Below are positions 1 to 32,605 of a stretch of 32,605 bases of DNA, one piece after another. Within the stretch, counting starts at the first letter, position 1, and every line of letters starts with the position of its first letter. The notes below the pieces were generated by a model. The model was not told where the DNA came from, ran no database searches, and saw only the letters and a list, made by a program, of their open reading frames with translations. The position numbers were made by a program, and so were the translations under genes. This stretch comes from Rhodothermales bacterium (GTDB lineage: Bacteria; Bacteroidota; Rhodothermia; Rhodothermales; Bin80). The stretch is from positions 1 to 32,605 of the forward strand of contig JAJECV010000093.1 in NCBI GenBank assembly GCA_022821875.1. The letters run 5' to 3'.

Positions 1-303
1 AAGCAGAGGCATCCATCCATCCCCTAGCCTCTGACACATGGTGTCCGTGTCCCAGAGTGCCCGTGTGTTCAATCGCACCGCCTCCCAGCCTGTATTCTCT
101 GCCAGCTTCGTGCACTCGTGGAGCAGCGCGGTCTTGCCTGCGCCAGGCGCAGCCTGGATCAGGAAAGTGGTTCCCTCCTCGGGATCGTCCCTCGCAAACT
201 CCAGACGTTCCTTGAAGTCGGCCAGAATTCCCTTCCGTCCGTGGAAGTACTTGGCTCTCCCACGGTCTTTTATGTTGGGGGATCTGCGATCTGAATCACT
301 CAT
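1..303 (-). CDS. AAA+/STAND-like P-loop ATPase, N-terminal part (cut by window edge)
   Basis: The reverse strand is open from an ATG at 303 to the window edge (101 codons, no stop). The Walker A motif APGAGKT lies at about residues 52-58, preceded by a conserved block RGRAKYFHGR...ILADFK. This block and the Walker A context (IQAAPGAGKTALLHEC) match the complete ATPase at 3951-5120 closely (RGEARYFHGR, IQAASGAGKTALLTEC), so the two are paralogues. The Walker B motif and everything downstream lie outside the window. The family is an AAA_16/ORC-like nucleotide-binding protein of unknown role; the call as a P-loop NTPase is firm, but the function is not. It is transcribed away from the peptidase gene starting at 710. 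Confidence 0.8.
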   Translation of the reverse strand, partial: MSDSDRRSPNIKDRGRAKYFHGRKGILADFKERLEFARDDPEEGTTFLIQAAPGAGKTALLHECTKLAENTGWEAVRLNTRALWDTDTMCQRLGDGWMPLL

Positions 304-709
304 GAGGCACAGTGGAGACGAATCTAGAAGATACGGACTCGCGGGGAATTTGTGCCGATGTGCATCGTCATCAAGCCCGTCTTCATAATTTATAATGAGG
401 ATGGGCTGGGACGCGCTGCGTAATCCGCCGGATGGGATAATAGTACAAGCGGATTGCTCAAGACATCCTAAAACATTGAGGTGCGGGGTTTGTAAGGCTG
501 TCGGTCTGGTAGGGAATAAACGGTGAGCAGTATCCATGGCATCTTATTTGCATCGGTCGTTGACAGGCCGTCGATTGCAGAATGTAATTGCAATAAATGA
601 CGAGGCCCAGGGTTTATGTACAGGCGGAGAATAAATATTCATTTCGCCCCCAAATCCTCGAATTATGATCTATGGTGGACAAACAGGGAATAATCAAGAG
701 TCGTATCCA
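304..709. other. Divergent intergenic region with an imperfect hairpin
   Basis: About 400 bases separate the divergent ATPase (minus) and peptidase (plus) genes, with no convincing gene. An inverted repeat at 374-407 has 13-base arms that pair with two G-T wobbles around an AT-rich loop, about 70 bases upstream of the ATPase start. It could be a regulatory hairpin in the ATPase leader. The rest is AT-richer towards the peptidase start, as expected for a promoter, but I cannot assign -10/-35 boxes. Confidence 0.35.
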
Positions 710-3556
710 ATGGATTTGATCTTTGCTCGCACGGTGTGCAGTTGGTTAAAATTGCTCACGATTTGCATTCTCGCTCTGCTCACGATTGCCCCTGCGGTTT
801 TCGGGCAGGAGGCGTACTATGAGCCAATCATACGGCCGATGGGGAGTAAATACCGTGTCCATAAGACGCGGCATTTTGAGATTATTTTTGAAGAGGGAAA
901 TGAGGTGGAGGCCTGGCAGACTGCGCTCATACTGGAACGAAAACTGCCCGAGGCACAATCGATTTCCGGCCTGGCCGGGAAGATGTGGATGCCTGTCATC
1001 CTGAACAATTCCAGTGACCGGTCGAACGGATATGTGCACACCCATCCATTCCGACAGGAGATCGAAATTCCCCATATCAAGGGAAACCGGTTAGGGACAA
1101 GATCCAATTCGTGGATCGAAACGGTTGCAACCCACGAGTTGGTGCATGCGGCGCAGGCACAGGCGGGCGGACCATGGGGGCTGGGGAAGGCCCTTTACTG
1201 GCTTGCACCGGATGCGGCACGGGCATTAAATCTGTCCCTGCCGCCGGGCCTGAATGAAGGGGCCGCCGTTTACCTGGAGAGTGAAGGGGCTCACGCCCCC
1301 GGGCGGCTGCATGATCGCCGCTTTCAAATGCACTATCGGGCGGCCGCTGCTTCCGGGCATCCATGGAGCCTGTCCCAGCTCTTCGAATCCTCACGTTATG
1401 GGTTCCATGCCAACCGTCATTACATCGGAGGTGCACACTTTTTTGCCTGGCAGTCTTCAAAGGACAAAGGACTCTTTTTTGAAAAGATGCGGACAAAACG
1501 CTATCGTAGTCCGGTCGGATCAACAGGGATGAGTTTACGTGATGCGACCGGGCAGCCGCTGCGAACACTGCTTGCAGCATTTCGGCAGGAGACAGATCCA
1601 GGATTCCGTCGGGGGCCCAGACAGCCGGCCCCCATTGCAGAGAGTCCCGGGGTAATGCAGCGCCGTCCGCAATGGCTCAATGACTCAACGCTTGTCGTAT
1701 ACCGGGAAGGCCTTAATGTCACTCCGGGACTGTACCGTCTTGATATTCACAGCGGTGCCACAAAACGGATCCATCCGGTACGCCTGCCAGAGGATGCATG
1801 GTTCAGCGTCGCAGATAGTGTCATCCTCTATTCCCGCTACGTACCAGACCGGTTCTCAACGCTGGCCTGGTCCGCAGATATATTCAAGTATGACATGTCG
1901 CAGAAGCGGGAGAAACGCTTAACGTATGGAGCCCGTGTGCATGCTCCCGTGCAAACCCCCTCTGGTATTTGGGCGCTCCAGAATGACGGGCAGCGTAATA
2001 ACTGGATTGAGATAGACGCAGCTGGGCGGATCCAGACGATCCGAGACCGAAGTCAGGCGGATTTGATTCAGATTGCGCCCAGTGAGGAGGTCACGGCCGT
2101 TTTGGTGCGACATAGCCAGCACCAGGGGATTTACCGTGCGGATTCAAACGGAGTATTTGTGCCTTGGATTTTCCAGTCTGACAATGCGGTCCGTGAACTC
2201 TCATGGAGTTCGGATGGGCGGTATCTGCTATTCACTGCAGATTCAGGCCCGGCAACCAATGTGTTTTATTATGATCTGGAGTTAGAGCGTGCGTACCAAC
2301 TCACGGATGTCCTGTATGGAGCGCTGGATCCGGTTCTTTCTGAGGATAACCGCACCCTCGTCTACATTGACTATCAGCATGAGCGCTATAATGTTGTTGC
2401 GACGGAATTCTCTCCAGAGGACGGGATTGAGATTCCACTTATGCCGATCAGTGAACTGCCGGAGATTTCTCCCAGATTGGAACTGCCCGAGGGCTTCTCT
2501 CACGAGCCGTACAGGTTGGGGAGACGGCTCCGTCCCCGTATGTTTCTGCCGGTCGCTGTGTGGTCAAGTGATACCCCGGAAAGAAGGCTGGGACTCGGAG
2601 GTGGACTGGGGATCCACGGGAGCGATCCCCTTCGCCGCCTGACGTACATGACAGAGGCAACGCTGCAGGCTCGAAAATTGTGGGGGCGCATCGGGGTGAG
2701 TTCAGCACTTGGCCGGGTGATTGGTCGCATTGACATCTATAACCGGCCGGATGCGGTGGTCGCCAGAGTCATTACAGAGGAGCGTGGTACGAGATACACG
2801 CGGGAGGTCACCTATGGAGAGCGGTCAATGGGAATTGGGGTGACCTTTGTTCTTCCGCTCCGGTTTGAGGCGAATGTACGTCACACGTATGCCAGTATCC
2901 TTGCAGGTGTGAGCAGTGAGCGTACACGCTGGTTTAGCCTGGATGACAATCAGGTTCCTTACCGAACAGGTACCGGTCAATCCCTTGCCGAATGGGATCG
3001 TAGCACACGCGTAGATACGGGAATTCTGGTTGCCCTGGGCCTGCAGCAAAATACCCGGGATGTGCGACCAAACAGGGGGACGGTATTTGGAATCTATGGG
3101 CGCGCAGATGTGGTTCGCGAACATGACTCCAGACAAACGGGCCTATACATGAGCGTCCGCCAGTACTGGTCTATCTTCCAGCGGTGGAATACAAACATGC
3201 GGGTGGGCGCCTCCATTTTGTCTCAAAGCGGCGCGGGCGTATATAGCCGGTCTTTGGTGCTTCCGCAGGGGCACGAAGCATTTCTGGGCAAAGGGACGCA
3301 TGTCCGGCTGGATGCAGAAATTCTGCAACCGGTCTGGTACATGCAGGATGGATTTCTGACCGTACCATCCTACTTTAAGGTGCTTTATGTGTACGGATTT
3401 GCACAGAGGGTGGTCATCAGTTCAGATTATCAGGGCAACTGGTCAGCGGGACTGGGAATGGGGCTTCAGTTTCGGCTTCTGCATTATTTGGATATGGAAG
3501 TGCGTGCCTCATTCAATCCACTGGATTTTAACAAGGGCTATTTCACCCTGATGTAA
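710..3556 (+). CDS. Secreted metallopeptidase-like protein fused to beta-propeller and outer-membrane barrel
   Basis: 948 residues from the ATG at 710; an ATG at 665 would add 15 residues, but the one at 710 places a normal signal peptide (KLLTICILALLTIAPAVFG) at the N-terminus. Three parts can be seen. Residues about 40-300 resemble the peptidase MA superfamily: a zinc motif HELVH begins at residue 142, and NEGAAVYLE supplies a candidate third ligand, Glu183. Residues about 320-610 carry TolB/WD40-like propeller repeats (for example WLNDSTLVVYREG and LSWSSDGRYLLFTADSG). Residues about 630-948 look like an outer-membrane barrel of the surface-antigen type, rich in alternating aromatic strands (FGIYGRADVV, GLGMGLQFRLL). 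It is probably exported and outer-membrane anchored, with the peptidase part in periplasm or outside. Catalysis is inferred from motifs only. It stands alone between two paralogous ATPases. Confidence 0.8.
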   Translation: MDLIFARTVCSWLKLLTICILALLTIAPAVFGQEAYYEPIIRPMGSKYRVHKTRHFEIIFEEGNEVEAWQTALILERKLPEAQSISGLAGKMWMPVILNNSSDRSNGYVHTHPFRQEIEIPHIKGNRLGTRSNSWIETVATHELVHAAQAQAGGPWGLGKALYWLAPDAARALNLSLPPGLNEGAAVYLESEGAHAPGRLHDRRFQMHYRAAAASGHPWSLSQLFESSRYGFHANRHYIGGAHFFAWQSSKDKGLFFEKMRTKRYRSPVGSTGMSLRDATGQPLRTLLAAFRQETDPGFRRGPRQPAPIAESPGVMQRRPQWLNDSTLVVYREGLNVTPGLYRLDIHSGATKRIHPVRLPEDAWFSVADSVILYSRYVPDRFSTLAWSADIFKYDMSQKREKRLTYGARVHAPVQTPSGIWALQNDGQRNNWIEIDAAGRIQTIRDRSQADLIQIAPSEEVTAVLVRHSQHQGIYRADSNGVFVPWIFQSDNAVRELSWSSDGRYLLFTADSGPATNVFYYDLELERAYQLTDVLYGALDPVLSEDNRTLVYIDYQHERYNVVATEFSPEDGIEIPLMPISELPEISPRLELPEGFSHEPYRLGRRLRPRMFLPVAVWSSDTPERRLGLGGGLGIHGSDPLRRLTYMTEATLQARKLWGRIGVSSALGRVIGRIDIYNRPDAVVARVITEERGTRYTREVTYGERSMGIGVTFVLPLRFEANVRHTYASILAGVSSERTRWFSLDDNQVPYRTGTGQSLAEWDRSTRVDTGILVALGLQQNTRDVRPNRGTVFGIYGRADVVREHDSRQTGLYMSVRQYWSIFQRWNTNMRVGASILSQSGAGVYSRSLVLPQGHEAFLGKGTHVRLDAEILQPVWYMQDGFLTVPSYFKVLYVYGFAQRVVISSDYQGNWSAGLGMGLQFRLLHYLDMEVRASFNPLDFNKGYFTLM

Positions 3557-3950
3557 GTTTCTGTGCAGCCCGGGATATCGTTTGAACGAACAAAGTCGGA
3601 CGAATTTTGTAGAAATTACAGGAAGCAGTTTTTATGTGTTCATGACTCGAACCGGTATGCATAGTCCGTCTGAATGTTTGTGTGGAGGAAGTGCGGGGAG
3701 ATTTTCTGATGTCGTTCTGGATCGGAGCAGCAGGACATCCGAGGCATGTAGAATCCTGCCGATTTGTACATGTTCGGCAGGATCGTAGGTCGGGGGTAAC
3801 GCAAGTATGACATTTTTTTTCCAGACCTTTGCGGTTTTCGAGAAAATTTTTGGATTTCCCAAGTCCCCGGGTTCTGACCGAAAACCGGTTGAACCGCGGA
3901 ACAAATCCTCTGCTAAACCATTTCCCTTCTACCACAGCAACCTCCGCGCG
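3557..3950. other. Intergenic region between peptidase and ATPase genes
   Basis: About 390 bases without a convincing gene. It contains the perfect hairpin at 3753-3783 and a T8 run at about 3811-3818. An open frame continues upstream of the ATPase start to 3807, but its N-terminal extension does not align with the paralogue at 1-303, so I treat it as non-coding leader. Confidence 0.4.
3753..3783 (+). terminator. Perfect 10-bp hairpin downstream of the peptidase gene
   Basis: The arms ATCCTGCCGA and TCGGCAGGAT pair perfectly around an 11-base loop. There is no immediate T-tract; a T8 run follows only about 27 bases later. It may be a terminator of the preceding gene or a structure in the leader of the ATPase gene. 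Confidence 0.35.
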
Positions 3951-5120
3951 ATGAGCAAATCACGAAAATCCTCCATCGTTAAGCCTGCTACGTTGGAGCG
4001 AGGCGAGGCCCGCTATTTTCACGGCCGAGTAGAAATTCTGGATGATTTCAAGGGGCTGCTGGAAAGGGCAAGGACGGGGAACTCCGGTACATCTGTCGTG
4101 ATTCAGGCCGCCTCTGGTGCAGGCAAGACCGCCCTGCTTACCGAATGCGCACGAATCGCCGGAGGGCGGGGATATGCAGTGGCAGAAGTGGAACCGAACT
4201 GGTTTTTGGATCCGAAGACACTGTATGAATCGATCCGCTCATCGTGGGAGAATTGGTTCGCCTGGCTTCAGCATGGGGCCGTCAACATAGACCTGGGTGC
4301 AATCAAGGCGGAGTTAATCGCAGGTCGCGGAGCGAGAACCTGTCTGGATGTGATCAGGAAGGGAAAGGGGCCGCTTCTCCTCCTGCTGGACGAGGCGCAG
4401 CGCCTATTGCGTATTGCACACGAGAAGGGAGAGCGGTTCATGCAGGTGGTGGACATGCTAAAGGTAATTCATGCGGGCGGAGCGGGTCGACCTGTGATTC
4501 TGGTCGCCGCCGGGCTGGGCGCGACCACGCAGGCCCTTAAAGATCTGGACATCTCAAGATTTGATCCCGGGTGCAAGATTAACCTAGGCATGCTAAAGAA
4601 AGAGTTCACGCGGGCGATTATTCAGGATTGGCTCCAGAAAGAGGGTAGGGTAAAGGGCGACCCCGCAAGGTGGGTTGATGATATCGCTGCGCAGACGTAT
4701 GGATGGCCGCAGCACATCATGGCGTATGTGTGGCCTGCTTTAAAACAGTTGAAGTTGACCGGTGGGGAGATGACCGGTACGGGACTGAAAACTGCACTGG
4801 AAGAAGGGCAGAAAGGGCGGATCAAGTTTTATGAGAGCCGGGCGGAAGGGCTTTTCAAAACAGAGCGACAGTGCATTGCAAGGGCAATCGCCGGAATTGA
4901 ACCAGGGGAGAATGTTGATAAAGGGGGGATCATTGCGTCTCTGCGGAAGGAATTCAGTAAGGGTGAAACCGAGAGGATCTTCACATTGGCCCTGCACAGG
5001 GGAATGCTGGATGTACGAGGGGATAGTTATGCCATCCCAATCTCCTCCATGCATGACTGGCTGGTATCCAATTATGCCCCCAATCAGAAGTGTACCGATG
5101 TTTCCTCCTACTCTCATTAG
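3951..5120 (+). CDS. AAA+/ORC-like P-loop ATPase (complete paralogue)
   Basis: 389 residues from the ATG at 3951 (MSKSRKSS). An upstream in-frame ATG at 3807 is rejected because similarity to the paralogue at 1-303 begins only after 3951. Walker A is ASGAGKT (about residues 54-60); Walker B is LLLLLDEAQRL with Asp147-Glu148. A sensor-like segment (PVILVAAGL) follows, and the C-terminal part resembles a helical lid plus winged-helix region. This order fits the ORC/STAND-like AAA ATPases often described simply as ATP-binding proteins. Such ATPases occur in mobile and defence contexts as well as in regulation, but no partner gene is adjacent. ATP binding is well supported; the role is unknown. 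Confidence 0.85.
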   Translation: MSKSRKSSIVKPATLERGEARYFHGRVEILDDFKGLLERARTGNSGTSVVIQAASGAGKTALLTECARIAGGRGYAVAEVEPNWFLDPKTLYESIRSSWENWFAWLQHGAVNIDLGAIKAELIAGRGARTCLDVIRKGKGPLLLLLDEAQRLLRIAHEKGERFMQVVDMLKVIHAGGAGRPVILVAAGLGATTQALKDLDISRFDPGCKINLGMLKKEFTRAIIQDWLQKEGRVKGDPARWVDDIAAQTYGWPQHIMAYVWPALKQLKLTGGEMTGTGLKTALEEGQKGRIKFYESRAEGLFKTERQCIARAIAGIEPGENVDKGGIIASLRKEFSKGETERIFTLALHRGMLDVRGDSYAIPISSMHDWLVSNYAPNQKCTDVSSYSH

Positions 5121-5336
5121 CAGGATGCTCCGCTCCCGATAAAGTCATGGAATGTTCGACTCCCATTCACAACTGCGGAACTCAATTCTCATCGCTGGCC
5201 TCCTCCCCGATTCGAACCGTAGAATGGAATGATCGCTGCCCCGCAGTCCCACTGCTCAGTTCCGGAAGGACGGAAGACGGACCATAATCATGTATGAACG
5301 GCGGATAAGTCCTGTTTGTCTCCAATCCAGTCAGTA

Positions 5337-6218
5337 ATGCGACACATCATCCTTATGGGCATGTTAGCGGGGGTTGTCACCGCTCCTCTTGCACGTGAAT
5401 TCCAGTGCACAGCACAGGTCAATTATCGGCAGCTGGAAGGGTCAGGGTTCGGATTTCTAGACGAACTGCAAGGGGAGATTGAGGACTACATGAACAACAA
5501 TAACTGGACGGAAGATCAGTTTGAACTGCATGAATTGATTGAATGCTCTATCCAGGTGATCATTCAGGAGAATTTTACGCTGACCTCTTTTCGGGCACAG
5601 TTGATTTTGAACAGCACCCGCCCCATTTACGGGACCATGGCAAAGACCCCCATGCTGCAGATCAGTGATGAAGCGTGGGATTTTAGTTATTCCCAGGGAA
5701 CCCCGCTGGTCTTTGAAGTTGAGCGATTTGACGGACTCACCTCGGTACTGGATTACTATGCCTATCTCATGTTAGGTTATGACTATGATTCATTCAGCGA
5801 ATACGGCGGGGAACAACATTTCCAGAAAGCCAAGCGAATCCAGCAGTTAGCGGTTGCCACAAACGCCGTCGGATGGAGCACGATAGATATTGACGGGCGT
5901 GCACGGATTGTGGATCAGATGACGAGTCCGCGCATGCGCCCGCTCCGCCAGGTGTATTATCAGTATCACATGGATGCGCTGGACATCTTTACGCTGGATA
6001 TAGAGGCAGCACGCGCCAATGTGCTGGAGGTGCTGCAAATGATGTCGGATCTGTACGATGATCAATCCAGACAGTATGTGTTCGATATTTTTTTCAGTAC
6101 AAAATCCAAGGAGCTTGTAGGAATGTTCCAGGATTCCGAAGCAGGCGGGCAGGTGTATGATGTCCTTTCGGATGTGGACCCGTCACGTCTCTCCACCTAT
6201 AACGCACTCATTGAATAA
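5337..6218 (+). CDS. DUF4835 family protein (PorD-like)
   Basis: 293 residues from the ATG at 5337; a TTG at 5316 is possible, but the ATG starts directly on a signal peptide (RHIILMGMLAGVVTAPLA). After cleavage the mature protein begins with the family's typical ECxxxV-type strand (REFQCTAQVNY). Other family landmarks as I remember them are present: ELIECSIQVII, LDYYAYLMLGYDYDSFS, QKAKRIQQLA and the terminal VLSDVDPSRLSTYNAL. DUF4835 includes PorD, an accessory protein linked to type IX secretion in Porphyromonas, but the family is widespread in Bacteroidota and its exact task is unclear. It heads a tight plus-strand cluster (6 bases to the next gene). It is strong evidence for a Bacteroidota-type host. 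Confidence 0.88.
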   Translation: MRHIILMGMLAGVVTAPLAREFQCTAQVNYRQLEGSGFGFLDELQGEIEDYMNNNNWTEDQFELHELIECSIQVIIQENFTLTSFRAQLILNSTRPIYGTMAKTPMLQISDEAWDFSYSQGTPLVFEVERFDGLTSVLDYYAYLMLGYDYDSFSEYGGEQHFQKAKRIQQLAVATNAVGWSTIDIDGRARIVDQMTSPRMRPLRQVYYQYHMDALDIFTLDIEAARANVLEVLQMMSDLYDDQSRQYVFDIFFSTKSKELVGMFQDSEAGGQVYDVLSDVDPSRLSTYNALIE

Positions 6219-6224
6219 GATCAC

Positions 6225-6689
6225 ATGAAACGAATTCTCCTTACAATACTGACAGGGGCGGGGCTTTGTGCAATTGCCGTTGTCGGATATACCATGCGGC
6301 CGGACGGCCAGATAAAGCCGGCTGTGGTCGTCTATAAATCTCCGACCTGTGGGTGCTGTGTGAAGTGGGCAGAGCATATGGAGGCGGCGGGTTTTGAGGT
6401 GGAATCCCGAAATATGCGGGATATGGGGGCAATCAAAAAAGAACTGGGGGTGCCGCGTCCGGCACACTCCTGCCATACGGCCGTTGTAGATGGCTATGTG
6501 GTGGAAGGTCATGTGCCGGCTGCTTATATCCACCAGTTACTGGACGAAAAACCGGATCTACCCGGCATTGCGGTTCCAGGAATGCCGATTGGATCACCAG
6601 GAATGGAAGGCCCAAATGCACAGCCTTACGATGTCATGACCTTTAACGGGGAGGCAATTACGGGAGTCTACGCCCGGGTCAATCCATAG
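6225..6689 (+). CDS. DUF411 family periplasmic metal-binding protein
   Basis: 154 residues. An N-terminal hydrophobic segment (LLTILTGAGLCAIAVVGY) acts as signal peptide or anchor. The core carries VVYKSPTCGCCVKW with clustered cysteines, then SCHTAVVDGYVVEGHVP, PGIAVPGMPIGSPGME and a C-terminal YDVMTF. These are the hallmarks of DUF411, a thioredoxin-like family found in copper and other metal resistance contexts, where it probably binds the metal in the periplasm. It starts 6 bases after the DUF4835 stop and ends 4 bases before the def start, so the three are probably co-transcribed. No other copper genes are nearby. Confidence 0.88.
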   Translation: MKRILLTILTGAGLCAIAVVGYTMRPDGQIKPAVVVYKSPTCGCCVKWAEHMEAAGFEVESRNMRDMGAIKKELGVPRPAHSCHTAVVDGYVVEGHVPAAYIHQLLDEKPDLPGIAVPGMPIGSPGMEGPNAQPYDVMTFNGEAITGVYARVNP

Positions 6690-6693
6690 GATT

Positions 6694-7263
6694 ATGGCAA
6701 TACTTCCCATTCGTTTGTTGGGCACCCCCATCCTGCGTCAGCAAACCGTCCCCGTCCAATCGGTTGATGCGGAGGTGCAGAAGTTGATTGATGACATGAT
6801 AGAGACGATGCATAACGCGGAAGGGATCGGTCTCGCTGCCCCGCAGGTCGGACGATCAGAGTGCCTCTTTGTTGTGGGTATCTCAGAACTCCTGGAGGAT
6901 ATGGCGGAAGACTTACAGACGAAGTTACCGGATCAGCCAATGGTGTTTATTAACCCTGAGATCACCTGGGAATCCGAGGCAGAGGAAGAGTTTGAAGAAG
7001 GCTGCCTCTCAATTCCAGATATCCGGGAGTCCGTATTGCGGCCGGAATCGATACAGATCACATACAGGGATCGGAATATGCAGAAGCACTCCCGGACGGC
7101 GGATGGAATCCTAGCCCGTGTGATACAGCATGAATATGATCATTTGGAGGGAGTATTATTCACCGATCACATCAGTGCTTTCCGACGCACAATCCTTAAG
7201 CGGAAGCTGGCAGAAATTGCACGCGGTAACACCCGTGCAAACTATCCGGTACAACCAGTGTAG
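6694..7263 (+). CDS. def: Peptide deformylase
   Basis: 189 residues, the usual length. It removes the N-formyl group from nascent proteins. All three signature motifs are intact: GIGLAAPQVG (motif 1), EEGCLSIPD with metal ligand Cys104 (motif 2), and QHEYDHLEG with His146, catalytic Glu147 and His150 (motif 3). The start ATG lies 4 bases after the DUF411 stop. The usual partner fmt is not present here; instead an M23 peptidase follows. Confidence 0.97.
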   Translation: MAILPIRLLGTPILRQQTVPVQSVDAEVQKLIDDMIETMHNAEGIGLAAPQVGRSECLFVVGISELLEDMAEDLQTKLPDQPMVFINPEITWESEAEEEFEEGCLSIPDIRESVLRPESIQITYRDRNMQKHSRTADGILARVIQHEYDHLEGVLFTDHISAFRRTILKRKLAEIARGNTRANYPVQPV

Positions 7264-7303
7264 CGATTCTTCGTTATATTTTCAGATACAGCAGATCACC
7301 GAT

Positions 7304-8458
7304 ATGAAGACTTGGGTGTCACTTACCACTTGGCGGGCAGTGTTTTTAAGAAAGTCAAATTTGACCGGATGGGTGTGCACGGTTTTTCTTGCGTTTGGGA
7401 TTGTATCTCCAGAGATTGCCGCGCAGGACAATCATCAAGTCTCGATTGTGCTCCCCACGGAGAACGATGCTCTTTTCCAGGGAGATGGTCCAGAATTCTA
7501 TATGCGCACCTATCGTCAGCCAAAGCCCAATGTAAAGCCTGGCTGGACAGCAGGACAGTATGGCTTTGTGCGCAATGTGCGCCATACGAGTCAGGGGGTG
7601 ATCTACAGTCGTTTCCATGAGGGAATTGATATCCGTCCGCTCAGACGCAACGCAAGAGGGGAACCGCTGGACGAAATTATGACCATCGCAGATGGTGAAG
7701 TGGTTTATGTGAACGAAGGGGCGAACCGCTCCAATTATGGTCGCTACATCGTCATTGAACACTGGTGGGATGACTCGCCATACTATAGCCTCTATGCACA
7801 TCTGAAAAGTATCGGTGTATCTATTGGAGATCAAGTAAATCAGGGGGAAGTCATCGGAGTTATGGGCTATACCGGAAGGGGAATCAACCGCGACCGGGCC
7901 CACCTGCACCTGGAAATCAATCTGATGCTGAGCGAGGCCTTCAATGTCTGGTATGAGGATCACCTGAAGCGGGCCGCACCCAATTACCATGAAATCTATA
8001 ATGGACTCAATCTGGTCGGGATGGATATTGCCTCTCTGTATCTGGCGCTGCGGGAAAATCCAGATCTGACGATCCCGGAGTTCTTGAAGAAGGAACCCGC
8101 TTTTTTTGAGGTCACCGTTCCCCTGGGACCAACACTGCCGGATATCTTATGGCGCTACCCATGGCTCTGTGAGGAACTAAAAGACTGGATGCCGGAATAT
8201 GGGCCTCCGATTGAAATGGGAAGTTCCTGGAAAATTACGTTTGCTGCCTCCGGGATACCCATAAAGTTTGAACCGTCCGACGAGGTGGTAGAGGCACCAA
8301 AACTGAATGTCCTTCAGCGGTCGTCCATTGCCTATCAATATCTGACCAACGGTCTTGTGCGTGGCCGGGGTAATAATTTTTCTCTTTCCGACAGTGGCAG
8401 ACGCCGCATTGATCTGATTTCCCGTTCCATTGATGATCTGGGCAGTTCCGGGTGGTGA
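7304..8458 (+). CDS. Secreted M23 (LytM-type) peptidase
   Basis: 384 residues from the ATG at 7304; an open frame extends upstream inside def, but the chosen ATG leads directly into a signal peptide/anchor (LTGWVCTVFLAFGIVSPEIAAQ). The zinc site is complete: FHEGIDIRP (His105, Asp109) and HLHLE (His200, His202), with the family strands DGEVVYV, YIVIEH, YSLYAHL and GEVIGVMGYTGRG between them. M23 enzymes are zinc endopeptidases that cut peptidoglycan cross-links or act as amidase activators; intact ligands suggest an active enzyme. About 180 residues after the domain have no recognised fold. A TATATT element lies about 24 bases before the start. Confidence 0.92.
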   Translation: MKTWVSLTTWRAVFLRKSNLTGWVCTVFLAFGIVSPEIAAQDNHQVSIVLPTENDALFQGDGPEFYMRTYRQPKPNVKPGWTAGQYGFVRNVRHTSQGVIYSRFHEGIDIRPLRRNARGEPLDEIMTIADGEVVYVNEGANRSNYGRYIVIEHWWDDSPYYSLYAHLKSIGVSIGDQVNQGEVIGVMGYTGRGINRDRAHLHLEINLMLSEAFNVWYEDHLKRAAPNYHEIYNGLNLVGMDIASLYLALRENPDLTIPEFLKKEPAFFEVTVPLGPTLPDILWRYPWLCEELKDWMPEYGPPIEMGSSWKITFAASGIPIKFEPSDEVVEAPKLNVLQRSSIAYQYLTNGLVRGRGNNFSLSDSGRRRIDLISRSIDDLGSSGW

Positions 8459-8584
8459 CATCAGTCGGAGCGCAACTCGTAAGTGCAGAGAAAACTGCAC
8501 CGGTTCAGGCGTAAGTGGCATTTATGCCGGGCTGCTAGATGTGTGAGCGGGTTCTATTTCTGGCAGGAGGTTTGCCTGTGCATC

Positions 8585-10441
8585 ATGATTGTCATGCCAT
8601 TAGACAGGAGCAAAGCAGATCAGGATGTCTGTTTAGGCGTAGCTGAGGCGGGGACGATTTCCGGACAACGCAAGAATGCACGCCTCTATGGGCATATCCT
8701 GCATTTGATAATGCAGTGCCTGTTTTTCTGTGTCGGGCTGAATGGTGCGATTGCCCAGGAATCTCCTCGCATTACCGGTTTGGTTTTGGATTCAAAAACG
8801 ATGGAGCCAGTTCCCGGCGCGGTGGTTCTGTTGACAGGAACTCTGCATGGGGCGCTCACCGGATCAGATGGGTATTTTGATTTTTCCGGTATCCATCCCG
8901 GAGAATACACACTTACTGTATCTGCGGAAGGGTATGTTCATGCCCGGGAGTCAATGGAGGTTGAGGGAGATATAGAATTAAAAATTCTCCTATTGCCCGA
9001 TGCAATGGACCTTCCAGATCAACATGCGCTGGTAAATTCACAGCATGGATGGTCCACACGAATGTTCAGAGGCCTGCTGCCTCTCCGGGTCAGTGCGATT
9101 GAAGAGCAGTATACTCTGTACGCATCAGAACTTACTTCACAATCGTTTTATCTGGATAGTGTGCGATTGCTGGATCCTTCAATGTTACGGACACTCATAG
9201 TGGATATAGAGCGTTCAGAGGTGATTCCGAGCCCATACAATCCAGGGCTTGGAATGGGCGCATCCATTGATTTTAAGGGGCCGGAACAACACGCAACGGG
9301 TGCAGAACTATTTTATGATTCAAGAACACGCCGAATGCGTTCCGGGACGACATTCCATCAAAACTGGTCCAAGGCTTATGGGACTCTTCGTGGCATTTAT
9401 GAGAGGGCGGACAATTATTCGGACGGGAGTGGCGCATTGCAGCAGGGTGGGATTCGTGCAGGGAATATTGCTGGATATGCCGGAATTCAGATTGCTCCCG
9501 GTCATGCTCTTTCAGGAAGCGGCGGCTGGCTGCAGGATCTGGGGCTCACTGGAGGGGACGACATTCGCCAGCACATGGGGGTGCTCCGATACCGGTATAC
9601 GCCGGAGGCGGGGATGCTGAAGGATTTGATCACCGTGGCTGCACTTCAGGAACGAAGTGATGGTGTAGATCCTGCGCAGCAGAGTGGATCCATCTCTGCG
9701 ACACTGTTACCGATCCAGAATCTGCGTCTGAAAGTTGGTGCAGATATTTATCGATATACGGAAAAGGCCAAAGGCCATCTCGTTTCCAAGGAGAGCAATG
9801 ATGCAGATGTATCGGTGGAGAGCGGTGTATTTGTGGCTGCATTGCATCGGATCTCAAGTTTACTGATTGAGGGGCAGTTCAGGTTGGAGCTGGAGCATGG
9901 GTATTGGGGTGGGATGACTTTTCTGACTTGGCAGTTCAGGAGCAATTGGCAACTGATCGCAGGTGCCGGCCGTGCAGGGACAGCGCGGGGAGTCCTGCGG
10001 CAGACAGATATCGGGGTCAGATGGACGGGGTTTGAGCGATCCATTGAACTGATGACATTTACTCGCAACAGAGAGCAGGAGCGCACCCTTGGCGTAACTG
10101 CGCTCATCCGCGGTGCATGGTGGTGGGCGGCCCTGTATACCGCACAATCCCGTCCATCAGCTCTGGAATCTGAGACTTCGCTGGTCACATGGGCACGGGT
10201 CCGTGCCACGGTCCAGGGGCCGCTCGAACTTTTTTTACTGGGCACTGAACTCTATGGTACATTTCTGGACGCTCCCGCATGGGGGAGTGCGGATGTATGG
10301 ATGCGGGTGCGGGAGATACGCGGCGTATCTTTGAAGATCGGAATCACAAATCTGCTGGACGGGACCTATACCTATCCCCACAGCGTGTATGCGGAGCCGG
10401 GCCGGTCCGTACAGATTGCACTGCAATATCAGCGCAATTAG
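8585..10441 (+). CDS. TonB-dependent-receptor-like barrel with carboxypeptidase-regulatory domain
   Basis: 618 residues from the ATG at 8585, which has AGGAGG 14 bases upstream. An ATG at 8711 would leave a shorter, more conventional signal peptide (QCLFFCVGLNGAIAQ), and an upstream frame start at 8483 is also open, so the start is uncertain. A CarboxypepD_reg-like beta-sandwich covers about residues 60-140 (ITGLVLDSKTMEPVPGAVV, GALTGSDGYFDFSGI). A reduced plug-like segment is followed by many amphipathic strands, ending with INLLD-type and PGRSVQIALQYQ motifs typical of TonB receptor barrels. It is shorter than classical SusC or TonB receptors, with no clear TonB box. Probably an outer-membrane transporter or receptor; substrate unknown. 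Confidence 0.8.
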   Translation: MIVMPLDRSKADQDVCLGVAEAGTISGQRKNARLYGHILHLIMQCLFFCVGLNGAIAQESPRITGLVLDSKTMEPVPGAVVLLTGTLHGALTGSDGYFDFSGIHPGEYTLTVSAEGYVHARESMEVEGDIELKILLLPDAMDLPDQHALVNSQHGWSTRMFRGLLPLRVSAIEEQYTLYASELTSQSFYLDSVRLLDPSMLRTLIVDIERSEVIPSPYNPGLGMGASIDFKGPEQHATGAELFYDSRTRRMRSGTTFHQNWSKAYGTLRGIYERADNYSDGSGALQQGGIRAGNIAGYAGIQIAPGHALSGSGGWLQDLGLTGGDDIRQHMGVLRYRYTPEAGMLKDLITVAALQERSDGVDPAQQSGSISATLLPIQNLRLKVGADIYRYTEKAKGHLVSKESNDADVSVESGVFVAALHRISSLLIEGQFRLELEHGYWGGMTFLTWQFRSNWQLIAGAGRAGTARGVLRQTDIGVRWTGFERSIELMTFTRNREQERTLGVTALIRGAWWWAALYTAQSRPSALESETSLVTWARVRATVQGPLELFLLGTELYGTFLDAPAWGSADVWMRVREIRGVSLKIGITNLLDGTYTYPHSVYAEPGRSVQIALQYQRN

Positions 10442-10457
10442 TCTGCACAGGGGAACC

Positions 10458-11426
10458 CTATAGCGACGCTGCAACCCGTCGGGCGGTTTCCGAAAAGGGA
10501 CGGAAAGAACAGCCGAGTTCCTCAGTGGCACGCCTGTTTGAGTAGCGGCGCATTTTCAGCGTATAGGTGACGGCTGACCGCCCTAGAGCGAATCGTTTTC
10601 CTGTCACAGCCCCCACGATATCCATGAACCCTCCTGCCGCAAGAGCCATGCTGTAAGGTAATGGAATTCTTGGGGGTTTGGCATTCAATGCTTCGGCCAG
10701 AATAGAGAGAATGGATTTCCAGTTGAGGTTTTCACTCCCCAGAATATAGCGGGCACCGGTCTGCCCGTGCTCAAGTGCAGCGAGGTGTCCGGTGGCTACA
10801 TCTGCCACATCCACGACATTTGTTCCGCCGCCGGGATAGGCCGGAATCTTTCCTGCACGAAGAGCAAGTGCATAGTTGTGCGTAAGATTGAGGGCTTTCC
10901 CTTGGCTGCGATCCGGGCCCAGGATCAGGGCTGGATTCACAATCACTGCATCTAGTCCCTCGGCAATACTGCGCTGTACTTCCAGTTCAGCCAGGTATTT
11001 GCTTTGTGCATAGGGCCAGGGTTTATTGTTTTGCCATTCGGTATTCTCATTGGAAATCATCCCCTCCGAAGTCCCAATCGCTGCAATACTGGAGGTATGC
11101 ACCAATCGCTCCACTCCGGCCCCTTGTGCAGCATCTACAACGGTTGCAGTTCCTTCCACATTAACATGGTTGAGGAATCTGGACGTGAAATTTACATTTC
11201 CAGCCACATGAAAGACCACCTGAATATTGTTCATCGCTTTGCGCAGTGCATCCAGATCTGTGATGTCATCTCCGACCGCATGCTCAATGTGGTCAGCAAC
11301 AGGAGTGAGCAGGTGTAACTCGGAGGTCTGCCTCCGGAAGATCCTCACATGATGGCCAGCCTCCAGCAGTTGGTACACCAGCTCACTTCCCAAAAAGCCG
11401 GTTGCCCCGGTTACCAGTACATTCAT
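10458..11426 (-). CDS. NAD(P)-dependent epimerase/dehydratase (extended SDR)
   Basis: 322 residues. The Rossmann motif GATGFLG lies at about residues 7-13, the catalytic YAQSK (YxxxK) about 60% along, with TSS upstream and VNPALILGP after it. This arrangement fits the dihydroflavonol-4-reductase/HpnA-like branch of extended short-chain dehydrogenases, which act on sugar nucleotides, sterols or flavonoid-like ketones; the substrate cannot be told from sequence. Its ATG overlaps the stop of the upstream biotin carrier gene by 4 bases (ATGA at 11423-11426), so the two are translationally coupled. It converges with the receptor gene ending at 10441, only 16 bases away. Confidence 0.9.
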   Translation of the reverse strand: MNVLVTGATGFLGSELVYQLLEAGHHVRIFRRQTSELHLLTPVADHIEHAVGDDITDLDALRKAMNNIQVVFHVAGNVNFTSRFLNHVNVEGTATVVDAAQGAGVERLVHTSSIAAIGTSEGMISNENTEWQNNKPWPYAQSKYLAELEVQRSIAEGLDAVIVNPALILGPDRSQGKALNLTHNYALALRAGKIPAYPGGGTNVVDVADVATGHLAALEHGQTGARYILGSENLNWKSILSILAEALNAKPPRIPLPYSMALAAGGFMDIVGAVTGKRFALGRSAVTYTLKMRRYSNRRATEELGCSFRPFSETARRVAASL

Positions 11427-11920
11427 GACTCAAATTCGATAAGGATTGCATTCAGTACCACGGCTTCTTTTTCCTGCACATGGACATGTTTGATTTTTCC
11501 GCTGCGGGGAGCTTGAAGTTCATTTTCCATTTTCATGGCTTCAAGTACAATCAGTCCCTGACCTTGAATCACCTCTTCGCCCGCCTGTACCATGATCTGC
11601 ATAATCAGGCCCGGCATGGGTGCCAGGAGTTCATTGACGACTTCCTGAATTTTTTTCTGCTGTCCATAGCGCAGGATAAGTTCGGAGCGCTCAGTGATAA
11701 TCTCAGAATGAATCGTCTGTCCGTTGATCGTGAGCGGGGCATTCGGCCCTTCCCCTGCATGAATCAGATGACTGTGGCCATCAACGATAAGGCTGTAAAT
11801 GTTCGGCCGCAACTCGACAATTGATGTGCTGATCTGCTGATCAAGTACACAGAGTTTGTCCCCAGATTGTACCACAGGTATTCGCTGACCGTCTATGTTA
11901 ACCAGAAATTCTCTTATCAT
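11423..11920 (-). CDS. Biotin carboxyl carrier protein (acyl-CoA carboxylase type)
   Basis: 165 residues from the ATG at 11920 (a GTG at 11965 would add 15). The C-terminal biotinyl domain carries LEAMKMENE with the biotin-accepting Lys130, preceded by APMPGLI and followed by GKIKHVHV. The N-terminal half is a beta-rich segment like those of free-standing carriers that serve propionyl/methylmalonyl-type carboxylases in Bacteroidota. Biotin carboxylase and carboxyltransferase genes are absent from the window, so the carrier must join subunits encoded elsewhere. The stop overlaps the start of the epimerase gene. Confidence 0.9.
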   Translation of the reverse strand: MIREFLVNIDGQRIPVVQSGDKLCVLDQQISTSIVELRPNIYSLIVDGHSHLIHAGEGPNAPLTINGQTIHSEIITERSELILRYGQQKKIQEVVNELLAPMPGLIMQIMVQAGEEVIQGQGLIVLEAMKMENELQAPRSGKIKHVHVQEKEAVVLNAILIEFES

Positions 11921-12154
11921 TAGGGGGCGAGAGCGATGCACAGGGTTCGGCGAACCTTCGACCACACTGCAACGCAGAGGGTATAATCTTGTTTAGCTGT
12001 CTGCCCAGCGATAAGGAAGGGAGGCGCACCCAATTTGGCGGGTCTCCCTGAGATCGTAATTCAAAATAATGGACGACATGATCCTGGAATGTTCTGCAAT
12101 CTTTGGTGCGAACGGGTTCAGGAGCATGTTGAACGGATCAAGACTTTATGACGA

Positions 12155-12916
12155 ATGCGCTATTACCCCCCTGTAGGAGAGAATAAGTTAAAGGAGAAGG
12201 AAGTGGCGACCATGTTTGATGCGATTGCACGGCGCTATGATACATTGAATCGTGTGCTGAGCTTCGGACTAGATCGTGCATGGCGCACTGCGGCGATCCG
12301 GCGGCTCGGCAACCAGTCCGGTAAACGAGTGCTTGATGTCGCAACCGGTACCGGTGATGTCGCTATCGCAATGCTCATGCTAAAACCGAAGGAAATCACC
12401 GGCGTGGACATCTCGGATGAAATGCTGCACATGGCCCGGCAAAAATCATCCCGGTACGATGGGGAAACCCTTCATTTTGTCAAAGCTTCTGCCGAGCAGC
12501 TCTCCTTTGATTCCAACCGGTTTGACGGAGTTATCGTGGCGTTTGGGGTGCGCAACTTTGCCAGTCTGGATGCAGGTCTGCAGTCCATAAAACGCGTCCT
12601 CAAGCCGCAGGCACCGCTGGTTGTGCTTGAGTTCAGTCAGCCGCAGAGCCGGCTGATCCGCAGTCTCTATAAAATGTATTCCAGGTGGATTCTTCCGAGG
12701 CTTGGGCGACTGCTTTCAGGCGTGACGGGCCCCTACCGCTATTTGCCTGACTCGATTGAGGTATTTCCGAGCGGGAAAAATTTTCTGACACGGATGGAAC
12801 AATGCGGATTTGAGCGAACACGGGCAGAGCCGCTTACGTTTGGAATCGTGTCACTCTATACCGGCTATGCTAGCGAAAGCCATCCTGACGAGACTGGCGA
12901 AAGCGAACAAATCTGA
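12155..12916 (+). CDS. menG: Demethylmenaquinone methyltransferase (MenG/UbiE)
   Basis: 253 residues. It transfers a methyl group from SAM to demethylmenaquinone, the last step of menaquinone synthesis. The family N-terminus (KEKEVATMFDAIARRYD, TLNRVLSFGLDRAWR) is intact. The SAM motif is VATGTGD at about residues 62-68, followed by ISDEMLHMAR, FDGVIVAFGVRNF and VVLEFSQP, and GPYRYLPDSIEVFPSG near the end. Menaquinone rather than ubiquinone is assumed from the inferred lineage. The last 47 bases overlap the 3' end of the convergent rsbW-like gene; the roughly 15 residues after LYTGYA are beyond the usual end of the family. Confidence 0.94.
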   Translation: MRYYPPVGENKLKEKEVATMFDAIARRYDTLNRVLSFGLDRAWRTAAIRRLGNQSGKRVLDVATGTGDVAIAMLMLKPKEITGVDISDEMLHMARQKSSRYDGETLHFVKASAEQLSFDSNRFDGVIVAFGVRNFASLDAGLQSIKRVLKPQAPLVVLEFSQPQSRLIRSLYKMYSRWILPRLGRLLSGVTGPYRYLPDSIEVFPSGKNFLTRMEQCGFERTRAEPLTFGIVSLYTGYASESHPDETGESEQI

Positions 12917-13316
12917 TCTCATTCGTACCCTCCTGATTATGATATTCCACCTTGTCCATCAGGCGGCGGATAATATCAACGCCGAGTCCGCCAGATTTTC
13001 GTTTCCGGGATAATTCCCTTACATCAGGGCGCCGGTAGGCGGTCCGATCAAAAGGGCATCCATGGTCACGGATCCGTACGATGATGCGTGTCGGCTCAAT
13101 GGTCATGGCAAGATGCACTTCTTTTTCAGGGTTCCCCTGATAGGCATGCTCAATCACATTGGCGCAGGCCTCATCAATCGCCAGACGCAGCGCATCAATA
13201 TGCTCTTCGGCCACATTTGCCTGGCGTGCATATTTGGTGACAAAGTTTCGCACCTGTGCCAGCTGCCGGGTTTCACTGGGCACCACCAGCGTGTAAGTAA
13301 TGGACGCCTGGTCCAT
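12870..13316 (-). CDS. RsbW-like anti-sigma/serine kinase (module 1)
   Basis: 148 residues of GHKL (HATPase) fold. The N-box is LAIDEACANVIEHAY, the G1 box is IRDHGCPFD and the G2-like loop is GGLGVDIIRRL, all intact, so ATP binding and kinase activity are likely. Proteins of this family bind a sigma factor or other target and phosphorylate a STAS antagonist. It starts 2 bases after the STAS gene stop and is the last gene of the operon 15900-12870. No sigma factor gene follows. Its end overlaps the convergent menG. Confidence 0.93.
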   Translation of the reverse strand: MDQASITYTLVVPSETRQLAQVRNFVTKYARQANVAEEHIDALRLAIDEACANVIEHAYQGNPEKEVHLAMTIEPTRIIVRIRDHGCPFDRTAYRRPDVRELSRKRKSGGLGVDIIRRLMDKVEYHNQEGTNEIRFVRFRQSRQDGFR

Positions 13317-13318
13317 GG

Positions 13319-13690
13319 CTAGTCCCCCGGTATTGGTTGAATTCCGCGTTCAAAGAGGGACAAAGCCTCTTCTTCGGTTTCCACAATGTGATAGATTTTC
13401 GGGAATCCCAGGAGGTCAAACACGTCAAAAATTTTCGATCTCAGAGCGCATATTTTGATGTCTCCGCCCAGAGTGCGAATCTCTTCAATGAAGGCCATAA
13501 ATACGCCGAGACCTGCACTGGAGATATAGTCAAGATCGTGCCCGTTTATGATCAGGTTAATCTTGCCTTCATCCCGACATTTTTTAATGGCAGATTCCAG
13601 TTCAGGGGCAGTATGGGCATCCAGTTCTCCACATACCGCCAGGATTGTGGCAGCATCAGCATTCCGGAATGCAACAGAAAAATTACTCAT
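13319..13690 (-). CDS. STAS-domain anti-sigma factor antagonist (module 1)
   Basis: 123 residues from the ATG at 13690 (a TTG at 13705 is a less likely start). The STAS motif DYISSAGLGVFMAF places Ser58 at the position phosphorylated in RsbV and SpoIIAA. The unphosphorylated form should bind the RsbW-like partner encoded directly downstream. It lies 35 bases after the phosphatase gene and 2 bases before the kinase gene, completing a phosphatase-antagonist-kinase cassette. Confidence 0.93.
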   Translation of the reverse strand: MSNFSVAFRNADAATILAVCGELDAHTAPELESAIKKCRDEGKINLIINGHDLDYISSAGLGVFMAFIEEIRTLGGDIKICALRSKIFDVFDLLGFPKIYHIVETEEEALSLFERGIQPIPGD

Positions 13691-13725
13691 AGTAATTGTA
13701 GTCAATGGGTTTCGATGGAATTAAA

Positions 13726-15900
13726 TTAAAGCAATGGATTGTTTTGTGCATGATTTATTGATATGACAGGTTCAGGGCCGTGCCATTTGATGATGAGTAA
13801 GGTAAGGTCATCATCGTACTTCTTTTCGGATCCCATGAACTTGTCCACCGTTTGGCGTACCGCATCATGGACTCCCTGTGCACGCTCATACCGGGAAGAC
13901 TGAAGACATTGCAACAGGTGATCATACCCAAACTCTTCCCCTTCGGAGTTCCGGCTTTCGGTCACGCCGTCTGTGTATAGAGCGATCAGATCACCAGGAT
14001 TAAATACATGTTCTTTCACCTCCAGTGTTTGCCCGAACAGGTCTCCACGATCCAGTCCGATACCTAATCCGCCAGAGCGTAAAAGCATGGCATTCCCGTT
14101 CACATCTACAAACGCTACAGGGGGGTGCCCTGCGCGTGCAATGGAGATTGCACCGGTGTTACAGTCAAGGATCCCGTAAATTGCGGTGACAAAGACATTC
14201 TTTTCCAGAGATCGTCCAAGTGCATTGTTCACATGACAAAGAAAATCGTGGGGGCTTGGCGCAATCTGGGCCACCGCCTGAAAGATTCCCTGCATTTCGG
14301 CCATATAGAATGCGGCGGAGGTACCCTTACCGGAGACATCTGCAACGATGAATGCCAGTTTGCCGTCCCCCAATTCAAGGAGATCATAATAGTCTCCCCC
14401 AACTTCGTGGGCGGGCGTACTGGAGGCGGCCAGGCTCAGGGTATCGAACCTGGGCATTGCCTGCGGCAGCAGGCGCTGCTGCACACCCCGTGCGATGGCG
14501 AGTTCGCTTGCCAGGCGTTCGCGCTCAATTTTCGATTCCAGGAGCCGGGCATTTTCGAGTACCAGAGTTGCCTGCGATGCAAAGATACCAATGGATTCAA
14601 TATCCTCATTTTCAAATGCGTGGGCCACATCACGGGAGACAAACAGCGTTCCGAGTACCTCGGTGCGGGTGACGAGCGGAATTGCCAGCAGACTCAGGAT
14701 CCCGTTGGATTTACCGTTCTGAATCCGACGGTCAGCGGCGGTGTTTTGAATGGAAACCAGCGCACGGGTTCCCGCGGATTCACCGTGAATCGCAGACACA
14801 TCACACACCTTGTCTGCAAGCGATGCTTCAATGTTGTGTGCCGCAACAATCTGGGGTTTCAGGGACCCCGATTCCAGGTCCTGTATGGTCAGCCATGCCG
14901 CTTTCCCGCGACCAGACTCCACGGGGGTGGAGACCACCCAGTGGTAGAGTTTTTCAGGATCTGCAACTTCACGGACCAGAACCGTTAATGCCTGTATGGC
15001 CGCCATCTCATCTACACTGCGCTGGTAATCTCCAATAGTTGGCAGATGAAAAATCAGGGAGAGTACGGAGGTTAGTGCGTAAGCAAATCCAAAGGTAATG
15101 CACAGAACAATGATGGCGGTGAGCGGGAGGCTGTAAAAAACCAGAAACTCAAAAGGACGGGACAGGTCCGTGATGGAATTTAATGCCAATACATCAGGGC
15201 TGAACAGAAGAAGTAATGTGGCGACCGTAAAACAGACGGAAACGATTCCTAATCCCAATGCCCCCATTTTTCGCTTTACAGGCAGGCGTATAATCCAGGC
15301 AAGGCGGACTGTATTCAAAAAAATGAATATGACGGAGGTGACGAGTGCCAGAAGCAGAAAAATACTAAGCGTAGCGTCAATATTGGAGGATAAATCTTCA
15401 AAGTGATGATGGAATGGCGCACTGATAACGGAACTGAGACTGAAGAAAAAGAGCAGCAGGTACCAGTTTCGTTCACTGCGCCGGGTACGCCGGAACCGAA
15501 CCAAATGTCCGAATCGCTGCATCAGAATGAAACTCAGCCCGGCAAGGACCACGCTCAGAAGTGCACTCTTAACATGGACGATAGGGGCGGCCGGGATATT
15601 TTCTTCTAAAAAAGCCCCTGGGATCTGCAGAATCAGAATGATCAGCAGACAGGCGGGGATGATCGTCAGGATGACATGCCAGAATATTTGGGCCGGTGTC
15701 GGGCGCGAGTTCTCCAGCGCCTGTGCAATCGTAATCCACAGGCAAAGAAAACAGAGTACCAGTGCCGCCTGATAAAGAATGTTTGTACTCATCAAGGCCG
15801 CTTCGCCAACTCCTCCCATGAAGGCGAAGATGGTTGTTCCACCGAAAAACAGAACAAACGCAATGGGGGGAACCCAGCGCCACAAGCGTTTAAACAGCAC
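13726..15900 (-). CDS. Membrane RsbU-like PP2C phosphatase with GAF domain (module 1)
   Basis: 724 residues from a GTG at 15900. An AAGGA site 8 bases upstream and an upstream stop support this start. About eight hydrophobic helices fill residues 1-290 (for example AALVLCFLCLWITIAQA). A GAF domain lies at about 310-455 (LLAIPLVTRTEVLGTLFVS, FASQATLVLENARL), then a coiled linker (ERLASELAIARGVQQRLLP). A SpoIIE-type PP2C domain covers about 490-715, with the metal-binding motifs EVGGDYYD, VADVSGKG, LYTDGVTE and YDDDLTLL. It should dephosphorylate the STAS antagonist encoded next in response to a membrane or small-molecule cue. It is divergent from the gene at 16072. Confidence 0.93.
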   Translation of the reverse strand: MLFKRLWRWVPPIAFVLFFGGTTIFAFMGGVGEAALMSTNILYQAALVLCFLCLWITIAQALENSRPTPAQIFWHVILTIIPACLLIILILQIPGAFLEENIPAAPIVHVKSALLSVVLAGLSFILMQRFGHLVRFRRTRRSERNWYLLLFFFSLSSVISAPFHHHFEDLSSNIDATLSIFLLLALVTSVIFIFLNTVRLAWIIRLPVKRKMGALGLGIVSVCFTVATLLLLFSPDVLALNSITDLSRPFEFLVFYSLPLTAIIVLCITFGFAYALTSVLSLIFHLPTIGDYQRSVDEMAAIQALTVLVREVADPEKLYHWVVSTPVESGRGKAAWLTIQDLESGSLKPQIVAAHNIEASLADKVCDVSAIHGESAGTRALVSIQNTAADRRIQNGKSNGILSLLAIPLVTRTEVLGTLFVSRDVAHAFENEDIESIGIFASQATLVLENARLLESKIERERLASELAIARGVQQRLLPQAMPRFDTLSLAASSTPAHEVGGDYYDLLELGDGKLAFIVADVSGKGTSAAFYMAEMQGIFQAVAQIAPSPHDFLCHVNNALGRSLEKNVFVTAIYGILDCNTGAISIARAGHPPVAFVDVNGNAMLLRSGGLGIGLDRGDLFGQTLEVKEHVFNPGDLIALYTDGVTESRNSEGEEFGYDHLLQCLQSSRYERAQGVHDAVRQTVDKFMGSEKKYDDDLTLLIIKWHGPEPVISINHAQNNPLL

Positions 15901-16071
15901 GACGAATGTCCTTTTTGACAGAACTCTGGAAAAACTGATTGGACTGCTCCGTTTACAAAGTACCTTAAGCAGGTATTACCTAGATCAGAAAAAATTGTTA
16001 CAGTTTCCGGGGTAGAAGGCAACTTTGCTGCTGGAGTTTCCGTAAGGGTTCACAGGATTCATTTTGTAATC

Positions 16072-17403
16072 ATGAGTAATTGGAGTCGGTTTCAGGTCAT
16101 CGTATTGGTGTTCTTGGGTCTTTTTGTGGTTGTGAGACTTTTCTCCGACTCCCCGGCACCGCGCGGTTCGATCATGTTTTCCAAACTGGATGTTCGTGAA
16201 CTCAGGCAGCAGGCTTTTCAGGTCTCCGGGCCTCTATGGGTTGTCATTGATGCGGTCGGCTCCATTGATGAGCGTCAGGGGGCAACCGGGCTGGCGGCGT
16301 ATTCCTGGATTACCCGTGGTAATACGGGAGAGGTTGTCTGGTCAATGAATGCCTCCAATACGATACAGGATGGGTCCATTGCTTATGTGGATGACGAGGA
16401 ACTAGAACTGGATTCAGGCACCTACATCTTGAATTATGCATCATACGGACAGCTTCAGCGTCGTTCCGATGCATCATTTCGTAAGGACCGCAGAAAGTGG
16501 CGTGTAACCGTTTACTCGCCGAATGACAAGGGGGCACTGCGACCGATTATCCGTCCACTGCAGGCCAATTCTGAAACCAGGGTTTTCGAGGCGGTATCGT
16601 TGGAGGCAGAAGAAAGGCGGGAGTTCTTTTTTGAGGTTCAGCGCCCGGCAGAATTTGAAATCAGTGCGATTGGGCAGCTGGGAAGTCAGGATGAGGTACA
16701 GCCGGTGGACTATTCTCGTATTGAGAATGCTGTCACCGGGAGCGTAGTCTGGCAACTTACCCGGGATAATACGCAGTGGGCCGGAGGTGTACAGGAAAAT
16801 CGAATCTACCAGGGGCAGCAGACGCTCAATCCGGGGGTCTACCGTGCGGTGGCAGTGACCAATGGCCGGCATCATTTTGGCAACTGGATCGGTAATCCTC
16901 CGTTCGATCCGCAGGGGTGGGGGCTTCATATAAATACATCGGATACGGAAGCAGTTTCCACGTTTGATCCCTGGATGCAGCGGGATCCGATCATTCAGTT
17001 TACGGAAGTTGGGGACGACGAAGAGCATGTGAAATTTTTCGCCGTGGAGGATACGACGGCGGTTGTACTCTACGCGTTAGGAGAGATTACAGGTCCGGAT
17101 AACGGTTATGATTTTGCATGGCTGGATAAGCAGGACGGCAGCACGGGAGAATCAGGAACGCGCTGGCAGATGACCTATGAGGGCTCGGTACATGCTGGCG
17201 GGGCACGTAAAAATCGGAAGGAAGTTAAGTTTCTTCGGTTAGAGCCGGGAGTCTACGGCCTGCATTATGAGTCGGACGGTTCCCATTCGTATGATCACTG
17301 GAATTCAAGTGAACCGGACTATCCGGAGCGATGGGGCGTTGCCCTGTTTCCGGTCCGGAAACAGGGCCCTGGAACCGCCATCAGATTGATTGCCGAAGAA
17401 TAA
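16072..17403 (+). CDS. Membrane-anchored protein with three related beta-rich repeats (unrecognised)
   Basis: 443 residues. A single hydrophobic segment at residues 8-22 (QVIVLVFLGLFVVVR) is an uncleaved anchor or signal peptide; the rest is probably periplasmic. I see three related units at about 38-150, 160-290 and 305-430. Each has a strand near a VxxAxGxI-type core (VVIDAVGSI, FEISAIGQL, VVLYALGEI), then a TGxxxW strand (TGEVVW, TGSVVW, SGTRWQM), then LxxGxYxxxY (LDSGTYILNY, LNPGVYRAV, LEPGVYGLHY), and in units 2 and 3 a closing P...WG strand. I do not recognise the family. A perfect 27-base palindrome lies near the 3' end. The neighbours are divergent rsbU and downstream ppx. Confidence 0.8.
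   Translation: MSNWSRFQVIVLVFLGLFVVVRLFSDSPAPRGSIMFSKLDVRELRQQAFQVSGPLWVVIDAVGSIDERQGATGLAAYSWITRGNTGEVVWSMNASNTIQDGSIAYVDDEELELDSGTYILNYASYGQLQRRSDASFRKDRRKWRVTVYSPNDKGALRPIIRPLQANSETRVFEAVSLEAEERREFFFEVQRPAEFEISAIGQLGSQDEVQPVDYSRIENAVTGSVVWQLTRDNTQWAGGVQENRIYQGQQTLNPGVYRAVAVTNGRHHFGNWIGNPPFDPQGWGLHINTSDTEAVSTFDPWMQRDPIIQFTEVGDDEEHVKFFAVEDTTAVVLYALGEITGPDNGYDFAWLDKQDGSTGESGTRWQMTYEGSVHAGGARKNRKEVKFLRLEPGVYGLHYESDGSHSYDHWNSSEPDYPERWGVALFPVRKQGPGTAIRLIAEE
17341..17367. repeat. Perfect palindrome (13-bp arms, 1-base centre) inside coding sequence
   Basis: GCCCTGTTTCCGG, then T, then CCGGAAACAGGGC: perfect arms within the last 60 bases of the gene ending at 17403, still in frame. No T-tract follows on either strand, so it is not a standard terminator, though it could form a stable hairpin in mRNA or a protein-binding palindrome. 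Confidence 0.6.
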
Positions 17404-17444
17404 TCCGTCTGTTTCTTGCATAGCAGGACGGGCATCTCAGCGGG

Positions 17445-17570
17445 ATGCATCGAAAACGTGAGCGGTTTCTTTTGTACGAGTTTCGTACCTTGCTGAGAGT
17501 TCAGAATGATGAACATCCATCTATTCGAAAGATTCCTGTTGAGGTAGCACTTGCGGCTTGCAACGATTGA
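17445..17570 (+). CDS. Possible 41-residue upstream ORF overlapping the ppx start
   Basis: The ORF starts at an ATG (MHRKRERFLLYEF...) and ends in TGA, overlapping the ppx TTG start by 20 bases. It is strongly charged, without a signal peptide, and matches no family I know. There is no good ribosome-binding site, so it may be chance. If translated, it could couple to or regulate ppx. Confidence 0.25.
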   Translation: MHRKRERFLLYEFRTLLRVQNDEHPSIRKIPVEVALAACND

Positions 17571-18498
17571 CGTCGGGACAAATTCTGCAAAGCTTCTGGT
17601 ATCCGAATGGGCACCCGGTGGTCGGTTGAACCCACTTTCAGAAGCGCGGCGAATGATTCGGCTTGGAGAAGGTGTAGATGCACATGGTGTCCTCCAGGAT
17701 GCGGCCATTGAACGTTTGGTCAAAGCATTACAGGCATTTCGCACCATCGCCGAGTCATGGCAGGTAAAGGAATATGCGGTCATGGGAACCAGTGCTTCAC
17801 GGGATACAGGGAATAAGATTGTTCCGATCATAAAAGAACGGACAGGGCTGCCCTATGAAATCATCTCCGGAGAGCAGGAAGCAGAGCTAAGTTATGAGGG
17901 CGCAATTGCGGGGCTGTCCCATGTTTCGGAGCGGGTTGTGACCTGTGATATCGGGGGCGGTTCAACAGAAATCGTAGAGGGCAGATCAGACGGCCGCATC
18001 CTTCAGCGGTTCAGCCTGGATATTGGCTCCGTACGGATGACCGAGCGATATTTTTCTTCCCAGCCACCTGATTTTGATGAACAGAAGGCGGCGGCATCGT
18101 TCATTAAAAAGTCACTGGCGGGATTTTCCCTTTCGGGAAATCAGGCGGCACTCCTTGTTGGTGCATCGGATGTACATCGCCTTTTACTGGAACTCCAGCA
18201 TGACCTGAGCGCAGGCAGACTTCCGATAAAATTTGACAGATCGAACTCCGGCTGGAAACGGCTCCAGTTAAAAGGAGGGCATCCAGATAAACTTTCGCGG
18301 ATTCAAGTGAAGTATTGGACGGAATTTCTGGTTCGTATGACAATGTCGGATGTTTTAGCCCTGAACCCGGTGAAACTCCAGGGGAGGGCGGATGTATTTC
18401 CTGCTGCAATCATGATTTTTCTGGAGGTGATGAACACACTGAAGCAGGAATCAATTACGGTAAGTCCCTGGGGGGGTTGTGTCATGGTATGGCATTGA
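17551..18498 (+). CDS. ppx: Ppx/GppA exopolyphosphatase/pppGpp phosphohydrolase, C-terminus frameshifted
   Basis: 315 residues as read, from a TTG at 17551 with GAGG seven bases upstream; the protein then begins directly on the conserved LATIDVGTNSAKLLV strand. The second phosphate-binding motif DIGGGSTEIVEG is intact, as are SASRDTGNK and SGEQEAELSY. The enzyme degrades polyphosphate or pppGpp. The C-terminus is abnormal: after ITVSPWG the frame gives GCVMVWH and a stop. Losing two G or gaining one in the seven-G run at 18470-18476 would give the family-like LCHGMALRIF and extend the gene to 18581, ending in an ATGA overlap with the next small ORF. This is either a sequencing error, a recent mutation or a switch. 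Confidence 0.9.
   Translation: MRLATIDVGTNSAKLLVSEWAPGGRLNPLSEARRMIRLGEGVDAHGVLQDAAIERLVKALQAFRTIAESWQVKEYAVMGTSASRDTGNKIVPIIKERTGLPYEIISGEQEAELSYEGAIAGLSHVSERVVTCDIGGGSTEIVEGRSDGRILQRFSLDIGSVRMTERYFSSQPPDFDEQKAAASFIKKSLAGFSLSGNQAALLVGASDVHRLLLELQHDLSAGRLPIKFDRSNSGWKRLQLKGGHPDKLSRIQVKYWTEFLVRMTMSDVLALNPVKLQGRADVFPAAIMIFLEVMNTLKQESITVSPWGGCVMVWH
18470..18476. repeat. Seven-G run at the ppx frameshift point
   Basis: Seven consecutive G lie where the ppx reading frame is lost. Five or eight G would restore the family-like C-terminus. A seven-G run of the same length in the Nfu gene (19891-19897) is in frame, so such runs are not always misread in this assembly. Confidence 0.7.
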
Positions 18499-18577
18499 GA
18501 ATTTTCAATGCAGGTGCAGTCAGGGGCCGTAGCCCAACGTCCTTTCAATTTGCGTCAGCGTTTGAGCAGGGGGAAAA

Positions 18578-18706
18578 ATGAATACAATAAATCTGGAACG
18601 TATCTTTAGTGTGAGCGGGAACCGATTTTACGTTTTTACGGAGAGTATGTACCGAAATGCAATGAACCCATCTAGTCATCAGAACACAGCATTCGCATGG
18701 GGATGA
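18578..18706 (+). CDS. Candidate 42-residue small ORF between ppx and mrp
   Basis: ATG at 18578 with a purine-rich ribosome-binding site (AGGGGGA) about 4 bases before it. The peptide starts MNTINLERIFSVSGNRFYVF and ends FAWG; it has no signal peptide and no known family. Its start overlaps the TGA of the frame-restored ppx (ATGA, 18578-18581), and its own TGA overlaps an in-frame mrp ATG at 18703 (ATGA, 18703-18706). This chain of overlaps is typical of translational coupling in an operon and is the best reason to believe it is real. Confidence 0.45.
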   Translation: MNTINLERIFSVSGNRFYVFTESMYRNAMNPSSHQNTAFAWG

Positions 18707-19782
18707 GCCCAAAGGCGATCAGACGCAAGGCGGTTTATCAGACGTTGAGCAAGATCCACGACCCGGAGCGAGGCAGTGATATCACGCGGCTTGGCTCTGT
18801 CAAGGATGTGGTGGTTGACGGCCGCTCCATCTCGTTCAGGCTTTCGGTTTCCCGGCCGGGAACTGCATTTTCTAAAGAAGTTGTGGGATTATGCAAAGAG
18901 GCGATCCAGTCTGCGTTTGGAGAGGATGTGGGGGTCCAAATTGAACTGACCTATTCCAGAGGCCGTGTGCAGCAGTTGAAGCTTGGAGCCCGGCATATGA
19001 TCGCCATTGCTTCGGGGAAAGGGGGTGTGGGAAAAAGTACCGTAGCCACAAATATTGCGGTCGCTCTGGCTGCACAGGGATATCGGACGGGACTGGTCGA
19101 TACGGACATCTATGGTCCAAGTGTTCCAGTGATGTTTGGTCTGCAGGGAGCGAAGCCGCGTGTCAATGAGGAACGGAAAATTGTGCCAATCATCCAACAC
19201 GGTGTACATGTGTTGTCAATGGGATTACTGGTGGATGACTCGGAAGCCGTGATATGGCGCGGCCCGATGGTTTCCGGTGCGGTGCGGCAGTTTTTGAATG
19301 ATGCAGAGTGGGGAGATCTTGATTTTTTACTATTAGACCTGCCGCCGGGCACGGGGGATATTCAACTTACGATTGTGCAGACCGTAAAGTTGGCGGGTGC
19401 AATTATTGTCTCAACGCCGCAGAAAGTCGCCCTGACGGATGCAAGGAAGGGTCTGGTTATGTTTTCAAAAGTGAATGTGCCGGTCTTAGGGATCATTGAA
19501 AATATGGCCTGGTTCACGCCTCCGGATTTACCGGACCGCAAGTATTTTCTTTTTGGCGATGGGGGTGCGGATCGTCTTGCCACCGAAACCGGTGTGCCAC
19601 TGCTTGGTAAGATTCCCCTGGAGGAACCTTTGCGGGTGTCAGGGGATGAGGGGTGCCCGATTGTGTTGTCATCGCCTTCAAGCGGGGCGGCTCAATCGTT
19701 CCGGTCAATTGCAGACAGGATTGTCGCTTCGCTGGCAAAGAGAGAAGCCACTCCGGCACCTCCGCTTATTGAGTATCAATAG
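18697..19782 (+). CDS. mrp: Mrp/ApbC-type iron-sulfur cluster carrier ATPase
   Basis: 361 residues from the ATG at 18697; the ATG at 18703 is equally likely, because it forms an ATGA overlap with the upstream small ORF. An N-terminal MIP18/DUF59-like domain (residues about 5-90) is followed by the deviant Walker A motif SGKGGVGKST (106-115), then DTDIYGPSVP, VIWRGPMVSGAVRQF and LLLDLPPGTGD. Members load or transfer iron-sulfur clusters. The CxxC found in many homologues is absent: the corresponding stretch reads ENMAWFTPPDLPDRKYF, the variant I associate with Bacteroidota. The Nfu-type scaffold gene follows after 18 bases, fitting a shared iron-sulfur role. Confidence 0.95.
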   Translation: MGMSPKAIRRKAVYQTLSKIHDPERGSDITRLGSVKDVVVDGRSISFRLSVSRPGTAFSKEVVGLCKEAIQSAFGEDVGVQIELTYSRGRVQQLKLGARHMIAIASGKGGVGKSTVATNIAVALAAQGYRTGLVDTDIYGPSVPVMFGLQGAKPRVNEERKIVPIIQHGVHVLSMGLLVDDSEAVIWRGPMVSGAVRQFLNDAEWGDLDFLLLDLPPGTGDIQLTIVQTVKLAGAIIVSTPQKVALTDARKGLVMFSKVNVPVLGIIENMAWFTPPDLPDRKYFLFGDGGADRLATETGVPLLGKIPLEEPLRVSGDEGCPIVLSSPSSGAAQSFRSIADRIVASLAKREATPAPPLIEYQ

Positions 19783-19800
19783 ACACAAATTTATGCCGTG

Positions 19801-20055
19801 ATGTCGGGATACAATCCAAATACGGATGCGATTCTTCGGCGGAAGATAGAGGATGGACTTGATTCCATTCGTCCGTATCTTATTGCTGACGGGGGGGAGG
19901 TTCGTCTACACAGAATTACCGATGATATGGTTGTAGAACTTAAATTACTTGGTGCCTGTGGGGTATGCCCAATGAGTACCATGACTTTACGTGCGGGGAT
20001 TGAGCAGGCCCTGCGGCATGCGGTTCCACAAATTGTACGAGTGGATGCGGTGTAA
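19801..20055 (+). CDS. Nfu-type iron-sulfur scaffold (NifU C-terminal domain)
   Basis: 84 residues from the ATG at 19801 (a GTG directly before it is also possible). The single NifU C-terminal domain is complete, with the cluster-binding CGVCPMS (Cys53, Cys56) and the family segments IRPYLIADGGEV and VVELKLLGACG. It probably transfers iron-sulfur clusters to target proteins, with Mrp encoded just upstream. It contains an in-frame seven-G run. Confidence 0.94.
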   Translation: MSGYNPNTDAILRRKIEDGLDSIRPYLIADGGEVRLHRITDDMVVELKLLGACGVCPMSTMTLRAGIEQALRHAVPQIVRVDAV

Positions 20056-20098
20056 GGCGTTCACAAAATAATGCAACAGATCTCAAACTTTGAATCAG

Positions 20099-20872
20099 AT
20101 GAAACAGATAGAACTTTTGGCGGGCATAATTGTCCTGACCGTTTTTATCGGATTGCAGGCTCCGCCTGCCCGTGCTCAGATGGAATTTCAATATCAGAGG
20201 GGCAGCCTTTTGAATCCATTCAACGGCGAGCATCATCCAACGAATATCCTCACCTTCCAGCATGCGGGTTCCTGGAAACTTGGCAGGAGTTTTTTCTTCA
20301 TTGATTTTATAGATGATGCAATGAATGATGAATTCAACGATAAGGAGTTTTACGGTGAGTGGTATCCATCGCTAAGTTTCAGCAAGCTGTTTGGTCAGAA
20401 CATCAAAATCGGCCCCATCGCAGATATATCTGCGGTGGGTGGACTGAATTTTGACGGAGATGCCAACGTTCTCAAGATCTTGCCGGGCATTCAGTTTTCG
20501 TGGAATATCCCTGGATTTATTTTCGTAAATACGGATTTTGCCGTAATCACGGATCATAGCGATGCCGGGCAACACGACCCAGGATTTATGTTTGATGTCA
20601 GTTGGCTCAAGGTATTTAAGATCGGGAGTCAGTCCTTTTCGTTTATGGGTCATGCTGAGTACATCAGTGAAGCAGAACGCAAGGATGGTGGGGGAGTCTA
20701 TGAAGCCTGGATTTTGGCGCAGCCCCAGTTGGTGTGGGATATTGGCAACGCATTCAAGTCCCCGGATTGGCTCCATGTAGGCATTGAACTCCAGTATTGG
20801 TCCAACAAACTAGGAGAAGAGGGGCAGGATGAATTTCGGCCCGAACTCTTGATTATCTGGCGTATGCAGTGA
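20099..20872 (+). CDS. Tsx/DUF5020-like outer-membrane channel protein
   Basis: 257 residues from the ATG at 20099 (a TTG at 20090 would add three). The signal peptide is LLAGIIVLTVFIGLQAPPARA. The mature protein has alternating aromatic strands starting LTFQHAGSWKLGRSFFFIDF, then EFYGEWYPSLSFSK, FMFDVSWLKVF, FSFMGHAEYI and a last strand PELLIIWRMQ. This pattern fits the Tsx nucleoside channel/DUF5020 family of 12-stranded barrels. Nucleoside transport is a family inference. It lies 43 bases after the Nfu gene and may be the last gene of the operon. Confidence 0.8.
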   Translation: MKQIELLAGIIVLTVFIGLQAPPARAQMEFQYQRGSLLNPFNGEHHPTNILTFQHAGSWKLGRSFFFIDFIDDAMNDEFNDKEFYGEWYPSLSFSKLFGQNIKIGPIADISAVGGLNFDGDANVLKILPGIQFSWNIPGFIFVNTDFAVITDHSDAGQHDPGFMFDVSWLKVFKIGSQSFSFMGHAEYISEAERKDGGGVYEAWILAQPQLVWDIGNAFKSPDWLHVGIELQYWSNKLGEEGQDEFRPELLIIWRMQ

Positions 20873-21275
20873 TCCTTTCTGTGGCGGGGATTGCGCACTG
20901 CCGGGATCATGATATCCGCTGTTCTGAATTTTTAACCACGTTTTTTCAGGGACAACTGGGCAGCCGCGTTGTTGGGTAGTCAGATGTGTTCAAGGATGAG
21001 ATTTCGGTCATGCATTCAGGAGACCGGCCCTTGGTCTCCCATGTAGCAGGCGGCCCAAAGTCGGGCATGGTATGAACGTTGGGTGAGCCGTACAATAAAT
21101 TGATCTTTCCCGGTGATAATCATTGCAGGGGCACGGACAGATTTCCTAAAAAGGGTCTAGCCTTTCGCCGTCAGATAGGGTGCTCTGAATGCTTTGCGAA
21201 GACCTGACTGTCTAGCGACAGTAACTTTTTCCCGACGATGTCACTGTGAATTGCTGCCAACAAAAAGCACATAGC
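20873..21275. other. Intergenic region with weak terminator-like hairpin
   Basis: About 400 bases between the Tsx-like gene and the convergent Panacea module. No convincing gene. A 6-bp hairpin ACTGTC-TAGC-GACAGT at 21207-21222 is followed by AAC and T5, a weak plus-strand terminator candidate far from any stop. A 20-base sequence at 21235-21254 recurs imperfectly at 22633-22652. Confidence 0.4.
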
Positions 21276-21761
21276 CTAATTTGGGGCATGGTCATTTTTA
21301 CCGTTGCCGTTAAACAGGTATCGGGCAATCAAGAAGTAGGGGCCTAATATATTCAATGTAGTCGTACCGAGCAGTATGCCTAAAATCGTATCACTCAGAG
21401 AAAATGGGACAAAATGAAGGCCATGTGCTATCACAACTAATGCAAGAAATACAAGCCAAGCAGTAGAACGCCGTAGAAATACTTCGGCATACTTAAATCT
21501 CTCTTCGTTTTTCTGTTTTTCCTTTCGGACTAATTCCCCTACGAAGCCCTGATTTTCTTCTGCCACATCATCTATCCAATTTTTTCCATCCAAAGTGTTG
21601 GAGATATTTTTTTGGCCGAAACGCACCAAAAAGCTCGGACGTGTCACGGATATTACCGTCATTCTCAGGCATTTTTGGGCTTGCTTAGGAGTTCTCTGCG
21701 CATCCGATACTCCTCGGCTATATCCGATTTGGGAATTACTCTGTTTTTTTCCCACTGACAT
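21276..21761 (-). CDS. Two-TM membrane protein paired with Panacea gene (putative toxin/effector)
   Basis: 161 residues from the ATG at 21761, overlapping the upstream antitoxin-like gene by 26 bases; an internal ATG at 21662 would give 128 residues. A charged, probably coiled segment (ELVRKEKQKNEERFKYAEVFLRR) precedes two hydrophobic helices: STAWLVFLALVVIAHGL and ILGILLGTTTLNILGPYFLIARYLF. The LSDTILGILLGTTT signature resembles small two-helix proteins I have seen next to DUF4065 genes. A membrane toxin or defence effector held in check by the Panacea partner is a plausible reading, but no toxin family can be named with certainty. Confidence 0.7.
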   Translation of the reverse strand: MSVGKKQSNSQIGYSRGVSDAQRTPKQAQKCLRMTVISVTRPSFLVRFGQKNISNTLDGKNWIDDVAEENQGFVGELVRKEKQKNEERFKYAEVFLRRSTAWLVFLALVVIAHGLHFVPFSLSDTILGILLGTTTLNILGPYFLIARYLFNGNGKNDHAPN

Positions 21762-22122
21762 AATGTTTGGTCCAGGCTCCTTTGGTCCAATGTGAAATGA
21801 GTATTAGTTCTCCAACAGACATGGCACCCATTGACCTCAGCGTTTGGTCAAGTAAGTGCCTGCGAATGCCTGAGGGTGCATCGTTTCCTGTAGGTAAGGA
21901 TCCTACGGGGGCAGATCCATATATTTTTACCTCATGGTACAAATCAGCGTTCACCGGGCCAAGCGCCCATGCTTGAAAATCATCACGTACGATCTCTTCG
22001 TTAAACTCGCCCAATGCCACCATCTGGGCAAAGTACAACAATTTCTGTAACTTCAAATTGGACAATGTCCAGCCAGACTTGTCGCAAAGATAGTGTGCAG
22101 CTGTAAGGATATTTAGACTCAT
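21736..22122 (-). CDS. Panacea (DUF4065/SocA-like) antitoxin-type protein
   Basis: 128 residues from the ATG at 22122 (a TTG at 22131 is the alternative). The Panacea hallmarks are present: LSNLKLQKLLYFAQM near the N-terminus, DDFQAWALGPVNADLYHEVKIYG in the middle and LILISHWTKGAW near the end. This domain is the common antitoxin in PanAT toxin-antitoxin systems, paired with very diverse toxins including membrane-acting ones, and also occurs in SocA. The next gene on the same strand overlaps its end by 26 bases, as expected for a two-gene module. The surrounding non-coding DNA is gene-poor, which suggests acquired DNA. Confidence 0.88.
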   Translation of the reverse strand: MSLNILTAAHYLCDKSGWTLSNLKLQKLLYFAQMVALGEFNEEIVRDDFQAWALGPVNADLYHEVKIYGSAPVGSLPTGNDAPSGIRRHLLDQTLRSMGAMSVGELILISHWTKGAWTKHYVSGKKTE

Positions 22123-22908
22123 TTCGTCCAACTACTCTTGCTCCTGTGTACAATTACACGAAAAAGTTGACCTACTGTTTATTTAAGTCCCATTTCTACA
22201 AATTTGGGGTAGTCTGGGTTATTTCGCAGATGACCGTCTCGGATGCCTTAATGGTAACGGAAGCTTCAAAGTAACATGGCTACTGATATTATCGGGAGAT
22301 CACTATTTGGGAGGCGATAGAGTCGGATTTGTCCAGATCTGCAGCAAGGAGGAAGCGCCCTTCAAACCTGATCCTCCATCAATCCGAAGTCGCCTGGAAC
22401 TGTTAAATACTGATTTCGGATTCCCGAACAACTTTGGGCCTAGCGCTGCTACACGCCGGGAGAGTTTCGGAATTCCCGCCTTCCTGAGGACCATTCCAAC
22501 GGTCGTTGGCCCCGTTTTCGTCATTCCTTCTTAGTTGTCACCATTGCCCGTATTAGTTGATGCTTAACAATGCAGTCACGATAAAATGACAGAAAGACGG
22601 GGAAACTTTGTCTAAAGGTATCCAATGCCTCCACAATGTCACTTTAAATTGCCTGTTGGAAATTCCGCCCAGGCAAGTAGCGCCGGAGGATATTGTAGTT
22701 TTTAATGGCTGCAGTATATGCCAGCGTTCGGCTGATCATGTAGCCGTTTGCTCCCCTGTCCGATCAAGTTGAACCGGGATTCAGATACCATCCATCAAGA
22801 GAGTGAGAACAGGTTAATTCATATGCAAGATGGAATTATTCGGGTTTCAGGCACAAAATTCCCAATTTATTTTGTATATTCGCGGGATCACCTTTATTTT
22901 TTTTCAAA
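22123..22908. other. Gene-poor region between Panacea module and amt
   Basis: Nearly 800 bases without a recognisable gene. A plus-strand frame is open from 22187 to 22534 but has no ATG and no known motif. A minus-strand frame 22644-22739 encodes 31 residues (MISRTLAYTAAIKNYNILRR...) that could be the end of a decayed gene; I cannot place it. The last about 100 bases are the amt leader, with TATATT at 22875-22880 and a T8 run just before the start codon. Confidence 0.4.
22875..22880 (+). promoter_or_regulatory. Candidate -10/-7 element upstream of amt
   Basis: TATATTCG lies about 28 bases before the amt ATG. It resembles the Bacteroidota -7 consensus TAnnTTTG. Similar TATATT elements precede the genes at 7304, 29746 and 31571. 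No clear -33 box. Confidence 0.3.
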
Positions 22909-24189
22909 ATGTTACCTGAAACACAGTTTGTTCTGAATACATTCGCTTTCCTGATCTGGGGGGCGCTTGTCATGTGGATGGCCGCAGGCTTCACGATGCT
23001 GGAGTCGGGGTCGGTCCGCACGAAAAATGCATCCGTCATTTGCCTGAAAAACCTGGGCCTGTATGCGATTGCAGGCCTTGCCTACTATGTAATCGGCTAT
23101 AATCTCATGTATACGGATGTGTCTGGCTTTATCGGAAGCTTTAAGTTGTTTTTCAACGCCACACCTGCAGAAATCGCCCTGGTTGACGGAGATGCAAGCG
23201 TACAGGAGGGGGTCGTTGACAGCGGGTATTCCCAGATGTCGGGTTGGTTTTTCCAGATGGTGTTTGTGGCGACCGCTGCATCTATTGTGTCCGGTGCTCT
23301 TGCAGAACGGATCCGGTTATGGGCCTTCTTCACATTCGTGATTGTTTTGACAGCGATCATATATCCGATTGTGGGTGCGTGGACCTGGGGAGAGGGGTGG
23401 CTGTACGAGTTGGGCTTTTCAGATTTTGCGGGCTCAACCATTGTCCATGGAACAGGAGGATGGGCTGCTCTTGCAGGGGCAATCATATTAGGCCCCCGCT
23501 TAGGTAAATTCAAAAAGGATGGCAGTGTGAATCCCACGCCGCCTTCTAGTGTACCAATCGTCACACTAGGCGTATTTATCCTGTGGTTTGGATGGTTTGG
23601 GTTTAACGGTGGATCCCAACTGGCTTTAGGAGGTGCGGTGGATGCTATTTCCATTGCGGGAATTCTTGTCAATACAAACCTCGCCGGTGCGGCAGGTGCC
23701 TTTGCTGCAATCGTTGTTTCGCGTACCATATTGGGACGGTTTGATATGTTTGCGATCCTCAATGGTGCGCTTGCCGGACTGGTATCCATTACCGCCGCTC
23801 CCACAATGCATCATCATGGAATTGCAATTCTGATCGGCTTTGTCGGTGGAGTGGTCTGTGTTTTGTCCATCAAATTATTGGATGTACTCAAGATTGATGA
23901 TGTCGTCGGCGCGGTCCCCGTTCATCTTTTTGCAGGGATCTGGGGAACGATTGCGGTTGCATTTACGGTAGATGAGACTAGTTTCGGCGTTCAGCTTTTG
24001 GGGATTATAGTTATCGGAGCGTTTGTATTCGCGACATCTTTCGCGGTCTGGAAACTGATTGATATTCTGATTGGGGCCCGTGTGGCCAAGTCGGTAGAGC
24101 GCCTCGGACAGGACACTGCTGAGTTAGGTGTGGATGCGTATCCCGAATTTGTATTGATGCCAGAAGACTATGATGACGAGGATGAGTAG
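22909..24189 (+). CDS. amt: Ammonium channel/transporter
   Basis: 426 residues, the usual length, with about 11 hydrophobic helices. It conducts ammonia/ammonium across the inner membrane. The family signature WFGWFGFNGGSQ is present, and the twin pore histidines can be placed in STIVHGTGGWAALAGA and VPVHLFAGIWGT; the N-terminal helix (WMAAGFTMLESGSVR) is typical. The cytoplasmic tail ends ELGVDAYPEF followed by an acidic stretch. The usual partner glnK is not adjacent, and a terminator follows, so the gene is probably a single unit. Confidence 0.97.
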   Translation: MLPETQFVLNTFAFLIWGALVMWMAAGFTMLESGSVRTKNASVICLKNLGLYAIAGLAYYVIGYNLMYTDVSGFIGSFKLFFNATPAEIALVDGDASVQEGVVDSGYSQMSGWFFQMVFVATAASIVSGALAERIRLWAFFTFVIVLTAIIYPIVGAWTWGEGWLYELGFSDFAGSTIVHGTGGWAALAGAIILGPRLGKFKKDGSVNPTPPSSVPIVTLGVFILWFGWFGFNGGSQLALGGAVDAISIAGILVNTNLAGAAGAFAAIVVSRTILGRFDMFAILNGALAGLVSITAAPTMHHHGIAILIGFVGGVVCVLSIKLLDVLKIDDVVGAVPVHLFAGIWGTIAVAFTVDETSFGVQLLGIIVIGAFVFATSFAVWKLIDILIGARVAKSVERLGQDTAELGVDAYPEFVLMPEDYDDEDE

Positions 24190-24269
24190 ATGAAGAAACA
24201 GACCTAGTTGCGCTGGTTGTTTTTGGGTATTTGAGATTCAGGCCGGCGGCTATACGGTCATGTTTATTT

Positions 24270-24305
24270 TGGCGGTATCATGAATTCGGCCTCATGATAC
24301 CGCCA
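24270..24305. terminator. Strong hairpin terminator after amt
   Basis: The arms GGCGGTATCATGA and TCATGATACCGCC (13 bp, 14 with the flanking T-A) pair perfectly around an 8-base loop. TTTATTTT precedes it and ATTTATTTG follows, so it may work in both directions. Confidence 0.75.
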
Positions 24306-24702
24306 TTTATTTGAGGAATCCCTGTAGAGATCAGCCCAGATCTGCTAGTCTTCGGTCTATTCGCATCATTGTCAGCTCATATGAATTGGGCAGGCAGGCG
24401 CACATGATTGAGGCCGGCACGGCGAATGAGTCAGTTCTGAATATCCCGGAGACAGGGAGGGCTTGGTTTTATTTTTAGATAAAAGGACTTGATAATTCGA
24501 TAGGGGATCACAGTACTGGTTTGCGGTCTGGTCAGGGGTACACCGTATGGGGGGCTCCGCCCCTCATGTGGAGAAGCCCCTGCAATCTTCCCAATGTCAA
24601 AGGCCTGCTGGACTTCGTGATAAGCACAAAGCAACCGAGGATAGCCCACCAAGAAACTGATGAGGCAGGAAAACCCCCTCCTCAAAATGAGTATAGCAAG
24701 CC

Positions 24703-24728
24703 TTGTGTTTGCCGATGTTCAAACACAA
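24703..24728 (-). terminator. 9-bp hairpin downstream of the STAS gene (module 2)
   Basis: TTGTGTTTG and CAAACACAA pair perfectly around an 8-base loop, 15 bases past the minus-strand stop at 24743. The T-run is on the gene-proximal side rather than after the stem, so terminator function is uncertain. Confidence 0.35.
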
Positions 24729-24742
24729 AAAGCGCAGTCGGT

Positions 24743-25084
24743 CTATGCATCAACGGCTGCAACGCGATCCTTTACCACAGGAATGATCGTGTCAAATCCG
24801 CTGATACTGAAGATTTCCCGGATGCTGTCACGCATACTGCAAAGGATGAGTTTCCCCTGATTTGAACGAATACTTTTCGCTCCAATCAGTAGTACGCGCA
24901 TGCCGGAACTGCTGATAAAAGACAACTTGGTAAAGTCAACAACAATGTGTGTCTCGCCGTCGTCAATCCGATCTTTGATCATACGCTCAAACAGCGGAGC
25001 GTTAGAACTGTCCACACGTCCCACTGGAGTGAGTACAAGTACATTTCCTTCGTGCTCTTCAAGCACTTCGATATTGTTAGCCAC
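24743..25084 (-). CDS. STAS-domain anti-sigma factor antagonist (module 2)
   Basis: 113 residues from a GTG at 25084 with a strong AGGAGG site 8 bases upstream. The STAS motif SFISSSGMRVLL places Ser59 as the likely phosphorylated residue. It should be the substrate of the kinase encoded 70 bases upstream and of the phosphatase at the head of the operon. It is the last gene; the strong ribosome-binding site suggests it is made in excess over the coupled kinase. Confidence 0.93.
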   Translation of the reverse strand: MANNIEVLEEHEGNVLVLTPVGRVDSSNAPLFERMIKDRIDDGETHIVVDFTKLSFISSSGMRVLLIGAKSIRSNQGKLILCSMRDSIREIFSISGFDTIIPVVKDRVAAVDA

Positions 25085-25154
25085 GGTTAGTCCCTCCTAA
25101 GTTTTTGGTTAGTCAGCGTTACAATGTTTCGGAAATTTAAGTATTTCCGAGGAA

Positions 25155-25577
25155 TTAAGTCAGGTTATACTCCAGAGTCAGCCGGTTGATACCATTATCA
25201 AACTCGTAGGAGAATTTATCTGCCTGAGTTTTTACGAGATGTATACCAAGGCCGCCAATTGCACGGGTTTCCAGTTCACTCGTCAGATCCGGCTCGGTGT
25301 CTTCTGTCGGGTCAAATCTTCCACCATTGGATTCGACCACTACCCGCACACGATTTTCGCGAATGCTGAGATCAATGACAATTTTCGGCTCAATCCCTTC
25401 CTGAAACGAGCCGTGTACGAGTGTATTTGTAACGAGTTCGTCCAAGGCAAGATTGATGATAAAAATGGTTCTGTGCGGGAGATCGTGGGTCTCACCGAAG
25501 GTTTCAACCATTGCGGCAAGGTCGCGTAGTTCCGATACACGCGCAGCAACTTGAACGTGAAAATCACTGGTAATCAT
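25155..25577 (-). CDS. RsbW-like anti-sigma/serine kinase (module 2)
   Basis: 140 residues from the ATG at 25577, chosen because this ATG overlaps the phosphatase stop (ATGA, 25574-25577); a longer frame to 25625 is open but lies inside the phosphatase gene. GHKL fold: N-box LALDELVTNTLVHGS and the glycine-rich AIGGLGIHLVK are clear. The G1 box is unusual, VVESNGGRFDP in place of the normal DxGxxFDP. It is translationally coupled to the phosphatase. Kinase activity is probable but less certain than for module 1. Confidence 0.9.
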   Translation of the reverse strand: MITSDFHVQVAARVSELRDLAAMVETFGETHDLPHRTIFIINLALDELVTNTLVHGSFQEGIEPKIVIDLSIRENRVRVVVESNGGRFDPTEDTEPDLTSELETRAIGGLGIHLVKTQADKFSYEFDNGINRLTLEYNLT

Positions 25578-28141
25578 GTTGTTTCTGTTTGTAGGGAAGA
25601 ATCTTTTCTGTAAAGTACTAAGCAAGTGCGATCATCTGCTGCAGCAGCCCCGTGAGAAAATTGACTGATGTCATCCCACACATGGTTCATAACGGCGGTG
25701 GGACTAGAATCTGGAGCACTGTCCAGAGAGTGTTCCAGCCGGTTTTTTCCATAAATCTCTCCACCAAGGTTTACCATGTCTGTCAGGCCGTCTGTGTAGC
25801 AGAATAAAATTTCTCCAGGTTGCATTCGAATCACATTGGAAGTATAATCAATTCCATCCAATACGCCCATCGCTATACCTCCAGTACCGGATACGGTTGA
25901 ACGCTGTGATTTGTTCAGGAGGTAGGGAGGTTCGTGACCCGCAGAGACATACGTTACCTCTCCGGTATCCAGATTTACCTTTGCCACAAGCACGGTGACG
26001 AAGAGTCCCATTGGGTTTTGCTGACAGATTCGGTTATTTGCATGCTGGCAGATCTCAGCTATATCCTTGCTTTCGCTGGTTGCAAACCGAATTGCTGCCT
26101 GTGAAGCGGCCATAAAGAGTGCAGCGGCTACTCCTTTGCCGGACACATCTCCGACTACGCAGATGAGTGAGTTACCATCTTCAAAGAAGTCAACAAAGTC
26201 ACCGCCGACCTGTAGTGCCGGTTCCATCCGTGCAGAAGCCTGGAAGTTATGAAGATCTACGGTCCCGTCCCTCACCAGTGCGGCTTGCACGGCCATCGCC
26301 ATTTCCAGATCTTGGTTAATGGCTTCCTGGGCAAGCCGGAGTTCATTGTTTGCGGAGATAAGTTCTGACGTACGCTCAGACACAAGAGTCTCCAGAACTT
26401 CTTCGCGACTGAAGACTTGAATTGTCATATCCTGGAAGACTCGAGCCAGCGCTCCAATTTCATCTGCACGGTTAAGAATGTCTCCAAGTAGCCCTTCATC
26501 GGGTTGTTCGCCGCTCTCCACAAAACGTGCAGATTCTGCAATTTTTTCGATGGGGCGCGTAAGCAGGCGTGCTCCGACAAAGCTCGCAATTGCGGTAAAC
26601 ACCAGGAGTAAAAGAGAGACCAGTAACACTTGTCGAATCCCGTTCCAGATTCCTGCCGCGGTATCGTCCAGGTTAATGAATGCCAGAATGGTGCCGATCC
26701 GGTTTTCTTCGATAGCAACGGGTGCGGCAACCCAGATCCCCCGCTCGTTACGATTGACGAGTCCAAGTTCTGCAATACCGCTGGGGTGATCATTTTCGGT
26801 TGCGGCCTCAATGGCCTCGTTCGCATTATGGGATCGCAGTTCATAGGAATTACGCCAGGCCCCCTCCATTTCGGTGATATCGTTGGTGGCGGAATATTCG
26901 GCTGCTGCGGCAATATTCCCGTTTGCGTCAATAAACCAGAGCGCTTCGGGATAACCTTCGCTGACCAGTACCTCTGCTTGCTCCTGATATACTGTATTTA
27001 GGATACTTGCATTGTTTCCCCGAACAAGCGGGAGGCCAACTTGAACGATGTAGGGGCTGTCAGGACGTGCAACGGTGACATATTTGTACTGGGAGGAGTC
27101 ACCGCGATGAAATTTTGCACCGCTGTGATCCACCCATTGATTCGTCAGTAATTCGTCTAGTTCATCCAGATACTCAAGAGATGTGATTTGTGCTCCACCA
27201 GAGATATTTTCGGTGAATAGCACTTGGCTCTGACGGTCTGCAACCGTAATCTCTCCGACCGCCGTATGCTGCATAATTCTGCGCAGATCATTTTCGATAT
27301 CTTCAGCATTACGACCTGCCGCAACAGAAGCGGTAATAAAATGATCAAGGATGACCCCAATCACCCGCATATTGGCAGATAAATTGCCTTCAATGACTGC
27401 AGATACATCAGCGGTTTCATCGGCATGTGTTTGACTGAGCAGTTCACTGTTGCCAAAATCCAATAGATTCCCGACCTGTACGATTCGTTCATGGTCAATA
27501 CCATTGGTGCCGACATATTTGTACACGGCCCGATCCACTTCACGCACTTGGGCAGGTTGGGTTACCACGGCAAATGAATCAGGGGGAACCTGCAGAAGCG
27601 AATAAAATTTGTAGGCCTGCGGTTGCTCAATGGGACTTGCTGCGAATCGGAAAGGAATCAGTGCACCGTCCGGGCCTCGAACGTTAGTAAGGTAGGACAG
27701 GGCCTCCCGGTCGGTAATCCAGAACTCATCCAGCACCGTTTCCTCTGCAATGGATGTCAAAATTTGAATCACATACGAGGTATCATAATTGGCTTCTGTT
27801 GCCGCACTGACCAAAAAGGCAGCGGTGAATGCCTGTGCAGTCATTGGTGCATTCAGGGATGCGTCGGCCGTTCGTGCGACGCTTGCGATAGAAATCTCTC
27901 CAATATCTGCAAAAATGTCAGAAATTTGTGTTGCAGTCTTTTCGGCAGTAGTCCGGGTTTCTTCACGGGCCCCACTCATCCAGTTGGTGATCTGCGTCAC
28001 CGATACCGCCAAAACACTGATGACGATCAATCCCACATTGGCGAGGAAGATGACCGTGGCCAAGCGTTTCGCTTTTGGGGTGAATCGTCGAAGCGACTGC
28101 CCAATAAAGGAGAACTTATTTGTATCTGGAATTAGCCCCAT
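25574..28141 (-). CDS. Sensor-type RsbU-like PP2C phosphatase with extracytoplasmic and HAMP domains (module 2)
   Basis: 855 residues. TM1 lies at about residues 28-55 (LATVIFLANVGLIVISVLAV), a large periplasmic sensor region of dCache type at about 60-490, and TM2 at about 492-515 (VLLVSLLLLVFTAIASF). A HAMP domain follows (RPIEKIAESARFVESGE), then a coiled linker and a SpoIIE-type PP2C domain at about 640-850 with QVGGDFVDF, VGDVSGKGVAAALF, CYTDGLTD and ADDRTCLV. It probably senses an external ligand and dephosphorylates the STAS antagonist of this operon. It heads the order phosphatase-kinase-antagonist, different from module 1. Confidence 0.93.
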   Translation of the reverse strand: MGLIPDTNKFSFIGQSLRRFTPKAKRLATVIFLANVGLIVISVLAVSVTQITNWMSGAREETRTTAEKTATQISDIFADIGEISIASVARTADASLNAPMTAQAFTAAFLVSAATEANYDTSYVIQILTSIAEETVLDEFWITDREALSYLTNVRGPDGALIPFRFAASPIEQPQAYKFYSLLQVPPDSFAVVTQPAQVREVDRAVYKYVGTNGIDHERIVQVGNLLDFGNSELLSQTHADETADVSAVIEGNLSANMRVIGVILDHFITASVAAGRNAEDIENDLRRIMQHTAVGEITVADRQSQVLFTENISGGAQITSLEYLDELDELLTNQWVDHSGAKFHRGDSSQYKYVTVARPDSPYIVQVGLPLVRGNNASILNTVYQEQAEVLVSEGYPEALWFIDANGNIAAAAEYSATNDITEMEGAWRNSYELRSHNANEAIEAATENDHPSGIAELGLVNRNERGIWVAAPVAIEENRIGTILAFINLDDTAAGIWNGIRQVLLVSLLLLVFTAIASFVGARLLTRPIEKIAESARFVESGEQPDEGLLGDILNRADEIGALARVFQDMTIQVFSREEVLETLVSERTSELISANNELRLAQEAINQDLEMAMAVQAALVRDGTVDLHNFQASARMEPALQVGGDFVDFFEDGNSLICVVGDVSGKGVAAALFMAASQAAIRFATSESKDIAEICQHANNRICQQNPMGLFVTVLVAKVNLDTGEVTYVSAGHEPPYLLNKSQRSTVSGTGGIAMGVLDGIDYTSNVIRMQPGEILFCYTDGLTDMVNLGGEIYGKNRLEHSLDSAPDSSPTAVMNHVWDDISQFSHGAAAADDRTCLVLYRKDSSLQTETT

Positions 28142-28749
28142 GGATGATTCAAGTTATTGCTGAAGTCCGTACTTATAAAGGTAGATACGCATTTTGTTGA
28201 ATATAATTAAGGAATTTCAAAAAAAAGCCGATTTAAGTTCAAGATTTCCGTCCGATCCTGTCTGATTTCATTCCTGAAGGCCAAAATGGTGCCGATTCAG
28301 GTTGAACTTTGTCAGTACAGCCTCCCCCATGAAAGTATATAGGCCAGATGATGGTTGCCTCTTCCGGGAGCACTGCATCCGGAAAATTTTCAGGAAAAAT
28401 AGCAACATCTTTGCGTACCATCGAGCGGGGGACGCTTTCTAGCTCCGGTTTTTTTGAATACAAACACAAACTGCACCATCTGCAAGTCCAGCGGGGACGG
28501 GGAAATTCTCGAAACTTACGGAAGGTGTGAATATAGGCCTTTTTATTGAGAATGCAAGGATCGCAGGGAGGACAACTCTACGATATACGGATGATGTTCG
28601 CAGCATTTATTCCATGACGCGGCAGATGCCTGACTTGAGAGGGCATCGGTTACATTCAGGGCCCGCTCTTTGAGGGATCGTTTAAGAGTGAGGGATCCCG
28701 CAGAGAGAGTTTGTATTTGTAGAGGTGGGCCGTGCGCTGTCCGTTCAAT
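28142..28749. other. Intergenic region, no recognised gene
   Basis: About 600 bases between two minus-strand genes. An open minus frame at 28239-28469 (76 codons) and a plus frame from 28527 of about 48 codons encode nothing I recognise. An A8 run sits at about 28211-28218, probably in the promoter or leader of the phosphatase gene, and GAGGGATC occurs twice near 28672-28698. Confidence 0.4.
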
Positions 28750-29688
28750 TTAATGCAGGGTTTTGCGCTTATTCAAATACGCCACAAGTGCTGTGTCGTA
28801 GGGCACGCCGGTATCAAGTTCAAGATAATCAATACGGTGCTTCAGGCACTGACGTTTGAGCATCTCGGTAAGTGCATTCATACGTTCCGTGTAGGCCTTT
28901 CGTAGTTGCCCAGGGTGAAGAGAAAGTTCGGATCCAGATTCCATGTCTTGCAGAATCATGGGTTGATCTGGAAGATGGAGCCATCTTTCGGTCTCTTTCT
29001 CAAGGATGCGAAAGATGAGCACCTCATGGCCCCGATGGCGCAGATGCCTCAGTGCACGAACGATATTTTCCTGGGAGTCCGATTCCTCAATCAGATCCGA
29101 AATCACAACAATCAGGGATCGCCGCCGGATCCTTTCTGCAACCTGATGAAGTGCGTGTGCGGTTCCAGTATAGGTCTCGGTACTTCTTGTTTTTACCAGA
29201 CGTTCCAGGTGTAACAGAATTTCCCGCAAATAGCGCATCGTACTTCTTGGACGCAGAAATGTCTGAATTTCAGAATCAAAGGATAAAAGTCCTGTGGCAT
29301 CCCGCTGCAGGATCATCAGGAAATGCAGTGCTGCCGCCAGAAATGCACCATATTCGAGCTTGGACAGGTTGCCTGCATGGCGATATTGCATGGACGCTGA
29401 TGTATCCAGAACGACATAATGATGCAGATTGGTCTCCTCTTCGTATTGTTTCACATAATGCCGATCCGTTTTTGCATAGACCTTCCAGTCCACATGTCTC
29501 AGTTCATCTCCTGGGTTATAGAGGCGATGCTCTGCGAACTCAACAGAGAATCCATGGTAAGGGCTCTTATGAAGGCCGGTAATAAACCCCTCAACGACTA
29601 GGCGGGCCCGCATTTCCATATTCTTTAGCCGGGATACTGTGACAGGATCCAGATACCTGAGTGAACTCGCTGAATTTGTATTTTCCAT
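28750..29688 (-). CDS. DUF58 domain protein
   Basis: 312 residues. The DUF58 hallmark HVDWKVYAKTDRHYVKQYEEE is present (seen as HVDWKVYAK then QYEEE), preceded by the N-terminal block GLHKSPYHGFSVEF and NPGDELRHVDW. A vWA-like fold follows with the MIDAS-type LDTSASM and a later VVISDLIEES. DUF58 proteins usually sit beside a MoxR AAA+ ATPase and BatA/B-type vWA proteins and are thought to help assemble protein complexes; none of these is in the window. It is divergent from pyrR with only 57 bases between starts. Confidence 0.92.
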   Translation of the reverse strand: MENTNSASSLRYLDPVTVSRLKNMEMRARLVVEGFITGLHKSPYHGFSVEFAEHRLYNPGDELRHVDWKVYAKTDRHYVKQYEEETNLHHYVVLDTSASMQYRHAGNLSKLEYGAFLAAALHFLMILQRDATGLLSFDSEIQTFLRPRSTMRYLREILLHLERLVKTRSTETYTGTAHALHQVAERIRRRSLIVVISDLIEESDSQENIVRALRHLRHRGHEVLIFRILEKETERWLHLPDQPMILQDMESGSELSLHPGQLRKAYTERMNALTEMLKRQCLKHRIDYLELDTGVPYDTALVAYLNKRKTLH

Positions 29689-29733
29689 GGGGGAGGAGAT
29701 GAACGGTGTGTTTCAGTACTTAGCCTAACGCCT

Positions 29734-29739
29734 TATATT
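29734..29739 (+). promoter_or_regulatory. Candidate -10 element directly before pyrR
   Basis: TATATTATA ends only a few bases before the pyrR ATG at 29746. If used, transcription would start at or next to the start codon, giving a leaderless mRNA. No clear -35/-33 box. Confidence 0.35.
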
Positions 29740-29745
29740 ATACGC

Positions 29746-30303
29746 ATGAAGTCTTCAGATATCATTAAAGCGCGTTTAATGGACGCGCAGGATGTACAGC
29801 GTACGATCACTCGGCTGGCCCGGGAAGTCATTGAGGCGTGGGGGCCTGATGGCGGGATTGCGATTGTCGGTTTGCATCGGCGCGGGGTTTATCTTGCGTC
29901 AAGGATACAGGCAATCATACACGAACTGGAGGGGGTGGAAGTTCCAACCGGAACGCTGGATGTGACGATGTATCGTGACGACTTCCGTAAGCGTCCCCGT
30001 ACTGCACGAATACGAACCACCGACATTCCGTTTAACATAGGAAATCAGCATCTGGTGCTGGTGGATGACGTGTTGTACACTGGACGAACTGCGCGTGCAG
30101 CGATGGATGCAGTTACAGATTTAGGGAGACCGTCAAGGATACAGTTTCTCACGCTGATTGATCGGGGACACTATGAATTACCTATTCGCGCGGACATGGT
30201 TGGACGTGTTGTTCCTACGGTTTCCAGAGAGGAGGTACGTGTGCAATTTCGTGAAGTTGATGATCGTGACGGGGTTTGGTTAGTTGACCGGGGGAAGGAC
30301 TGA
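29746..30303 (+). CDS. pyrR: PyrR bifunctional regulator/uracil phosphoribosyltransferase
   Basis: 185 residues, the usual length. The PRPP-binding motif [17 protein letters not shown] (Asp107-Asp108) is intact, as are [19 protein letters not shown] and the C-terminal DGVWLVDR. PyrR binds pyr mRNA with UMP to cause attenuation in Bacillus and also makes UMP from uracil and PRPP. Only 57 bases separate this start from the divergent DUF58 gene, and pyrB overlaps its stop, so there is no room for a classical PyrR attenuator at this locus. It may act elsewhere or mainly as the enzyme. Confidence 0.96.
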
Positions 30304-31253
30304 TGAGAAGTGCAGGTTCACAAACGGACACAAAGCTTCTTCAGCACAGGCATCTACTTGGCCTATCCACGTACAGTGCCGATGAAATTTACCTGATTCT
30401 TGATACTGCGCGTGAGTTTCGTCAGGTTCTGGAGCGTCCGATCAAGCGGGTTCCCACATTGCGCGGGTTTACCATTGCGAATCTATTCTTTGAGCCATCT
30501 ACCCGGACCCGTATTTCTTTTGAACTTGCAGCGAAACGGCTATCCGCAGATCTGGTCAATTTTGGCGGGTCAGGGTCTAGTTTGTCCAAGGGCGAGACCT
30601 TGCGGGATACCGCCCAAAATATTGAGGCAATGAAGGTGGATATGGCGGTGATCCGTCATAGTTCACCGGGTGCAGCGCATTTTCTCACGCGTTGTATTGA
30701 TGGGTGTGTGATCAATGCCGGGGATGGTTCTCATGAGCATCCAACGCAGGCGCTTCTCGACCTGTTAACGATCTCCGAGCACTATGAGTCTTTTGAGAAT
30801 TTACAGGTATCTATAATCGGGGATATTGCCCATAGCCGTGTCGCACGGTCCAATATTTTTGCACTCACAACATTGGGTGCTCACGTCACTGTATGTGGAC
30901 CTCAGACGCTCATGCCGGTTCACATAGAAAAATTGGGGGTCAGGGTTGCACATCACCTTAGAGATGCGCTCCGCGATTGTGATGTAGCGATCACTTTACG
31001 CATGCAGCGTGAAAGATTTGGTGCAAGTCTGGTACCATCCCTGCGTGAATATCATGCCCTTTATGGACTGAGGGCGGAGCATATGGCCCAAAGTCCGAAT
31101 ATGATTGTACTTCATCCAGGCCCGGTAAACCGGGGGGTTGAATTGGATGATGAAGTTGTGGAGCATGAACGGGCGGTGATTCTGGATCAGGTCACCAATG
31201 GGGTTGCGGTGCGAATGGCCGTCATTTATTTACTTGCATCTGAAGCAAAGTGA
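30303..31253 (+). CDS. pyrB: Aspartate carbamoyltransferase catalytic subunit
   Basis: 316 residues, the usual length. It joins carbamoyl phosphate and aspartate, the first committed step of pyrimidine synthesis. The carbamoyl-phosphate motif EPSTRTR (Ser66-Arg70), [12 protein letters not shown], the [11 protein letters not shown] block (His146) and the C-terminal [10 protein letters not shown] are all intact. The start ATG shares a base with the pyrR stop (TGATG at 30301-30305), so the two are translationally coupled. No pyrI regulatory subunit or pyrC follows. Confidence 0.97.
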
Positions 31254-31570
31254 CGAGCTCTTGAGGTTCTTACTCTGAAGATTTGTGCAAGAAGAGTTGT
31301 GTGTGGATAGAGCAGCCCCACATACGGTTCTTTGTGTGCAGGGAATAAGAGACCTATGAGTATTGGCTTGTGTACTACCGGTTTTCGGTGATAGATGGTT
31401 GATAGTAGAAGAGACATTTTTGAATTCACTGACAGATTAGGCATCCCATGACCTTCGGGGATTATGTATATTTTTTGCCGAATGTGTATATTCCTGTGAG
31501 TTCTGTTCGTGCACATTGATTGCATCGGGCGGTTAGAGTATCTCTCAACTAAATTACTAAGTCAAAACAT
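31254..31570. other. Intergenic region upstream of the phase-variable surface gene
   Basis: About 320 bases without a gene. Two TATATT elements at 31467-31472 and 31487-31492, exactly 20 bases apart, are candidate promoters for the gene at 31571. No clear terminator for pyrB is seen. Confidence 0.4.
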
Positions 31571-32605
31571 ATGAAAAACATTACAAAAATGGGGGGGGGG
31601 TAATTCCTTTCTGACTTTTCTGGCACTGCTGACCGTTCTGGTCCTTCCCCGCAGTGCATCTTCACAGGATACCTACTATGTGGACACCGTGAGTGGCGGT
31701 GATACCTGTACTGCAAACGACAATACAACTTCATGTACGCTGACGGCTGCGTTAGACGTGGTGAGCGGCGGCGATGATACGATTGCGATCCGGGTTCGGA
31801 GGGCCGGCGGTTCGGTGACGATTACCGGGGATCACACCATAGACGAAGCGATCACTTTTGCGACGTATCAGAGAGGCGGCGGCGGGCTGGTCAGCGGGAT
31901 GCTGGAGTTTACGGGGACCGTGACTCTGTCGGCGGCGGGTCAATTTACGCCCTACAAAATGGGGACCGTGGAATTGAATGTGCAGTTCAAGGATGTAACC
32001 CTGTCCGTTGACGGCACCAACACGCAGCCCTTTGGTATGGATACGGGGGGACGCTGGTCGATTTCGGGTGCATTGACAACGGGGAATGCGACCATAGACA
32101 AACTGGTGGTAGATGAGAATCTGACGGTTAAGGGGATGGATGCGGATACCGGTGAAGACGGTCATCAGGCACCGACGCTTGTCGTGAAGGACTTAGAGGT
32201 AAAATCAGGCACGTTAACGATAGGCACAAAGGAGGAGGACATGGATTCGACGGTGGAGCTGCGGGTTCCGCTGCAGAAAACCGATACGCTGGTGGTGGAC
32301 GGCATGATTGCGGGCACGGGGGCATTGTGGATTGCGCACCTGAATACGGCGGATGAGCGGGGAGCGGCTGGATTTGACCTGCACCGGACGACGGAGTACA
32401 AGCCGCATGCGACGGATGTGAAGAAGGATATGGGGTGTGCGCAGGTTCGTGGCGGCGGGGAGATCCGGAACGATATCTATGCGATTGCTTCCGGGAATGT
32501 CTGTATCAGTCTGAAGAAGGTTGGCGGGCTCTTTGCGGCGGGAAGTCTTTCCGATGATCAGGATACAGATCAGGATATTACGACGGATCTGATCTTCCGG
32601 CGGGA
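31571..32605 (+). CDS. Secreted CSLREA-type repeat surface protein, frame off at a G10 tract, 3' end outside window
   Basis: As read, the ATG at 31571 gives MKNITKMGGG and then TAA at 31601, because of ten G at 31591-31600. With nine G the frame opens into a clean signal peptide (NSFLTFLALLTVLVLPRSASSQ region) and continues without a stop to the window end, about 345 residues. In that frame no ATG exists upstream, since TGA lies at 31572-31574. The mature start (DTYYVDTVSGGDTC) and SCTLTAALDVVSGGDDTI resemble the CSLREA-type N-terminus of secreted, probably beta-helical, surface proteins. The remaining sequence is rich in Gly, Thr, Asp and Val, with beta-repeat character. An adhesin-like role is an inference. 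It is either an OFF-phase contingency gene or an assembly miscount. Confidence 0.75.
31591..31600. repeat. Ten-G homopolymer in signal-peptide coding region
   Basis: Ten consecutive G, by far the longest G-run in the window, lie directly between the start codon and the hydrophobic core of a signal peptide. The length decides the frame: nine or twelve G is open, ten or eleven is closed. This is the classic position for slipped-strand phase variation. Confidence 0.8.

Follow-up and report, generated by a model that had tools for sequence, protein, structure and literature searches.

Composite A-T-G-TA tracts as candidate phase-variation switches in a surface protein family and in methylase genes of Rhodothermales

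Background

Does a run of ten G residues that breaks the reading frame of a predicted secreted protein a few codons after its start act as a heritable ON/OFF switch, or is it an error of assembly, an expression device or a sign of gene decay? The question is raised by a gene located at the end of a 32,605-nt stretch of DNA, which is the entire contig C139 (referred to here as the window) of a 3.68-Mb Rhodothermales genome (G000) assembled in 147 contigs. Phase variation by poly-G tracts is known mainly from small-genome pathogens. From the letters of the window, a sequence-only reading had proposed that this gene is a contingency locus captured in the OFF state and that poly-G switching could be new in this group of bacteria. 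The suggestion of novelty agrees with the open-access literature, in which our searches turned up no account of phase variation in Rhodothermota or in sponge symbionts.

Two known systems are used here for comparison. In Campylobacter jejuni and its relatives, poly-G/C tracts whose lengths peak at 9 and then at 10 form a phasome that includes phase-variable restriction-modification (R-M) groups such as cj0031 (PMC6321876). In several pathogens, type III Mod methyltransferases, e.g. ModA and ModS, are phase-variable and give rise to phasevarions (PMC3311624, PMC8125046).

Results

Reading frames of the assembled allele

The composite tract A5-T-G10-TA is found at positions 31585-31602 of the forward strand and consists of a run of five A followed by T (31585-31590; four or five A in the paralogues), the G10 run (31591-31600) and the dinucleotide TA (31601-31602). 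The outer ATG (31571-31573) is followed by the codons AAA AAC ATT ACA AAA ATG, by the G-run and by the stop codon TAA (31601-31603) created by the ten G, so that the OFF reading frame (31571-31603) contains ten codons before the stop. The G10 is thus a homopolymer of at least eight G/C inside a coding region, where it occupies codons 7-10. When the length of the G-run was varied, nine or twelve G restored a frame of 334 or more open codons, whereas ten or eleven G did not. In the nine-G version the protein reads MKNITKMGGG-NSFLTFLALLTVLVLPRSASSQ-DTYYVD..., in which NSFLTFLALLTVLVLPRSASSQ is the putative signal peptide hydrophobic core plus cleavage region (31602-31667, assigned by eye) that is out of frame with the start in the C139 allele; the 334 codons past the tract (31602-32603) remain open until the contig ends. 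The first start-type codon of that frame after the tract is GTG 31680, which lies past the signal peptide; no ATG, GTG or TTG separates it from the tract. The inner ATG (31589-31591), located inside the tract, shares the frame of the outer ATG because the A-run is five residues long, and initiation there would also be OFF; in the A4 paralogues it falls in another frame. The frame analysis therefore bears out what had been read from the letters, namely a stop at codon 11 with ten G, an intact signal peptide with nine G in a frame that stays open until the window ends, and the lack of another ATG in that frame, and adds that GTG and TTG are also missing before position 31680. Upstream of the outer ATG, the window (31550-31570) carries AAGT where the paralogues show AAGG or GAGG, 8-10 bases before that ATG, as a possible ribosome site.

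The G-run itself is weak evidence for a switch. It is the longest G/C run in the window (the runner-up is 7), a run of at least ten G or C appeared in about 13% of windows simulated with a first-order Markov model (51 of 400), and G8 matches are no more frequent than in shuffles. Its significance derives instead from its position, from the paralogues and from the genome-wide composite motif.

Protein features and genomic neighbourhood

The protein had been described as CSLREA-like, a label without support in Pfam or NCBIfam: the CSLREA domain gave no NCBIfam match up to E = 1 and no meaningful Pfam match. The longest paralogue, on contig C20, encodes more than 1600 aa and ends in a Pfam DUF4397 domain; the domain scores above the gathering cut-off in the C20 and C141 paralogues, and the C139 copy is cut by the contig end before this region. 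The N-terminal repeat region after the tract has no match in Pfam, in NCBIfam or among solved structures. An AlphaFold model covering the N-terminal part (pLDDT 74) consists largely of beta strands, and a Foldseek search of the PDB with this model produced no significant match (best E 0.04). The C20 copy resembles DUF4397 secreted proteins in its C-terminal domain; the unmatched repeat region that follows the tract sets the family apart from them.

The upstream neighbour is pyrB, encoding aspartate carbamoyltransferase (30303-31253, forward strand, with the motif FFEPSTRT). The site downstream of pyrB (window 31254-32605; loci L212-L219) holds different genes in different species: a convergent pckA-like gene in five of nine genomes, R-M-like genes in two, a secreted protein with a carboxypeptidase-like start in one, and the tract gene in C139. 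No orthologous tract was found at the pyrB site of other species, where other genes are present or, in the sister species G004, the contig ends.

Paralogues and sister-species copies

Close paralogues in the same genome are 93% (C20) and 89% (C136) identical to the C139 open frame; partial paralogues are found at the ends of contigs C70, C73 and C88, and distant ones on C141 and C92. It had been proposed to look for other family members with 5' G-tracts in this genome, and such tracts, at the same codon and with varied A/G lengths, were found at no fewer than five further 5' ends in the same genome and at six 5' ends in G004. Six A/G genotypes occur across the two species. In G000, C139 is A5G10 (OFF), C136 is A4G10 and C88 is A4G12A (both read through), and A4G9, shifted relative to the outer ATG, is found in C20, C70, C73 and the C2/C18 contig tips. 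In G004, C87 (A5G9) reads through, C35 (A4G8) is OFF and C78 is A4G9; C35 and C78 have identical flanks over 110 bp upstream and 120 bp downstream of tracts with G8 and G9, respectively. The A-run (A4 or A5) differs between copies as does the G-run, and the rule of nine versus ten G given in the sequence-only reading consequently holds for the A5 copy in C139 but not in general, as A4 copies need ten. In the commonest family allele, A4G9, the inner ATG is in frame (MGGGNSLL...), and some A4G9 copies scored as "OFF" may be weakly expressed from it. Several apparent copies are located at contig tips, where assembly collapses repeats; contigs C2, C18 and C20 (L035, L069, L070) have a 141 bp overlap at the tract in common, and two loci may have been collapsed into C20.

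These length differences bear on an assembly or consensus error, by which the true count in C139 would be nine G and the gene would be ON and stable. The genome is a metagenome-like draft in many contigs and homopolymers are error-prone, but a mistake at C139 alone would still leave the A4G8, A4G9, A4G10, A4G12A, A5G9 and A5G10 copies of the two-species family, surface and methylase genes repeatedly carry tracts of up to G16, and Illumina sequencing is reportedly accurate on poly-G of similar size in Campylobacter (PMC6321876). We consider such an error improbable.

Tract-free homologues with a stable frame had been regarded as evidence against switching. They do exist (C141, C92), and the C92 paralogue and relatives in other species start with MKHFTKFFGLG, MKNITNFLGVG or MKHFTRLLGGG. 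These starts leave the proposed switch standing, since they support the outer ATG as the probable ancestral start and the tract as a feature apparently derived in one subgroup. The dN/dS values of the C139 open frame against the C20 and C136 paralogues are 0.20 and 0.30, which indicates that the OFF copy is under purifying selection and that the gene is being preserved; the low values could in part reflect gene conversion or earlier ON periods. Decay of one copy in a repetitive family would fit a frame broken at its start in one of many paralogues, but decay hardly accounts for 334 open codons past the tract at a dN/dS of this size, for a sole lesion that lies within the mutable tract, or for sister copies that read through at the same place, and a pseudogene is in our judgement very improbable, the least probable of the alternatives considered.

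A composite tract throughout the genome

The C139 gene is one of a large set of tract genes in its genome. Grouping of 65 tracts by flank similarity produced 21 flank-unrelated clusters of the form A(4-7)-T-G(9-16), usually followed by TA, which is the commonest 3' flank and forms the next two bases after the G-run in 13 of the 21 independent clusters. Among 38 distinct tracts of at least nine G at the loci fetched from the C139 genome, 20 are composite (at least four A, then T, TC or TT), as are six of the seven longest (G12-G16), and the pattern AAAAWYG7 occurs 21 times in this genome as against once for the reversed control pattern. Because the A-run was itself a search criterion for the loci of G002, G004 and G005, its frequency in these genomes is biased; this does not apply to the G000 count (20/38) or to the TA flank. 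The lengths of 54 composite tracts include 33 G9 and 11 G10. One further tract, L055 (G000 C98:12323-12335), is a G13 without an A-run that joins a 640-codon frame to 65 more codons.

The range of the tract was surveyed with AAAATG9 across the class (245 genomes). Matches number 19, 17, 21 and 14 in four species of the genus (G000, G002, G004 and G005; 71 altogether), compared with 15 in the 12 remaining members of the family and 11 among the 229 genomes beyond it. Some species of the genus have none, and the trait is thus gained or lost quickly. Tract length also differs between orthologous pairs of about 91% identity over 1.7-2 kb, which carry G14 (OFF) versus G10 (ON), or G16 versus G11. 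Both mutS and mutL (MutS, MutL) are present in all ten genus genomes; loss of mismatch repair was therefore rejected as the cause of the proposed slippage.

Composite tracts occur in both coding orientations and in all three reading frames, so the form cannot reflect a codon or start-site requirement. This also bears on slippage in RNA polymerase or the ribosome on the A/G run, which would yield a fixed full-length fraction at any tract length and would be a device of expression, not a heritable switch. An A-run beside a G-run could slip in this way, both starts are very near the tract, and the inner ATG is in frame in A4G9; G on either coding strand in three frames makes a common translational signal unlikely, however, and near-identical copies differ in tract length. 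Slippage at the RNA level is, in our estimate, slightly less probable than an assembly error.

Genes that carry the tracts

When G is on the coding strand, the tract is located near the start of the C139 surface family or inside methylase genes; when C is on the coding strand, it lies mostly just before the signal peptide core, e.g. MSHRFPFNLVILPPPH-FSRSLGSLGLLLLVILISPVEALAQ in fn3 proteins. Pfam assigns the methylases to type III-like N6_N4_Mtase, type ISP (PF18135, PF22240) and N6_Mtase/Eco57I-like groups, and the secreted tract genes to fn3, Big_12 (Ig-like) and Calx-beta/autotransporter proteins. Methylase domains are split by the tract, with PF01555, PF18135 and PF22240 matches on either side, and intact tract-free methylase relatives are found at L227, L229 and L231. 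A tract-free Mod relative of the same genus with an intact frame has GAAGAGAATGGAGTAGTT where the tract copies have GAAAAAATG(n)TAGTT. Because tract-free relatives align through the site, the Mod tract formed from the sequence already there, which became uniform and expanded; insertion of an element was rejected on the same alignment.

Short ORFs beside the tracts ("...EKWGGG...") were first candidates for small peptides or mobile repeats and were rejected, being antisense to fn3 or Big_12 genes in which the C-tract precedes the signal peptide. The fn3 genes L039, L041, L056, L177 and L189 look mosaic: their similarity shifts from one relative to another at or close to the tract, which might reflect recombination that exchanges leaders and bodies at this point. 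At L032 (G000 C12:173751-176866), three tandem EcoRI-methylase-like genes each contain AAAATTG(7-9), which encodes a conserved-looking NWGG.MGVPITFLD stretch; we read the G8-9 in these genes as normal codons of a conserved glycine motif and probably no contingency tract, and left it out of the count.

Discussion

We propose, with a probability of roughly 87%, that the C139 gene is a simple-sequence contingency locus, OFF in the assembled allele, and is one member of a phase-variable repertoire ("phasome") that is specific to the lineage and driven by slippage. The sequence-only reading of a contingency locus in the OFF state is upheld in this respect by tracts at the same codon in paralogues and orthologues, by purifying selection and by dozens of similar tracts in gene classes that are typically phase-varied. 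In the proposed model, slipped-strand mispairing during replication would add bases to or remove them from the G-run, presumably in a reversible manner, and length changes of the adjacent A-run would be a probable second source of frame shift. An A5 copy with G9 or G12 would join the start to the signal peptide and produce a large secreted repeat protein, predicted to be exported (ON), whereas an A5 copy with G10, as assembled, would stop translation at codon 11 (OFF); the two states would be heritable. Since composite tracts are placed before signal peptide cores of unrelated surface families and inside type III Mod, type ISP and other methylases, each cell would carry a mix of surface proteins and methylation specificities that is close to random.

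The repertoire resembles the Campylobacter phasome in its intragenic G/C homopolymers (G9, then G10), in tens of loci per genome with frame-dependent ON/OFF states, and in its surface-structure and R-M genes. It differs from it in that an A-run and T stand before the Rhodothermales G-run and TA often comes after it, in that C is on the coding strand at roughly half of the assigned loci compared with 5% in Campylobacter, and in that secreted repeat proteins take the place of mainly glycan or flagellar genes. As in phasevarions, a simple repeat breaks up N6_N4_Mtase (Mod) genes, and its length determines whether they yield the complete protein; in Rhodothermales, by contrast, the repeat is a composite mononucleotide tract located about 175 codons from the start of the gene, and each genome has several Mod and type ISP genes.

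The form is kept across about 20 unrelated gene families on any strand and in any frame, and the junction might therefore be hypermutable through the machinery of the lineage. We put forward, tentatively and with more doubt than confidence, that A(n)-T-G(n)-TA acts at the DNA level as a dedicated mutable element whose junction is made hypermutable by the replication/repair machinery or by a dedicated factor. If this is true, the contingency loci of the lineage would arise through convergence on a single sequence; a separate question posed by the common A-T-G-TA form is which DNA process favours the junction.

Named relatives are MAGs of Rhodothermales or Bacteroidota. One of them, bin80 (MPNB01), was recovered from the sponge Aplysina aerophoba as a Rhodothermaceae bin, and the same study found R-M genes enriched in sponge symbionts (PMC5649159). 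We infer that the C139 organism is likewise sponge-associated, and switching may be of benefit in such a host-associated population. A large repertoire of tract-bearing surface and methylase genes in apparently sponge-associated, uncultured Rhodothermales suggests that random diversification of the cell surface and the epigenome may serve animal symbionts.
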